In this document: one piece after another, positions 1 through 64,000 of the stretch
Layout of the letters: every line of letters starts with the position of its first letter
Position numbering within the stretch: the stretch's first letter is position 1
NCBI RefSeq assembly: GCF_003336875.1
Contig: NZ_QGNJ01000021.1
Coordinates: 1 to 64,000 of the forward strand
Reading direction: 5' to 3'
Length of the DNA stretch: 64,000 nucleotides
Source: Oleisolibacter albus
GTDB taxonomy: Bacteria; Pseudomonadota; Alphaproteobacteria; Azospirillales; Azospirillaceae
The notes under the pieces: generated by a model
Told to the model about the DNA's origin: nothing
The model's input: the letters and a program-made list of their open reading frames with translations, nothing else
The model's database searches: none
Position numbers and translations under genes: made by a program

Positions 1-60
1 GTCTTCCGGCTTCTCGTAGCCAGCCAGCAGCTTTTCTATGATCTCGTCGTCAATTGGCAT
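1..60 (-). CDS. IS256-family transposase, N-terminal fragment (cut by window edge)
   Basis: The 20 visible residues, MPIDDEIIEKLLAGYEKPED, match the usual opening of IS256/mutator-family transposases (a short acidic helix, then a 'GY-KPEDLLGENG' type start). The start is supported by AAGGAG about 8 bases upstream on the minus strand. The DDE catalytic domain lies outside the window, so intactness cannot be judged. The role would be DNA transposition of its own element. Confidence 0.75.
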   Translation of the reverse strand, partial: MPIDDEIIEKLLAGYEKPED

Positions 61-127
61 TCCGTGGTCTCCTTGTGAAACAGGATCCCACGGGGCCGCT
101 CATTTACACAAAAGATCTGACACCCTC
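1..127 (-). mobile_element. Right end of an IS256-family insertion sequence (partial)
   Basis: The first 60 bases encode the start of a transposase on the minus strand. Beyond its start codon, bases about 99-127 read on the minus strand as GAGGGTGTCAGATCTTTTGT followed by GTAAATGAG. This resembles the terminal inverted repeats of IS256/mutator-type elements (GGGTGTCA...TGTAAA). The element continues off the left edge, so its other end and any target duplication cannot be seen. It stops about 22 bp from the stop codon of the secretion adaptor gene. Confidence 0.75.
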
Positions 128-149
128 GCGAGGGCCGCGGCGGCCCCGT

Positions 150-1478
150 TCACTGTTCCTTGAATGAGCGGTCGATGACCTGGGTCAGCGGCTGGACCAG
201 ATAGTGCAAGGCGGTGCGTTCGCCGGTCTTGATGTAGGCCTCCGCCGGCATGCCGGGCATCAGGGTCAGCGTGCCCAGCCGACTGCGCTCCACATCGCTG
301 ACGGTGATGCGGACACTGTAATAGGGGGCGCCGGTCCGCGGATCGACGATCCGGTCCGGTGAGATGTAGCTGACCGTGCCCTCAAGGACCGGTGTCACCG
401 CCTGTTTGAAGGCGCTGAAATGCACGTCGGCTGGCATGCCGATGCGGACATTGTCCACGTCCGTCACCTGCATCTGAGCCTCCACCACCAGTTCATCCTG
501 GTCCGGCACGACCTGAAGCATGGTCTGTCCCGGCGGGACCACGCCGCCGACCGTGTGAACCTGCAACTGCGCCACGGTCCCGGCAGTGGGCGCCCGCACC
601 GTGGTCCGCTCCAGCACATCCCCCGCCGCCCGCAGCCGTTCGCGCAGATCATAGACCTGGGTCTGAACGTCGCGCAGCTGGTTGGCCACGTCCTCCTGGA
701 AGGTCTTGCGGACCTGGACCACCTGCAACTCTGTCTCGGCGATCAGCTGCCGGGTCTTGGCGATCTCTCCCACCAGCTGCCCCCGTTCACCCAGAAGGCG
801 GGACGCTTCCCGTTCCAGGGCCAGGATGCGGGTCCGGGGCGCATAGCCCTTGCTGTTCAGCTCGCGCAGCCCCTTCAGCTCGTCCTCGATCAGGGCGATC
901 TGCCGTTCCTGGGATTTCTGCTGCGCCTCCAGCCCGCGGATCTGTTCCTCCGCCTGGGCCTTGCGCTGGCCCAGGATGGTCACCTGGCCCTCCCGGCTCA
1001 GCCGCCGTGCCTCGAACTGGGCGTTCTGGCCGTTGATCAGAGCGGCGATGTCCGGTGTCTGCTGCCGGGCCAGCAGGTCGGGCGGGAAGCCGATCTCGGT
1101 GCCGCCATCGCGCTCGGTCTGCAGCCGGGCCTGCTGGGCCAGCGCCGCATCCAACTGTCCGCGCACGATCTCCACCTGGCTGCGGGCGCGGGTGGGATCC
1201 AGGTCGATCAGCACATCGCCGGCCGCCACACGCTCGCCGTCCCGCACACGGATAGCGGCGATGATGCCGCCTTCCAGATGCTGGATCTGCTTGTTGCTGG
1301 AACTGACGGCGACGACGCCGGGGGCGATGGCGGCGCTGGACAGGGGGGCCAGCGCCGCCCAGAGACCGAAGCCGCCAAAGGCGACGCCCAGCACCGCCGC
1401 GCCGGCCAGGATGCTGCTGCGGAAGGAAGTATCGATGCCCGGCCCCTTCGTGGCCGGATGCTCCATGGTCGTCGTCAT
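150..1478 (-). CDS. HlyD-family type I secretion periplasmic adaptor
   Basis: This 442-residue membrane fusion protein would link an inner-membrane ABC exporter to a TolC-like outer-membrane channel. One membrane helix lies at about residues 21-45 after a short cytoplasmic tail. A biotinyl-lipoyl-like half-motif follows (LEGGIIAAIRVRDGERV, about 68-84), then a long coiled-coil stretch to about residue 290. The second lipoyl half and beta-barrel region (RAPTAGTVAQLQVHTVGGVV) come next. Its ATG overlaps the TGA of the upstream ABC gene (ATGA), so the two are translationally coupled. It is of the PrsE/AprE/LapC type. The cargo gene and outer-membrane factor are not in the window; an IS element ends 22 bp after its stop. 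Confidence 0.93.
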   Translation of the reverse strand: MTTTMEHPATKGPGIDTSFRSSILAGAAVLGVAFGGFGLWAALAPLSSAAIAPGVVAVSSSNKQIQHLEGGIIAAIRVRDGERVAAGDVLIDLDPTRARSQVEIVRGQLDAALAQQARLQTERDGGTEIGFPPDLLARQQTPDIAALINGQNAQFEARRLSREGQVTILGQRKAQAEEQIRGLEAQQKSQERQIALIEDELKGLRELNSKGYAPRTRILALEREASRLLGERGQLVGEIAKTRQLIAETELQVVQVRKTFQEDVANQLRDVQTQVYDLRERLRAAGDVLERTTVRAPTAGTVAQLQVHTVGGVVPPGQTMLQVVPDQDELVVEAQMQVTDVDNVRIGMPADVHFSAFKQAVTPVLEGTVSYISPDRIVDPRTGAPYYSVRITVSDVERSRLGTLTLMPGMPAEAYIKTGERTALHYLVQPLTQVIDRSFKEQ

Positions 1479-3238
1479 CAGGAAGCCGCTCCCGGCTGCA
1501 GTTGCGGGCGGGCACCGGCGGCGACCGCCGCGGCCCCCTGGTGGGGATTGGAGACGGCCTGAGCCGGACGGGTGTAGCGGGCGAAGATCTCCTGCCGCGG
1601 CCCGAAGGCCTGCACCTGGCCGTCGCGCAGCACCAGGATATGATCGACCCCGACCAGCACGCTGGGCCGGTGTGCCACGATCAGCACCGTGGCCCCCCGC
1701 TGGCGCAGATGGGCCATGGCCCGGACCAGGGCCGTCTCGCCCTCGTCGTCCAGGTTGGAGTTGGGTTCGTCCAGCACCACCAGCACAGGCTTGCCGTACA
1801 GGGCGCGGGCCAGGGCGACCCGTTGACGTTGGCCGGCCGACAGCACGCAGCCGCCCTCGCCGATCTGGGTGTCATAGCCGGCGGGAAGGTGCAGGATCAT
1901 CTCATGCACGCCGGCCTGCCGCGCCGCCTCGACCACGGCGTCGGCATCCACGGCGCCGAAACGGGCGATGTTCTCCGCCACGCTGCCGGCGAACAGCTCC
2001 ACATCCTGGGGCAGATAGCCGATATGGGGACCCAGGCGGGTCCGGTCCCACCGGTTGATATCGGCGCCGTCCAGCCGGACCTTGCCGGCATAGGCGGGCC
2101 AGATGCCGACGATGGCGCGGACCAGCGTGGACTTGCCGGCGGCGCTGGGACCGATGATGCCCACGGACTCTCCGGCACGCACGGTGAAGCTGACCCCGCG
2201 CAGGGTCGGGACTTCGGCGCCCGGCGGCACCGCCACCAGACTTTCCACCCCCAGATCGCCCGTCGGGGCCGGCAGCGGCATGGGCGGCAGCTGCGGCGGC
2301 ACCTTGGCGAACAGGTCCTCCAGCCGGCGATGGGCCTGGCGCGCCCCCAGCAGCAGCTTCCAGCTGCCGATGGCCATCTCCACCGGGGCCAGGGCCCGGC
2401 CCAGCACGATGGTGCCGGCGATCATGTAGCCCGGCGTCAGTTCATGATGGATGGCCAGATAGGCGCCGGCGCCGAGCATGAGGTTCTGCACCAGCAGCCG
2501 GACAAATTTCGTCAGCGACGACACGGCGCCGGCGCGGTCGCTGGCTAGCGACTGGTGCTGCAGCATGCGGGCATGGCGGTCCAGCCAGCGTTGGCGGATG
2601 CCCGGCAGCATGCCCATGGCCTCCACCACCTCGGCATTGCGCAGATTGGCTTCGGCGTACTGGCTGGCCTGGATCTGCTCGACATTGGCCTGGTTCAGCG
2701 GCTTGCGCGTCAGGGCCTCGGTGGCGATGGCCAGGGCGAACAGGATGATGGCGCCAACGGTGGCGATGGCCCCCAGGATGGGATGGAACAGGAAGATCAC
2801 GCCGATGAACAGCGGTGTCCACGGCGCATCGAAAAAGGCGAACAGCCCATGCCCGGTCAGGAACTGGCGCAGGGTCAGCAGATCGTTCAGCGGCTGGGTC
2901 CGGTTGGATTTCGGCAGGCGCAGCGACCGCTCGTAGACCGCATCGAACAGCCGGGGGGACAGGGCGGCGTCAAGCCGGTTGCTGACGCGCACCAGGATCT
3001 TGGAGCGGAGGAATTCCAGAATGCCATGGACGGCCAGCATGGCCGTCAGCACCAGCGTCAGCATCAGCAGCGTGGCCTCGCTGCGGGCGCCCAGCACCCG
3101 GTCATAGACCTGGAGCATGTAGAGCGGGGAGGCCAGCATCAGCATGTTGATGAAGAAGCTGAACACGGCCGCGGCGAAGAAACCGGTTCCGCAGCGCTGG
3201 ATGGCTTGCTTCAGTTCGGTCTTCCGGGTCGGTTGCAT
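1478..3238 (-). CDS. Type I secretion ABC transporter (permease/ATPase, PrsD/AprD type)
   Basis: The protein is a fused exporter half-transporter of 586 residues. It has an N-terminal membrane domain without a C39 peptidase, then an ATPase domain. Walker A is GPSAAGKST (about 363-371), the ABC signature is LSAGQRQ (about 466-472) and Walker B is VLVVLDE (about 485-491). I start it at the ATG at 3238 (MQPTRKTELKQ), because the family begins shortly before the first helix and AGGCAGG sits just upstream; an open frame extends further to 3331. It is co-transcribed with the HlyD-type adaptor. Family knowledge says such pairs export RTX-type proteins or adhesins without cleavage; the substrate is unknown here. 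Confidence 0.92.
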   Translation of the reverse strand: MQPTRKTELKQAIQRCGTGFFAAAVFSFFINMLMLASPLYMLQVYDRVLGARSEATLLMLTLVLTAMLAVHGILEFLRSKILVRVSNRLDAALSPRLFDAVYERSLRLPKSNRTQPLNDLLTLRQFLTGHGLFAFFDAPWTPLFIGVIFLFHPILGAIATVGAIILFALAIATEALTRKPLNQANVEQIQASQYAEANLRNAEVVEAMGMLPGIRQRWLDRHARMLQHQSLASDRAGAVSSLTKFVRLLVQNLMLGAGAYLAIHHELTPGYMIAGTIVLGRALAPVEMAIGSWKLLLGARQAHRRLEDLFAKVPPQLPPMPLPAPTGDLGVESLVAVPPGAEVPTLRGVSFTVRAGESVGIIGPSAAGKSTLVRAIVGIWPAYAGKVRLDGADINRWDRTRLGPHIGYLPQDVELFAGSVAENIARFGAVDADAVVEAARQAGVHEMILHLPAGYDTQIGEGGCVLSAGQRQRVALARALYGKPVLVVLDEPNSNLDDEGETALVRAMAHLRQRGATVLIVAHRPSVLVGVDHILVLRDGQVQAFGPRQEIFARYTRPAQAVSNPHQGAAAVAAGARPQLQPGAAS

Positions 3239-3422
3239 CGTCCTGCCTTTCCGTGGCGCCGCACACGGAAACCGGTGCCGGCTGGAAGCGGACGGGACCT
3301 CGGAAAACGGCCCCGCCCGTTGCAGGCCCATCCCAACGGACGATGGTTAACAAAACCTGTTGCGCGACTGTGACTGCCCCTTCTGCGCGTTGTGACATTT
3401 ACCGGCGGGCCATCCAGGGCGT

Positions 3423-4316
3423 CTATGCCGGCAGATGCTCCAGGGCACGGGCGATGCCGGCATGCCAGTCCGGCGCCGGGATGCCATAGAGGCGCTCGAT
3501 CTTGGCACAATCCAGCACCGACCAGGCCGGCCGCCGGGCCGGCGTGGGATAGTCGACGGTGCGGATCGGCGTCAGCAGCGGCACCCGCCGCCCGTCCGCC
3601 GCCGCCTGCCGGAAGATCTCGGCGGCGAATCCATGCCAGCTCGTCGACGGGCTGCCGGCGAAGTGAAACGTGCCCCAGCGCGGATCGGTGGTGGCCGGCT
3701 GGTCCCGCAGCAGGACGGTTCCCATCCGCAGCAGGCAGGCGGCAATGTCGTCGGCGGGGGTGGGGCCGCCCTGCTGGTCGGCGACGACGCGGAGTTCCGG
3801 CCGTTCCGCGCCCAGTTTCAGCATGGTCTTGAGAAAATTCTGGCCATGGGCCGAAAAGACCCAGGCGGTGCGCAGGATGACATGGCGGGGGGCCGCTGCC
3901 CGGACCGCCTGCTCCCCGGCCCCCTTGCTGGCACCATAGACGCCCAGAGGGCAGACCGTGTCCTCCTCGCGATAGGGCCTGTCCGCCGTGCCGTCGAAGA
4001 CATAGTCGGTCGAGATATGGAGGAGCGGTATCCCCAGTGCATGGGCGGCCGACGCCAGGGCGGCGGGACCATCCCGATTGGCGGCGAAGGCTGCGTCCGG
4101 CTGGCTTTCGGCCAGGTCGACCTTGGTGAAGGCCGCCGCATTGACCAGCAGATCATGGCCGGACAGCAGGGGCGCCAAGCCTTCTCCGGTCCGTGCCGAT
4201 TCCAGATTCAGGTCGGCCCGGCCGGGGGCGGTGACATCCCAGCCCGCGGACCGCGCTTGCGCCGCCAGGGCCGATCCGACCTGGCCGGTGGCGCCGGTGA
4301 GGAACAGGCGTGGCAT
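3423..4316 (-). CDS. rfbD: dTDP-4-dehydrorhamnose reductase
   Basis: It catalyses the last step of dTDP-L-rhamnose synthesis, the NAD(P)H reduction of dTDP-4-keto-rhamnose. The 297-residue protein has the Rossmann motif GATGQVGS (8-15), the STDYVFDG segment (102-109) typical of RmlD, and the catalytic Tyr127/Lys131 pair (YGASK). Length is normal. It starts one base past the rfbC stop, so the two form an operon. The first two pathway genes, rfbA and rfbB, are not intact in this window; only a fused remnant is seen at 43507-43707. Confidence 0.95.
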   Translation of the reverse strand: MPRLFLTGATGQVGSALAAQARSAGWDVTAPGRADLNLESARTGEGLAPLLSGHDLLVNAAAFTKVDLAESQPDAAFAANRDGPAALASAAHALGIPLLHISTDYVFDGTADRPYREEDTVCPLGVYGASKGAGEQAVRAAAPRHVILRTAWVFSAHGQNFLKTMLKLGAERPELRVVADQQGGPTPADDIAACLLRMGTVLLRDQPATTDPRWGTFHFAGSPSTSWHGFAAEIFRQAAADGRRVPLLTPIRTVDYPTPARRPAWSVLDCAKIERLYGIPAPDWHAGIARALEHLPA

Positions 4317-4317
4317 C

Positions 4318-4887
4318 TCAGTGCGGTCCGTCCTGCCAGTCGATCAGGCCCAGATCGGTCAACCGCGGCAGTCCACGGTCCTTGTCGGACACCACGGCCC
4401 GGTCCGGACCGACGGGCCAGTCGATGGCCAGATCGGGATCGTGCCAGAGCACACCACCATCGGCGGCCGGGGCATAGGGGGCGGAGCATTTGTAGAGAAC
4501 CTGCGTGTCCGGCTCCAGCGTGCAGAAGCCGTGGGCGAAGCCGCCAGGAATGAACAGCTGCCGGCCGGACTCCGCGTCCAGTTCGACGGCCACATGCTGC
4601 CCGTAGGTCGGCGAGCCCGGGCGCAGATCGACGGCCACATCCAGCAGGCGGCCGCGCACGGCCTGCACCAGCTTGGCCTGGACGAAGGGGGGGCGCTGGA
4701 AATGCAGACCGCGCACGGTATGGATGTCGCGGGACAGGGACATATTGTCCTGCACGAAGCTGACCGGCACGCCGGCGTCCCGGTAGCGGGACTGCTGGTA
4801 GGTTTCGCTGAACCAGCCCCGGGCGTCGCCAAACCGCTTCGGCGTGATGATCAGCACCCCGTTCAGCTTTGTCGTCCGCACGTCCAT
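4318..4887 (-). CDS. rfbC: dTDP-4-dehydrorhamnose 3,5-epimerase
   Basis: It epimerises dTDP-4-keto-6-deoxyglucose at C3 and C5. The 189-residue cupin carries the catalytic histidine in RGLHFQ (His62), the core FIPGGFAHGF (113-121) and the conserved tyrosine in VLYKCS (Tyr132), all as in RmlC. Start ATG at 4887 has AGGTAA about 8 bases upstream. It is the first gene of the rfbC-rfbD pair, diverging from the HIT-family gene at 5030. Confidence 0.95.
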   Translation of the reverse strand: MDVRTTKLNGVLIITPKRFGDARGWFSETYQQSRYRDAGVPVSFVQDNMSLSRDIHTVRGLHFQRPPFVQAKLVQAVRGRLLDVAVDLRPGSPTYGQHVAVELDAESGRQLFIPGGFAHGFCTLEPDTQVLYKCSAPYAPAADGGVLWHDPDLAIDWPVGPDRAVVSDKDRGLPRLTDLGLIDWQDGPH

Positions 4888-5029
4888 CTGCGATTACCTG
4901 ATTCCTGTGGAATGGCTGTCAAAGACCTAGCACAGCGGATGGAGGAGAACTACTGGGCTTGTCCTGTCCTTCGTCGGGCGCCTAGGATTGCGCCCTGCCG
5001 CGCCCGGCGGCGGGAAAGGAGCATATCCG

Positions 5030-5452
5030 ATGGCTGATCTCGACCCGCGTCTTGCCGCCGACACCGTCGCGGTGTGCCGCCTGGAACTGTGTCAGGTCCT
5101 GCTGATGAACAATGACGCGCTGCCCTGGCTGATCCTGGTTCCGGACCGTCCGGGACTGCGGGAGATCATCGACCTTCCGGCGGCCGAGCAGACGCTGCTG
5201 ATGCAGGAAATCGCCAGGACCTCGCTGGTGCTGCGGACCCTGTATGCGCCCGACAAGATCAATGTCGGCGCCCTGGGCAATGTGGTGTCCCAGCTGCATG
5301 TGCATGTGCTGGCGCGCTGGGCCACCGATCCGGCCTGGCCCGGTCCCGTCTGGGGGCGTAGCTTTGGCAAGCCCTATGATGCCGCCGCCGCCGCGGCTCT
5401 GTGTGACCGTCTGCGCACGGCCTTCGCCGCCGCCGCTATGGACGCGGCCTGA
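5030..5452 (+). CDS. HIT-domain protein
   Basis: This small 140-residue nucleotide-binding protein is of the histidine-triad superfamily; members hydrolyse or transfer nucleotidyl groups. The motif reads QLHVHVLAR (88-96). The last two histidines (His90, His92) are present and the first triad position is Gln, a common variant in alphaproteobacterial members. The ATG at 5030 is preceded by GGGAAAGGA at 5012-5020; an in-frame TTG at 4988 is less likely. The substrate cannot be predicted. The next gene starts 25 bases downstream, so they may be co-transcribed. Confidence 0.85.
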   Translation: MADLDPRLAADTVAVCRLELCQVLLMNNDALPWLILVPDRPGLREIIDLPAAEQTLLMQEIARTSLVLRTLYAPDKINVGALGNVVSQLHVHVLARWATDPAWPGPVWGRSFGKPYDAAAAAALCDRLRTAFAAAAMDAA

Positions 5453-5477
5453 CCGGCCGTCGTGGGAGCTTTATCCA

Positions 5478-6905
5478 ATGTCCGCTCTGCTCGACCAACT
5501 CGCCGCCCTGCTCGGTCCGACCGGTGTGCTGACCGGGGAGGACATGGCCCCCTACGCCTTCGACTGGCGGCATATCGAGGACAGCCATCCCGTGGCCGTG
5601 CTGCGCCCCGCCTCCACCGACCAGGTGGCGGCCGTGGTCCGGCTCTGTGCCGCGGCGGGTATGCCGCTGGTGCCGCAGGGCGGCAATACGGGGGTTGTCG
5701 GCGGCACGGTGGTCCGGCGCAGCCGGCCGGCCTGTCTGCTCAATCTCGGCCGTCTCGACCGCATCCGCGACATCGATCCGCTGGACCATAGCGTGACGGT
5801 GGAGGCGGGCTGCATCCTGGCCAATGTCCAGGCGGCGGCCGAGGCGGTGGACCGGATCTTTCCCTTGAGCCTGGGGGCGGAGGGGACCTGCACCATTGGC
5901 GGCAATCTTGCCACCAATGCCGGCGGCATCCTGACCATCCGCTACGGCAATGCCCGCGATCTGGTGCTGGGGCTGGAGGTGGTGCTGCCCGACGGGCGCA
6001 TCTGGAACGGCCTGCGCCGCCTGCGCAAGGACAATACCGGCTACGACCTCAAGCATCTGTTCCTGGGGGCGGAGGGAACGCTGGGCATCATCACCGCCGC
6101 CACGCTGAAGCTGTTCCCGCGGCCGCGGCAGGTGGAGACGGCGCTGATCGCCGTGGCCGATCCGGGGGCCGCGGTGCAGCTGCTGTCCACCATCCGCGCC
6201 GCCAGCAGCGATGCGCTGACGGCGTTCGAGCTGATGCCGCGTTTCGCCATCGACGGGGCCCGCCAGCTTCTGGGGCGGGACTTCGATCCCCTGTCGGCCC
6301 CGTCGCCCTGGTATGTGCTGCTGGAAATGACGGGTGGGCGCGCCGGCAGCGGTCTGCGCGAGGCGACCGAGACGGCTCTGGCCGACGCGCTGGAACAGGA
6401 CCTGGTCCAGGATGCCGTCTTCGCCGAGACGGAGGAGCAGCGGGTCCGGCTCTGGCGCATCCGCGAGGGTCTGCCGGAGATCGGCCGCGCCGTGGGCGGC
6501 GCCGTGCATCACGACGTGTCGGTGCCGGTCGCCCAGGTCCCGGCCCTGATCGAGCGGGGCCAGCAGCGTCTGGCCGCGTTCATGCCGGGGATCCGGCCCT
6601 ATCCGTTCGGCCATGTGGCCGACGGCAACATCCATTTCAACGTGGCGCGGCCGGCGGACATGGCCGGCCCGGACTATCTGGCCCGCTCCAAGGAGATCAC
6701 CGCCATCGTCCATGCCACCGTGGTGGAGCTTGGCGGCTCCATCAGTGCCGAACACGGCATCGGCAACCGCAAGCGCGAGGAGATGGCCGCCCTGAAGGAC
6801 CCGGTCGAGCTGGATCTGATGCACCGGCTGAAGGCGCTGTTCGACCCGGCCGGGATCATGAATCCGGGGAAGGTGCTTCTGTCCGGCGAAGAATCCGGGC
6901 GGTGA
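5478..6905 (+). CDS. FAD-linked oxidase / D-2-hydroxyacid dehydrogenase (GlcD-like)
   Basis: This 475-residue flavoprotein has the FAD-binding type 4 fold with PQGGNTG (66-72), where FAD pyrophosphate binds. The C-terminal FAD-oxidase domain has the SAEHGIGNRK segment near residue 420. The family includes glycolate oxidase GlcD, D-lactate and D-2-hydroxyglutarate dehydrogenases; the exact substrate cannot be set. I start at ATG 5478 (GGGAG upstream at 5464-5468) rather than the longer frame, which overlaps the HIT gene. Its last 50 bases overlap the 3' end of the convergent glycosyltransferase gene. Confidence 0.88.
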   Translation: MSALLDQLAALLGPTGVLTGEDMAPYAFDWRHIEDSHPVAVLRPASTDQVAAVVRLCAAAGMPLVPQGGNTGVVGGTVVRRSRPACLLNLGRLDRIRDIDPLDHSVTVEAGCILANVQAAAEAVDRIFPLSLGAEGTCTIGGNLATNAGGILTIRYGNARDLVLGLEVVLPDGRIWNGLRRLRKDNTGYDLKHLFLGAEGTLGIITAATLKLFPRPRQVETALIAVADPGAAVQLLSTIRAASSDALTAFELMPRFAIDGARQLLGRDFDPLSAPSPWYVLLEMTGGRAGSGLREATETALADALEQDLVQDAVFAETEEQRVRLWRIREGLPEIGRAVGGAVHHDVSVPVAQVPALIERGQQRLAAFMPGIRPYPFGHVADGNIHFNVARPADMAGPDYLARSKEITAIVHATVVELGGSISAEHGIGNRKREEMAALKDPVELDLMHRLKALFDPAGIMNPGKVLLSGEESGR

Positions 6906-7866
6906 GCGCCGGCAGGCCGCGCCAATAGCCGGCGATGCCGCGCAGCACGGCGGCCACATCATCGCCGGTAGCCAGCGCCTGCCCCAGGCGCAGCGGCGGT
7001 TCGGCCACGGCCGACAGCAGCAGCACGGCCAGGGCGGCCGGCAGGCCGAACCAGCGCCGGCAATACAGGACCCGGCTGCGCAGCCACTGGGTCAGCCGCA
7101 GGTCGACGGCGGTGCGGCTGCTGCCGCCGCCCAGATGCAGCGCCTGCGCCGTGGCCAGGAACTGGACGGTCAGGCCGGCGGCCCGCAGCCGGCGGCACAG
7201 GTCCAGATCCTCGTAATACAGGAAGTAGCGGCGGTCGAAGCCGCCGATGGTCTGAAAATCCCGCCGCCGCATCAGCAGGAAGGCGCCCATGACCTGATCC
7301 ACCGGCCGGCTGTCACCATGGTCCCAGTCGGCCATGAAGGGCTGGGCCGCACGCAGCCCCAGGCGGTGCAGTCCCAGCGCCTGGGCCAGCATCATGGACG
7401 GGGTGGGGAAGACGCTGCAGGTCCGCTGCACCCGCCCGGCCGCGTCCAGCAACTGCACGCCGACGGCCCCGCGCCGGGGGGCCACCGGCGCCAGCAGCGC
7501 CGCCGCGGCCCGGTCCAGGGTCCCGGCCAGGATCTCGGTATCCGGGTTCAGGAACAGCAGCAGATCGGCGACGGACGCCGCCGCCGCCCGGTTGCAGGCC
7601 TGGCCGAAACCCGCATTGCCGCCGCTGCCGGACAGGATCACCGGCAGGGTCAGGTCCGACAGGCCGGACCAGTCGGACTCCGCCGGTGAATTGTCCTCGA
7701 TCCGGATGGCGGTCAGGGTCACTCCGGCCGGCGGGTGGCGGGCGATGGACTGCAGGCAGCGCAGCACCAGGGGCGTGGAGCGGAAATTGACGATGACGAT
7801 GTCCAGCGACGGGCGCTGTGTCCCTTCGCCAGGACCCGTATCCGTTGGCGCCTGGGGTGACGGCAT
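6856..7866 (-). CDS. Family 2 glycosyltransferase (rhamnosyltransferase-like)
   Basis: It is a GT-A fold transferase for surface polysaccharide. The sequence shows DIVIVNFRST near the N-terminus, LFLNPDTEI as the metal/nucleotide-binding segment, and FLLMRRRDF...YYEDLDLCRR, typical of the WbbL/RfbN-like group. A hydrophobic stretch near the C-terminus may sit at the membrane. The start is ATG at 7866, one base overlapping the TGA of the upstream epimerase (TGATG); a GTG one codon earlier is also possible. Coupling suggests one operon with that epimerase. Donor and acceptor sugars are unknown. Confidence 0.85.
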   Translation of the reverse strand: MPSPQAPTDTGPGEGTQRPSLDIVIVNFRSTPLVLRCLQSIARHPPAGVTLTAIRIEDNSPAESDWSGLSDLTLPVILSGSGGNAGFGQACNRAAAASVADLLLFLNPDTEILAGTLDRAAAALLAPVAPRRGAVGVQLLDAAGRVQRTCSVFPTPSMMLAQALGLHRLGLRAAQPFMADWDHGDSRPVDQVMGAFLLMRRRDFQTIGGFDRRYFLYYEDLDLCRRLRAAGLTVQFLATAQALHLGGGSSRTAVDLRLTQWLRSRVLYCRRWFGLPAALAVLLLSAVAEPPLRLGQALATGDDVAAVLRGIAGYWRGLPALTARILRRTEAPSPDS

Positions 7867-8846
7867 CACAGCCGGTAATAGTCGCGGAACCAGGCGGCAA
7901 AGCGGGGAATGCCCTCGCTCATCGGCGTGCGCGGATCATAGCCCAGGGCGTCCCGGCTTTCCCCGATATCGGCATAGGTCGCCTCCACATCGCCGGGCTG
8001 CATCGGTTGCAGGTCCAGCACGGCCGCACGGCCAAGCGCTGTCTCCAGCGCGGCGATGAAGTCCAGCAGCTGTTCGCTGCGGCTGTTGCCGAGATTGTAG
8101 AGCGCATGGGGCACGCTGTCCTGGCCCACCGTGGCCGGACGATCCAACGCCGCGACGACTCCGGTCACGATATCGTCGATATAGGTGAAATCGCGCCGCA
8201 TCCGCCCCTCGTTGAACACCTTGATCGGCTCGCCGCGGCAGATGGCGTTGGCGAACAGGACCGGCGCCATATCGGGCCGCCCCCAGGGACCATAAACGGT
8301 GAAGAAGCGCAGTCCGGTCGCCGGCAGCCCGTAAAGATGGCTGTAGGTGCGGGCGATCAGCTCGCCCGAGCGCTTGCTGGCGGCATAGAGCGACACGGGA
8401 TGGTCGACCCGGTCCGCCACGGCGAAGGGCAGCTTGGTATTGGCGCCATAGACAGAGGAGGAGCTGGCATAGACCAGATGGCGCAGCCGCGGCAGCCGGC
8501 GCGCCGCCTCGAACAGGACCACCTGTCCCATGATGTTGGCGGTGACATAGGCGGTGGGGTTTTCCAGCGAATAGCGCACCCCGGCCTGGGCGGCCAGATG
8601 CACGATCCCGTCAATATCGGGATGGGCCTGGACCAGCGCGGTGATGCTACCGGCATCGGCCACGCTGGCGCGCACGAAGCGGAAGCCGGGCCGGTCCTCC
8701 AGACGGGCCAGACGCGCCTCCTTCAGCGCCACGTCATAATAGGCGTTGACCTCGTCCAGGCCGATGACCGTGTCACCGCGCGCCAGCAGCGCCTCGCACA
8801 CATGATAGCCGATGAAGCCCGCAGCCCCGGTCACCAGCGTTGGCAT
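7866..8846 (-). CDS. NAD-dependent sugar epimerase (UDP-glucuronate 4-epimerase-like)
   Basis: This 326-residue extended SDR protein has GAAGFIG (7-13), the YASSSSVYG segment and the catalytic YxxxK pair in SLYAASKRSGEL. The downstream FTVYGPWGRPDMA and RDFTYIDDIV segments match the LpsL/CapI group, which makes UDP-galacturonate from UDP-glucuronate. I choose ATG 8846 because AAGGGGG lies six bases before it; two upstream in-frame ATGs are badly spaced. It is the first gene of an operon with the following glycosyltransferase. If correctly assigned, it supplies galacturonate for lipopolysaccharide or EPS. Confidence 0.85.
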   Translation of the reverse strand: MPTLVTGAAGFIGYHVCEALLARGDTVIGLDEVNAYYDVALKEARLARLEDRPGFRFVRASVADAGSITALVQAHPDIDGIVHLAAQAGVRYSLENPTAYVTANIMGQVVLFEAARRLPRLRHLVYASSSSVYGANTKLPFAVADRVDHPVSLYAASKRSGELIARTYSHLYGLPATGLRFFTVYGPWGRPDMAPVLFANAICRGEPIKVFNEGRMRRDFTYIDDIVTGVVAALDRPATVGQDSVPHALYNLGNSRSEQLLDFIAALETALGRAAVLDLQPMQPGDVEATYADIGESRDALGYDPRTPMSEGIPRFAAWFRDYYRL

Positions 8847-9306
8847 CGACATCCCCCTTGCTCCCGATGGCATCGCCTTACATCAGAGCCGGGGCATAAT
8901 CCAGCCTGCGCCTCCCGCTCTCCTCCTGTCAGGATCGCCGGTCGGGGGAACAGGCTCCCGCGGAAGCAGGGCGGCCCGACCCATTGATCCGCCGTCCGCT
9001 GAGATCCGCTGTCCTCCATCTGGTGTTGTCCCGGAACGCAGGCAGGGAGGGGCCGGATGGAACGCAGCACGTCCTTTACACGCCAAGTCCCACGACGGAC
9101 GGAGGTGGCCGTCCAACGGGCGCCGCTGGCGGTCCGGCTGCGTGTGATCCTCGGCCTATGTCTGGCGAGCTGGCTGCTGATCGGGTTTCTCGTCTGGATC
9201 ATCTAGCCTGCCGGAAGTGCGGGGCAGACGGCCGCTCTGGTCTCTTGCTGCCGATATCCGCCCCTCTCCATAGTGGCGCCGGTCCAGGGGATCGGAGCAC
9301 ATACCG
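8847..9306. other. Divergent intergenic region holding one small candidate gene
   Basis: This 460-bp stretch separates the minus-strand epimerase operon from the plus-strand glycosyltransferase at 9307. The only coding signal I see is the 49-codon frame at 9057-9206. No clear promoter, operator or terminator was recognised in the rest. Confidence 0.5.
9057..9206 (+). CDS. Predicted small single-pass membrane protein (49 residues)
   Basis: The frame has GGGAGGGG a few bases before its ATG. It encodes a basic N-terminal half rich in Arg followed by a hydrophobic helix (residues about 30-49: VILGLCLASWLLIGFLVWII), ending at TAG 9206. The layout, positive inside then one membrane segment at the extreme C-terminus, is that of a small tail-anchored membrane protein. 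I do not recognise a family. It stands 100 bases before the glycosyltransferase at 9307 on the same strand. Confidence 0.5.
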   Translation: MERSTSFTRQVPRRTEVAVQRAPLAVRLRVILGLCLASWLLIGFLVWII

Positions 9307-10389
9307 ATGGCAGTGGCAGGGCCGCATCTGGTTTACGATATCAGTCCGCACGGATTCGGCCATCTGGCCCAGAGCGCCGGGGTGGTGGCGGCGTTGCGCC
9401 GCCGGTATCCCGATCTGCGCCTGACCCTGCGCTGCGCCCATGGGGCGGAGGTGGTGTCCCGCTTCATCCCGCCGCCCTGGGACCGCGCCGATCCGCCGCC
9501 GGAACTGGGCATGGCCATGCTGGGGCCGAACGATGTCGATGTGGACCGCAGTCTCGCCTATTACCGCGACCTGCACCGCGATTGGCACGGGCTGGTGCGG
9601 CAGGAAGGGGCACGCCTCGCGGATCTGCGCCCCGATCTCCTGGTGGCCAATGCGGGCCATGTGGGGCTGGCCGCGGCCCAGGCCCGGGGCATTCCGGCCG
9701 TGGCCGTCAGTTCGCTGGACTGGTACGACATCGCCCGCGCCTATTTTCCGCCCGAAGCCGCTCCCCTGCTTGAGCCGATGCGGGCCGCCTATGCCGGTGC
9801 GGCCGCCTTCATCCGCCTGGATCCGGCCCTGCCCATGGCCGATTTCCCGAATTGCCGCAGCGCCGGCCCGGTGGCGCGGCTGGGGGTCGACCGGCGGGCG
9901 GCATTGCTGGCCGGTCGTCCGCGCTGCCGCCACATCATCCTTGTTTCCTTCGGCGGCTGGCCCGGACAAGGGCCGTTGCAGCGTGTTCCCATGATGGAAG
10001 CGGTGCTCTGGCTGGTCAGCGATCCGGCCCTGGCGGCGCCGGGTCGGCCGGACATCCTGCATGCCGACAGTCTCGGCCTGTCCTTTCCCGACCTGGTCCG
10101 CAGCAGCGACCTTGTGCTGACCAAGCCCGGCTACGGCATGTTCGTCGAGTCCGTCTGCAACGGCACGCGGCTGCTCTCTCTGGAGCGGCCGGACTGGCCG
10201 GAGACAGCGGGCATGGTCGCCTGGGCCGAGCGGCACGGGGTGACGGAGGCCTTGCCGCCCGCTGTGCTGAACACCCCGGCCCTGGATCTGGCCATCACCG
10301 CTCTGCTGGAGCGGCCGGTGCCGCCGCCGCCGCATCCGACCGGCGGAGAGGATGCGGCTGCCATCATCGCCGGCCTGCTCAGGGCCTGA
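9307..10389 (+). CDS. GT-B-like glycosyltransferase (MurG-related)
   Basis: The protein has 360 residues. The N-terminus (VYDISPHGFGHLAQSAGVV) resembles the glycine-rich donor/acceptor loop of MurG-type and UDP-glycosyltransferase folds. The C-terminal half has SSDLVLTKPGYGMFVESV, the typical nucleotide-sugar binding region with a conserved Lys-Pro-Gly. This supports transfer of a sugar from a nucleotide donor, but the substrate cannot be predicted. Its last 11 bases overlap the convergent epimerase gene. Confidence 0.7.
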   Translation: MAVAGPHLVYDISPHGFGHLAQSAGVVAALRRRYPDLRLTLRCAHGAEVVSRFIPPPWDRADPPPELGMAMLGPNDVDVDRSLAYYRDLHRDWHGLVRQEGARLADLRPDLLVANAGHVGLAAAQARGIPAVAVSSLDWYDIARAYFPPEAAPLLEPMRAAYAGAAAFIRLDPALPMADFPNCRSAGPVARLGVDRRAALLAGRPRCRHIILVSFGGWPGQGPLQRVPMMEAVLWLVSDPALAAPGRPDILHADSLGLSFPDLVRSSDLVLTKPGYGMFVESVCNGTRLLSLERPDWPETAGMVAWAERHGVTEALPPAVLNTPALDLAITALLERPVPPPPHPTGGEDAAAIIAGLLRA

Positions 10390-11341
10390 CCGACCGGCGG
10401 TACCAGCGGGCCATCTCGTCCAGCCCCTGCTCCAGCGGGACCGGCGGCTGCCAGTCCAGCAGGGCCCTGGTTGCGCCGATATCCACCTGCAACGGGTCCA
10501 GCAGCGGACCAAGGTCGAGCCTGGGCTGGGCCAGCCGGCGGATACCCCCCAGCAGCGGCTCCGGCACGGCGAACAGGCGCGCCGGCCGCTCCAGGGCCTG
10601 CCCCAGCATCCGGACCAGGGCCGGCACCGTCGGGTCTTCGCCATCGGACACGGTCAGGATCTGTCCGGGCGCCCTGGGGTGGAGAGCCGCCCGCAGCAGC
10701 AGATCGGCCAGATTGGCGACACCGACCAGACTGCGCCGGCTGCGCACGCCGGCAAGCGGCAGGGGCATTCCCCGCTCGACCAGCCGCAGCAGGCGCAACA
10801 GATTGGCGCACACGCCGGGACCGTGGACCAGTGGTGGGCGCACAATCACCAGGTCCAGTCCCGTCCTCGCCGCCAGCGCCTGTAGGGCCTGCTCTGCCAG
10901 GAACTTCGACTGGGCATAGGGACCGTTGGGGGCCGGCACCGATTGTGGGCCGAAAGGAGAGGGGCCGCTGTGATCGCCGAAGACCTTGGCGCTGCTGACG
11001 AAGACCAGCCGCTTGACCCCGGCCCGGATTGCCGCTTCGGCGACACGGATCGAACCCTGGAGGTTGATCTCCTCGTAATCGCGGGGGGTATGGCCGCTGC
11101 TGTGGGCGAGGGCAGCGCAATGGATCACCGCTTCGCATCCGCACAGATCCCGCCAGGGCAGTGCATCGAGTCGCAATTCCCAGCCGGGATATTGATTTGA
11201 GGCCGGTGCGGCGACCAGGGGCGTGCCCCCCTCCCTCGCCGCCGCACGGACGCCGGCACGGACGCCGATTGCCTGCGCCGTGGGATGGGAGACGACCCTT
11301 TGTCCGATGAAGCCATTGGCTCCGGTCACGAAGATCGGCAT
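10379..11341 (-). CDS. NAD-dependent epimerase/reductase (WbpV-like)
   Basis: The 320-residue extended SDR protein has GANGFIGQ (7-14), the VSSAKVFGD serine region and the catalytic Tyr/Lys in GPYAQSKFLAEQ. The pattern VIHCAALAH...RPPLVHGPGV fits the UDP-glucose 4-epimerase family, especially WbpV/VipB-like proteins that reduce 4-keto sugars such as the UDP-QuiNAc precursor. These often work beside undecaprenyl-phosphate sugar transferases; the one in this window is far away at 50991. Sugar specificity is inference. Confidence 0.8.
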   Translation of the reverse strand: MPIFVTGANGFIGQRVVSHPTAQAIGVRAGVRAAAREGGTPLVAAPASNQYPGWELRLDALPWRDLCGCEAVIHCAALAHSSGHTPRDYEEINLQGSIRVAEAAIRAGVKRLVFVSSAKVFGDHSGPSPFGPQSVPAPNGPYAQSKFLAEQALQALAARTGLDLVIVRPPLVHGPGVCANLLRLLRLVERGMPLPLAGVRSRRSLVGVANLADLLLRAALHPRAPGQILTVSDGEDPTVPALVRMLGQALERPARLFAVPEPLLGGIRRLAQPRLDLGPLLDPLQVDIGATRALLDWQPPVPLEQGLDEMARWYRRSVRP

Positions 11342-11729
11342 GGACCCGGAACGAAGCGTGGTGGGAGTAGGTTTCTCAAGATCATGCCAGTTGCGGGCGG
11401 TGACGACGAGCGTTTACGGTTCCAATAGCACATTCTGTGCTTGCGCTGACCATGCCGGCGCGGCTAATCCACTATGGTTCGGCGGTTGCAGGATGGTGTC
11501 CAATGATTGAGCGGAATTGCTGATGAATTTAATTTTGGCTACTTTCATCCTTATTTATATTTCTATTTGTTTATTTTATGTATCTCCTGCTCATGAACGA
11601 CTTGCATTTCTTACCCTTCCGTGAAGGGGCTCCACATTCGCCGCAGGCGATTTCTCATCCTGCCCCCTTGTTTTCAAGGGTCCGAAGGCCTTAGCTGGGC
11701 CTCATCTTTGACCTTGCGCGGGGTCCGTG
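11342..11729. other. AT-rich intergenic island with two hairpins and a possible 33-residue ORF
   Basis: This 388-bp gap contains a sharply AT-rich core at about 11515-11590, unlike its surroundings. A short frame (11523-11624) would encode a very hydrophobic 33-residue peptide. Two compact inverted repeats follow: CCCTTC/GAAGGG around CGT (11614-11628) and CCCTTG/CAAGGG around TTTT (11665-11680). Neither is followed by a T run, so they are not standard terminators. The region could hold the promoter of the FAD-dependent oxidoreductase at 11730, but I could not pick a convincing -35/-10 pair. Confidence 0.5.
11523..11624 (+). CDS. Possible 33-residue hydrophobic peptide
   Basis: The ATG at 11523 opens MNLILATFILIYISICLFYV followed by SPAHERLAFLTLP, a single predicted membrane helix with a short polar tail. 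Ribosome-binding support is weak. T-rich DNA produces hydrophobic residues by chance, so this may be spurious. Its stop lies inside the first hairpin of the intergenic island. Confidence 0.2.
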   Translation: MNLILATFILIYISICLFYVSPAHERLAFLTLP

Positions 11730-12848
11730 ATGGATCGGGTCGATTCGGTGGTGATCGGGGCTGGAGTCGTCGGTCTTGCGGTTGCGCGTGCCCTGGCCCT
11801 GGCCGGGCATGAGGTGGTGATCCTGGAAGCCGAGCGCAGCTTCGGCAGCGGCACCAGTTCGCGCAACAGCGAGGTCATCCATGCCGGCCTCTATTATCCC
11901 ACCGGGTCGCTGAAGGCGGGGCTGTGTGTTACCGGCCGGGATGCGCTCTATGCCTATTGCCACACGCGCGGTCTGCCGCACCGGCGCTGCGGCAAGCTCA
12001 TCGTTGCCACCGATTCCAGCCAGATGGACAGGCTGGCGGCCTTGCAGGCCAAGGCTCTTGCCAATGGCGTCACGGATCTGGTGCCACTTGATCCTGCCGC
12101 GGTGCAGGCCATGGAGCCGGCCATCCGCTGTGTCGCGGCCCTGTGGTCGCCGTCGACCGGGATCATCGACAGCCATGCCCTGATGCTGTCCTATCTTGGC
12201 GATGTCGAAGCCGCAGGTGGCGCCATCGCCTATGAAAGCCCGCTGGTCGGCGGCAGCGTCACCCGGGACGGGCTGGTCCTGGAGGTGGGCGGGGCCTCGC
12301 CCTGCGCCATCCTGGCCCGGACCGTGGTCAATGCAGCCGGCCTGGGTGCGCAGGCCGTGGCCCGGCTGATCCGCGGTGTTCCGCCCGACAGCGTTCCGGG
12401 CCTGTACCTGGCCAAGGGCAATTACTACGCCCTGTCCGGCCGGTCGCCCTTTTCCCGCCTGATCTATCCGATCCCCGAGCCGGGTGGCCTGGGTGTGCAT
12501 GTCACCATCGACCTGGGAGGGCAGGCCCGATTCGGGCCGGACGTGGAATGGGTCGAGCAGGTCGGCTACGATGTCGACCCTGCCCGGGCGGAGCGGTTTT
12601 ATGCCGCCGTTCGGCGGTACTGGCCGGATCTGCCCGATGACGCCCTGGTTCCAGGCTATGCCGGCATCCGGCCGAAGCTGGTGGGGCCTGGAACAGCCGA
12701 TAGCGACTTCATGATCCAGGGGCCGGCGGAGCATGGCGTGCCTGGTCTGGTCAATCTCTACGGAATTGAATCCCCGGGGCTGACGGCATCCCTGGCCCTG
12801 GCTGACCGGGCCGTGGCATCTCTGGCGTCCGTTGCAATCCCGGCCTGA
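11730..12848 (+). CDS. FAD-dependent oxidoreductase (L-2-hydroxyglutarate oxidase-like)
   Basis: This 372-residue DAO-superfamily flavoprotein starts with the dinucleotide-binding motif [10 protein letters not shown] and an E at the end of the second strand (VVILEAE). [21 protein letters not shown] is typical of LhgO/YgaF proteins, which oxidise L-2-hydroxyglutarate to 2-oxoglutarate and pass electrons to the quinone pool. The substrate is inferred from that family. A GTG codon one step upstream (11727) is an alternative start. It precedes gmhA by 75 bases on the same strand; no functional tie to heptose synthesis is evident. Confidence 0.85.
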
Positions 12849-12923
12849 CGGTGCGCCGCATTGTCTCCGTGCTGGCGGCAGGCTAGATAACGCCTCTACC
12901 CCCAGCCGGAGCAGATCCCGACC

Positions 12924-13499
12924 ATGGCTCATGACGGCGAAGAGCTGATCCGCCGCAGCTTTCTCGACAGCGCGGCCAATTTCACTGCCCTGGCCGGCAT
13001 GGCGCCGCAGGTGGCTGCTGCGGCCGAACGCATGATCGCCAGCATCCGCGCCGGCGGAAAGGTGATGTTCTGCGGCAATGGCGGCTCGGCCGCCGATGCC
13101 CAGCATCTGGCCACCGAACTGCTGGGGCGCTATCTGCGCAACCGGCCGGCGTTGCCGGCCCTGGCGCTGACGACCGACAGCTCGGCGCTGACGGCCATCG
13201 GCAATGATTTCGGTTTCGTGGATGTCTTCGCCCGCCAGCTGCGGGGGCTGGGACGGTCCGGCGACCTGCTGGTGGCCATCACCACGTCCGGCAACAGCCC
13301 GAACGTGCTGGAGGCGGTCAAGGCCGCCCGGGAGATGGGCATCGGCGTCATCGGACTGACCGGGCAGGGCGGTGGCGCCCTGCGCGATGCCTGCGACCTG
13401 TGCCTCTGCGTCCCGTCCGCCCATACCCCCCGTATCCAGGAAATGCACATCGCCGTCGGGCATCTGCTGTGCGAACTGGTGGAGAACGCCTTCGCATGA
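12924..13499 (+). CDS. gmhA: Sedoheptulose-7-phosphate isomerase
   Basis: It converts sedoheptulose-7-phosphate to D-glycero-D-manno-heptose-7-phosphate, the first step to the heptose of LPS core or of heptose-containing glycans. The 191-residue SIS-domain protein carries [20 protein letters not shown] (binding loop with zinc-ligand His), TTSGNSPNV and the C-terminal [15 protein letters not shown] with its conserved histidine. Length is normal. Its TGA overlaps the ATG of gmhB. Confidence 0.95.
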
Positions 13500-14023
13500 G
13501 CCCCGTTGCCGCCAAGCCTGCCGCCTTCCTGGACCGGGACGGCGTGTTGAATGTCGATTTCAATTTCGTCCATCGGCCGGACCAGGTGGTCTGGGTCGAC
13601 GGGGCGCCGCAGGCGGTCCGCCGGCTGAACCAGGCCGGATTCTGGGTCTTCATCGTCACCAACCAGTCCGGTATCGGCCGCGGCCATTATGACGAGGCGA
13701 CGGTGGAGCATCTGCATCGCTGGATGCAGACCGAACTGGCGTCCATGGGCGCCCGGATCGACGATGCGCGCTATTGCCCCTATCATCCCGAGGCGCCGTT
13801 GCCGGCCTATCGCTGTGCCTCCGACTGGCGCAAGCCGGAGCCGGGCATGCTGTTCGATCTGGCCCGGCATTGGCCGGTCGATATGGGCCGCAGCTTCATG
13901 ATCGGCGACAAGGACACGGATGTGCAGGCCGCGGCGGCGGCCGGCATCCCCGGCTATCTGTTCCGGGGCGGCAATCTCGATGAGCTGGTGGCGGGCATCC
14001 TGGCGGCGCAGCCGGTGACCTGA
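13496..14023 (+). CDS. gmhB: D-glycero-D-manno-heptose 1,7-bisphosphate 7-phosphatase
   Basis: This HAD-superfamily phosphatase of 175 residues has the nucleophile motif FLDRDGVLN (DxDGxxN), the motif II region [12 protein letters not shown], a zinc-binding loop reading [14 protein letters not shown], and motif III/IV KPEPGML...[12 protein letters not shown]. It dephosphorylates heptose-1,7-bisphosphate. ATG 13496 overlaps the gmhA stop (ATGA), so the pair is coupled. The heptokinase and nucleotidyltransferase that would complete either ADP- or GDP-heptose synthesis are not in the window. Confidence 0.94.
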
Positions 14024-14026
14024 GCG

Positions 14027-15175
14027 TCAGTCGGCCACCGGCCGGTGATTGTCGGACCGTGGAGCCGATGCCACGGCCTGCCTGATGACGCCGGCCAGGG
14101 CCGTGGCCACCCGCGGGCGGTCGAACAGGGAAGCCGCCCGCTGCCGCCCCTCCTGTCCCAGCCGCAGCCGCAGCCCGGCATCGTCGCGCAGCCGGCGCAG
14201 GGCCGTCACCCAGGCATCCGGCCCCTCGGCCAGCAGCCCGCAGCCGCCATCCGCCAGAAGGACGCGGTTCTCACCCACCGGGGAGGCCACCACCGGTCGT
14301 CCGGCGGCCATGGCCTGGATGATCTTGTAACCGGACTTGCCGCGCTCGAACGGGGCGTCGGGCACCGGCATCAGCACGGCATGCACCCCGGAAAGCAGAG
14401 GACCTTCGCTGCTTTCCGCCCAGGGATGGAATTCCTCCGGTACGCCGGGAAGTCCGGCCGGGTGGGCGGCGATGGTGACCAGCGTCAACGCCTGCTCCCC
14501 CGCCAACCGGCGCAGGGGGGCGGCCAGGGCGGCCAGATAGCGGGCCGAGGCGGGCGTTCCCACCCAGCCCAGCCGGAATTCAGCCGCCGCCGACACAGGC
14601 GGCGCGGGGTGGTCGGGATAGCGGCGCAGGTCCACCGGCGTCGGCAGCTTCACCACCAGGCGGGCTCCGGCGGATGCGGCCCACTGGCCGAGCCAGTCAT
14701 TGCCGACCGTGACCGCGGCCGCCCCGGCTGCCAGCCGCTCCAGCTTGTCCGCCAGGATCCGGCGAACCAGGGGGCTGGCATGGCCGGCATAGCGCGTGTG
14801 CCAGGCATCGTCGAAATCCAGCAGATAGGGGCGGCGGCGCAGCAGCCGGCGCTCCAGCGCCAGCGGCAGATAGGGCAGCATCTCCTTCTCGATCCAGATC
14901 AGGTCCGGCGAGCCCGGCCATCCTGGCGTCGTCTGCCCGACCCGCAGCAGCGTGCGCAGCCGCGCGGCGTAATAGCCGGCGAGCCGCAGGGGACTGCTTG
15001 CCTGGCCGGCATAGAGCCGGCGCAGATAGGCGTCATCGAAGAAGGGGCAAGCGGTGACCGCGATGCCCGCTGCGGCCAGATCCGGGATCAGATCCAGCAG
15101 ACGCAGGCGGCTGCTGGCACCCATCCGGTCGTAACGGGTCAGCGCAAGGATCTGCAGGGGCGGCCCCGGTGGCAC
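14027..15175 (-). CDS. Glycosyltransferase, GT-B fold (family 4-like)
   Basis: The protein has 382 residues. The C-terminal half shows RLGWVGTPASARYL, then PFERGKSGYKIIQAMAAGRP and a GLLAEGPDAW segment, the usual nucleotide-sugar site with conserved Lys and Glu-like positions of GT4 enzymes. The start at 15175 is a GTG; no better ATG lies ahead of the conserved N-terminus (ILALTRYDRMGASSRLR). It is convergent with gmhB, with only a three-base gap. It probably builds LPS or EPS; sugar specificity is unknown. Confidence 0.8.
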   Translation of the reverse strand: MPPGPPLQILALTRYDRMGASSRLRLLDLIPDLAAAGIAVTACPFFDDAYLRRLYAGQASSPLRLAGYYAARLRTLLRVGQTTPGWPGSPDLIWIEKEMLPYLPLALERRLLRRRPYLLDFDDAWHTRYAGHASPLVRRILADKLERLAAGAAAVTVGNDWLGQWAASAGARLVVKLPTPVDLRRYPDHPAPPVSAAAEFRLGWVGTPASARYLAALAAPLRRLAGEQALTLVTIAAHPAGLPGVPEEFHPWAESSEGPLLSGVHAVLMPVPDAPFERGKSGYKIIQAMAAGRPVVASPVGENRVLLADGGCGLLAEGPDAWVTALRRLRDDAGLRLRLGQEGRQRAASLFDRPRVATALAGVIRQAVASAPRSDNHRPVAD

Positions 15176-15237
15176 GGTCGGTTCGGTGCCGCCATCCTAA
15201 GCCCCGCGCGGTCAGGGGGCCATTCCCCCGGAAGGGG

Positions 15238-15558
15238 TCAGTCCAGCGTACTCATGATGGAGAAGCACAGGGCGTCGCCCTGGGCGTGCAGGGTCTTCAG
15301 CGCATCCTTGGGCAAGGGGATCTTCTTGACCCGGCAATAGGCGACGATAAGCCGGGCCAGCTGATAGCTTTCCACCTCCAGCGCACCGCTGACCCCGGCT
15401 GTGGACTGGCTGACCAGCCGGATCGACGGCGGCGGGCCTTCCAGCACCTGCACCTCCACGATGCGGCGGCCCGGGTCGAACCCGTCGGGCGGCACCGTCT
15501 GGAAGACCGCCCGCAACTCGTCATTGGAGAAGATGATATGCCGGATCTCGGTGATCAT
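15238..15558 (-). CDS. Conserved-looking hypothetical protein, cotranscribed with sigma-54 activator
   Basis: This 106-residue soluble protein has no signal peptide or membrane helix. I do not recognise a family. Its ATG lies 11 bases after the stop of the sigma-54-type regulator upstream, so the two very likely share a transcript. Composition is balanced, with two predicted helical stretches (ESYQLARLIVAYCRVKKIPL; KDALKTLHAQGDALCFSIM). A small partner of the regulator is possible but unproven. Confidence 0.65.
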   Translation of the reverse strand: MITEIRHIIFSNDELRAVFQTVPPDGFDPGRRIVEVQVLEGPPPSIRLVSQSTAGVSGALEVESYQLARLIVAYCRVKKIPLPKDALKTLHAQGDALCFSIMSTLD

Positions 15559-15569
15559 CGGGGGCGTCC

Positions 15570-17213
<1,644 letters not shown>

Positions 17214-17453
17214 GGTGGGATTTTCTTGCGTATTTCAAGGGTTTGGCAGCGCGGCCCGTCGTCGGCTTCTGAATTTTGCAGTGCCAAGGGCATGGTCGGG
17301 TGGTGCGGTCGGCCGATGCCGGCCGTTGGTCTTCCATCCGGGATATCGGCAAGGGGCCGTCATCCCCTCCATCCGCGCGGCGGGCGGCGGCGCAGTCAGG
17401 GTGCCGCGATCAATCGCGCCGGTGTCACGGCCGGGCCGGTGCGGGCCGGATGG

Positions 17454-17894
17454 TCAGTCCCCGTCCTCGTCGGCGAAGGGAAAGGCCGGGCCGTCCTGCG
17501 TGTCGGTGCGGAAGCGCCAGACCTTGGGTTCGTCGATCCGCAGCTGGCCGCTGGCCATGCGGTCGAAGATGCGGACCGCCAGTTCCGCCTGCAGCCGCTC
17601 GGCCCAGGGCGCCATGGCTGCCAACCCCTGGCGCAGATAGGCCGGCGCATAGAGCGTGGCGGCAATGCCCTCGCCATGGTGCATCACCAGATCGACCACC
17701 GTATCGGCCACCTCCTGCGGTTCCAGCACCGTCTCGATTCCGCTCACGGCGGCGGCCAGAACGGGATAGAGCAGGTGCCGCCGATCCTCCAGCCCCTCGC
17801 GCTGCTCCACCATGTCCGCCACCCGCAGCAGATAGGCGGCCTTGGCCGCTGGCAGCCCGACCAGGGCACGATCCAGGATTTGGCGATGGTTCAT
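17454..17894 (-). CDS. Hypothetical protein
   Basis: From ATG 17894 this is a 146-residue soluble protein (MNHRQILDRALVGLPAAKAA...) with no signal peptide, membrane helix or motif I can name. Helical content looks high, with a Pro/Phe/Asp-rich end. A longer frame begins at 17942 but adds an unlike N-terminus. Third codon positions are strongly GC-rich, which supports real coding. It stands alone between the sigma-54 regulator and the LacI-family gene. Confidence 0.55.
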   Translation of the reverse strand: MNHRQILDRALVGLPAAKAAYLLRVADMVEQREGLEDRRHLLYPVLAAAVSGIETVLEPQEVADTVVDLVMHHGEGIAATLYAPAYLRQGLAAMAPWAERLQAELAVRIFDRMASGQLRIDEPKVWRFRTDTQDGPAFPFADEDGD

Positions 17895-18245
17895 CGGGGC
17901 ACCGGAAACAGCGGGATGGTTGACCCATGCTGGCCCAGGCAACGCGCCAAGGGCAAGAGTCCGTGCCTATCCGGACCGTGCCATTGCCGCATCGGGCACG
18001 ATATCGGCTTCAACGCCGGAAAGGTGGCGCCGGCGGCCCTGTTGCGCGACGGCGGTCTGCGGCGGCGTCTGGACCGGCCAACCGGATCCAAGGCCGGATA
18101 CGGGCTCGACCGCATGCTGCGGCGTTATTTCGACCTGCTGACCACAACCGATGGGCCATGACAGAGCCTGGGCCTTTGCTGTACCTCTGGACCCGGCCCG
18201 CACGGCTGGATCAGGATGGGCCGGAACGCAGGGAAGTCGCAAGGC
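17895..18245. other. Intergenic region before the LacI-family gene, with one doubtful ORF
   Basis: The 351-bp stretch separates a minus-strand hypothetical gene from the LacI-family regulator. It contains one open frame (17916-18161) whose codons have GC-rich third positions, listed separately. No copy of the ACCGGTGTCA operator is present, so autoregulation of the LacI gene through that site is not supported. No clear promoter was recognised. Confidence 0.5.
17916..18161 (+). CDS. Possible small protein of 81 residues
   Basis: The frame begins at ATG 17916 and ends at TGA 18161. The second half (GHDIGFNAGKVAPAALLRDG and onward to YFDLLTTTDGP) looks protein-like with GC-rich third positions. 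The first 25 residues look random, with several Cys and Pro. Ribosome-binding support is weak. It may be a real small gene with a different start, a gene remnant, or chance. Confidence 0.25.
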   Translation: MVDPCWPRQRAKGKSPCLSGPCHCRIGHDIGFNAGKVAPAALLRDGGLRRRLDRPTGSKAGYGLDRMLRRYFDLLTTTDGP

Positions 18246-19346
18246 ATGGTCGAGTCCAAGACGAAGAAGACGAAACAGGGTGTGCAGCCGGCCACGGATG
18301 CCGCCGCCCCCCTGACCTGGACCCTGAAGCGCAAGCCGACCATCAATGATGTGGCCCGCCTGGCCGAGGTGTCGAAAAAGACGGTGTCGCGGGTGATCAA
18401 CCAGTCGCCCTTCGTCAAGGACGACACGCGGGAGAAGATCGACGCCATCATCCGCCAGATCGGCTATGCCCCCGATCCCCAGGCCCGCGGACTGGCGTCC
18501 CAGCGCTCTTTCCTGCTGGGGCTGGTTTATGACAACCCCAATGCCCAATATATCGTCAATATCCAGAACGGTGTGCTGGAGGCCAGCCGCAAGGCGGGCT
18601 ACGAGCTGGTGGTGCATCCCTGCGACCGCAGCAATCCCCGCTTCGCCGCCGATGTGAAGCGATTCGTCGAACGGCAGAAGCTGGACGGGGTGGTGCTGCT
18701 GCCGCCGGTGTCGGAGAACAATGCCCTGGCCGAGACGCTGGCCGAGGCCGGCTGCCGGGTGGTCCGCATCGTGGCTGCGCCCCTGGACCAGCCTGCCAAC
18801 ACCGTCGTCTATCATGACTGGAAGGCGGCGGGCGAGGTGGCGGACCATCTGGTGGATCTGGGCCATCGCGCCATCGGCTTCATCACCGGCCCGTCCTTCT
18901 ACCGCTCGGCCCATGAACGTGCCCGCGGCTTCATCGACCGTCTGGCCGCCCACGGCATCACCCTGCCGCCGGAGCGGGTGGTGGAGGGCGCCTACACCTT
19001 CGAGTCCGGTGATGCCGCGGCGGAGACCCTGCTGGGACGGCCGGATCGGCCAACCGCCATATTCGCCAGCAATGACGAGATGGCGGCCGGTGTCTACAAG
19101 GCGGCCTACCGGCGCGGGCTGGTCATTCCCCGCGACCTGACCGTGATCGGTTTCGACGACAGCGCGCTGGCATCGCGCATGTGTCCGACGCTCAGCACCG
19201 TGCGCTCCCCCATCCGCGATATGGGCCGGATGGCGGCGGAAAAGCTGATCGCCCGCATCGCAGCCGGCGATGCCGCCCCGATCGGTGCCAGCGAAGTGGT
19301 GCCCCATCTGCTGGTGCGCGAAAGCTCGGCGGCGCCCGCCACCTGA
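18246..19346 (+). CDS. LacI-family transcriptional regulator, likely hexuronate/pectin repressor
   Basis: The 366-residue protein has a LacI helix-turn-helix (TINDVARLAEVSKKTVSRVIN, about 31-51) after an unusual 30-residue Lys/Thr/Ala-rich extension. The hinge and a periplasmic-binding-like effector domain follow, ending with the normal GFDDSALASRMCPTLSTVR segment. It lies 202 bp upstream of uxaC on the same strand, at the head of the catabolic locus. This position and the palindromic ACCGGTGTCA sites nearby make it the best candidate for the regulon repressor. A LacI-family protein (HumR) plays that part for hexuronate genes in Caulobacter. ATG 18216 is an alternative start. Confidence 0.88.
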   Translation: MVESKTKKTKQGVQPATDAAAPLTWTLKRKPTINDVARLAEVSKKTVSRVINQSPFVKDDTREKIDAIIRQIGYAPDPQARGLASQRSFLLGLVYDNPNAQYIVNIQNGVLEASRKAGYELVVHPCDRSNPRFAADVKRFVERQKLDGVVLLPPVSENNALAETLAEAGCRVVRIVAAPLDQPANTVVYHDWKAAGEVADHLVDLGHRAIGFITGPSFYRSAHERARGFIDRLAAHGITLPPERVVEGAYTFESGDAAAETLLGRPDRPTAIFASNDEMAAGVYKAAYRRGLVIPRDLTVIGFDDSALASRMCPTLSTVRSPIRDMGRMAAEKLIARIAAGDAAPIGASEVVPHLLVRESSAAPAT

Positions 19347-19387
19347 CCTGACCCTCACCTGTCCGGACCCGGCCGCATGATTGCCGA

Positions 19388-19401
19388 TGGCACCGGTGTT
19401 C
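19388..19401 (+). promoter_or_regulatory. Weak operator-like site upstream of uxaC
   Basis: TGGCACCGGTGTTC agrees at 11 of 14 positions with the perfect palindrome TGACACCGGTGTCA. Its centre is 31 bp from the centre of the better site at 19419-19432, similar to the 34-bp spacing of the two sites before the TonB receptor. Confidence 0.4.
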
Positions 19402-19405
19402 CCTG

Positions 19406-19434
19406 TTGAATTCGTCAATGACACCGGTTACCTA
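19406..19434 (+). promoter_or_regulatory. Possible sigma-70-type promoter of uxaC overlapped by operator
   Basis: TTGAAT (19406-19411), a 17-bp spacer and TACCTA (19429-19434) give a weak -35/-10 pair. The operator at 19419-19432 covers the spacer and part of the -10, where a repressor would block RNA polymerase. The -10 match is poor. Confidence 0.3.
19419..19432 (+). promoter_or_regulatory. Hexuronate/pectin regulon operator upstream of uxaC
   Basis: TGACACCGGTTACC is identical to the site at 55615-55628. On the minus strand it reads GGTAACCGGTGTCA and contains the shared 10-mer ACCGGTGTCA. It lies 117 bp before the uxaC start. Assignment to the LacI-family protein at 18246 is inference. 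Confidence 0.75.
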
Positions 19435-19548
19435 TTGGGGGCTCCCGTCGCCCTGGCGGCATCCATCCGGCCGTCAGAGCCGGGACCGCCCGCTGACCCG
19501 CAGGGGGAAGGCGGCAGGGACGCATATGCAGGGAGAGGCCGCACGCCC

Positions 19549-20961
19549 ATGGCGAAGCAACTGGTATTGCATGAGGACCGCCTGTTCCCGGCGGAGCCGA
19601 CGCTCCGCGGCATTGCTCGCCGGCTGTACGCGGAGGTGCGGGAGCTGCCGATCATCAGCCCGCACGGGCACACCGATCCGCTCTGGTTCGCGGCCAACGC
19701 GCCGTTCCCCAATGCCACCGACCTGTTCCTGGTGCCGGATCATTATCTGTATCGCATGCTGTACAGCCAGGGCGTGCCGATGGAGGCGCTGGGGGTGCCC
19801 TCCCGTCAGGGGCGTCCGGCGACGGACCCGCGGGAGGCTTGGCGGCTGTTTGCCCGGCACATGCATCTGTTCCATGCCACGCCGTCGGCCCTGTGGCTGA
19901 ACCATGTCTTCTCTACCGTCTTCGGCCTTACGGTCCGGCTGGAGGAGGAGACGGCCGATCTCTATTTCGACACCATCACCGACAGTCTGCAACGACCGGA
20001 GTTCCGGCCGCGCGCCCTGTTCGAGCGCTTCAACATCGAGGTGCTGGCCACCACCGAATCCCCGGTGGACACGCTGGCGCACCACGCCACCATCCGGGCC
20101 AGCGGTCTGCGTGGGCGGGTCATCACCGCCTATCGCCCCGACGCGGTGGTGGACCCGGAGCATGAGCAGTTTCCTGGCGCGCTGGAGGCCTTCGCGGCCT
20201 TGACCGGTGAGGATGTGTATCGCTGGTCGGGCTATCTGGCCGCCCACCGCAAGCGCCGCGCCGACTTTGCTGCCGCCGGGGCCACCTCCACCGACCATGG
20301 CCATCCCACGGCCGCCACGGCCGACCTGCCGGCCGCCGAGGCCGAGCGGCTGTTCGCCACCGTGGTGGCCGGCCGGGCCACACCGGCCGAGGCCGAGCTG
20401 TTCCGGGCCCAGATGCTGACCGAGATGGCGCGGATGAGCCTGGAGGACGGGCTGGTCATGCAGATCCACCCCGGGGCCGTACGCAACCACAATCAGCAGA
20501 TCTTCGAGCGTTTCGGCCGCGACAAGGGGGCCGACATTCCCCAGGCCACCAATTATGTCCAGGCCTTGAAGCCGCTGCTGGACCGGTTCGGCAATGACCC
20601 GCGCCTGTCGCTGATCCTGTTCACGCTGGACGAGACCAGCTATTCGCGCGAACTGGCCCCGCTGGCCGGCCACTATCCCTGTCTGAAGCTGGGGCCGGCC
20701 TGGTGGTTCTTCGACAGCCCGGACGGCATGCTGCGCTTCCGGGAGGCGACGACGGAAACCGCCGGCTTCTACAACACGGTCGGATTCAACGACGACACCC
20801 GCGCCTTCCTGTCGATCCCGGCCCGGCATGACGTGGCCCGGCGGGTGGATTGCGCCTTTCTGGCACGGCTGGTTGCCGAGCACAGGCTGGACGAGGACGC
20901 CGCCGCCGGCATCGCCGTGGATCTGGCCTACGGGCTGCCCAAGCGGGCCTACAAGCTCTAG
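19549..20961 (+). CDS. uxaC: Uronate isomerase (glucuronate/galacturonate isomerase)
   Basis: It isomerises D-galacturonate to tagaturonate and D-glucuronate to fructuronate in the cytoplasm. The 470-residue amidohydrolase-fold enzyme carries the metal-site segment [11 protein letters not shown] near residues 35-45, [13 protein letters not shown], and the late [19 protein letters not shown] segment typical of UxaC. ATG 19549 has GGGAGAGG at 19531-19538; the longer open frame from 19381 would include the operator. It is the first of uxaC-kduI-kduD, all close together on the plus strand. Confidence 0.95.
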
Positions 20962-21005
20962 ACCGGCCGTCATGGCCGGTCGGACATTCTGACTGGGGAG
21001 GAAGC

Positions 21006-21851
21006 ATGTTCAAGAAAACCTATCAGGCCACGCACCCCGTGATGATGACGGGGGCCAGCAACGACGATCTGCGCGACCGCTACCTTGTTTCCGGCCTGTT
21101 CGTGCCGGGCACGGTGAGCCTGACCTATTCCCACAATGAGCGCATGGTGATCGGTGGTGCCGCGCCGGTCGCCGGCACCCCCGTGGCCCTGCCGCAGCAG
21201 GCCGAGCCGGCCTCGGCCGCCGGCAAGCCGTTCCTGGAGCGGCGTGAACTGGGCATCGTCAATGTGGGCGGGCCCGGCCGGGTGACGGTGGACGGCACTG
21301 TCCACGATCTGGCGCCCCGCGATGGCCTGTATGTTCCCATGGGCACGGAAACGGTCCTGTTCGAAAGCACGGGCGCGGAGCCGGCCCGCTTCTATCTGGT
21401 CAGCACGCCGGCCCATGCCCGTTTCGAGACGGTGAAGATCTCCATCGACCAGGCGGTGCCGCTGGAGCGCGGATCGCTGGAGACCTCCAACGCGCGCACC
21501 ATCTACCAGTACATCATTCCCGGTGTCTGCAAATCGGCCCAGTTGCTGCTGGGTCTGACCATTCTGAAGCCGGGCAGCGTCTGGAACACCATGCCGCCGC
21601 ATCTGCATGACCGGCGCTCGGAGGTCTATCTCTATTTCGGCCTCAAGCCGGATCAGCGGGTGTTCCACTTCATGGGCGAGCCCGAAGCCGCGCGCCATAT
21701 CGTCGTCGCCAACGAGGAAGCCGTGATCTCCCCGCCCTGGTCGATCCATATGGGCTCGGGCACCAGCAACTATGCCTTCATCTGGGCCATGGGCGGCGAG
21801 AACCAGGACTATACCGACATGACGATCCTGGACATCTGCCAGTTGCGCTGA
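21006..21851 (+). CDS. kduI: 5-dehydro-4-deoxy-D-glucuronate isomerase
   Basis: It isomerises 5-keto-4-deoxyuronate, the product of unsaturated uronates released from pectin, to 2,5-diketo-3-deoxygluconate. The 281-residue bicupin has the metal-ligand segment [17 protein letters not shown] and the late [25 protein letters not shown]. Length equals the family norm. ATG 21006 is preceded by GGGGAGGAAGC. It lies 44 bases after uxaC and 12 before kduD. Confidence 0.96.
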
Positions 21852-21863
21852 GGGGGAACGGAT

Positions 21864-22622
21864 ATGGGCAATCCATTCAGCCTGGAGGGCAAGGTCGCCG
21901 TTGTCACCGGTGCCAACACGGGGTTGGGGCAGGGCTTGGCATTGGCGTTGGCGGAGGCGGGCGCGGTCATCGTTGCCGTGGGGCGCAGCGATCCGGCTGC
22001 GACCGGTGATCTGGTCCGCCGCGCAGGGGCGGCCTTTCATGTGGTCCGTGCTGATCTCGGTCCTGGCGCACCCGTCCGGCAGGTGGTGGCCGACGTGGTC
22101 GCGGCGGCCGGCCGCCTGGACATCCTGGTCAACAATGCCGGTACCATCCGCCGGGCCGAAGCGCTGGATTTCTCGGAAGCGGATTGGGATCTGGTGATGG
22201 ACGTCAATCTGAAGACGCCCTTCTTCCTGGCCCAGGCCGCCGCCGCCCGGATGCTGGCCCAGGGGCAGGGGGGCAAGATCATCAACATCGCTTCCATGTT
22301 GTCCTTCCAGGGAGGCATCCGCGTGGCCTCCTACACGGCCAGCAAAAGCGGCATCGCCGGACTGACCAAGCTGCTGGCCAATGAGTGGGCAGCCAAGGGC
22401 ATCAATGTGAACGCCATTGCCCCCGGCTATTTCGAGACCAACAACACCGAGGCGCTGCGCCGCGACGAGCAGCGCAACCGGGACATCCTGGCCCGGATTC
22501 CGGCCGGGCGCTGGGGGCAGCCGTCCGACCTCGGCGGGGCGGCTGTGTTCCTGGCCTCACCCGCCGCGGATTATGTGCATGGCGCCGTGATTCCGGTCGA
22601 TGGCGGCTGGCTGGCGCGCTGA
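21864..22622 (+). CDS. kduD: 2-dehydro-3-deoxy-D-gluconate 5-dehydrogenase
   Basis: This 252-residue classical SDR reduces 2,5-diketo-3-deoxygluconate to 2-keto-3-deoxygluconate. It shows the cofactor motif TGANTGLGQGLA (about 15-26), LVNNAGTIRR, and the catalytic Tyr/Lys in SYTASKSGIAGL, with the KduD-like C-terminal region APGYFETNNTEALR. Start ATG 21864 has GAGGGGGAACGG upstream. It forms one transcript with uxaC and kduI. Confidence 0.93.
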   Translation: MGNPFSLEGKVAVVTGANTGLGQGLALALAEAGAVIVAVGRSDPAATGDLVRRAGAAFHVVRADLGPGAPVRQVVADVVAAAGRLDILVNNAGTIRRAEALDFSEADWDLVMDVNLKTPFFLAQAAAARMLAQGQGGKIINIASMLSFQGGIRVASYTASKSGIAGLTKLLANEWAAKGINVNAIAPGYFETNNTEALRRDEQRNRDILARIPAGRWGQPSDLGGAAVFLASPAADYVHGAVIPVDGGWLAR

Positions 22623-22690
22623 CGGCCACCAGTCCCGTTGCGCGTCTCCTGAGGGGGGACCCTGCCCGTTCCACCGGCGAAAAAGCCTAT

Positions 22691-22704
22691 TGTCACCGGT
22701 GTCA
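22691..22704 (+). promoter_or_regulatory. Hexuronate/pectin regulon operator 1 before TonB receptor
   Basis: TGTCACCGGTGTCA differs from the perfect palindrome at one base. With the second copy at 22725-22738 it forms a pair with centres 34 bp apart, about three helical turns, suited to cooperative binding or looping. It is 145 bp before the receptor start. Confidence 0.75.
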
Positions 22705-22724
22705 TTATAAGGTCTAACTTGTGC

Positions 22725-22738
22725 TGCTACCGGTGTCA
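22725..22738 (+). promoter_or_regulatory. Hexuronate/pectin regulon operator 2 before TonB receptor
   Basis: TGCTACCGGTGTCA is identical to the site at 61468-61481 in front of kdgK. It contains the shared 10-mer ACCGGTGTCA and lies 110 bp before the receptor start. Confidence 0.75.
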
Positions 22739-22848
22739 AAAATCCGGCGGCAGCCCGGTGCGAATAATCCTCTGCGCCCCCGGCCCTGTGCAAACGGGCT
22801 GGCGTGATGGTGGAGCGCAGAGGGACAGATAAGAGAGTGGGGAGGAAC

Positions 22849-25626
22849 ATGCTGTTCAAGAAGGGAGCGCTCCGCGTGCCGGAGCTGATGGCGGGTGTGT
22901 CCGTGGCGGCCCTGGCGGTTGTGGCTCTGGGACCCGCGGCACAGGCACAGGTTGCCGACGCCAGTGGCAGCCTGGAAGAGGTGGTTGTCACCGGTTTCCG
23001 TGGCAGCCTCAACGCCGCGATCGATGCCAAGCGCAATTCCGCCGATGTGGTCGATGTCATCAAGGCCGAGGATATCGCTGATTTCCCCGACAACAATCTG
23101 GCGGAGTCCATCCAGCGCGTGCCGGGCGTCACCATTGCCCGCGATGCCGGTGAGGGCCGCCAGATCTCGGTGCGCGGTCTCAGCTCCGATTTCACCCGCG
23201 TCCGCATCAACGGCATGGAGGCATTGACCACCACCGGCGGCACCGACTCCTCGGGCGGCACCAACCGGGGCCGCGGTTTCGACTTCAATGTCTTCGCGTC
23301 CGAGCTGTTCAACAGCATCACCGTGCGCAAGACAGCATCGGCCGAGGTCGAGGAAGGCTCGCTGGGGGCCACGGTGGACCTGCAGGCGGCGCGGCCGTTC
23401 GACTATGACGACATGACCTTCGTGGTCTCCGGCCAGGGGGGCTACAATGATCTGTCGGAGAAGGTTGATCCGCGCGGAGCCGTGCTGGTCAGCAACACCT
23501 GGGCCGATGGGACCTTCGGTGCCCTGTTCTCCGCCGCCTATACCAAGCGTCGTATCCTGGAGGAGGGCCACAGCACGGGCCGCTGGGACAACGGGACCAG
23601 CAATGGTGGTTTCAATGCCGCCTCCAGCCCGACCGGTATCAGCACGACGGACCTGCGCTCCGCCTTCCATCCGCGCCTGCCGCGTTATGGCCGGCTGACC
23701 CATGAACAGGAACGTCTGGGGCTGACCGGGGCGCTGCAATGGCAGCCGGCGGAACGCACGCTGTTCAATCTCGATGTCATGTACGCGAAGATGGACTCCA
23801 CCCGTCAGGAGGACTTCCTGGAGGCCATCTCCTTCAGCCGGCCCGCCTCCCAGGGCGGCAAGCCGCAGACCATCGTCAAGGCGGGCGAGCGGGACAGCCG
23901 CAACAATCTGGTCTATGGCGTCTTTGACGACGTCGATATCCGCTCGGAGTCCCGCTATGACGAGATGACGACCGAGTACACGCAATATGTGCTCAGCGGC
24001 GAGCACGAATTCTCCGACAGCTTCAAGGTCCGCGCCCTGGCCGGTTATGCCAAGTCGGACTATTCCAACCCGATCCAGACCACCGTCACCATCGACCGGC
24101 TGAATTCCGACAATTACAGCTGGGACTATCGCGGTGACGACCGGCTGCCACAGCTGTCCTACGGCTACGATGTCACGAATCCGGCCAATTATACCTTCGG
24201 TTCGGGCTCGGAGATCCGTCTGCGTCCGCAATGGGTGGAGAACACGGTCAAGACGGGGACCCTGGACGCCGATTATGAGGTGAACGAGATGTTCACCCTG
24301 TCGTCCGGTCTCAGTTGGAAGACGTACAAATTCGACAGCCGCGCCCTGCGCCGCCAGTCGGAAACCACGGTGCCCGGACTGCCGGCCGGAACCACTCTGG
24401 CCGACCTGACCACGCTGGTGGATGGTTTCGGCAAGAACCTGGATGTGCCTGGCGGCACGCCGACCCGGTGGGTCATCCCGGACATCGACGCCTTCAACCG
24501 CCTCCTTGGGATCTACAGCAACACCGGCACCTTCGCGCTGGTGCAGAACTCCTCGGCCCTGGGCGATACCCGCAGTGTCGAGGAGGAGGACCAGGGAGCC
24601 TATGTCCAGGGCAATTTCGAACTGGAGCTGTTCGGCCGCCCGTTCCATGGCAATGCCGGTGTCCGCTACGTCAAGACCAAGCAGACGTCGACCGGCTATC
24701 AGTTCGTCGGCAGCACGCCCGTCCAGGTGACGGCGGACCGCAGCTACGATGACTGGCTGCCGTCGGTCAATCTGGTGCTGGACGTGACCGACGATATCCT
24801 GGTCCGTGCCGGCTGGGCCAAGGTCATGGCCCGCCCCGGCCTTGGCAGCGTCACGCCCGGCGGCAGTGTCAACATCAGCGGGGCGCAGCGCTCCGTCACC
24901 TCCGGCAATCCCGAGATCGAGCCGTTCCGGGCAACCACCTACGATCTGGGCTTCGAATGGTATTTCGCCAAGGAATCGCTGCTGTCCATCGGCCTGTTCT
25001 ACAAGGATATCGATACCTTCGTGCAGAGCCTGTCGGAATCCCGTCCCTTCACCACATCGGGCCTGCCGCTCAGCCTGCTGGACGGGACCGGTCTGACCGG
25101 CAGTGAGGATTTCGTCTTCACCCGCCCCGTGAACACCGAAGGTGGTCCGCTGAAAGGCGTGGAGATCAGTTTCCAGACACCCTTCTCTTTCCTGCCCGAG
25201 CCCTTCTCCAACTTCGGCACGATTCTGAACTACACCTATGTGGATTCTGAGATCGATTATCTGCGCGGCAGCAGCAGCACGGCCACGGTGACCCAGACCC
25301 TGACCGGCCTGTCCAAGCATGCCTACAACGCCACCCTTTATTACGAGGATGATGCCTTCAGTGCCCGTGTCTCCGCCGCCTACCGCGACGATTATCTGAC
25401 CCGCGTGCCCGGCCAGAATAATAATGATGTGGAGGGAACCAAGGGCACGTTGAGCATCGACATGTCCACCTCCTACAGGATCACCGAACAGCTGAAGGTG
25501 ACGCTGGAAGCCCTGAATCTGACCGACGAGTTCAACGATCAGTATGTGGATACGGCCGGTGACCGTGTCTATGTCTATCACCATACAGGTCGGCAATTCT
25601 ATTTGGGCTTCCAGTACACATACTGA
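22849..25626 (+). CDS. TonB-dependent outer-membrane receptor, probably for pectin oligomers
   Basis: The 925-residue receptor has a signal peptide ending about residue 34 (PAAQAQ), a TonB-box-like segment EEVVVTGFRG, and a plug domain (DVVDVIKAEDIADFPDNNLA, then VPGVTIARDAGEGRQISVRG). A long beta-barrel ends in an aromatic residue (LGFQYTY), as outer-membrane porins do. It is of the large oligosaccharide-type group common in Caulobacter and sphingomonads. ATG 22849 has GGGGAGGA upstream. Two operators and neighbouring kduID/eda point to uptake of oligogalacturonides; this is inferred from context. Confidence 0.9.
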   Translation: MLFKKGALRVPELMAGVSVAALAVVALGPAAQAQVADASGSLEEVVVTGFRGSLNAAIDAKRNSADVVDVIKAEDIADFPDNNLAESIQRVPGVTIARDAGEGRQISVRGLSSDFTRVRINGMEALTTTGGTDSSGGTNRGRGFDFNVFASELFNSITVRKTASAEVEEGSLGATVDLQAARPFDYDDMTFVVSGQGGYNDLSEKVDPRGAVLVSNTWADGTFGALFSAAYTKRRILEEGHSTGRWDNGTSNGGFNAASSPTGISTTDLRSAFHPRLPRYGRLTHEQERLGLTGALQWQPAERTLFNLDVMYAKMDSTRQEDFLEAISFSRPASQGGKPQTIVKAGERDSRNNLVYGVFDDVDIRSESRYDEMTTEYTQYVLSGEHEFSDSFKVRALAGYAKSDYSNPIQTTVTIDRLNSDNYSWDYRGDDRLPQLSYGYDVTNPANYTFGSGSEIRLRPQWVENTVKTGTLDADYEVNEMFTLSSGLSWKTYKFDSRALRRQSETTVPGLPAGTTLADLTTLVDGFGKNLDVPGGTPTRWVIPDIDAFNRLLGIYSNTGTFALVQNSSALGDTRSVEEEDQGAYVQGNFELELFGRPFHGNAGVRYVKTKQTSTGYQFVGSTPVQVTADRSYDDWLPSVNLVLDVTDDILVRAGWAKVMARPGLGSVTPGGSVNISGAQRSVTSGNPEIEPFRATTYDLGFEWYFAKESLLSIGLFYKDIDTFVQSLSESRPFTTSGLPLSLLDGTGLTGSEDFVFTRPVNTEGGPLKGVEISFQTPFSFLPEPFSNFGTILNYTYVDSEIDYLRGSSSTATVTQTLTGLSKHAYNATLYYEDDAFSARVSAAYRDDYLTRVPGQNNNDVEGTKGTLSIDMSTSYRITEQLKVTLEALNLTDEFNDQYVDTAGDRVYVYHHTGRQFYLGFQYTY

Positions 25627-25665
25627 CCATCCCAGGGGTATTTCCCTGTCTTCCGATCCACTTTG

Positions 25666-25708
25666 CCGGACAAGGCCCCGCTGTCCCGGTGGGCAGCCCC
25701 TTGTCCGG
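25666..25708 (+). repeat. Inverted repeat (hairpin) between TonB receptor and eda
   Basis: CCGGACAAGG (25666-25675) and CCTTGTCCGG (25699-25708) are perfect 10-bp complements separated by 23 bp. A strong RNA stem would form between the two genes. No T run follows, so it looks more like an mRNA processing or stability element, or a leaky terminator, than a full stop. Confidence 0.6.
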
Positions 25709-25744
25709 TTCTTCCGCCCATGTCCTGGCGAAGGATGTCCATCC

Positions 25745-26380
25745 ATGACCTGCTTTTCCGATCACCTGCGCCGCTCACCCGTCATCCCGGTCCTGGTCGT
25801 CGACCGGGTCGAGCATGCCGAACCGCTGGCCACGGCTTTGGCGGAAGGTGGGCTGACGGTGGTGGAAGTCACCTTGCGCACGCCGGCGGCGCTGGAGGTG
25901 ATTCGACGTATGAAGCGGGTCCCTGCGCTGACGGTTGGCGCCGGTACCGTGCTGACCCCCGGGGATGTCGACAGCGCGGTCACCGCCGGCGCCGATTTCA
26001 TCGTCACGCCGGGGACGCCGGTCTCCCTGGTTCCGGCATTGCGTGGTGCCGGTGTCCCGGTCATTCCGGGGGTGCAGACCGTCAGTGAGATCCTCGCGCG
26101 CATCGAGGATGGGTTCCAGATCCTCAAGCTGTTCCCTGCCGAGCAGTGTGGCGGCGTCGGGTTGCTGAAAGCGATCGCCGGACCGCTGCCATCGGTACAG
26201 TTCTGTCCGACCGGCGGGATAGACCAGAGCAAGGCGTCCGCCTACCTTGCCTTGAAGAGTGTGGCCGCCGTGGGCGGGTCCTGGATCGCACCGGCCAGTG
26301 CTCTCGCCGCGGAGAACTGGGATCTTATCACCGTCAACGCACGCAACGCGGCGCTTCTGGGGGCGGCCAAGGAATCCTGA
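25745..26380 (+). CDS. eda: 2-keto-3-deoxy-6-phosphogluconate aldolase
   Basis: It cleaves KDPG to pyruvate and glyceraldehyde-3-phosphate, the last step of the uronate and Entner-Doudoroff routes. The 211-residue class I aldolase has VEVTLRT with the catalytic Glu, GAGTVLT, TPG, and the Schiff-base lysine in ILKLFPAE, followed by CPTGGI. ATG 25745 was chosen at the family start. It lies 118 bp after the TonB receptor, separated by a hairpin, and may be co-transcribed with it. Confidence 0.94.
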   Translation: MTCFSDHLRRSPVIPVLVVDRVEHAEPLATALAEGGLTVVEVTLRTPAALEVIRRMKRVPALTVGAGTVLTPGDVDSAVTAGADFIVTPGTPVSLVPALRGAGVPVIPGVQTVSEILARIEDGFQILKLFPAEQCGGVGLLKAIAGPLPSVQFCPTGGIDQSKASAYLALKSVAAVGGSWIAPASALAAENWDLITVNARNAALLGAAKES

Positions 26381-26638
26381 GGATATTACAGAAATATTCC
26401 CGTTTTCTGCACGGAGTATTGAATTCCGGCTTCCGTGTAGCGTGTCCCCTGTTTCGGAGATCGCGTCCAGGTTGTTGATCCGATGCCGGCTGTCGCGCCG
26501 CAGCGACATGCGCCTTGATTGATTGACGCAAATGATTTATCTACTTTTGCGTTTATTTCTCCGAGCCCGTTCGGCACCTGATCGGTGAGGGCTGGAAGGA
26601 TGTTCGCCCTCTGGCTGTCTGTACCGGAAGGAAGGATC

Positions 26639-27853
26639 ATGCGGAAGACGCTCGCTGCGGCAATCGCCTTGTTCGTTGGCATCTCCGGGGCCGTGGCACA
26701 GGACATGCGCGGCCAACCGGTCGCGGATCGTCCGCGTAGCGACTACGATCCCGTGGGGCTGCGCGCCGGGGGGTTTCTGGTCCTTCCATCAATCGCCGTG
26801 GAGGCGAGCTATGACGACAATATCTATGCCCAGGAAAGCAGGAAAGACGACGACTATATCTTCATCATCGCGCCGAAGCTGCTGATCCGCTCGGACTGGA
26901 ATGTCCATTATATGGAGTTCCATGCGGCCGCCGAATTGGGCCGCCATCATGACTTCACGGCGGAAGATTACGACGATTATCAAGCCGGTCTGGAGGGACG
27001 CCTCGATATCGCGCAGGGCTGGTCCGCGACAGCAACGAGCGACTATCGCCGTGCGCATGACGAGCGCGGCACGCCGAGCGACGCCGGCGGGCGGGAGCCG
27101 ACCGAATATGACATGGTCTACAGCGCCCTGGGGCTGAACCGTACCGAAACCCGCATCACCTTGCGGGCTCTCGGCACCATGACCTATTACAATTATGACG
27201 ATACGCCCGGCGCAGGTGCCACGATCATCGACCAGGATTTCCGTGACCGCACCGAATATGCCGGATCTGTCCGGCTCGGCTACGAGTTCATGCCGGACGT
27301 CAACACGTTCATCCAGGGCAATCTCAACTGGCGTGACTACGACAGCGGCAATCGCGATTCAGACGGATACCGTCTCGATACAGGTTTTGCTTTTGATTTT
27401 GGCGGCATCACGACGGGTGAGATCTATGCCGGCTACCGGTCGCAGACCTATGACTCTCCCGGCTTTTCCTCGCAATCCGGCTTCAGCTATGGCGGCTCGC
27501 TGTTGTGGAATCCCAGCGGTCTGACCTCGGTCCAGCTCTCTCTCATCAATGATCTCAATGAATCGACCCTTGCTGGTGCATCGGGCTATATTTCCAACGG
27601 AGCCTCTCTTCAGATCGATCATGAATTGCGGCGCAATGTGCTGATCGGGGGGCGCATCGGGTACACGGAAAACGACTATCGTGGCCTCGACCGGCTGGAG
27701 AAAATGTGGACCGCAGGTGCCAAGGCAGATTATCTGCTGAACCGCTCGTTGCGGCTCGGTGTCAGCTACACCCTGACGGACCGCTCGGTGAATGTGACCG
27801 GCCAGGACTATACCCGCAATCAGGTCCTGTTGAGCCTGCGTGGCAGCCTGTGA
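26639..27853 (+). CDS. Outer-membrane beta-barrel protein (BBP2-like)
   Basis: The 404-residue protein has a signal peptide (residues 1-21, ending AVAQ), then alternating polar/aromatic strands through its length (VEASYDDNIYAQ, LRALGTMTYYNYDD, LRLGVSYTLTDR) and ends LLSLRGSL. This fits the outer-membrane beta-barrel group found near EPS loci (VpsM/BBP2-like). ATG 26639 has GAAGGA just upstream. It stands between eda and the FAH-type hydratase rather than in the EPS block, and has its own terminator. A role in polysaccharide or oligomer passage is only a guess. Confidence 0.65.
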   Translation: MRKTLAAAIALFVGISGAVAQDMRGQPVADRPRSDYDPVGLRAGGFLVLPSIAVEASYDDNIYAQESRKDDDYIFIIAPKLLIRSDWNVHYMEFHAAAELGRHHDFTAEDYDDYQAGLEGRLDIAQGWSATATSDYRRAHDERGTPSDAGGREPTEYDMVYSALGLNRTETRITLRALGTMTYYNYDDTPGAGATIIDQDFRDRTEYAGSVRLGYEFMPDVNTFIQGNLNWRDYDSGNRDSDGYRLDTGFAFDFGGITTGEIYAGYRSQTYDSPGFSSQSGFSYGGSLLWNPSGLTSVQLSLINDLNESTLAGASGYISNGASLQIDHELRRNVLIGGRIGYTENDYRGLDRLEKMWTAGAKADYLLNRSLRLGVSYTLTDRSVNVTGQDYTRNQVLLSLRGSL

Positions 27854-27884
27854 CGGCAGGTTGCCCTTCCGGCTGATACGGGAG

Positions 27885-27910
27885 GCCCGGGCGCCTGCGT
27901 CCGGGCTTTT
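27885..27910 (+). terminator. Rho-independent terminator after the beta-barrel gene
   Basis: GCCCGG (27885-27890) and CCGGGC (27901-27906) form a GC-rich stem around a 10-base loop, followed at once by TTTT. It ends transcription of the plus-strand barrel gene 32 bp past its stop and lies just before the convergent hydratase end at 27914. Confidence 0.75.
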
Positions 27911-27913
27911 GCA

Positions 27914-28708
27914 TCAGGCCGCAGCGACCGCCATGGCCCGGATGGGTGTGGCCCCGGCCAGGCAGACCTGCGCCCGGGCGCCGGCGTCCACGCGATGGAT
28001 GCCGGTGGCGGCCCCCGTCGAGACCCAGCTTCCTGCCGACAGGGAGAGGCCCCGGCGTCCCATCAACCCGATGAGGAAGACCAGTGCCGCCAATGGACCT
28101 CCAGGGATGGAGGCCGCGGTTCCCCGGCCGACGACCACATCGTCCACCATGGTTTCGACGTACAGATCGTCCGGCCGCTGTCGATGCCAGTCCGGAATGT
28201 CCGGGCCGATGATCAGCCCGTTGTTGTTGCCGAAATCGCTGACCACGACCGTCGGCCCCAGATCGTTGATGCTGGCCAGCGGGCTGCCTGCCGGCTCGAT
28301 TCCGATATGGAGGGCGGCGACCAGCGATCCGGCCTCCTCCAGCGTCGGCGCCGGTCCCGGTGGAACATCACGGGCCAGTTTGATGACGAATTCCGCCTCG
28401 ACGGCGGCGAAGCCGTCCGGATACACCGGAAATGATACAGGACCATCCGTCGGTGCCATCTGCACGGCCTGTTGGAAGATCGGGCCGGCCAGCCGCTCGG
28501 CCCCCAGCCGGGGGCGCAAGGCCGGAGGCACCAGCCCGACCTTCCATCCGGCGACGTGGTCGGGCCAGAGGGCCAGGGCACGGTCCTGGCAGGCATACCC
28601 CGCATCCAGCGTCTCCGGGACCTGACCGCCGGGATAGGCAGCCAATGCGCGTCCGGCCTGGCGGGCGGCGACGAACGATGAGGCGATATGCTCGATATCC
28701 AGGGGCAT
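27914..28708 (-). CDS. 2-keto-4-pentenoate hydratase / FAH-family protein
   Basis: The 264-residue protein has the fumarylacetoacetate-hydrolase fold. The metal-binding acidic cluster is seen as AVEAEFVIKLARDV and IGIEPAGSPLA, and a late GGPLAALVFLI segment is typical of MhpD-like hydratases. These enzymes hydrate, decarboxylate or cleave 2-keto acids. It is divergent from the pectate lyase gene, with the regulon operator 114 bp ahead of its start. A role on a keto-deoxy-sugar-acid side route is possible but unproven. Confidence 0.8.
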   Translation of the reverse strand: MPLDIEHIASSFVAARQAGRALAAYPGGQVPETLDAGYACQDRALALWPDHVAGWKVGLVPPALRPRLGAERLAGPIFQQAVQMAPTDGPVSFPVYPDGFAAVEAEFVIKLARDVPPGPAPTLEEAGSLVAALHIGIEPAGSPLASINDLGPTVVVSDFGNNNGLIIGPDIPDWHRQRPDDLYVETMVDDVVVGRGTAASIPGGPLAALVFLIGLMGRRGLSLSAGSWVSTGAATGIHRVDAGARAQVCLAGATPIRAMAVAAA

Positions 28709-28793
28709 CTGGTTCTTCTCCCGGAAGCGGTGCTGCGTCCTCCGGATGACCGGCGGAATGCCGAGCAGCCCTGCCGCTCTTGTGAAACGGGTC

Positions 28794-28823
28794 TTGACGC
28801 TTTCTCCTGGCCTCTACTATAGG
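28794..28823 (+). promoter_or_regulatory. Sigma-70-type promoter of the pectate lyase gene
   Basis: TTGACG (28794-28799) and TATAGG (28818-28823) are separated by 18 bp, a good match to the vegetative consensus. The operator at 28822-28835 begins on the last -10 bases and covers the expected start of transcription. Confidence 0.65.
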
Positions 28824-28835
28824 AAACCGGTGTCA
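28822..28835 (+). promoter_or_regulatory. Hexuronate/pectin regulon operator before pectate lyase
   Basis: GGAAACCGGTGTCA contains the shared 10-mer ACCGGTGTCA with a poorer left half. It sits between the divergent hydratase and pectate lyase genes and overlaps the pectate lyase promoter. Confidence 0.7.
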
Positions 28836-28910
28836 TTTTCAAGAATGGCTGTCTTGCCACGACATCTGCGCGTGACCGAGCGGCCTGCCGCAAAAACTCG
28901 GGGGAGGATG

Positions 28911-30263
28911 ATGGTGGACCGACGTGCTCTTCTTGCCGCCGTGGCTCTGTTGCCGTTGGCGGCCTGCAGTTCGCTCTCCCAGGCCAGCGCTGGCAGTCCC
29001 GCAGCGACCGGTGCCCGGGCGGCGGGCCTGCCCGCCTTTCCCGGCGCCCTCGGCTGGGCCGCGGACACAGCGGGGGGGCGGGGCGGCCAGATCATCCGCG
29101 TGACCAGCCTGGCGGCCGAGGGGCCGGGATCTTTCCTGGAGGCCCTGGAGACCAAGGGGCCACGGATCATCGTGTTCGAGGTGGGCGGAGTCATCGATCT
29201 CGGGGGCCGGGAGATCAAGCTGACCGAGCCCTTTGTCACCATCACCGGGCAGACGGCGCCGGCGCCGGGCATCACCTTCATCCGCGGCGGCCTGCAGATC
29301 GCGACCCATAATGTCGTGGTCCGCCATATCCGTGTCCGTCCCGGCGAAGCCGGGGCGGCCAAGCACAGCGGTCTGGACATCGACGCCATCTCGACGGTGG
29401 GCGGGGCGTACAATGTCATCGTCGACCATTGCTCGCTGACCTGGGCCACGGATGAGAACCTGTCCGCCTCCGGTCCCCGGTTCAAGGGCGATGGACCGGA
29501 CGAATGGCGCCGCAATACCTCGCACCGCATCACCTTCAGCAACAATCTGGTGGCGGAGGGATTGGCCAATGCCACCCATGCCAAGGGGGAGCATTCAAAG
29601 GGCTCGCTGATCCACGACAACGTCACCGATATTCTGATCGTGGGCAATCTGTACGCTCACAACCGGGAGCGCAGCCCCCTGTTCAAGGGGGGTGTCCGCG
29701 GCGCCATCGTCAACAACCTGATCTACAATCCGGGGCCGAAGGCCATCCATTATAACCTGATCGCCCAGGAATGGGGCGACCATGCCTATCAGCGTGGACA
29801 GATGTCGGTGGTGGGCAATGTGCTGCGCGGGGGACCGGATACCCCGGCCGAGCTGCCCTTGCTGATGATCGGCGGCTCCGGCGACCTGGATTATCATCTG
29901 CGCGACAATATCCGGGTCGATTGGCGCGGCCAGCCGTTGCCGGAGGTCGGACGCTATACCACGGCGCCGCTCACGGCGTCGGCGCTGGACCAGCCCCCTG
30001 TCTGGCCGGCAGGGCTGGCGGTATTGCCCGCCGCGGCGGTTCAGGATCGCGTCATCGCCGAAGCCGGCGCCCGGCCCTGGGACCGGGACCCGATCGATGC
30101 CCGGATCGTTGCCGATGTGATCGAAGGCCGTGGCGGCTTTATCGACAGTGAACGGCAGGTTGGCGGCTATCCCGCCTATGCGGAAACCCGCCGCCCCTTC
30201 GATCCGGCGGCCTGGGATCTGCGCTTCATGATCCCGAAGTCCGGTCCGTCTGCCGGATTCTGA
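28911..30263 (+). CDS. Pectate lyase family lipoprotein (PL1-like)
   Basis: The 450-residue protein cleaves polygalacturonate by beta-elimination outside the cytoplasm. It has a lipoprotein signal ending LLPLAAC. A right-handed beta-helix carries segments typical of pectate lyases: HNVVVRHIRVRPGE and NVIVDHCSLTWATDEN (calcium and catalytic region), with further NNLIYNPG coils. The start is the second of two adjacent ATGs after GGGGAGG; the longer frame to 28746 crosses the promoter and operator. The lipobox suggests anchoring to the outer membrane. It ends at a strong hairpin shared with the convergent fcl gene. Confidence 0.88.
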   Translation: MVDRRALLAAVALLPLAACSSLSQASAGSPAATGARAAGLPAFPGALGWAADTAGGRGGQIIRVTSLAAEGPGSFLEALETKGPRIIVFEVGGVIDLGGREIKLTEPFVTITGQTAPAPGITFIRGGLQIATHNVVVRHIRVRPGEAGAAKHSGLDIDAISTVGGAYNVIVDHCSLTWATDENLSASGPRFKGDGPDEWRRNTSHRITFSNNLVAEGLANATHAKGEHSKGSLIHDNVTDILIVGNLYAHNRERSPLFKGGVRGAIVNNLIYNPGPKAIHYNLIAQEWGDHAYQRGQMSVVGNVLRGGPDTPAELPLLMIGGSGDLDYHLRDNIRVDWRGQPLPEVGRYTTAPLTASALDQPPVWPAGLAVLPAAAVQDRVIAEAGARPWDRDPIDARIVADVIEGRGGFIDSERQVGGYPAYAETRRPFDPAAWDLRFMIPKSGPSAGF

Positions 30264-30271
30264 ATCGGAAT

Positions 30272-30293
30272 CCCCGCCGCCTCGGTGGCGGGG
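30272..30293. terminator. Hairpin between convergent pectate lyase and fcl
   Basis: CCCCGCC (30272-30278) pairs with GGCGGGG (30287-30293) around an 8-base loop. It lies within 40 bp of both 3' ends and could end transcription from both sides. No long T run follows on either strand, so efficiency is uncertain. Confidence 0.55.
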
Positions 30294-30302
30294 AAGCGCC
30301 TG

Positions 30303-32665
<2,363 letters not shown>

Positions 32666-33451
32666 ATGAGTGCGCGGGTGTCCATCGTCACCACCACCTA
32701 CAATGCAGCCGCTCATATCGGCCGCATGCTGGACGCCATTGCCCTCCTGGATTGGGACAGTCTCGAATGCGTCATTGTCGATGACGGGTCCAGGGACGGG
32801 ACCGTCGATCTCGTGCGCCGCCGGGCCGCCGCCGGGCCGCGCATAAGGTTGCTGACACCCGGTCGTATCGGTCGGGCGCGGGCGCTCAATCTGGGGGTGG
32901 ATGCGGCGGCGGGACCGCTGATCGCGATCAACGACGCCGATGATATCAGCTTGCCGCACCGGCTGCGGCGGCAGGTGGCGGCGCTGACGGACTCTCCAGG
33001 ATCCGTCGCTGTCGGGACCGCCTTTGTGACAGTGGCCGAGCATGGGGACATGCCGGTGCCCCTGGTCCCGCCGGACCCCGGCGGCCGCATCATCGAGTTT
33101 GCCGCTGCGGATTTCTACCGCGGCAACCGGGTCGCCCATTCCACATTGCTGTTCCGCAAGTCGGCTTGGGCTGCGGCCGGTGGCTATAACGAGGATCTCG
33201 GTTCCTGTATCGATTTCGACTTCTATTTCCGTCTGCTGGGCCAGGGGCGGTTTGTCTATGTTGACGAGCCGCTGGTCCATGTCCGCCTGTCACCCCACAG
33301 CAGCTTCAAACGGCGGAGATTCCCTGATTATTTCCGGGATTATCGCGCTGCCCTGGCAACGGGCCGGCGGATGAACCGGATTCCCTGGGCATTGCGCATC
33401 TATGACCTGAAGCCCTGCTGGTACCATGTGCGAAAGGTCCTGGTGCAATGA
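32666..33451 (+). CDS. Family 2 glycosyltransferase
   Basis: The 261-residue GT-A enzyme opens with VSIVTTTYNAAAHIGRML, then CVIVDDGSRDGT (nucleotide-binding aspartates) and INDADD (DxD-like metal site). GSCIDFDFYFRL follows at the acceptor-side region. ATG 32666 has GAGGGA upstream. It starts a plus-strand run of overlapping genes (32666-37105) and overlaps the next by 4 bp (ATGA). It probably adds one sugar of the EPS repeat unit. Confidence 0.87.
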   Translation: MSARVSIVTTTYNAAAHIGRMLDAIALLDWDSLECVIVDDGSRDGTVDLVRRRAAAGPRIRLLTPGRIGRARALNLGVDAAAGPLIAINDADDISLPHRLRRQVAALTDSPGSVAVGTAFVTVAEHGDMPVPLVPPDPGGRIIEFAAADFYRGNRVAHSTLLFRKSAWAAAGGYNEDLGSCIDFDFYFRLLGQGRFVYVDEPLVHVRLSPHSSFKRRRFPDYFRDYRAALATGRRMNRIPWALRIYDLKPCWYHVRKVLVQ

Positions 33452-34650
33452 CGGTTTCCAGGGGAGGCGCCGATGGTGAGCTGCATCGCCGGCGCGTGGC
33501 GCTGCTGGTCAATTTCGTGCCGCCCTACCGCGTGCCGGTGCTGCGCAGGCTCCAGGCACACCTGTCGGCCCTGCGCATCCTCATCTCCACGACCATGGAG
33601 CGGGACCGGCACTGGCAGCCGGATTGGGACGGGTTGGATGTCCGCCTCCAGGCCAGCCTGTCACGGACCATGAAACTGACGCATCCCGACGGGACCGTCA
33701 TTCACACCGAACTGCACCTGCCTTATGACACCTTGATCCAGCTGGTCCGCCTCCGGCCCGACATCGTCATAACCGGTGAGATGGGCCTGCGCACGCTGAT
33801 GGCCTGGCTCTACCGGCGGCTGGTGCCGCGCAGCCGGCTGGTCATCTGGGCCACCCTGTCGGACCGGACGGAAACCAAGGCCGGACGTCTGCGCACCAGG
33901 CTGCGCCGGCTGCTGCTATGGGGGGCAGACGCCGTTCTCACCAACGGCCAGTCAGGCCGGCGCTACCTGCAACGGCTTGGCTGTCCGGCGCAGCGCATCC
34001 ATCCGATCGGTCAAGCCGTTCCTGTTTCCCTGTTCCGGCAGCCGCCCTTTCGACCGCCGGAGACGGCCCACGATCTGGTTTTCATCGGCAATCTTGAGGC
34101 TTGGAAAGGGTTGCTTCCGGCCCTCGATCAGCTTCGCGGCTGGGCCGAGCAGCGGCCGGTGGCCGGCATCCGTCTGCAGATCATCGGCAGGGGCCGGCAG
34201 CGTTCCGATGTTCTGGAGGCGATGGCCCGGCTTCCGGCCAATGTCACGGCGCATCTCGCCGATCCCATCCCCTACGCGGCCATGCCGGCCCTTTACGCAA
34301 AAGCGGGCGTTCTGCTCCTTCCCTCTCTCTATGAGGAATGGGGTCTGGTGGTGAATGAGGCCATGGCGGCCGGCGTGGTGGTTCTGGGCAGCCGGCACGC
34401 ACAGGCCGTGGAGGAGTTGATCGAGGACGGGCGCACCGGCTTCATCTTCGATCCGGAGGTGCCTGGCAGTCTGGCTGCGGCCCTGGACCGGTTGATGGCG
34501 GCATCCCCGGCCGAGCTGGATGTGATCCGGGCCGCCGCGCAGGCCCGGATCGCTGCGGTCACGCCGGACGCCATGGCCGACCATATGGCGGCGGTATTGG
34601 CCGGCATATCGTCCGGGAGGGCAGCCATGCTGCAGGGGGGGCTGCCATGA
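33448..34650 (+). CDS. Family 4 glycosyltransferase
   Basis: The 400-residue GT-B enzyme has FIGNLEAWKGL (start of the C-terminal Rossmann domain), LQIIGRGRQR and PSLYEEWGLVVNEAMAAGV. The last is the E-x7-E nucleotide-sugar motif of GT4 enzymes. Both ends overlap neighbours by 4 bp (ATGA), so translation is coupled in the EPS operon. Sugar specificity is unknown. Confidence 0.87.
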   Translation: MTVSRGGADGELHRRRVALLVNFVPPYRVPVLRRLQAHLSALRILISTTMERDRHWQPDWDGLDVRLQASLSRTMKLTHPDGTVIHTELHLPYDTLIQLVRLRPDIVITGEMGLRTLMAWLYRRLVPRSRLVIWATLSDRTETKAGRLRTRLRRLLLWGADAVLTNGQSGRRYLQRLGCPAQRIHPIGQAVPVSLFRQPPFRPPETAHDLVFIGNLEAWKGLLPALDQLRGWAEQRPVAGIRLQIIGRGRQRSDVLEAMARLPANVTAHLADPIPYAAMPALYAKAGVLLLPSLYEEWGLVVNEAMAAGVVVLGSRHAQAVEELIEDGRTGFIFDPEVPGSLAAALDRLMAASPAELDVIRAAAQARIAAVTPDAMADHMAAVLAGISSGRAAMLQGGLP

Positions 34651-35837
34651 CCCTGGTCACGGCCCGGCTGCCGCGGGTGGGCGGCGGGGCATCGTCCCTG
34701 CTGCTTGCGGCCTGTGCCTTCGGCTTTGTCACGGACTTCTTCAACAAAATTCCACTGGCCGGCGGCCTGTCCCTGGCGGGGGCAATTTCTGCACTGTTTG
34801 CCGTCCTGATTCTGATCCACTGCCTCAGTGCCGTCCGGTTGCCCCGGCATCTCATGATTCCTGCCGGCATGCAGTCCGGATTTCTGCTGCTGGCGGTGAC
34901 CGTATCCCTGGTGTCCGGCCTGCCGATATCCGGGGTGCAGAATCTGGTGACCTATACCGCCTTCATCGGCGCGCTCCATGCCTCGGCCGCGCTCAGCCTG
35001 CTGGACCCTGGCTTTCCACTGCGGCTGATGCGGCTGATCCTGCGGCTGTCCCAGCTGTTGGCCGCCACCTATCTGGTCCTGGCCCTCGTGTTGGGGCCTG
35101 GACACGATCTGGTGTTCGCGCCGCGCAGCACGGCGATGATCCTGATCCTGGGCGTAGCGGTCAGCGTGGCGGCCACCCCCTGGACGTCGCCCCACGGCGC
35201 GATGCGGCTTCTGCTGCTGCTGGTGGCCATTGGCGCATCGTTGTCGCGCATGGCGCTGCTGACCGCACTGTTGCTTGTCACTCTGTCCAGCCTGCACCGG
35301 GGCACTTGGGCCGGCCGGCTGCTTCTGCTGGGCAGTCTCGGCGGTCTGGGTGGACTGTTCCTTTGGCTGATCGATGCCATTCCCGCTTTGCGCAGCCGTA
35401 TGATGGAAGGGGATGCCGCCGTCCAGGTCGGCGGCCTCACACTCAACACCAGCGGGCGCATGGTGCTGTGGGACCATCTGTTCGCCAAGGTGCAGACCTC
35501 TCCCTGGATCGGGCATGGTGCCGGTTCATCCGGCATGGAGACCATAAAGTTCTACGCCATTGCCCATGCCCATAATGATTATCTTCGTCTGCTCTATGAT
35601 TTCGGGCTGATTGGCCTGGTTCTGTTTGTTTTGCCGCTCCTGCTCATCCTGCGCCGGAACTATCGCCACGCTCTGAACAGCGGCAGCCCGCTTAACCGTG
35701 CGGCCGTCCTTGCCGGCATTGGCCTGCTCTGTCTGATGGTCACCGATATCCCCGTCGTATTCTTCGGGCTGATGATGGGGGTGGCCTTGCTCAATGGGGC
35801 TGGAAGCGCGGCCATCATTCGTCAGCACGGGTCATGA
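34647..35837 (+). CDS. O-antigen ligase / polymerase family membrane protein (Wzy candidate)
   Basis: The 396-residue protein has about 10-12 predicted membrane helices and one larger loop near residues 240-310, where conserved residues of Wzy/WaaL proteins sit (LNTSGRMVLWDHLFAKVQTSPWIGHG, then HAHNDYLRLLYDFGLIG). That H-x2-N-D-Y/L-x2-L pattern is typical of the O-antigen ligase domain. It lies inside the glycosyltransferase operon, which favours a Wzy polymerase over a ligase. A second such protein is at 48491. Confidence 0.82.
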   Translation: MTLVTARLPRVGGGASSLLLAACAFGFVTDFFNKIPLAGGLSLAGAISALFAVLILIHCLSAVRLPRHLMIPAGMQSGFLLLAVTVSLVSGLPISGVQNLVTYTAFIGALHASAALSLLDPGFPLRLMRLILRLSQLLAATYLVLALVLGPGHDLVFAPRSTAMILILGVAVSVAATPWTSPHGAMRLLLLLVAIGASLSRMALLTALLLVTLSSLHRGTWAGRLLLLGSLGGLGGLFLWLIDAIPALRSRMMEGDAAVQVGGLTLNTSGRMVLWDHLFAKVQTSPWIGHGAGSSGMETIKFYAIAHAHNDYLRLLYDFGLIGLVLFVLPLLLILRRNYRHALNSGSPLNRAAVLAGIGLLCLMVTDIPVVFFGLMMGVALLNGAGSAAIIRQHGS

Positions 35838-37105
35838 TGCCCAGCCGTCCCCGGGTTCTGCTCTCGGCTGTCGCCTTTGATCCAAGCCGCGGGTCGGAGC
35901 CGGGGATGGGCTGGAACTGGGCGTGCGCCTTGTCGGAGCATGCCGATCTGCACATCCTCACGCAGCATGACAATGGCAACAAAGAGCGTATAGACCGCCT
36001 TCGCGCGCAGGGCCTCGGACTGCATCCATCGGCGACAATCCATTACCTGCCGGCATTCCTGCCCCCTGCCGATGATCCGGACCGCGCCCGGATCGGCGCC
36101 TCTCCGTTCAGATATTATCGGGCATATCGGCGCTGGCAATGGATGGCATTCTTGCACGCGCAGAAGATTGTTGCGGATAACCAGATCGATATCGTCCACC
36201 ATCTCAACATGACAGGCTATCGGGAACCTGGTTACCTCTGGCTTCTTGATCGTCCTTTTGTCATCGGCCCTGTGGGCGGCTTTCTTAATTATCCGTGGTC
36301 ATACATGCCGGTTCTGCGGCCCGCCGAGCGCCTGCGCCAGTCGGCGCGGAGCATCGTGAACACCCTCACCATGCGGTTGGACCGACGGGTTGCGCGAGCC
36401 TTGCGGACGGCGGCTGTGGTTCTGGCGGCGACGTCGGCGGATGCGGAAATGATGCGCCGTTGCTATGGACTCAAGCCACTGGTCACCGGCGATGCCGCGT
36501 GTGGTCCCATGCCGGACCGCCCCCGCCGGATTGCCGGAAACAGTCTGACATTGGTCAGCAGCGGTCTGCATATCGCGCGGAAATCGCTTCCCGTGGGCTT
36601 GCATGCCCTCGCCCTGCTGGGGCCGGATGTCCCGTGGACATTGCATCTGTTGGGCGAGGGGCCGGAAACCCCCCATCTGCGGGGGCTGGCCGACGGGTTG
36701 GGGATCACGGAGCGGATTGTCTGGCATGGGTGGCGGCCGCGTGCCGAGGCGATCGAGATCATGAAAGATGCCGACATCTTCCTTTTCCCCAGCCTGCTGG
36801 AAGGATCGGCAACCGTCGTGATGGAGGCGCTGAGTCTGGGGCTTCCGGTTGTCTGCTTTGACTGTTGCGGGATGCATGACAGCATCACACCGGATTGCGG
36901 AATTGCCATTCCCACGACACCGGCCTCTACCGCGGCATCCCGCTTCGCGGTAGCCATCCAGGCGTTGTGGCGGTCGCCGGAGACGCGCGAGAAACTCGCC
37001 GACGGCGCCCGCGCCCGGGCACAGGAACTCAGCTATCCGGCCCGGGCCGCCCAGGTGGCGCATCTCTATCAGTCCCTTGTCGGCGCGGCAGGTCATAGTC
37101 CCTGA
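35834..37105 (+). CDS. Family 4 glycosyltransferase
   Basis: The 423-residue enzyme has an N-terminal domain with GSEPGMGWNWACAL and DIVHHLNMTGYREPGYLW, a short glycine-rich GPVGGFLNYP. The C-terminal part has VSSGLHIARKSLPVGLHAL, LHLLGEGPET and FPSLLEGSATVVMEALSLGLPV (E-x7-E site). It overlaps the ligase-type gene by 4 bp and is the last of this plus-strand run. Its final 13 bases overlap the convergent flippase gene. Confidence 0.87.
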   Translation: MMPSRPRVLLSAVAFDPSRGSEPGMGWNWACALSEHADLHILTQHDNGNKERIDRLRAQGLGLHPSATIHYLPAFLPPADDPDRARIGASPFRYYRAYRRWQWMAFLHAQKIVADNQIDIVHHLNMTGYREPGYLWLLDRPFVIGPVGGFLNYPWSYMPVLRPAERLRQSARSIVNTLTMRLDRRVARALRTAAVVLAATSADAEMMRRCYGLKPLVTGDAACGPMPDRPRRIAGNSLTLVSSGLHIARKSLPVGLHALALLGPDVPWTLHLLGEGPETPHLRGLADGLGITERIVWHGWRPRAEAIEIMKDADIFLFPSLLEGSATVVMEALSLGLPVVCFDCCGMHDSITPDCGIAIPTTPASTAASRFAVAIQALWRSPETREKLADGARARAQELSYPARAAQVAHLYQSLVGAAGHSP

Positions 37106-38421
37106 CGCGTGCGCAACGCCGCCCACCCGATGCCGGGCGTCACCGCGATCCCTGCGAGTGCCATGGCCCAGGCGATCGACATTGCGCTCGGGGGCAGCAG
37201 CAGCAGCCCCAATCCCAGGACGACCAGTCCGGCAATTCGGCTCCAGAACACCGGTTGCGTTCTTCCCGTGGCAAGCAGACCGAAGCCTAACCCCTGCCGG
37301 CAGGCATCGGTTGCGGCGATGAGGAAGAGAGGCAGCAGAAGTGACGTGGACTTAATGAGAGATTGATCCCCATACAAAAACATGATCAGTAAATCCGTTG
37401 ATGAATAAAGGAAAATTCCGTACATAATAGCGGCTATTGTGAATAAAATTCCGCCAATTGCGCTGTAATTGCGGGCGGAATTTTGGCGGGTCTTGTGGAT
37501 TTTCATTGTCACTCGTGGAATCATTGCGGTGTAAAGCGCCGACATGATTTGCGTGAACGGCATGAATAGGTTCTGCATGGCGCGCAAGGTTCCCGCGTCA
37601 TGCAGGCTGACCAGAGAGGCGGTATACGCGATCACGCCTTGATTTCCGATCCAGAACGCCACGCTTGTGCCGACGAGCCAGCGCCCGGCCCGCCAAAGGA
37701 GTGGGCACATCCAGACCAGGAGGCGCCGTGACGGACGCACCAGCGGGGTGGGGTGAAGCCAGATATTCACAAGAATTGCGGCTGTGCTTGCCACACTCCA
37801 CAGCAAGACGGCTCCTTCGGCGTGTCCACCATGGGCAGACAATGCCGCCCCAATCAGCAAGAGGAGAAGGTAGGCGGTGGAGCCGGGAAGTGACCTCCCG
37901 ATAGATCCGTGCAGATAGAAGTTTCGCCGTGTCTGCATGTGCATGCGCCACGTTATGTTTGCAATGGCCAAGCACATCACCATGAATATATCTTCAATAC
38001 ATGACATGTATCCGAAAAAAATAATTAGTATTGAAAGGGCGCTTGAGGCAATGAAGCTGATGAAAAGTCCCGAAGTGAGCAGCTCAGGGCGTTTGAATCT
38101 GCTGCATCTCGCGTGAACCATCGGCATCGGATCGGAGATGAGCGCCGAGACGCATCCCTCTGCCAGAAAGGCCAGAACCCAGACCAAGCTGAATCGCCCG
38201 AACTCGGTGACGCCGAGCGTCCGTGTCAGAAGTGCAGTGAATGTGAACGTGGCCAGTCCCTGTATGGCCTGATCGGCCAATGAAAATGCAGCACCTCTGG
38301 AGACGAAGACGGGACTGATGCTGGGACGTGATATCCAGATTCTGATGATTTTATCGCGTGTGAATGTCGTCATTTTCCGCGGTTTGTTTGAGCCATTGAT
38401 CTGCAACGGGTGGTCGCTCAT
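37093..38421 (-). CDS. Polysaccharide flippase (Wzx-type, MATE/MOP superfamily)
   Basis: The 442-residue protein has about 12 predicted membrane helices and the N-terminal pattern RGAAFSLADQAIQGLATFTFTALL seen in PST-family exporters. It would move lipid-linked repeat units across the inner membrane. A stretch of this gene (about 37340-38400) is visibly lower in GC than its neighbours, which suggests separate ancestry; Wzx genes are often divergent and transferred. ATG 38421 is used; ATG 38373 is an alternative. Confidence 0.85.
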   Translation of the reverse strand: MSDHPLQINGSNKPRKMTTFTRDKIIRIWISRPSISPVFVSRGAAFSLADQAIQGLATFTFTALLTRTLGVTEFGRFSLVWVLAFLAEGCVSALISDPMPMVHARCSRFKRPELLTSGLFISFIASSALSILIIFFGYMSCIEDIFMVMCLAIANITWRMHMQTRRNFYLHGSIGRSLPGSTAYLLLLLIGAALSAHGGHAEGAVLLWSVASTAAILVNIWLHPTPLVRPSRRLLVWMCPLLWRAGRWLVGTSVAFWIGNQGVIAYTASLVSLHDAGTLRAMQNLFMPFTQIMSALYTAMIPRVTMKIHKTRQNSARNYSAIGGILFTIAAIMYGIFLYSSTDLLIMFLYGDQSLIKSTSLLLPLFLIAATDACRQGLGFGLLATGRTQPVFWSRIAGLVVLGLGLLLLPPSAMSIAWAMALAGIAVTPGIGWAALRTRQGL

Positions 38422-38559
38422 TGCGATGAAACCTCAGAGACGGATCACCCCGGCCTCCGCCTGGAGAGCCATGGCCGAGTAAGGACCGGCGGTCATGATC
38501 ATCAGCTGACGCTGGCGAGACGGGTGGCCACGGCCGGACTCCTGTCGCTGTCGAGGGGA

Positions 38560-39714
38560 CTACCGTCCTGCGATCTTGCTGCGATCAAATGAGGGCACCG
38601 GGGCCGTATCGGGCAGACGGGGGCCGTTCACGGCCCGATCCAGGGCCGCATGGAAGTGACCGGGTGTATAGTTGGTGCAGTAGCGCTGCCGTGCGGCCAG
38701 CCGGTCGGTCCGCAGGCGGTCCGGCGCGGCGGCATAAAAGGCGATCCGCGCCGCCAGTTGGCGGGAGATGGTGTCCGGTGGTGACCCGGCGGCAATGACA
38801 TTGTCCTGAAGCGCCGGCCCCAGCAGATCCGCCACAGCGCCGGTGGCATAGACGATGGGAACCGTTCCGGCCGCCATGGCCTCGATCACCACCAGCGGCG
38901 TATGGTCGTGGCGGCTGGGATAGGCCAGGATGTCGGCCCAGCCGATGGCCCGCTCCTTGTCTGCGCCGTAAAGGGGACCTGTCACCGCGACGGTCTGCTC
39001 CAGCCCGGCCTGCCGCACGGCCCCGCGCACCCGATCCAGGGTCAGGGCCGCTGTCGGAGCGCCCACCAGCTTGGCCTCGAAGGGGATGCCGGCCGCGGCC
39101 AGTTGCGCCAGGGCGGCGATCACCTCCTGCACGCCTTTGCCGGGGATGAGGTTGGCCAGATGCAGGATACGCAGCGGGCCGGGGGATCGGTCCGGTGGCG
39201 GTCCAGGATCGGGCGCCGGGTTGGGAACCGGCCAGATCCGGGCGAATCGGCCGGACCCCCGGGCACGCCGCGCGCTGTGGCTGGCGCTGGTCAGAAGCTC
39301 TGTTCCCCGCAGGCAGATACGCAGCAGCCGGTCGCCGGCCGCGCGTCCGGACAGGATCGCCTCCAGCCCCTCTGCATGCAGATGCACCAGACAGCGCTGC
39401 GCCGTCAGCCGTCCGAGCAGGATGATGGCCCCGTCGCGGAACCGGGCAGACCCGAAAGGCGACAGGGTCGTGTAGCTGAGGTCGGCAGGGCCGCGCCGGC
39501 ACCGCGCCACCAGCAGGCGGGCTGCGCTGCGAATCAGCTGCAAAGCCTTGCGCAGCCTGTTCCGCCCCAGGTCGGTCAGATTGCCGGACTGTCCGATATC
39601 GACCGCAAGCACGGCCAGACCCGGACGGTCCCGCAGATGGGTCCAGGCCTGCAGCGTGACCTGGGTCACGCCATGGACCGGCGGCGGAAGGGGCGCCAGG
39701 AATTGCAGCCTCAT
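38560..39714 (-). CDS. Family 4 glycosyltransferase
   Basis: About 384 residues. It starts MRLQFLAPLPPPVHGVTQVT, the usual PPPxHG loop of bacterial GT4 enzymes. The C-terminal half shows LHLANLIPGKGVQEVIAAL, FEAKLVGAP and YPSRHDHTPLVVIEAMAAGT (E-x7-E variant). ATG 39714 is preferred; four residues earlier another start exists (39726). It is divergent from the WecG/TagA-type gene and presumably adds a sugar in the EPS repeat unit. Confidence 0.85.
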   Translation of the reverse strand: MRLQFLAPLPPPVHGVTQVTLQAWTHLRDRPGLAVLAVDIGQSGNLTDLGRNRLRKALQLIRSAARLLVARCRRGPADLSYTTLSPFGSARFRDGAIILLGRLTAQRCLVHLHAEGLEAILSGRAAGDRLLRICLRGTELLTSASHSARRARGSGRFARIWPVPNPAPDPGPPPDRSPGPLRILHLANLIPGKGVQEVIAALAQLAAAGIPFEAKLVGAPTAALTLDRVRGAVRQAGLEQTVAVTGPLYGADKERAIGWADILAYPSRHDHTPLVVIEAMAAGTVPIVYATGAVADLLGPALQDNVIAAGSPPDTISRQLAARIAFYAAAPDRLRTDRLAARQRYCTNYTPGHFHAALDRAVNGPRLPDTAPVPSFDRSKIAGR

Positions 39715-39823
39715 CGTTACCACCAAAGCGTTAAAATTTTAGCAAAACACAATCTCAATAGCACAGATCCCGTTTTAAGCGTATAGATTGCTGTGTTGGG
39801 CAACCAAAAGTGATGGTGGTGCG

Positions 39824-40615
39824 ATGTCGGCGACGGTGATCAATACGTCAGTCCTGGGCACCGCCGTCAGCGCGGTGGACCTGGATCGGGCCATCCACGT
39901 CATCCATGGCTGGCTGCGCGATGGACAGCACCACTTCGTCTGCGTGCGCGATGCCCACGGCATTGTGCGGGGGCTGGATGAACCGTGGCTGCGTGACCTG
40001 CACGCCCGGGCCGGGCTGGTGGTGCCCGATGGTTGGCCCGTGGCGGCATTGCTGCGCTGGCGTGGCTACAGGCACGTTGCGCAGGTGCGGGGGTGCGATC
40101 TCATGCGCCGGCTCTGCGCTGATTCGATCCGATACGGCTACCGCCATTTCTTCTATGGCGGCGCCCCGGGTGTGGCGGAGGAACTGGCTGGACGGTTGGG
40201 GGCGGCATATCCCGGTCTTCAGGTCGCCGGCGTCCTGTCGCCACCGTATCGTAACCTGACCGTGCAGGAGGATGAGCGGATCATACGGACCATCAACGCT
40301 GCCAGGGCGGATATCGTCTGGGTGGGGTTGAGTACGCCCAAGCAGGAATTGTGGATGGACGCCCATCGCGACCGACTGGCCGCCAATGTCCAACTCGGTG
40401 TCGGGGCGGCCTTCGATTTCCTGACCGGCCGTCGCACTGAGGCACCCGGATGGGTCCGGCGGTCGGGTCTGGAATGGGCCTATCGTATGGCCTGCGAACC
40501 GCGGCGGCTGGGGCCGCGCTATCTGCATGTGGTGCCGCGGTTCCTGGCCGGCGTGGCGGTCGAGGCGGTGCAGCAGCGGCCGGAGCGCCACCGCTTGCCC
40601 CAGCCCAAGGCCTGA
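39824..40615 (+). CDS. WecG/TagA/CpsF-family glycosyltransferase
   Basis: The 263-residue family 26 transferase typically adds the second sugar to the undecaprenyl-diphosphate-linked primer. Diagnostic segments are LVVPDGWPVAALLRWRG and VGLSTPKQELWMDAHRDRL, with a late GVGAAFDFLTGR. ATG 39824 fits the family start. It lies 8 bases before the epimerase gene, so they form an operon. Together with the priming transferase at 50991 it fits initiation of EPS assembly. Confidence 0.9.
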   Translation: MSATVINTSVLGTAVSAVDLDRAIHVIHGWLRDGQHHFVCVRDAHGIVRGLDEPWLRDLHARAGLVVPDGWPVAALLRWRGYRHVAQVRGCDLMRRLCADSIRYGYRHFFYGGAPGVAEELAGRLGAAYPGLQVAGVLSPPYRNLTVQEDERIIRTINAARADIVWVGLSTPKQELWMDAHRDRLAANVQLGVGAAFDFLTGRRTEAPGWVRRSGLEWAYRMACEPRRLGPRYLHVVPRFLAGVAVEAVQQRPERHRLPQPKA

Positions 40616-40623
40616 GGTGCCGC

Positions 40624-41685
40624 ATGTCTTCCTTCCTGGTGACGGGGGGCGCCGGCTTCATCGGCTCCCATCTGGTGGCGGCGCTGCTGGAGCGTGGCCA
40701 TCATGTCCGTGTTCTCGATGATCTTTCCACCGGGTCGGCTCCCGCGGTGTCTCCGGGTGCCGATCTCATTCTTGGCGATGTGGCCGACAGGGCGGTGGTA
40801 CGGCAGGCGATGCTGGGAATGGATGGGTGTTTCCATCTGGCCGCCGTGGCCTCGGTCGAACGCGGCCATCAGGACTGGCTGGGCTGCCATCGTACCAATC
40901 TGACCGGCAGCATCACCGTGTTCGATGCGGCGGCGAAGGCCGGACGCGTTCCGGTGGTCTATGCGTCCTCGGCCGCCGTCTATGGCGACAATCCGGTGCT
41001 GCCCCTGTCCGAAGAGTCGCAGACGGGGCCGTTGTCGGCCTATGGCGCCGATAAGTTGGGCTGTGAGTATCACGGGCGGGTCGCCGCCCTGATCCACAAC
41101 GTCCCCACGGCCGGGCTGCGCTTCTTCAACATCTATGGCCCCGGCCAGGACCCACGCTCGCCCTACACCGGCGTCATCGCCATTTTCGCCGACCGTGCCC
41201 GCCAGGGGCAGCCGCTCCGCATCAATGGCGATGGCAGCGCCCTGCGTGATTTCGTCTATGTCGGTGACGCTGTGGCCCATCTGCTGGCCGCCATGGGACG
41301 TCTGCACGGACACCGGGCGGCGGTGGCCGAGATTTTCACCGTCTGCACCGGCCGTCCCACCAGCATTCTTGAACTGGCCACGCTTCTGCGGCGCCTGACC
41401 GGATCGGACAGCCCGATCCAGCACGGTCCTGCCCGGGCGGGGGATATCGCCCGTTCCCTGGGTGATCCGCGGCGGGCCATCCGTCTTCTCGGCGTCCAGG
41501 CTTCGACTGTGCTGGAGCAGGGTTTGTGCCACACCCTTGATTATTCAGGCCTACGCCCGCCATTGATGCAGCCAGGCGGTGGCCATCAGAATGGTCCACA
41601 GCCGCTGGGCATGGTCCTGCCGGCCACCGAGATGTTCGGCCAGAGCGCGGCGAACCGGGGCGGGATGGAACAGTCCGTCGGCTGA
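40624..41685 (+). CDS. NAD-dependent epimerase/dehydratase (GalE/WbpP-like) with C-terminal extension
   Basis: The 353-residue SDR has TGGAGFIGSHL (7-17), VYASSAAVYGDN and the catalytic Tyr/Lys in SAYGADKLGCEYH, then NIYGPGQDPRSPYTGVIAIF, as in UDP-GlcNAc/Glc 4-epimerases. The enzyme fold should end near residue 305-310. The last 40-45 residues (Pro/Gly/Gln-rich) are encoded antisense to the 3' end of the asparagine synthase gene, a 135-bp convergent overlap. The tail probably reflects loss of an earlier stop codon. Confidence 0.88.
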   Translation: MSSFLVTGGAGFIGSHLVAALLERGHHVRVLDDLSTGSAPAVSPGADLILGDVADRAVVRQAMLGMDGCFHLAAVASVERGHQDWLGCHRTNLTGSITVFDAAAKAGRVPVVYASSAAVYGDNPVLPLSEESQTGPLSAYGADKLGCEYHGRVAALIHNVPTAGLRFFNIYGPGQDPRSPYTGVIAIFADRARQGQPLRINGDGSALRDFVYVGDAVAHLLAAMGRLHGHRAAVAEIFTVCTGRPTSILELATLLRRLTGSDSPIQHGPARAGDIARSLGDPRRAIRLLGVQASTVLEQGLCHTLDYSGLRPPLMQPGGGHQNGPQPLGMVLPATEMFGQSAANRGGMEQSVG

Positions 41686-43476
41686 CAGCCCCTGTCCGGT
41701 CAGCAGGTCCTCGGCCCAGCTTCGCAGCGGGCCGCGCAGCCACATGCCGACGGGTGGGCTGAATCCACTCTTGCCCCCCGGCAGGGGAGGAGGCGCCTGG
41801 ACGAGGTCGGCCGGCAGCAGACGTTGCCGCACCTGCCGCAGCAGATGCTTGGGGCGTGCCGGGTCCACCAGCCCGGGGGGGAGACGCAGGCACAGCTCAA
41901 CGACGGCGCGGTCCAGCAGGGGGACCCGCACCTCCAACCCATAGGACATGCTGGCCCGGTCCACTTTGGCCAGAATATCGTCCGGCAGGTACCAGGTCAT
42001 GTCCTGCAGGCGCATACGGTCGGCGAAGGGACGGGTGTGGCCGGGCAGCGGCAATGGTGGTTCCGGATCGGCGCCAATGACGACCTGGTGCGGCCGCGGC
42101 CAGATCCGCAGGGCCGCCTCATAGGCCAGATCCGCCGTCGTGGCCTGGAGCACGCCGGCGGCGGCACGGCTGGTGTCCAGCAGACTGCGGCGCCACAACC
42201 GGTGAGGCAGAAGCGGCTGGAGGCGGCGCAGGACCGCCGCGGGGGTCCGCGTCAGCAGCCCGCCACCGGCCTGCCGCAGCGGTCGCGGCAGGCGGGCCGC
42301 CCGCGTCCACAAGGCGGCTGTCATGGCATAGCGCGGATAGCCCGCGAACAACTCGTCGCCTCCATCCCCGGACAGGGCGACGCTGACGCGGGTCTTGGCC
42401 AAGCGGCTCAACAGCAGTGTCGGGATCTGGGACGGATCGGCCAGGGGCTCATCGTACAGCGCGGGCAGCGCCGGAATCAGGGTCAGCGCATCCCGATCAG
42501 TCAGCAGCTGGTCTCGATGTTCGGTTCCCAGCCGGTGGGCGATGGCCGCCGCGGCAGGACGTTCGTCGCTTCCCCCTTCGAAGCCGATGGTGAAGGTACG
42601 GACCGGCTCCGATGTTGCCTCGCACATGGCCGCCACCACCGTGCTGCTGTCCAGCCCGCCGGACAGGAAGGCACCCAAAGGGACGTCGGCGCCCATCTGG
42701 CGCCGGACCGCCGCCCTGATCGTGGTGGTCAACGCCTCGACCGCCTCGGCCTCGCTCATGGGTTCGGTGCAGGCGGAACTCTGTTCCAGCGACCAGAAGG
42801 GCCGCAGCTCGAGCGGGTCCGGCGATCCCGGTGCCAGCCGGACCCAGTGTCCCGGCGGCAGATGGGCCACGCCGGCATAGATGCTGCGGGGTCCGGCAAT
42901 GTAGCCCCGCCGCAGCAGGCTGGTCAGGGCCTGCCGGTCCAGCGGCAGGTTGGCCGGGCTGGCCGCCCGGATCGCCTTCAGCTCCGACGCGAACATCCAG
43001 CTGCCGTCCACGCGCCCCCAATAGAGCGGCTTGATGCCCACCGGATCGCGGGCCAGGACCAGTTCCCGCGCCTGCCGATCCCAGAGGGCGATGGCGAACA
43101 TGCCGTTCAACTGGTCGAGCGTGGCGGCGAGGCCCCAGCGGGCGACAGCCTCCAGCAGGACCTCCGTGTCGGCATGGCCATGGAAGCGGACCCCCTGCTC
43201 CTGGAGCGCGCGCCGCAGATCCGGATGATTGTAGATCTCGCCGACGAAACTCAGAACCCAGCGCCCGTCCTGGGAGATCATGGGTTGTCGGCCGGCGGGG
43301 GACAGATCGAGGATGGCCAGCCGCCGATGGCCCAGCGCGATCCCAGCATCCAGATCAAGAAACGAACCCTCGCCATCGGGACCGCGATGGGCAAGGCTGG
43401 TCAACATACGGTCGAGGAGCCGGGCGACGGCACCGGCCGGGCCGGGCTGCGGCAGGAAACCGGCAAGACCACACAT
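41551..43476 (-). CDS. asnB: Asparagine synthase (glutamine-hydrolysing), EPS-associated
   Basis: The 641-residue class B enzyme starts MCGLAGF, with Cys2 as the glutaminase nucleophile, and has the RGPDGEG site. The ATP-pyrophosphatase loop GAFLSGGLDSSTVVA and the region SGDGGDELFAGYPRY follow. AsnB-like proteins in polysaccharide loci are thought to amidate sugar carboxylates or side groups rather than make free asparagine. The substrate here is unknown. The rfbB-rfbA remnant lies 30 bases upstream on the same strand. Confidence 0.9.
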   Translation of the reverse strand: MCGLAGFLPQPGPAGAVARLLDRMLTSLAHRGPDGEGSFLDLDAGIALGHRRLAILDLSPAGRQPMISQDGRWVLSFVGEIYNHPDLRRALQEQGVRFHGHADTEVLLEAVARWGLAATLDQLNGMFAIALWDRQARELVLARDPVGIKPLYWGRVDGSWMFASELKAIRAASPANLPLDRQALTSLLRRGYIAGPRSIYAGVAHLPPGHWVRLAPGSPDPLELRPFWSLEQSSACTEPMSEAEAVEALTTTIRAAVRRQMGADVPLGAFLSGGLDSSTVVAAMCEATSEPVRTFTIGFEGGSDERPAAAAIAHRLGTEHRDQLLTDRDALTLIPALPALYDEPLADPSQIPTLLLSRLAKTRVSVALSGDGGDELFAGYPRYAMTAALWTRAARLPRPLRQAGGGLLTRTPAAVLRRLQPLLPHRLWRRSLLDTSRAAAGVLQATTADLAYEAALRIWPRPHQVVIGADPEPPLPLPGHTRPFADRMRLQDMTWYLPDDILAKVDRASMSYGLEVRVPLLDRAVVELCLRLPPGLVDPARPKHLLRQVRQRLLPADLVQAPPPLPGGKSGFSPPVGMWLRGPLRSWAEDLLTGQGLSADGLFHPAPVRRALAEHLGGRQDHAQRLWTILMATAWLHQWRA

Positions 43477-43506
43477 CAGCGAACCGCCCGAGCGGGCGCC
43501 GCCTCA

Positions 43507-43707
43507 TCAGGGGCGTTCATCGGCGACCCGGTGCAGATACGCGCCATAGCCGGTCTTGCCCAGCGGGGCAGCCGCGGCCACCGTCTCTGGACCGGCCACA
43601 TAGGTCGGCTGGTCCAGGTTGCACAGCGTGATCCCGTCCTGTCCGCTCAGCATCCGCACGACGCAGGAGCCGATGAAACCTGCGCAACCCGTAACAAGGA
43701 CCCGCAC
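43507..43707 (-). pseudogene. Chimeric remnant: RfbB N-terminus fused to RfbA C-terminus
   Basis: A 66-codon frame starts at GTG 43707. Its first part (VRVLVTGCAGFIGSCVVRML, then NLDQPTY) matches the N-terminus of dTDP-glucose 4,6-dehydratase, with the second Gly of the usual TGGAGFIG changed to Cys. Its last part (AAPLGKTGYGAYLHRV) matches the C-terminal tail of glucose-1-phosphate thymidylyltransferase (family pattern APLxKxGYGxYL). The catalytic parts of both enzymes are absent. The simplest reading is a large deletion that joined neighbouring rfbB and rfbA in frame. A functional dTDP-rhamnose pathway would need intact copies elsewhere. Confidence 0.8.
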
Positions 43708-44051
43708 CGCCGCTGCCTCCGTAAGTTCAGGGTATAGAGCGAAGAGGGTTTTGTTTCGGCAGTCAAGACAACAAACGGGTTAGTTTCGGCCTGCGGAGGG
43801 GTGCATTGCAATTGCTTGGTGCTTTTTCCGAAGTAATACCTAAGGGCTTTCTCTTTGAAATCACAAAGTGTCAACAAAATATCGCGGATATTGCGACATA
43901 TTTTATTGTATATTCATGTCCTTATCTTTCTTGGATCTGGGTTGGGTTGTACATGGCATCCAAAACCAAGGGTAGATCTATGTTTTGACGGATCGACCTT
44001 TTTGAGGTAGGTCTACACGTATATATGGTAAATGTTCCGGAATGATCGCCC
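43708..44051. other. AT-rich divergent region upstream of the EPS export genes
   Basis: This 344-bp region between the rfb remnant and the Wza-like gene is markedly AT-rich from about 43800 to 44035. It contains several short inverted repeats, such as the palindrome TAGATCTA at 43973-43980 and GACCT/AGGTC around 44000-44022. It most likely carries the promoter of the export operon and regulator sites, perhaps for the sigma-54 activator or a MucR-like protein. I found no confident -35/-10 or -24/-12 pair. Confidence 0.45.
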
Positions 44052-44681
44052 ATGGACGCCTCCGATCTGCTGTCGCGACGACGTACCCTTATGACCGGCT
44101 TGGGCGGTACCTTGTCACTTCTGTTTCTGTCGGCGCAGGCAGCGGCGGATGCCGTGGCCACGGGGGCATCCGCCAGCGCACCGGCGGGCGGGCCAAGTGA
44201 TGGGGCAAGTGGTGGGGACGCGAAGTCACTCTACAGGCTGGGGGCCGGCGACAAGCTGCGGATCGTCGTCTTCGGTGAGGATGACCTTTCCGGAGAATTC
44301 GAGGTGGACAGCGGCGGCTCGCTGTCGCTGCCGCTGATCGGTGAGATCGTGGCAGTGGCCAAGACACCGCGCGATCTGGAGCGGGATGTGGCCAAGGCGC
44401 TGTCCGACGGCTATCTCGTCAATCCGCGCGTCAGCATCGAGGTTCTGAACTACCGGCCTTTCTTCATCCTGGGCGAAGTCAAGGAGCCGGGGAAATACCC
44501 CTATGTCAACGGCATGACGGTGCTGAACGCCGTGGCCGTGGCTGGCGGCTACACCTATCGCGCGCGCAAGGACCAGATCGTCATTGTCCGGGGCGGTGAC
44601 AGCGGCAGGGAAACCATGGCGCAGGAGGGATCGTCCGTGCTGCCGGGCGACATCATCCGCGTGCCCGAGCGGCTCTTCTGA
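44052..44681 (+). CDS. Polysaccharide export outer-membrane protein (Wza/GumB-like)
   Basis: The 209-residue protein has a signal peptide with a twin-arginine-like run (RRRTLMTGLGGTLSLLFLSAQAAA) and a Ser/Gly/Ala-rich linker. A Poly_export domain follows (YRLGAGDKLRIVVFGEDDLS, GSLSLPLIGEI, LVNPRVSIEVLNYRPFFILGEVKEPG), then a SLBB-like segment (VNGMTVLNAVAVAGGYTYRA). It lacks the C-terminal amphipathic helix of E. coli Wza, like short GumB-type proteins. The next gene starts one base after its stop. Confidence 0.92.
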   Translation: MDASDLLSRRRTLMTGLGGTLSLLFLSAQAAADAVATGASASAPAGGPSDGASGGDAKSLYRLGAGDKLRIVVFGEDDLSGEFEVDSGGSLSLPLIGEIVAVAKTPRDLERDVAKALSDGYLVNPRVSIEVLNYRPFFILGEVKEPGKYPYVNGMTVLNAVAVAGGYTYRARKDQIVIVRGGDSGRETMAQEGSSVLPGDIIRVPERLF

Positions 44682-44682
44682 C

Positions 44683-46935
44683 ATGTCCCAGAATCGGACC
44701 CCGGTGATGACGGATCTTCTTCTGCCCCCCCAGGACCACTCGGGAGCACAGGCATCCCAGGGCATTGATCTGCCTGAAATTCTCCGCATCCTGTCCCGGC
44801 AGCGCGTGGTCATCCTTTCGGTGGTGGCCAGCTTCGTCACCCTGTCGCTGCTTCTGGCCTTTCAACTGAAGCCGCTCTACACGGCCGAAGCTGTGCTGAT
44901 GCTGGATATCCGCAAGAACCAGGTGGTCGATGTGGAATCGGTGCTGTCCGGCCTGCCGCCGGATGCGGCCGTCGTCCGCAGCGAGCTGGATGTGTTGCGG
45001 TCGCGGCAACTGGCGTCGAAAGTGGTGGACAGGCTGGGTCTGGCCGCCGATCCCGAGTTCAACCCCGTACTGCCGCAGGCCCCCAGCATCTGGGACTGGA
45101 TCAGCCCGCTGGCCTGGATTCCGGCCTCCTGGCGTCTGGCCCTGGCGGGAAATCCGCCGCCACCCGGTCCGGACGTGCAGGCCGATCTGATCCGGGCTGC
45201 CATCATCGACCGGGTCATCGCCGGATTGGCGGCGGACAATGATGGCCGCTCCTATTCCATCCGTCTGAGCTTCACCGCCAGCACGGCCGTCAAGGCCATG
45301 CGCATCGCCAATGGCTATGCCGAGTCCTATCTGACCGACCAGCTGGAAGCCAAGTTCGAGGCGACGAAGCGGGCCAATGACTGGTTGAGCAACCGCTTGG
45401 CCGAGCTGCGCGACCAGGTGCGTGCCGCCGAGAACGCCGTGCAGCAGTACCGGGAAGCCAACAACCTCATCCAGTCGCGGGGGGCGACAATTTCCGCCCA
45501 GCAATTGTCGGAAATCAATTCGCAGCTGGTTCTGGCCCGTGCCGAGCGCAGCCAGGCGGAGGCCCGGCTGCGGGCTGCTCAGCGGGTGGCCAGCGGCGGC
45601 GACACAATCGACAGCGCGGTCGAAGTGCTGGCGTCACCCCTGATCCAGCGCCTGCGCGAGCAGGAGTCCCAGGTTCGCCGCCGGGAGGCGGAACTGTCGA
45701 ACCGCTATGGCGCCCGGCATCCGACCATGATCAATGTCCGGGCCGAGTTGCAGGATCTGCGCCAGAAGATCGCCGAAGAGGTGCGCCGCATCATTCAGGG
45801 GCTGGCCAATGAGGTGGAGGTGGCCAAGGCCAAGGAAAGCAGCCTCCGTGCCGCCCTCGATGACCTGCAAGGGGCGACAGGCAGCAATGCCCGGGCCGAG
45901 GTGCGTCTGCGCGAACTGGAGCGGGAGTCGGAGGCCGGCCGTGTCCTGTATGAGAATTTCCTCAATCGCTACAAGGAAACCAGCGAGCAGCAGGATCTGC
46001 AGTCGGCCGATGCCCGGCTGATCTCCCCGGCGGTCATGCCGCTCGGTCCGTCCTTTCCTAAGAAGAGCATGGTTCTGGCGTTGGGAACGGCAGCCGGTCT
46101 GGCCCTTGGACTCCTGGCCGCCTTCATGCTGGAGCGGCTGGACCGGGGGTTCCGGGGCGCCGAACAGGTCGAGGGTGCGCTGGCGCTTCCCGTCCTGGCC
46201 CAGGTTCCGGCCTTGAACGAGCGTGCCACCAAGCAGAAGCCGGAGCAGTACGTGCTCGATAAACCGCTATCCTCCTTTTCCGAGGCGCTGCGGTCTCTGC
46301 GGACGGCGTTGCATTACACCAATGTCGATGATCCGCCCAAGGTGATCGTCATCACCTCCACGGTTCCGCGGGAAGGCAAAAGCACCTTGTCGTTGTGTTT
46401 TGCCCGGGCGACGGCCAGGGCGGGAAGCCGTGTGCTGCTGATCGATGCCGACTTCCGCCGGCCGCGGATCACCAAAATGGCGGCAGTTCCCGCCGCAGCA
46501 ACCCTGTCCGACATGCTGGCGGGGAGCCACGAGGTCAACGATGCCATCCAAGTGGACGCCCTGTCCGGCGCCCATCTGATCGCGGCGGCGCCCGGTACGC
46601 CCAATCCACAGGACCTGCTGGCTTCCAAGCAGATGGAGCGTTTCGTCGATCAGGCGCGGGCGCTCTACGACCTCATCATCATCGATACGCCGCCGGTGCT
46701 GGCCGTGTCCGATGCCCTGGCCGTGTCCAAGGTCGCCGATGCACTACTCTATGTCGTCCATTGGGGATCGACGGCGCGTGAGATGGTAGCCACGGGTATC
46801 AAGCAGCTGCGCGCCTGCAATGCGCCGCTGGCCGGCGTGGTTCTGTCCCAGGTTGATCTGCGTAAACATGCCCGTTATGGTTATGGAGATTATGGATATT
46901 ATTACGGTCGCTATCGAGAATATTACAAGAACTGA
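44683..46935 (+). CDS. EPS chain-length regulator / bacterial tyrosine kinase (Wzc/GumC/ExoP-like)
   Basis: The 750-residue inner-membrane protein has an N-terminal Wzz domain with a membrane helix near 35-60 and coiled-coil segments at about 210-440. A second membrane helix is near 465. The cytoplasmic BY-kinase domain shows Walker A STVPREGKSTL, Walker A' VLLIDADFRRP and Walker B LIIIDTPP. The C-terminus is tyrosine-rich (RYGYGDYGYYYGRYREYY), the usual autophosphorylation cluster. It works with the Wza-like protein to control polymer length and export. ATG 44707 is an alternative start. Confidence 0.93.
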   Translation: MSQNRTPVMTDLLLPPQDHSGAQASQGIDLPEILRILSRQRVVILSVVASFVTLSLLLAFQLKPLYTAEAVLMLDIRKNQVVDVESVLSGLPPDAAVVRSELDVLRSRQLASKVVDRLGLAADPEFNPVLPQAPSIWDWISPLAWIPASWRLALAGNPPPPGPDVQADLIRAAIIDRVIAGLAADNDGRSYSIRLSFTASTAVKAMRIANGYAESYLTDQLEAKFEATKRANDWLSNRLAELRDQVRAAENAVQQYREANNLIQSRGATISAQQLSEINSQLVLARAERSQAEARLRAAQRVASGGDTIDSAVEVLASPLIQRLREQESQVRRREAELSNRYGARHPTMINVRAELQDLRQKIAEEVRRIIQGLANEVEVAKAKESSLRAALDDLQGATGSNARAEVRLRELERESEAGRVLYENFLNRYKETSEQQDLQSADARLISPAVMPLGPSFPKKSMVLALGTAAGLALGLLAAFMLERLDRGFRGAEQVEGALALPVLAQVPALNERATKQKPEQYVLDKPLSSFSEALRSLRTALHYTNVDDPPKVIVITSTVPREGKSTLSLCFARATARAGSRVLLIDADFRRPRITKMAAVPAAATLSDMLAGSHEVNDAIQVDALSGAHLIAAAPGTPNPQDLLASKQMERFVDQARALYDLIIIDTPPVLAVSDALAVSKVADALLYVVHWGSTAREMVATGIKQLRACNAPLAGVVLSQVDLRKHARYGYGDYGYYYGRYREYYKN

Positions 46936-46982
46936 TCTTTTGTTCTGATTGTGTTCAGGAGTCTGTTCGTGGTTGCGTGAAG

Positions 46983-47648
46983 ATGGCCAGGATGCTGCGG
47001 CTATACCAGTATTGCGGGACATTGGTCCTGGCCCTGGTCACGGCTGTGGCCGGACTGGCAGCCGCATGGCCCGCCTTGGTCCGTCTGCCCGGCGATGAGC
47101 TGGTCCCTTCGGTCCTGCGATTTCAGCCGTTGTCACCGGCAGAGATCGAGCGGTTCGAGACGAGCCGGCGCCTCGGCTCCGCCAGCGACCAGAAGCAGAT
47201 GGGCAGGCTGCGGTTGGGGCAGGCGCTGGTGACGTCGGACCCGGTGCTGGCCGTCCATTTGCTGGATGAGGCCATCGGGCGGCTGGAGCAGGGCTTGTCG
47301 GCGGCACCGGCGGACACTGCGGCCTGGGCGGCGCTGGCCTTTGCCCGTCTGCGGCGTTCAGGGCCGGGGGACGCCAGCCTGTCGGCCCTGCGCCTGTCGA
47401 TCAGCATGGCACCGGCGGAGGCGACGCTGGTTGTCTGGCGGGTCGGTTTGTTGTTGGCGCATGAATCGCTGCTGGGCGCCGATGATCGCCAGCTGCTGGC
47501 ACAGCAGATCCGGGCCGGATGGATCTTTGCGCCGGTGCAGCTGGTGGCCCTGCTGCGGCAGCACGGGCATCTGTCCTTGCTGCATGATCAACTGACGCCG
47601 CCCGACCTGGGGCAGCTGGCCCGCCTTCTGGCCACCCCCTTGCCGTGA
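46983..47648 (+). CDS. Hypothetical membrane-anchored helical (TPR-like) protein
   Basis: The 221-residue protein has one N-terminal membrane helix (about 10-30) and an Ala/Leu-rich helical remainder resembling tetratricopeptide-type repeats (HLLDEAIGRLEQGLSAAPAD, then AAWAALAFARLRRSGPGDAS). It follows the tyrosine kinase gene by 47 bases on the same strand. Similar proteins accompany EPS export and polymerase genes; the function is unknown. GTG 46977 is an alternative start. Confidence 0.6.
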   Translation: MARMLRLYQYCGTLVLALVTAVAGLAAAWPALVRLPGDELVPSVLRFQPLSPAEIERFETSRRLGSASDQKQMGRLRLGQALVTSDPVLAVHLLDEAIGRLEQGLSAAPADTAAWAALAFARLRRSGPGDASLSALRLSISMAPAEATLVVWRVGLLLAHESLLGADDRQLLAQQIRAGWIFAPVQLVALLRQHGHLSLLHDQLTPPDLGQLARLLATPLP

Positions 47649-47764
47649 TCCTGCTGCCGCGTTCCTGTCGGATCATACCGCCAGCCGGTCACCGGTGACC
47701 CGGACAGATCCGGGCCTGACGCGTCCAGCGGCGGAACACCCACCGGGGGGCCGAAGGATCGGTC

Positions 47765-48394
47765 TCAGGTGGGCGACGCCGGAGGCGGCGGCGGCGGCGG
47801 AGGAGGCGCGGGCGGCGGAGCAGGCGGTGCCGCCGTCTGCGTGTTCACGGCGGCCTGAACGGCGGCAACCGGCAGATTCGCCGTCTGGGCCACGCTGGTC
47901 GCGATCTGTGCGGCCTGCGAGGGCACCGCCTGCACCACGGCGGCTGCGATCTGCGTGGCCAGGGCCGGATTGGCCTGGACCACCGCGGCGGCGATCTGTG
48001 CGGCCTGGGTGGGCGCCGCCTGGGCGACGGCCGCCGCAACCTGTGCCGCCTGGGCGGGAACCGCCACCGCGACGGCGGTGGCGATCTGGGCCGCCTGCGC
48101 CGGGGCTGCGGCAGCGACGGTGCTGGCGATGATCGCCGCCGCTCCCGGATTGGCCATGGCGGCCTGGGCGGCGATGACCGCCGCCTGATCGGGATTGGCT
48201 GTGACCAGCGTCTGCAGGGCGGCCGTCAACGCCTCCCCGCTCAGTCCGGCCAGATTCTGGATGGCGCTGGCCAGTTGTGGTGACAAGGGCGGGCTGGTCT
48301 GAGCCGCCGCCGTGGCCATTCCCAGCGCCAACGGGGCAACGACACCGGCCAGGAGCAGGTGCCTAAAGCGTTTGAAGCGCGAGGGCGTTGCCAT
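47765..48394 (-). CDS. Secreted alanine-rich repeat protein with polyproline tail
   Basis: The 209-residue protein has a signal peptide (about 1-32, ending TAAAQ). From residue 68 prolines recur at exactly 15-residue spacing (68, 83, 98, 113, 128, 143, 158). Each is followed by a helix-like AAQIAxAVxQA unit. The end is a run of Pro/Ala (about 189-207). I know no function. It lies between EPS genes, convergent with the TPR-like gene and downstream of an O-antigen-ligase-type gene on the same strand. ATG 48394 fits the signal peptide; an earlier frame start is at 48415. Confidence 0.7.
   Translation of the reverse strand: MATPSRFKRFRHLLLAGVVAPLALGMATAAAQTSPPLSPQLASAIQNLAGLSGEALTAALQTLVTANPDQAAVIAAQAAMANPGAAAIIASTVAAAAPAQAAQIATAVAVAVPAQAAQVAAAVAQAAPTQAAQIAAAVVQANPALATQIAAAVVQAVPSQAAQIATSVAQTANLPVAAVQAAVNTQTAAPPAPPPAPPPPPPPPPASPT
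47879..48196 (-). repeat. Seven in-frame 45-bp tandem repeats (15-residue units)
   Basis: The stretch encodes seven consecutive 15-residue units with consensus (A/V)P-x-QAAQIAAAVxQA. All units keep the proline and exact length, while the DNA copies have diverged. Short in-frame repeats like this can change copy number between strains. Confidence 0.75.
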
Positions 48395-48490
48395 CCAGGG
48401 TCTCCGTCCGGGCATGCTGATCGGCTGACTTCCCTACTGGGATAGGGCTGTGACCGAGAAAAATCAACATGAAATGCATCCAAAAGTAGA

Positions 48491-49891
48491 TCAGCCGCCG
48501 TTTCCGGCGGGGCGGCGACGCGGCTGCCTGTAGGATTGGCTCCAACTGATGCCAAGGATCAGCATCAGCAGGGCGGCGACTGCCGGGATTTGCAGGCTGA
48601 AGTCGAAGCGGGCATGCACGCCGACCAGGGCCAGCGTCCCCAGCCCGAGCGCCGGCAGCGTGCGGTCCCGCTGCCGGCGCCGCAATCCCAGGATACAACT
48701 GACGGCAACGGCCACACTCAGCCCCAGCAACAGCAGACTTGCCGGCAGCCCGATCTCGAACAGCAACTCCAGATAATCCTGGTGTCCGCGGTCAAAATGG
48801 GCGGCTAGACGGGTGTCACGGTAGAGGGAGAATGCCGGCTCGAAGGCACCGCGACCCATTCCGGTCCAGAGGGAATCGGGGACGGCCTCGATCATGATGT
48901 CTGCCGCGGCTGACCGCAGCGGATCGGCGATGCCATGCCAGCGCAGCCGTGTGGCCAACCCGTCGGCACTGACCGCGACAACGGCGAGGCTGGCCAGAAT
49001 GATGGCTCCGGCACGCAGCGCCCGGGCCATTGTCAGGCCGCGCGCGGCCAGATCGGCCAACACAAGCACTATCATTCCGGTCAGGGTTGCGGCGATCCCG
49101 GCGCGCGATTTCGTCAGCAGTACGGCGGACAGCGTCAACATCAGGCACACCGCCAGCGGCAGCGAGCGGTTGAGCAGATGCCGGATCAGCCGCAGCCTGC
49201 GCTCCGGTGCCGGCAGATGCGGTGCAGTGCTGGGCAGAGCCGCCAGGAGCCAGCTCATCCAGCACAGGGCGGAGAGGCCGGCATAGGTGGCGAAGGAATT
49301 GCGGTTGATGAAGGTGGAGGTCAGCGCATCCCGGAAACCGGTCTTCTCCACCCAGAGCACCAGGGGGATGCCGGCCAGGTACATCAACATGCCATAGGCG
49401 GCATAGGCAAGGCCGATGAGGGCTGTGCCTTGGACCAGCCGCCAAGCCTGCTCCCGCTGCCGGGCCAGATCCGCTGCGGCCAGAAAGGTGCAGCCATAGG
49501 CCAGCCAGCGGATGAGCGCCTCGGCCGTCCGGTCGGGGGCCACGGACAGGGTTCCGGCCTGGGCCAGCCCGGTCTGGCCCACGCCCCGGAAATAGTCGCC
49601 GGCCAGGGAGAAAACGGGATGGATGCCGGGAAGGCCGGGAATGGCCTGCGCAGCGATCCAGAGAGCCAACAGCACGAAGCCCATTCCCAGCATCGACAAT
49701 GTCCGCAGCTGGGGTGATGTCCAGGGGATCACCCGCCCGGTCCGTTGCCATGCCCCGGACACGGTCTGCACGGCCAGCAGCGTGCCGATGGCCGCCGCAT
49801 ACAGGCTCCAGGCGGCGGCGCCCACGCCACCGAAGGCGAGGGGCAGCAGGCCGGTGGTCAGCAGCAGGCACAGGACGGGAAGGGCAGGCAT
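48491..49891 (-). CDS. O-antigen ligase / polymerase family membrane protein
   Basis: The 466-residue protein has about 11-12 predicted membrane helices. The extended loop in the second half carries the conserved features GMGRGAFEPAF and HFDRGHQDYLELLFEIGLPAS (H-x2-D/N-x-L-x4-E-x-G pattern of the ligase domain). It may be the surface ligase or a second polymerase; the other family member is at 34647. Start ATG 49891 has GGAGCTGCTG upstream. It is divergent from the phosphatase gene. Confidence 0.83.
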   Translation of the reverse strand: MPALPVLCLLLTTGLLPLAFGGVGAAAWSLYAAAIGTLLAVQTVSGAWQRTGRVIPWTSPQLRTLSMLGMGFVLLALWIAAQAIPGLPGIHPVFSLAGDYFRGVGQTGLAQAGTLSVAPDRTAEALIRWLAYGCTFLAAADLARQREQAWRLVQGTALIGLAYAAYGMLMYLAGIPLVLWVEKTGFRDALTSTFINRNSFATYAGLSALCWMSWLLAALPSTAPHLPAPERRLRLIRHLLNRSLPLAVCLMLTLSAVLLTKSRAGIAATLTGMIVLVLADLAARGLTMARALRAGAIILASLAVVAVSADGLATRLRWHGIADPLRSAAADIMIEAVPDSLWTGMGRGAFEPAFSLYRDTRLAAHFDRGHQDYLELLFEIGLPASLLLLGLSVAVAVSCILGLRRRQRDRTLPALGLGTLALVGVHARFDFSLQIPAVAALLMLILGISWSQSYRQPRRRPAGNGG

Positions 49892-50124
49892 CAGCAGCTC
49901 CGGGCCACCGCGGTTTTCCTTGCTGCCCCGTGGAGCGGCAGGGTACCTCTTCCATCATGGATGAAACGTTGTGTTGTGGGTGATGGCATGGAATTCCCCT
50001 ATGGCGCAACATTCTTGGCGGCGAGCCATCACTGCCCTGGGCCATCAAGCTGTGTTGAAGCCTGTTCTGGCTGCGCCCGTCTCGGGTCCCCGCGCATCCG
50101 ATCCCAAGGGCGAAGCGAGGGATC

Positions 50125-50880
50125 ATGCTGACCCGTCTGCGGCAGTTCCTCCGTCCGTCCTGGCGGATGTTGCCTGCGGTTCCCCCCGGTCTCCGCCTGT
50201 ACGCCATCGGTGACATCCATGGCCGCTGTGATCTGCTCCAGCGTCTGCTGGTGCGGATCGCTGCCGATGCCGCGGGATTTTCCGGGCGGACCCATCTGGT
50301 CTTCCTGGGCGACTATATCGATCGCGGTCTGGAGTCGGCCGGGGTCATCGAGTACGTGCTCCAGAGGTTGGATCTGGATGCTGCCCCGGTCTTTCTCAAA
50401 GGCAATCACGAGGCAGCCCTGCTCGACTTCCTGACCGACCGTACCGTCGGACGGAACTGGCTGGCCTTTGGTGGAGACGCCACCCTGTTGAGCTACGGTG
50501 TACCGCCGGATCTGGTGCAGCGGCCGGGCGATTATCGCGCGCTGCAAGCCGCATTGCACCAGCGGCTGCCGCCGGCACATCTGGCATTTCTGTCAGGATT
50601 GCGCCTTCAGCACCATGTCGGGGATTACCTCTTCGTCCATGCGGGAATCCGGCCCGGTGTGGCGCTGGAGCGGCAGAGCGAGGCGGATCTGTTGTGGATA
50701 CGTGATCCGTTTCTACAGAGCCGGGCCAGACACGGGGCCATGGTGGTCCATGGGCACAGCATGACGGAATGGCCGGACGTGCGCGACAACCGTATCGGCA
50801 TCGATACCGGCGCCTTCGCCACCGGCCGGCTAACGGCCCTGGTGCTGGAAGGTCAGGAGCGCCGCTTCCTCCATACCTGA
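50125..50880 (+). CDS. Calcineurin-like metallophosphoesterase (serine/threonine phosphatase family)
   Basis: The 251-residue protein has all dimetal-site motifs of the PPP family: GDIHGRCD, GDYIDRG, GNHEA, then LFVHAG and VHGHSM. Bacterial members of this size (PrpA/PrpE or ApaH-like) dephosphorylate proteins or dinucleotides. ATG 50125 follows AGGGATC. Its place between EPS genes invites the idea that it reverses phosphorylation of the Wzc-like kinase. However, known partners are usually low-molecular-weight tyrosine phosphatases, so this is speculative. Confidence 0.85.
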   Translation: MLTRLRQFLRPSWRMLPAVPPGLRLYAIGDIHGRCDLLQRLLVRIAADAAGFSGRTHLVFLGDYIDRGLESAGVIEYVLQRLDLDAAPVFLKGNHEAALLDFLTDRTVGRNWLAFGGDATLLSYGVPPDLVQRPGDYRALQAALHQRLPPAHLAFLSGLRLQHHVGDYLFVHAGIRPGVALERQSEADLLWIRDPFLQSRARHGAMVVHGHSMTEWPDVRDNRIGIDTGAFATGRLTALVLEGQERRFLHT

Positions 50881-50990
50881 TCCGCGCCTTGTCCGTCGTT
50901 TCCGTATAATCTGCCCCGGACCGCCGGCGCTGTGGGGGGCTGGCCTTCGGATGGGGCCTGGCCGGCGGGCCAGCGACAGGCCGGCACGGG

Positions 50991-52415
50991 TCAGTAGGCA
51001 TCCAGTTTGAACACCACCAGCAGCGTCCGCAGCAGGATCTTCAGATCCAGCATCAGCGACCAGTTCTCCACATAGATCAGATCCAGTTCGACACGCTGGT
51101 TCAACTCTTCGGCATCGTGGACCACGCCGCGGCTGCCGCTGACCTGGGCCAGGCCGGTTATGCCCGGCTTGACGCGCTGGCGGGCCATATAGCGGCGGAG
51201 TTGCTGCGAGAATAGTTGGTCATGGGCGATGGCATGGGGCCGGGGGCCGACCAGGGACATGTCACCGCGCAGCACGTTCAGCAGTTGCGGCAACTCATCC
51301 AGGCTGCTGGCACGCAGGATGCGCCCAACCCGGGTCACCCGCGAATCCCCAGGTACCGCCTGGGTCACATTGCCGGAGCAGGACGCCTCCCAGGTCATGG
51401 TCCTGAACTTCCAGACCCGGAAATGCGCGCGGCCGAAACCGACCCGCTCCTGCAGGAAGAAGACCGGGCCTGGGCTGTCCAGACGGATGGCCAGGGCGAT
51501 CAGCAGCATCAGCGGGCTGAACAGCAGCAGCAGGAGCGCGGCCCAGATCAGATCCGTCATGCGCTTGACCAGCCGCTCCATCTCTGTCAGGGGCGGCCGG
51601 GCCACCACCTCCATGACCGGCATGCCACGACCACGGGCGGTATTGAGCGTCCGGCACAATGTACAGAGGGGAGGGGCCACCAGCACTTCCGCCGGCAGGA
51701 AGCGGAAGGTCTGAACATAGGCGTCGAAGGCCGCCATATTGTCCAAGGGCGGCGCCAGGATCACACAATGCAGCGGCTGCCGCGCACAGCCCTCGACGAT
51801 GCCGTCGGCAGCCTGCTGCAGGTCGGCGTCCCCCGCCAGGGGGATGGTGTCCAGCGTGAGCTGTGGGTCCAACCCGTGCAGGACCTGCACCAGATCGGCA
51901 CAATTCGACGCCGGTGCGATCAGGATACCCCGGCGGTGCAGCAGGCCGCGTTCCAGGGCCCAGCCATGTATGGCCTCAAAGCCCAGCCGTGATATGCCCA
52001 GGGCCACGCACCCCACCAGCCACCAGGAGAACATCCACAGCCGTGACGTGTCATCCGCGGTCTTGCTAGCATAGCAGAGAACGATCAAGCCGGCGATCGT
52101 CAGGCTCCAGGCGCCGAGCAAGCGTCCCAGATGCCACGCGCGCCCCCGTCCCCTGGCGTCATCATACGCGTTGAGCGGGCCGGCCACCCCCAGATGCAGC
52201 AGCAGGGCCAGGGCGACCATCACCCCCTGGTCCGATGAATGGACGAGCGTCCCGAAGCGCAGCCAGGCCGCCAGTCCCGCGGCCAGCATCAGCAACAGCA
52301 TGTCGGTCAGCCGGTTCAGCAGCGTCAGGATCTGCGGTGACCAGGTGTACCGGGCCGGTAAGGCCGGCGTGGCGGCAGCCGGAGGCTGCGCCGTGATGTC
52401 TGAGATGCCCGCCAT
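50991..52415 (-). CDS. Undecaprenyl-phosphate sugar phosphotransferase (priming enzyme, WcaJ/ExoY-like)
   Basis: The 474-residue polyprenyl glycosylphosphotransferase starts EPS assembly by moving a sugar-1-phosphate to undecaprenyl phosphate. It has four or five N-terminal membrane helices, a central Rossmann-like region, and the conserved catalytic domain (KRMTDLIWAALLLLLF, DSPGPVFFLQERVGFG, VWKFRTM, then SLDELPQLLNVLRGDMSLVG). ATG 52415 is chosen over an in-frame TTG at 52457, because the promoter at 52459-52486 would start transcription at about 52452. It is the right edge of the EPS locus. Confidence 0.93.
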   Translation of the reverse strand: MAGISDITAQPPAAATPALPARYTWSPQILTLLNRLTDMLLLMLAAGLAAWLRFGTLVHSSDQGVMVALALLLHLGVAGPLNAYDDARGRGRAWHLGRLLGAWSLTIAGLIVLCYASKTADDTSRLWMFSWWLVGCVALGISRLGFEAIHGWALERGLLHRRGILIAPASNCADLVQVLHGLDPQLTLDTIPLAGDADLQQAADGIVEGCARQPLHCVILAPPLDNMAAFDAYVQTFRFLPAEVLVAPPLCTLCRTLNTARGRGMPVMEVVARPPLTEMERLVKRMTDLIWAALLLLLFSPLMLLIALAIRLDSPGPVFFLQERVGFGRAHFRVWKFRTMTWEASCSGNVTQAVPGDSRVTRVGRILRASSLDELPQLLNVLRGDMSLVGPRPHAIAHDQLFSQQLRRYMARQRVKPGITGLAQVSGSRGVVHDAEELNQRVELDLIYVENWSLMLDLKILLRTLLVVFKLDAY

Positions 52416-52458
52416 TGCTTGCTGCGCAACCAAGGGGTGATGATGTGGATGGCGCAAC

Positions 52459-52486
52459 CTTATATCTGGGGCGTGCTATTTGTCTA
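52459..52486 (-). promoter_or_regulatory. Sigma-70-type promoter of the priming transferase gene
   Basis: On the minus strand TAGACA (52481-52486) and TATAAG (52459-52464) stand 16 bp apart, each one base from consensus. Transcription would start near 52452, about 37 bases before the chosen ATG. The surroundings are AT-rich. Confidence 0.65.
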
Positions 52487-52519
52487 ACATTTTCGACTTT
52501 TTGTAGAAAATGCCGACCG

Positions 52520-54010
52520 TCAGGCCGTTGCCAGGGCCTGACGGATCGCTGTCGGTCCAGCGCGGCCCAGCACGGCATAGGCGTGGGCGAGGCTGCGGCG
52601 GAAGGTGGCGTTTCCGGCCAGGGACGGAGGGAAGATGCCATCGACAGCGAGGAACCCGGCCACATCCGCGTCCACCCCGGCACCGCAGCGCCGGGCAATG
52701 GACAACAGCCGGTCGGCCAGCGGATCGACCAGTGTCGCGCCGCTGGCCGCCGTGCCGCGCAGGACATGCAGCCATCCTGCCACCGGCAGACACAACCGAT
52801 GGATATCCGCCCCGTCCTTCAGCCGGTCAGCCACCGTGCCCAGCAGGCGGAAGGGCAGCTTCTGCGACCCGTCCCAGGCGATCTGCGCCAGACGATGACG
52901 GATGCCGGGATTGGCGAACCGGTGGAGGATCGCGTCGATATAGGCGTTCAGGTCGAAGCCGGCCGGCGGCGTCACCGTGGGCAGGATGTCCTCCCGCATC
53001 AGCCGGTTCAGGAAGCGGGCGAAGACCGGATCGGCCATGGCATCGGCCACCGTTTCATGCCCGGCCAGCAGGCCCAGATAGGCCAGGGATGAATGCGGCC
53101 CGTTCAGCAGACGCAGCTTGGCCCGGTCGAATGCGGCGACATCGCCGGTCAGGGTCACGCCCACGGCGGCGAAGTCCGGGCGGCCATTGCAGAAGCGGTC
53201 CTCCACCACCCATTGGCTGAAGGCCTCGCGCTGGATCGGCCACGCATCGGTCAAGCCCGTGGCCGCCGCCGCCCGCGCCCGCAGGGCATCGTCGGTGGCC
53301 GGCGTGATGCTGTCGATCATGGTGTTGGGAAAGGTGGCGTGCTCGCCGATCCAGCGGGCCAGGGCGGGGTCGTGCTCGCCGGCGAACTGGATGACGGCCT
53401 GACGCAGCCGGGTGCCATTGTCCACCAGATTGTCACAGGAGACCAGGGTGACGGGGGGCAGCCCCGCCGCGCGGCGTCGGCGCAGGCCTTCCACCAGATA
53501 GCCGATGAGGCTGACCGGCCTCTCCGGCGCCGCCAGATCACGGCGGATGTCGCGATGGGCGGCATCCAGGTCGCCACCAGCGGTCAGGCAGTAGCCTTTC
53601 TCCGTCACCGTCATGGTGACGATGCGGGTGGCGGGATCGGCCAGCCGGCGCAGGACAGGCTCCGGATCGTCCCGCGCCGCCAACAGTTCCTTCAAGCTGC
53701 CGATCACGCGCCAGGACGGCGTCTCGTTCAGGATCGCCAGGGTATAGAGCCCGTCCTGCGGTGCCAGCGCTGTGCGCACGCCGGAACTCTGCAGGGAGAC
53801 CCCGCTGATGGCCCAGTCGCCGCCATGGGCAAGCAGGTCGTCCACATAGACAGCCTGATGGGCACGGTGGAAGGCGCCGGGTCCGAAATGCACGATGCCG
53901 ATAGCCGCCGCCGTGCGGTCGTAAGCCGGGCGGATCATGGATGCCGGAAGGCGGGGCAGGGTGCCGTTGCACAGGCGTGGCGCCGATATGCCGGGCCGGG
54001 AAGCGGTCAC
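52520..54010 (-). CDS. uxuB: Mannitol dehydrogenase-family uronate reductase (UxuB-like)
   Basis: The 496-residue protein has the NAD-binding segment IGIVHFGPGAFHRAHQ and the catalytic region KLRLLNGPHSSLAYLG (Lys, Asn, His). IAWDGSQKLPFRLLG follows, as in UxuB and mannitol dehydrogenases. It would reduce fructuronate to mannonate. Because the partner gene is uxaA (altronate dehydratase) and no uxuA is in view, it may instead reduce tagaturonate. It begins with GTG 54010, overlapping the uxaA TGA by 4 bp (GTGA). The frame stays open to 54706 only as an antisense-like shadow of uxaA. Confidence 0.85.
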   Translation of the reverse strand: MTASRPGISAPRLCNGTLPRLPASMIRPAYDRTAAAIGIVHFGPGAFHRAHQAVYVDDLLAHGGDWAISGVSLQSSGVRTALAPQDGLYTLAILNETPSWRVIGSLKELLAARDDPEPVLRRLADPATRIVTMTVTEKGYCLTAGGDLDAAHRDIRRDLAAPERPVSLIGYLVEGLRRRRAAGLPPVTLVSCDNLVDNGTRLRQAVIQFAGEHDPALARWIGEHATFPNTMIDSITPATDDALRARAAAATGLTDAWPIQREAFSQWVVEDRFCNGRPDFAAVGVTLTGDVAAFDRAKLRLLNGPHSSLAYLGLLAGHETVADAMADPVFARFLNRLMREDILPTVTPPAGFDLNAYIDAILHRFANPGIRHRLAQIAWDGSQKLPFRLLGTVADRLKDGADIHRLCLPVAGWLHVLRGTAASGATLVDPLADRLLSIARRCGAGVDADVAGFLAVDGIFPPSLAGNATFRRSLAHAYAVLGRAGPTAIRQALATA

Positions 54011-55509
54011 AGGGTCACTCCATTCTTCCAGATGGCGATATCGCGCTGGCCGGCCAGTTCGTTGCGGGTTGGCTGGCCGGAGGCGGTGGTCAGGATCAGG
54101 GTCTGGAGGGCATCGGCCGCCTGCTCCATGGTCTGGCCCTGCAGCAGCATGCCGGCATCGAAATCGATCCAGTGCGGCTTGCGGGCGGCCAGGTCCGGGT
54201 TTGAGGCCAGCTTCAGTGTCGGCACGGGAAACCCCAGCGGCGTACCGCGGCCCGTCGTGAACAACAGCAGGGTGGCGCCGGCCGCTGTCAGGGCAGTGGA
54301 GGAGACGGCATCGTTGCCGGGGGATTCCAACAGGGCCAGACCCGGACGATGGATCTGCTCCCCATAGCGTAACACCTGCGTCACGGCTGTCCGGCCCCCC
54401 TTCTGCACCGCACCCAGGGATTTCTCCTCCAGCGTGGTGATGCCGCCGGCGATATTGCCGGGGGACGGGTTCTCGTAGACAGGCTGGTTGTGCTCCAGGA
54501 AGTACTGCTTGAAGCCATTGACCAGTCCGACAATGCTGTTGAACACCGCCTGGTCGGCGGCCCGCCGCATCAGCAGTTCCTCTGCTCCGAAGATCTCGGG
54601 GATCTCGGCCAGTACCGGTGTACCGCCGGCCAGGGCCAGCCGGTCGGCGATGCGCCCCACCAGTGGATTGGCTGTCAGGCCGCTGAACCCGTCTGAGCCG
54701 CCGCACTTCAGGCCGATGACCAGATCGGAGAAGGCGCAGGGGCTGCGCCGATCCTGCTCGGCCTGGGCAACCAGGGCCTCCACCGCGGCAAGCCCGTCCT
54801 CGACCTCGTCCGCCGCCGTCTGGGCGGTGAAGGCACGGATGCGGCTGTCACGTCCGATCTGGTCCAGCAGCCGGTCAAGCTGATTGGATTCGCAGCCCAG
54901 CCCCAGGATCAGCACGCCGCCGGCATTGGGATGCCGGGCCAGGGCCGCGATCAGGTCGCGGGTATGGGACAGGTCGTCCCCCAACTGCGAGCAGCCATAG
55001 GGGTGGGGGAAGGCGTGGATGCCGTCCACCCGGCCGGCAAAGCGTTCCGCCGCCAGCGTGGCGATGCGTTCCGCCGTGCGGCCGACACAGCCGACGGTAC
55101 ACAGAATCCAGATCTCGTTGCGGGTACCGACGCGCCCATCGGCCCGGCGATAGCCGAGGAAGCCCGGCCGGACGGGGGCCGCCGTCGCCGCCGTCGGGAT
55201 ATCCGGTTGGTACCGGTACGCCAGCGTACCGGACAGGCGCGTGCGCACATTGTGGGCGTGGACATGGTCCCCAGGGGCGATTTCCCGCGTGGACAGCCCG
55301 ATCGGCCAGCCATATTTGTGCACCGGGACCCCGACGGGGATCCGGCGGAGCGCCAGTTTGTGGCCTCGCGGGATCTCGGCCGTCGCGGTCACCTGGACAT
55401 CGCCAAGCGTCACCTGCTCGCCGGCAGCGATGGGGCAGATGGCGACGGCCACATCGTCGCGCGGGTCGATGCGCAGGGCCGGCCCGGTGGGGGCGGCGTG
55501 GATGGTCAT
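54007..55509 (-). CDS. uxaA: Altronate dehydratase
   Basis: It dehydrates D-altronate to 2-keto-3-deoxygluconate. The 500-residue protein has an N-terminal SAF domain (DVAVAICPIAAGEQVTLGDV) and the main UxaA domain with CTVGCVGRTAERIA, FPHPYGCSQLGDD, LGLGCESNQLD and LKCGGSDGFSGLTANPLVG. These cysteines and acids fit its metal/iron-dependent family. ATG 55509 is preceded by GGGAGGGAAG. It is followed by the coupled reductase gene and diverges from the ABC importer; the operator lies 106 bp ahead of its start. Confidence 0.95.
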   Translation of the reverse strand: MTIHAAPTGPALRIDPRDDVAVAICPIAAGEQVTLGDVQVTATAEIPRGHKLALRRIPVGVPVHKYGWPIGLSTREIAPGDHVHAHNVRTRLSGTLAYRYQPDIPTAATAAPVRPGFLGYRRADGRVGTRNEIWILCTVGCVGRTAERIATLAAERFAGRVDGIHAFPHPYGCSQLGDDLSHTRDLIAALARHPNAGGVLILGLGCESNQLDRLLDQIGRDSRIRAFTAQTAADEVEDGLAAVEALVAQAEQDRRSPCAFSDLVIGLKCGGSDGFSGLTANPLVGRIADRLALAGGTPVLAEIPEIFGAEELLMRRAADQAVFNSIVGLVNGFKQYFLEHNQPVYENPSPGNIAGGITTLEEKSLGAVQKGGRTAVTQVLRYGEQIHRPGLALLESPGNDAVSSTALTAAGATLLLFTTGRGTPLGFPVPTLKLASNPDLAARKPHWIDFDAGMLLQGQTMEQAADALQTLILTTASGQPTRNELAGQRDIAIWKNGVTL

Positions 55510-55607
55510 GCAGCGTCTTCCCTCCCGATTGCCCACGGGCGGTCCAGCCATGGGCGAGGGCTCTTTTTGTCCGCCAGTCATTTCTACGGCCGGCGGCAGG
55601 AACCCTG

Positions 55608-55636
55608 TTGTAAATGACACCGGTTACCGTTACAGT
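55608..55636 (+). promoter_or_regulatory. Sigma-70-type promoter of the ABC importer with operator in the spacer
   Basis: TTGTAA (55608-55613) and TACAGT (55631-55636) are exactly 17 bp apart, each matching consensus at four of six bases. The operator 55615-55628 fills the spacer, the classical position for repression. Confidence 0.5.
55615..55628 (+). promoter_or_regulatory. Hexuronate/pectin regulon operator between uxaA and ABC importer
   Basis: TGACACCGGTTACC is identical over 14 bp to the uxaC site at 19419-19432. It lies between divergent operons and could control both. Its presence 25 kb past the EPS block ties the two halves of the catabolic locus to one regulator. Confidence 0.78.
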
Positions 55637-55894
55637 CAAAACCATTAAGACGCAACTGCCGCGAAAGACCGTGGAAAGACGGCGGGCGGTGGCGCAAGGG
55701 AGGATCAGGGTTTACCGGGCGGGTTCGCGGATGGGGGTGCCCACGACCAAAGTCCCGCTCGACAACAGGTCCCTGTCATATCCCCTTCGCAGGCACCGGT
55801 GCCGGGGCGTCGCGGCTGCGCACGGTCGTCAGCACGGGGCAGCCGTGTTGAAAGAAGGCTCCGCCGAGAGCAGGGGCTGCATGGGGAGGGGGCC

Positions 55895-56788
55895 ATGTAC
55901 GAGAACAGGATCACGGGACTGCTCTATATCGCGCCCTTCCTGCTGGGACTGGTGATGTTCACCCTGTTCCCCTTCGTCTCGTCGCTGCTGCTCAGCTTCA
56001 CCGATTACCAGCTGCAGGACCCGGTTTCGGCAGCCCATGCCATTGGGCTGGAGAACTATCGGCAGATGGTGGGCGACCGCACCTTCCGCCATGCCTTGGG
56101 AGTGACGCTGCTCTATGTCTTCGCCACGGTCCCGCTGAAACTGGCCTTCGCCCTGTTCATCGCCTTTGTGCTGAACTTCAAGCTGCGGGCCATCGGCTTG
56201 TTCCGGACCGCCTATTACATCCCCTCCATCCTGGGCGGCAGCGTCGCCATCGCTGTGCTCTGGCGCTACGTCTTCGCCGGTGACGGGCTGATCAACCAGG
56301 CACTGGGGGCCGCGGGCATCAGTGCGGTCAACTGGCTGGGCGATCCCGCCTATGCCCTGACCACCATCGTGCTGCTGCGGCTGTGGCAGTTCGGCTCGGC
56401 CATGGTGGTGTTCCTGGCCGGACTGCAGACCATCCCCACCGATCTTTACGAGGCGGCAACGGTGGACGGAGCCGGCAAGGCCCGCATCTTCTTCACCATC
56501 ACCCTGCCGCTGCTGACGCCGGTGATCTTCTTCAACTTCGTCATGCAGATCGTCCAGGCCTTCCAGGAGTTCAATGGCCCCTACATCATCACCGGCGGCG
56601 GACCATTGAAGTCCACCTATCTGCTGCCGCTGATGATCTATGACGAGGCGTTCAAATATTTCAATGTCGGCTATGCCAGTGCATTGTCCTGGACGCTGTT
56701 CCTGATCGTGGCCCTGTTCACGGCCCTGGCTTTCGGCTCGCAACGCTACTGGGTCTTTTATGGCGGCGAGCGGGGGGAGCGGACATGA
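55895..56788 (+). CDS. ABC sugar importer permease (MalF/UgpA type)
   Basis: The 297-residue inner-membrane protein has six predicted helices and the EAA loop EAATVDGAGKARIFFTITLP that docks the ATPase. The ending PYIITGGGPLKSTYLLPLMIY is typical of carbohydrate uptake-1 permeases. ATG 55895 has a strong GGGGAGGGGG. Its stop overlaps the next permease start by 4 bp. Given its operon with GH105 and its operator, it likely imports unsaturated or saturated galacturonide oligomers. Confidence 0.92.
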   Translation: MYENRITGLLYIAPFLLGLVMFTLFPFVSSLLLSFTDYQLQDPVSAAHAIGLENYRQMVGDRTFRHALGVTLLYVFATVPLKLAFALFIAFVLNFKLRAIGLFRTAYYIPSILGGSVAIAVLWRYVFAGDGLINQALGAAGISAVNWLGDPAYALTTIVLLRLWQFGSAMVVFLAGLQTIPTDLYEAATVDGAGKARIFFTITLPLLTPVIFFNFVMQIVQAFQEFNGPYIITGGGPLKSTYLLPLMIYDEAFKYFNVGYASALSWTLFLIVALFTALAFGSQRYWVFYGGERGERT

Positions 56789-57723
56789 GCGCCGGGCAGA
56801 TCCACAGCCAGCGCCTGGGCTCCGCGCTTCCGGCCGCGCCCGGCCGGAAGCGCCCGGTCATGGTCCAGCGGGCGGGCCGCACCGCCCAACGCGGACGCGT
56901 CAACGTCCTGCTCCGCTATGCCGTGCTGACCGCGGTGGGGCTGGTGATGCTCTATCCGCTGCTGTGGATGGTGTCGGCCGCCTTCAAGCCGAACCATGAG
57001 ATCTTCACCTCCGTCGGCCTCTGGCCCCATGCTCCGACGCTGGATGGATTTGCCCGCGGCTGGCAGACCGGGACCGAGTACAGCTTCACCACCTATTTCG
57101 CCAACACCTTCGCCATCATCATTCCCAAGGTGGTGTTGACTTCCGTCTCCTCGGTGCTGGTGGCCTATGGCTTCGCCCGCTTCGCCATTCCGGGCAAGCG
57201 GCTGTGGTTCGCCCTGCTGATGGCGACGGTGCTGCTGCCGAAAAGCGTGCTGCTGATCCCGCAATATCTGATGTTCCGGCAGTTTGGCTGGCTGGACAGC
57301 TTCCTGCCGCTCTATGTGCCCTGCGCCTTCGCCACCGAGGGCTTCTTCGTCTTCATGGTCATCCAGTTTCTGCGCGGTATTCCGCCGGACATGGAAGAGG
57401 CCGCCATGATTGACGGCTGCAACAGCATGCAGATCCTTGCCTATGTCGTGGCTCCGGTGGTGATGCCGGCGGTGATCTCTGTCGCCCTGTTCCAGTTCAT
57501 GTGGAGCATGAACGACTTTCTCTACCCGTTGATCTATCTCTCCAGCGTCGAGAAGTATCCGGTCGCGCTGGCCTTGAAGATGGCCATCGACGTAACCGAA
57601 GCCACGGCCTGGAACGAGGTGCTGGCCATGTCCACCATCGCCCTGGTCCCGTCGCTGTTGGTGTTCTTCCTGGCCCAGCGCCATTTCATCGACGGTGTCA
57701 CCGCGGGCGCGGTCAAGGGGTGA
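56785..57723 (+). CDS. ABC sugar importer permease (MalG/UgpE type)
   Basis: The 312-residue partner permease has six predicted helices after a 45-residue basic cytoplasmic N-terminus, longer than usual for the family. The EAA loop is seen as EEAAMIDGCNSMQILAYVVAP. It overlaps the first permease gene (ATGA) and is followed 5 bases later by the binding-protein gene. No ATPase gene is present in this operon. Confidence 0.92.
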   Translation: MSAGQIHSQRLGSALPAAPGRKRPVMVQRAGRTAQRGRVNVLLRYAVLTAVGLVMLYPLLWMVSAAFKPNHEIFTSVGLWPHAPTLDGFARGWQTGTEYSFTTYFANTFAIIIPKVVLTSVSSVLVAYGFARFAIPGKRLWFALLMATVLLPKSVLLIPQYLMFRQFGWLDSFLPLYVPCAFATEGFFVFMVIQFLRGIPPDMEEAAMIDGCNSMQILAYVVAPVVMPAVISVALFQFMWSMNDFLYPLIYLSSVEKYPVALALKMAIDVTEATAWNEVLAMSTIALVPSLLVFFLAQRHFIDGVTAGAVKG

Positions 57724-57728
57724 CGCCC

Positions 57729-59063
57729 ATGCCGAATATCCTGTCGGTTCTGCTGTCCGCCCTGTTCCTTCTGCTGGTCGGGCCGGCACTGTCACAGACG
57801 GCCTCACCCACGGCACAGCCCCCGGTGGCTCTGCCATCGGCCATGGACACGCCCCCCATTGAACTGCGTATGTCCTGGTGGGGCGGCAACGACGTCCATC
57901 GGGCCCAACTGAAGGCGTTGGACCTGTTCGAGCGGCGCCACCCCCATATCCGCGTCAAGGCGGAATACACCGGCTGGGCCGGGCATCTGGAACGGCTGAC
58001 CACCCAGATCGCCGGCGGCACGGCGCCGGATCTCATGCAGATCAACTGGAACTGGCTGAAACTGTTCTCCCGCGATGGGCGGGGCTTCTATGACCTGAAC
58101 CGGCTGGCCGGCACGCTGCGCCTGGACGGGTTCGACCGTGATGCGCTGGCCATGTCCACCATCCAGGGCCATCTCAACGGGTTGCCGCTGAACATGGCGG
58201 CGCGACTGTTCTGGTTCAACAAGACCACCTTCGACAAGGCTGGCCTGACCGTGCCCCGCAGCTGGGACGAGCTGATGGCGGCAGGCCCCCGCTTCCGCCA
58301 GCGCCTGGGGCCGGACTATTACCCGCTGGACGTCAATTTCCAGGATCTGACGGCTATCGCCTACAGCTGGATCGTGCAGCACCGCAACCGGCCCTTCATC
58401 GATGAGGCGGCGGGGCGGCTGGCGCTCAGTCGAGACGACATGGTGGCCATCGCCCGCCTCTACACCCGCATGGTCGAGAACCATGTCATTCCCGATGCGC
58501 GTGAACGGGCGGCCTACGGCAATGTGCCGCCGCAGGAGATGCGGCCCTGGATCACCGGGCGCTATGCCGGCACCTACCAGTGGACCAGTGCCATCGGCAA
58601 ATATGTGGACACGCTGGAACCGGGGCAGGAGGTGGTGCTGGCCCCCTATCCGTTGCTGCCGGGGGCAGCTTCGGCCGGGCTGCTCTACAAGCCGGCCATG
58701 CTGTTCGCCATCAACCGGGAGACGCGGCATCCGCGTGAAGCGGCTCTGCTGCTGGACTTCCTGATGAACGATCCGGAGGCGGCCCACATTCTCGGACTGC
58801 GCCGTGGCGTGCCGGAGAGTGCCGCCGCCGTGGCCGCCCTGCGGCAGGAGGGGCTTCTGCATGGGCTGGCCTGGGAAGGGCGGCAGCAGATCGCCGGTCT
58901 GCCCCGCACCATTGCGCTGACCGGTTGGTTTGAACATGCCCGCGTGCGTGACGGCTTTCAGGATATCTTCGAGGCGCTGGGCTATGGCCGCATCGACGCG
59001 GAGGAGGCCGGCAAACGCATGGATGAGGACATCAACGCCATCCTCGCCCGGGTCATCCGGTGA
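57729..59063 (+). CDS. ABC importer extracellular sugar-binding protein
   Basis: This 444-residue family 1 solute-binding protein has a Sec signal peptide ending about residue 23 (GPALSQ) without a lipobox cysteine. Typical features are IELRMSWWGGNDVHRAQLKAL, TTQIAGGTAPDLMQINWNW and AMLFAINRETRHPREAALLLDF. ATG 57729 lies 5 bases after the permease stop. It would deliver the oligomer to the two permeases. Aromatic-rich segments fit sugar binding; ligand assignment comes from context. Confidence 0.9.
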   Translation: MPNILSVLLSALFLLLVGPALSQTASPTAQPPVALPSAMDTPPIELRMSWWGGNDVHRAQLKALDLFERRHPHIRVKAEYTGWAGHLERLTTQIAGGTAPDLMQINWNWLKLFSRDGRGFYDLNRLAGTLRLDGFDRDALAMSTIQGHLNGLPLNMAARLFWFNKTTFDKAGLTVPRSWDELMAAGPRFRQRLGPDYYPLDVNFQDLTAIAYSWIVQHRNRPFIDEAAGRLALSRDDMVAIARLYTRMVENHVIPDARERAAYGNVPPQEMRPWITGRYAGTYQWTSAIGKYVDTLEPGQEVVLAPYPLLPGAASAGLLYKPAMLFAINRETRHPREAALLLDFLMNDPEAAHILGLRRGVPESAAAVAALRQEGLLHGLAWEGRQQIAGLPRTIALTGWFEHARVRDGFQDIFEALGYGRIDAEEAGKRMDEDINAILARVIR

Positions 59064-59067
59064 CGCC

Positions 59068-60300
59068 ATGACGCCGTCCTTGCACCAGTCCCCCGGGCTT
59101 CGCCGGACCATGTCCGCCCAGGATCTGGCCGGGGACGGCCGCCCGCCGATCTGCTTCGAGCCAGTGGAGATCGTGTCCGTGTCCCAGCCCCGTCCCGCAG
59201 CCGCCGCTGTGTGTACCCTGTCCGCCTTCGGCGCCCAGGTGGAGCCGTTCCTCACCGGCTATCTCGCCCGCTGGACGCCGTACAAGGAGAGCTGGAATTA
59301 TGAGGATGGCTGTATCTTCAAGGGCTGCCTGGACCTGTTCCAGGCCACCGGCCGGACCGATCTCTTCCGGTTCGTCGAGCGGGCCGTATCGGACCGTATC
59401 GCCGCCGATGGCGGCATCCGGGGCTATGACCCGGACGAATTCAACATCGACAACATCAATCCCGGGAAGGTGCTGTTTCCCCTGTTCACCGCCACCGGTG
59501 ACGGGCGTTACCGCGCCGCCATGGACCGCCAGCGGGCGCAGCTGGACCGACATCCCCGCACCCGGTCGGGCAATTTCTGGCACAAGGCCATCTATCCCTG
59601 GCAGGTCTGGCTGGACGGGCTCTACATGGCCCAGCCATTCCAGGTGTCCTATGCCCGCCTGACCGGCGAGGCGGCCCGGCTGGCCGATGTGCTGGCCCAG
59701 TTCGCTGTCGTGCGGCAGGTCCTGCGCGACCCGGCCAGCGGCCTCTACGTCCATGGCTGGGATGAACGGGGGGCTGAGCGCTGGAGCGATCCGCAAACCG
59801 GGCGTTCCCCCCATGTCTGGGCCAGGGCCATGGGCTGGTTCGCCATGGCCATTGTGGATTGTCTGGAACCCTGGCCGGGGGAGCGGATGGACGGGCTGGA
59901 GCCGCTGGCCGACCTGCTGGTGGAGGTGGCGGCGGCGCTGGAGACGGTGCGCAGCCCGGCCGGCCTGTGGTGGCAAGTGGCGACCCATGGCGGGGCGACG
60001 GGCAATTATGAGGAAAGCTCCGCCAGCCTGATGATCGCCTATGCCTTGCTGAAGGGGACGCGGTTGGGGGTGCTGGCGCCGCGCTATGCCACCCTGGGCC
60101 AGACGGCGGTGCAGGCCGTGATCGACCGCCATCTGCGTGCAGACGCGCTGGGTGGCATCTGCGGCGTGGCCGGGCTGGGCAACACGCCTTACCGCGACGG
60201 CAGTTACGACTACTATGTGTCGGAGCGGGTGGTGGCCAACGATCCGAAAGGCGTCGGCGCCCTGTTCATGGCCCTGGCCGAGGCGGTGCAGGGCGTGTGA
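59068..60300 (+). CDS. Unsaturated rhamnogalacturonyl/galacturonyl hydrolase (GH105)
   Basis: This 410-residue (alpha/alpha)6-barrel hydrolase of the YteR/YesR family hydrates and splits the terminal unsaturated uronate from oligosaccharides. Key segments are ESWNYEDGCIFKGCLDLF, WLDGLYMAQPF with the catalytic Asp, GRSPHVWARAMGWFAMAIVD and YEESSASLMIAYALLKG. There is no signal peptide, so it acts in the cytoplasm on imported oligomers; KduI and KduD take the product. The start is ATG 59068, four bases after the binding-protein stop; ATG 59110 is an alternative. Confidence 0.9.
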   Translation: MTPSLHQSPGLRRTMSAQDLAGDGRPPICFEPVEIVSVSQPRPAAAAVCTLSAFGAQVEPFLTGYLARWTPYKESWNYEDGCIFKGCLDLFQATGRTDLFRFVERAVSDRIAADGGIRGYDPDEFNIDNINPGKVLFPLFTATGDGRYRAAMDRQRAQLDRHPRTRSGNFWHKAIYPWQVWLDGLYMAQPFQVSYARLTGEAARLADVLAQFAVVRQVLRDPASGLYVHGWDERGAERWSDPQTGRSPHVWARAMGWFAMAIVDCLEPWPGERMDGLEPLADLLVEVAAALETVRSPAGLWWQVATHGGATGNYEESSASLMIAYALLKGTRLGVLAPRYATLGQTAVQAVIDRHLRADALGGICGVAGLGNTPYRDGSYDYYVSERVVANDPKGVGALFMALAEAVQGV

Positions 60301-60340
60301 ACCCCGGCTCCGCGTCGTCGCGCGGTTGCTGCGGCGCTGG

Positions 60341-61357
60341 TCAGCGCCGCACATCCAGGCCGGCACCCTCCAGCAGCGCCTGCACGTCGGCCTCCGATAC
60401 CAGATTGGCATCACCGGGGATGGAGTGCTTCAGGCAGGCGGCGGCCACGGCGAAGTCCAACGCCGTCTGATCATTGAAGCCGCGGAGCAACCCGTGCAGC
60501 AGGCCGGCGGCGAAGGCATCGCCGCCGCCGATGCGATCGGCGATTCCCGACAGATCCCTGGGCGTTGCACGCACCAGACCGCTGCGGGTCGCCATCTGCC
60601 CGCCCAGGGACTGGTCATCAACGCTGGCATGGCCACGGGTGGTTGACACCAGCCGGTGCAGCCGGGGGAAGGCGTCGAAGGCGGCACCGGCCGCGGCCTG
60701 GAAACGGGCATCCGGCGGCAGGGCGGAGAAGTCGCGGCCCAACAGCAGGGCCACATCCCGCTCATTGCCGAAGATCAGGTCGGCGGCTGCGGCCATCCGG
60801 TGCAGGATGGCCGCGGCATCGCCGCCGCGGGCCTGCCACAGCTTCGGCCGGTAATTGCCATCGAAGGAGATGGTCAGACCGCGGGTGCGGGCGGCCTCCA
60901 TCGCGGCCATGGCAGCGGCTTCGGCCCGGCTGCTGACCGCCGGCGTGATGCCCGACAGATGCAGCCATGTCGCCCCTTGCAGCAGATGATCCCAGTCATA
61001 GCCGGCCGGATCGGCCAGGGCGAAAGCGCTGTCCGCCCGGTCATAGAGAATGTCGGAGGGGCGCAGCACCGCTCCCACCTGCAGGAAATACAGGCCCATG
61101 CGGCCTGCCCCGGTGCGGACACCGCCGACATCGACCCCATGGCGGCGCAGCTCGCCCAGACAGGCGGCTCCCAGGGCGTTGTCCGGCAGGGTGCTGACCA
61201 TGGCCGCGCGCTGCCCGAGCCGCGCCAGCGACACAGCCACATTGGCCTCGGCTCCGCCGAAACAGGTCTGCAGCTGCGGACTCTGCAGCAGCAATTCGCG
61301 TCCAGGAGCCGTCAGTCGCAGCAACAGCTCTCCGAAGCAGACCACCTTTGCGTCCAT
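60341..61357 (-). CDS. kdgK: 2-keto-3-deoxygluconate kinase
   Basis: It phosphorylates KDG to KDPG, the substrate of Eda. The 338-residue PfkB-family kinase has VCFGELLLRL at the start, CFGGAEANVAVSLARLG, FDGNYRPKLW and the anion-hole/catalytic segment RIGGGDAFAAGLLHGL. ATG 61357 is preceded by GGGAGGAAGAG. It is convergent with the GH105 gene. The operator at 61468-61481 lies 111 bp upstream. Confidence 0.94.
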   Translation of the reverse strand: MDAKVVCFGELLLRLTAPGRELLLQSPQLQTCFGGAEANVAVSLARLGQRAAMVSTLPDNALGAACLGELRRHGVDVGGVRTGAGRMGLYFLQVGAVLRPSDILYDRADSAFALADPAGYDWDHLLQGATWLHLSGITPAVSSRAEAAAMAAMEAARTRGLTISFDGNYRPKLWQARGGDAAAILHRMAAAADLIFGNERDVALLLGRDFSALPPDARFQAAAGAAFDAFPRLHRLVSTTRGHASVDDQSLGGQMATRSGLVRATPRDLSGIADRIGGGDAFAAGLLHGLLRGFNDQTALDFAVAAACLKHSIPGDANLVSEADVQALLEGAGLDVRR

Positions 61358-61467
61358 ATGTCTCTTCCTCCCTGGGCCGGTTACGGGCAGTCGCAACAAA
61401 TTCTTCACGTCCCGGTGCTTGATCCGGCGTCGCCGAAGAGATAGCGCATTTGCCCGGACTGCGCCAT

Positions 61468-61481
61468 TGCTACCGGTGTCA
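61468..61481 (+). promoter_or_regulatory. Hexuronate/pectin regulon operator upstream of kdgK
   Basis: TGCTACCGGTGTCA is identical to the second site before the TonB receptor (22725-22738). It is in the divergent region between kdgK and the small genes at 61595-61842. Confidence 0.75.
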
Positions 61482-61594
61482 TATCGTGATTGAGTCGTCA
61501 GGAATGTCCGATGTCGTTGCCTGCCTCGTTATCTCAACATGGCGGAATCACCGCCGCGTCGCGTCTTGATAATCACAAACATCGGGGGGATGGG

Positions 61595-61651
61595 ATGCTC
61601 AAGGTCTTCCAGAACGGGCGCAGCCTGTGCGCCGGGGATATTGGGCAATGA
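61595..61651 (+). CDS. Possible 18-residue leader peptide, coupled to next ORF
   Basis: ATG 61595 follows a strong GGGGGG-GGG purine tract and encodes MLKVFQNGRSLCAGDIGQ. Its TGA overlaps the ATG of the 64-codon frame at 61648 (ATGA). The overlap and good ribosome-binding site suggest translational coupling. No run of one amino acid indicates classical attenuation. Confidence 0.35.
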   Translation: MLKVFQNGRSLCAGDIGQ

Positions 61652-61842
61652 AGACGGTCAATGTGCACCTGACGGTGCGGAAGACAGTGGGCAAGACGAA
61701 GTCCCAGCCGGTCCGTCCGACCGGGGCGGTGGCGGACAGCCTGGCCGAGCGGTTGAAGCGTGTCCTGTCGGCTTCGGCGGCGGTGGCTGACATCAGTTTC
61801 GACCGGCCGACCCTCGCCACCGGCAATCAGGGCCGCGGCTGA
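61648..61842 (+). CDS. Small basic hypothetical protein (64 residues)
   Basis: The protein starts MKTVNVHLTVRKTVGKTKSQ and is rich in Lys, Arg, Val and Thr, with one helical stretch (SLAERLKRVLSASAAVADIS). It has no membrane segment or known family. It is divergent from kdgK, shares the operator region, and its stop is 9 bases from the convergent carboxylesterase end. GC-rich third positions in the middle support coding. Confidence 0.5.
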   Translation: MKTVNVHLTVRKTVGKTKSQPVRPTGAVADSLAERLKRVLSASAAVADISFDRPTLATGNQGRG

Positions 61843-61850
61843 CACAGCCA

Positions 61851-63473
61851 TCACGTTCCCTGCTGGATGAACGGGACCTTGGCGAACAGCCGGCGTTCGT
61901 CACCGCGCGGATCAGCCACAAGGCCGGACCGCGTGTTGATGACCAGGGTCGCCCGATCCGGCAGCGTATAGGGCTGCCAGCGGGGGATGGCGGCACAGTT
62001 CGGATCGCCGCTGCGGGCGAAGGCGATAAAGGCCTCGCTCATCTGTGTTGCCACCCGGTGCGCGTCACTGCCGGTGCCCGTGATCGAGCCGGGCTTGTCG
62101 CAATTGTCGAAGACCAGGGGAATGTCCAGCATGTGCGGGGCGCCCCATTTGCCGCCATCCCGGGGAGACGGCCAGTCCAGCTGGTAGACAAAGGCCGGCG
62201 CGCCCTGCTGGGCCCGCAATTCCGCCTCGATGACGGCGGCGCGCCAGGACCGGCCCGCCGTGGTCGCGGCAAAGAACACATCGCTGGGGCTGTAATGGGG
62301 GTAGAGACGGCGATAGACGCTCACCACCGTCTCTGGCTCGATGTCGACCCGCATGGCCGGTGCCAGCTTCAGCGGCAATTGTTCCCAGGTCAGATCGAAA
62401 GTACTGGGGTCGGACCCGCCGATCAGGTTCCGCGTCTCGTCCCGGGTATTGCCGATGATCATGGGGATATCGGCGGACTGGGCAGGGGCATCGGGATAGA
62501 AGGGGTGGCGTGGCAGGTTGCGCTCATCCAGAACCGGCCCGAAATAAAGCGGGCCGCTGCCGATGACCGGATCGGTGGTGGACAGGCCGGCGAGCAGCCT
62601 GTCCTGCGGCAGGGTCAAAAGCCGTGGCGTCTCATCCGGCTGCAGCCCAAGGGCATTCAGGAACGCCATCGTTCTCCGGGTTGCATTCAACGGACCCGAG
62701 GCCGTCACCTGCTGTCCGCTCATGGTAGCGACGCGGTGGAACAGGCCCATGGCCGCCGGCATGGCCATCAGGGTGGCGATCTTGGCGCCGCCACCGGACT
62801 GGCCGAACAGCATGACATTGCCCGGATCGCCGCCAAAGGCGGCGATATTGTCCCGGACCCAGCGCAGGGCCAGGACCAGATCCAGCATGCCGGCATTGCC
62901 GGATGCCTTGAGGGCGTCCGGAACGCCGAGGCGGGCGAGATAGAGATAGCCGAAGGCGTTCAGGCGGTGATTGACCGTCACCACCACCACATCGCCGCGG
63001 CGGCAGAGACGGGTGCCGTCATAGAGCGGGCTGCTGCCGGAGCCATGATTATAGGCGCCACCATGGATGTAGACCATGACCGGCCGCCTGGCGCCATCGG
63101 CCAGACCGGGTGTCCACACATTGACGAACAGACAATCCTCCGAAACCGGCACATCCGCCCGTGACTGGGGAGATGCCGGACCGTAATCCAAGGCGTCGCG
63201 CACATCGCTCCAGGGCTGCGGCGGCAGTGGTGGCTGGAACCGGCGGGTGCCGGTATCGGCGCCGTAGCGGACCCCCTTGAAGCAGTGGATGCCATCCGCG
63301 GTGATGCCGCGGACCTTGCCGGCGCGCGTTACGGCCACCGGGTCGGGTGCCCGGGCCAGGGCCGGCGCGCCGGTCGCCAGGATCAGCCCGGCGGCTGCGC
63401 TTTGCAAAGCCGTTCGCCGGCTGATTCCGGTGCTTGCGGAGTCCGGCGTGGAAGCGGGGGCAGCAACGCTCAT
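61851..63473 (-). CDS. Type B carboxylesterase, exported (Tat-like signal)
   Basis: The 540-residue alpha/beta hydrolase has a twin-arginine-type signal ([25 protein letters not shown], about residues 18-42). Catalytic features are [22 protein letters not shown] (oxyanion region), the nucleophile [11 protein letters not shown], an acidic residue in [12 protein letters not shown], and His in [14 protein letters not shown]. Context among pectin genes suggests removal of acetyl, methyl or feruloyl groups from pectin; the family alone does not tell. A palindromic operator-like site lies 74 bp upstream. Confidence 0.88.
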
Positions 63474-63546
63474 CTCGGGTCTTTCGCTTGAAGCTGGGGA
63501 GCCAGCCCGGTCGCGGCCAGCCGGCGATAATGCGCCTCGTCAAACC

Positions 63547-63560
63547 TGCCACCGGTGGCA
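63547..63560 (+). promoter_or_regulatory. Operator-like palindrome upstream of the carboxylesterase
   Basis: TGCCACCGGTGGCA is a perfect palindrome with the same ACCGGT centre, matching TGACACCGGTGTCA at 12 of 14 positions. It is between the two esterase genes, 74 bp before the carboxylesterase start, where a regulator of that gene would bind. Confidence 0.5.
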
Positions 63561-63594
63561 ATTCTGATGCGGGGCAACCCTGGGATCGGTTCGG

Positions 63595-64000
63595 CTAGAA
63601 CAGCTGTCGCCGTTTTGCCCAGTCATGGAACAGGAGTGGCCATGCGGCGACAGGGCGGTCTTCGAGGCCACGCAGGCCGAAGCCATGGCCGCCCTCTTCG
63701 AACAGATGCGCTTCGGTCTGGACGCCAGCCCGACGCAATGCGGCCAGCATGGACAGGCTGTTTTCCACCGGCACGGCTTTATCGTCCATGGCGTGCAGCA
63801 GAAAGGTCGGGGGCGTGTTCAAGCTGACACCGGTGTCAGCGGCGTAGGCCGCAATGCGGTCCGCCGACGGACTTTCCCCCAGCATGGCACGGGCCGATCC
63901 GGGATGCGCCGCTGGGCCGCCCATCAGGATCACGGGATAGACCAGACAGGCGAAATCCGGCCGGGCGGAGACCGAGTCGGCAGTATCGACCGGCGCATAG
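63595..64000 (-). CDS. Alpha/beta hydrolase (acetyl-xylan-esterase-like), N-terminus outside window
   Basis: The visible part is the C-terminal 134 residues. The frame continues past 63933 to the window edge (YAPVDTADSVSARPDFACLV). It contains DFACLVYPVI, then FLLHAMDDKAVPVENSLSML with the catalytic Asp and EEGGHGFGLRG with the catalytic His, as in the DLH/BD-FAE esterase groups. The nucleophile elbow is beyond the edge. It is probably another pectin or hemicellulose esterase of this locus. Confidence 0.82.
   Translation of the reverse strand, partial: YAPVDTADSVSARPDFACLVYPVILMGGPAAHPGSARAMLGESPSADRIAAYAADTGVSLNTPPTFLLHAMDDKAVPVENSLSMLAALRRAGVQTEAHLFEEGGHGFGLRGLEDRPVAAWPLLFHDWAKRRQLF
63825..63838 (+). 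promoter_or_regulatory. Perfect TGACACCGGTGTCA palindrome inside the esterase gene
   Basis: This is the only copy in the window with both halves perfect. It lies within the coding sequence (Asp-Thr-Gly-Val), about 265 bp upstream of the site at 63547. It might act as an auxiliary operator for the carboxylesterase, or be chance. Confidence 0.4.

Follow-up and report, generated by a model that had tools for sequence, protein, structure and literature searches.

In fusion pseudogenes, the in-frame deletion remnants of bacterial genomes, the beginning of one gene runs on into the end of another that lies downstream and points the same way, and the short frame which we describe here, from Oleisolibacter albus, is built likewise. 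Its two putative parents are the dTDP-glucose 4,6-dehydratase RmlB (RfbB; TIGR01181 and PRK10084) and the glucose-1-phosphate thymidylyltransferase RmlA (RfbA; TIGR01207). With RmlB it shares the first 47 residues, including the GxxGxxG glycines and the D.xTY region, but it lacks about 310 residues when set against the 357-aa RmlB of genome G034. With RmlA it shares the last about 23 residues (the K..YG.YL tail), but the nucleotidyltransferase domain, which makes up all of RmlA ahead of this tail, is absent.

The chimeric frame and its surroundings

The window, by which we mean the whole stretch of 64,000 nucleotides that was analysed, holds a 66-codon frame whose translation is MRVLVTGCAGFIGSCVVRMLSGQDGITLCNLDQPTYVAGPETVAAAAPLGKTGYGAYLHRVADERP, with GTG as the first codon. 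The frame, its parts and its neighbours are the following, with the basis of each assignment in brackets.

43507..43707, minus strand: 66-codon chimeric frame, with the GTG start at 43707 and the TGA stop at 43507-43509
43567..43707, minus strand: RmlB N-terminal portion, residues 1-47, with the GxxGxxG and D.xTY region (PRK10084 at E 7.2e-7; 13 of 15 conserved columns)
43510..43581, minus strand: RmlA C-terminal portion, residues about 43-66 (29.6 bits, 0 of 20,000 shuffles; full-length RmlA model)
43567..43584, minus strand: putative join zone, codons 42-47 (comparison with relatives)
43716-43720, minus strand: GGAGG, Shine-Dalgarno-like in sequence and putatively in function, 8 nt ahead of the GTG
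41551..43476, minus strand: asnB-like amidotransferase gene, 641 aa (TIGR01536 over its cut-off; the top match, TIGR03108, under its cut-off)
44052, divergent: polysaccharide-export-like gene (best family matches under their cut-offs)
about 44677: chain-length/kinase gene (TIGR01005 over its cut-off)

The ATG of asnB, at 43476, lies on the same strand as the frame and 30 nt past its TGA, in agreement with the original prediction of a still open frame directly upstream of asnB. The gap upstream of the frame reads AT-rich. GC at the three codon positions of the frame (0.70, 0.54 and 0.78, against 0.75, 0.53 and 0.83 in asnB) resembles that of the window's genes. Terminator-like stem-loops, one per strand, were also detected at 43879-43899, between the frame and the export gene (2 found, against 0.6 expected from shuffles).

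The N half was matched by NCBIfam PRK10084 (dTDP-glucose 4,6-dehydratase) at E 7.2e-7, with residues 1-45 on profile positions 1-45, and by TIGR01181 at E 2.7e-5 (23.4 bits, residues 2-44 only); the NCBIfam families other than RmlB gave E 2.1e-4 and above. Since the chimera is a fragment, both scores are far under the whole-protein cut-offs (365.1 bits for TIGR01181). The best Pfam match of the frame, Epimerase, stayed just under its cut-off (E 0.001, 18.9 bits against 20.9). Out of 15 N-terminal RmlB columns conserved at >=90% over 19 relatives' loci (L010-L028), which were found with the chimera as the query and therefore favour matching columns, 13 are kept, among them all three GxxGxxG glycines; the two altered ones are G8C and A37V. 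The similarity to RmlB stops at residue about 45-50, and the remaining dehydratase, with its catalytic region, is absent. RmlB starts of several genera are 41-57% identical to the N half, with no clear nearest genus; that of G034 shows 53-55% identity, and the RmlA end of the same genome looks alike by eye.

For the C half, a full-length RmlA model built from 8 loci placed the chimera first among the 821 frames of the window, weakly (E 0.009; the next frame had E 3), and in this match the C-terminus of RmlA (profile positions 259-289 of 295) coincides with that of the frame. With a model built from 18 RmlA C-termini, the chimera obtained E 1.3e-7, against 0.47 for the second best of these 821 frames, and the C half scored 29.6 bits, a value reached by none of 20,000 shuffles (best shuffle 12.9); the 18 ends were picked through a YG.YL anchor, so that those letters are built into this model, while the 8 loci were not so chosen. 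Neither the N-terminal nucleotide-binding signature nor the nucleotidyltransferase domain of RmlA is present in the chimera. The frame thus starts as RfbB and ends as RfbA, as had been predicted. Because the frame is RmlB-like up to residue about 47 and RmlA-like from about 43 onwards, the join most probably falls within codons 42-47, which are mostly alanine and fit both parents.

Gene order and distribution in relatives

In all 11 genomes of the genus, O. albus included, rmlB is directly followed by rmlA, and the two halves of the chimera stand in the native order and direction of these neighbouring genes. With both homologies significant and the B-before-A order found throughout the genus, the predicted deletion scar of two rhamnose genes is well supported. 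In 9 of the 10 other genus genomes the gene immediately preceding rmlB is rmlC, and in the remaining one, G004, rmlC is found on the opposite strand, ~3.6 kb past rmlA. An rmlB-rmlD-rmlA order was seen in G034, its rmlD being assigned by reading the frame.

At E 0.001, the frame was matched in 77 of the 82 family genomes, O. albus included. Outside the scar's own locus, the matches listed stop at residue 36-50 and sit in open frames of at least 205 aa, the exception being one in G021. The latter (residues 1-63, 45%) was considered as a second chimera and rejected, as it is a gapped alignment to an intact 328-aa frame without the RmlA-type tail and looks like an ordinary epimerase. The full 66-residue architecture was found, among the 82 family genomes, in O. 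albus only. In an even sample of 385 class genomes from a larger group, matches at E 1e-9, a threshold which would miss a very diverged chimera, were limited to O. albus and G034 (residues 1-49). The plasmid records gave no DNA match to the 401 bases around the frame at E 1e-5 (distant mode). These comparisons speak against a conserved small protein, since the full architecture, and with it the join, was seen in none of the genomes compared but that of O. albus. The two outcomes named beforehand as speaking against a scar, halves that fail to align and a short ORF that is widely conserved, did not occur.

Other irregular rml genes were seen during the survey. Contig C5 of G033, another member of the class, carries a stand-alone RmlA C-terminal fragment (L045, 1477-1719; 81-aa frame, 73 bits, profile positions 222-285), which is possibly another rml remnant. 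In G022 (L016, 590-1629, minus strand), rmlB is apparently split over two frames beside rmlA and an rmlD-like gene, by a frameshift or a sequencing error. Contig C58 of G014 (9543-10541) has a full-length rmlB match of 435 bits with one in-frame TAG, and an intact rmlB is located on C5 of that genome.

Rhamnose genes elsewhere in the genome

The dTDP-rhamnose genes identified in the window and on a second contig, C16, are the following.

4318-4887, minus strand: rmlC (over the curated cut-off, 207 bits)
3423-4316, minus strand: rmlD (over the curated cut-off, 301 bits; under the cut-off of a second rmlD model, PRK09987)
C16:14376-15380: intact rmlB, the only rmlB over the cut-off in the genome (473 bits)
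C16:13451-14305: intact rmlA, the only rmlA over the cut-off in the genome (493 bits)

The rmlC and rmlD of the window lie about 39 kb from the scar, where surviving rfbC and rfbD genes had been predicted, and they are the only copies over the cut-offs in the genome; the best relatives under the cut-offs score 145 bits (rmlC-like, on C3; cut-off 155.75) and 109 bits (rmlD-like, on C42; cut-off 224). The search for a full rfbAB elsewhere in the genome, which the original prediction had proposed, revealed the one intact rmlB-rmlA pair on C16. By homology, the dTDP-rhamnose pathway of the strain looks complete, with its genes split between two contigs.

Derivation of the chimera from the C16 pair was considered and rejected, as the N half is just 41-43% identical to the C16 RmlB. 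Since C16 and G004 share 81% identity in RmlB and 83% in RmlA, it is more likely, on the evidence of these identities, that the scar goes back to another, divergent copy of rmlBA. The claim that the locus once had its own rhamnose supply therefore stands in part: a second, divergent rmlBA copy was apparently lost, but the supply itself was not, as rmlBA is found on C16 and rmlC and rmlD in the window.

The part of C16 that holds rmlBA (13427-15389; L172, 8428-10390) is lower in third-position GC (0.61-0.76) than the genes on its left (0.85-0.91) and on its right (0.81-0.88). A foreign origin of the pair, on account of its low third-position GC (0.65-0.66), was considered and dropped, as the same-genus G004 proteins are 81-83% identical and their genes have a third-position GC of 0.91-0.92.

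asnB loci of relatives

We compared 110 asnB loci, the window's own included, 30 of them with ~1.5 kb and 80 with up to 5 kb on each side; the sequence upstream of asnB amounts to 200 bases or more in all 110, to at least 1 kb in 106 and to at least 3 kb in 66. The intact rfbB-(rfbD)-rfbA order that was expected directly upstream of asnB was found in none of the 109 other loci. High-scoring RmlB or RmlA matches were detected in 4 loci, never directly upstream of asnB: in L121 they lie ~4.4 kb upstream on the other strand, and in L122, L151 and L160 downstream. The model of RmlA ends matched only L122 and the window's own locus among the asnB loci, and a model of RmlB starts (11 rows, two of them with end letters filled in by hand) added L119, downstream of asnB, plus many weaker and shorter matches.

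The closest relative of the window's asnB, in G004, is 58% identical, and the other 9 genus genomes have no match at E 1e-100. Upstream of the G004 gene is a divergent frame of 439 aa, and no rml match was found there. With the closest family asnB at this identity and no rml gene found beside it, the deletion can be neither mapped nor dated.

Origin of the chimeric frame

We consider it very likely that the frame is a gene remnant, left when an rmlB-(rmlD-)rmlA segment underwent an internal deletion that kept the frame. The ancestral stretch would have carried rmlB and then rmlA, perhaps with rmlD between them, and a loss that began near codon 47 of rmlB and spared only the last 23 or so codons of rmlA would have joined the two ends in frame within an alanine-rich stretch. 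Going by the gene lengths in G034, the deletion would have removed ~1.7 kb, or 2.6 kb with rmlD. The deletion presumably took place at the present site, and the ancestral order would then have stood before asnB. The 66-residue product would consist of the first part of the nucleotide-binding fold and the C-terminal tail; because the bulk of both enzymes is missing, no dTDP-sugar activity is expected and the product is probably inert. The loss was probably neutral, and would have been tolerated because the same steps can be provided by the intact rmlB-rmlA pair of C16.

The G8C and A37V changes fit relaxed constraint, and the gene-like codon-position GC and the open frame suggest an event that is not very old. 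Since a random deletion keeps the frame in one case out of three, the open frame needs neither selection nor a special cause, and together with the good ribosome-binding site it fits recent decay and retention alike.

A variant of the remnant reading, rather than an alternative to it, is that the already deleted segment came with asnB in a transferred polysaccharide cassette. Such a transfer would agree with an asnB that has no close relative in the genus and with an N half for which no genus is clearly the nearest. However, the scar resembles the window in codon-position GC, and no donor with the scar was found among the 82 family and 385 class genomes (the latter at E 1e-9), so that we regard the transfer as possible but doubtful.

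The scar could also have been kept as a translated leader that aids the expression of asnB, by translational coupling or by preventing early transcript termination, in which case the leftover of two biosynthetic genes would be a regulatory element of the polysaccharide locus. The Shine-Dalgarno-like site and the GTG, the closeness of asnB, which runs in the same direction, and the lack of a strong ribosome-binding site directly before asnB, as far as the sequence was read by eye, are all in line with a leader. However, a hairpin before asnB that might serve coupling was rejected, as the RNA around the start of asnB has no advantage in folding over its shuffles (z 1.28 and 0.21, with 183 and 106 of 200 shuffles at least as good). 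Within 43450-44100 no promoter of the sigma-70-like type, the one type covered, was detected, and the frame may be open without selection. We therefore hold a leader to be very unlikely.

An artefact of assembly or sequencing is a highly improbable source of the join: the genome is a draft of 44 contigs, but the scar lies well inside its 64,952-base contig (C14), and a mix-up with the C16 rmlBA pair is unlikely given the low identity of the N half and a best DNA match of the scar to the 17-kb stretch around that pair which has E 0.032 and falls outside the pair. It is hardly credible that the frame codes for a novel small protein that has its own function, since its open, well initiated frame with gene-like codon-position GC is offset by two altered conserved columns and by an architecture present in no other of the 82 family or 385 class genomes (the class at E 1e-9).

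Comparison with known fusion pseudogenes

As a remnant of rmlB and rmlA, the scar probably records a second rmlB-rmlA pair that once stood in the polysaccharide locus, and it accounts for an ORF which might otherwise be labelled a partial epimerase. The remnant is real but of an ordinary kind, and it leaves general understanding unchanged. From general knowledge of in-frame deletion remnants, we take the scar to belong to this class of fusion pseudogenes, from the other members of which it differs in its particular gene pair alone.
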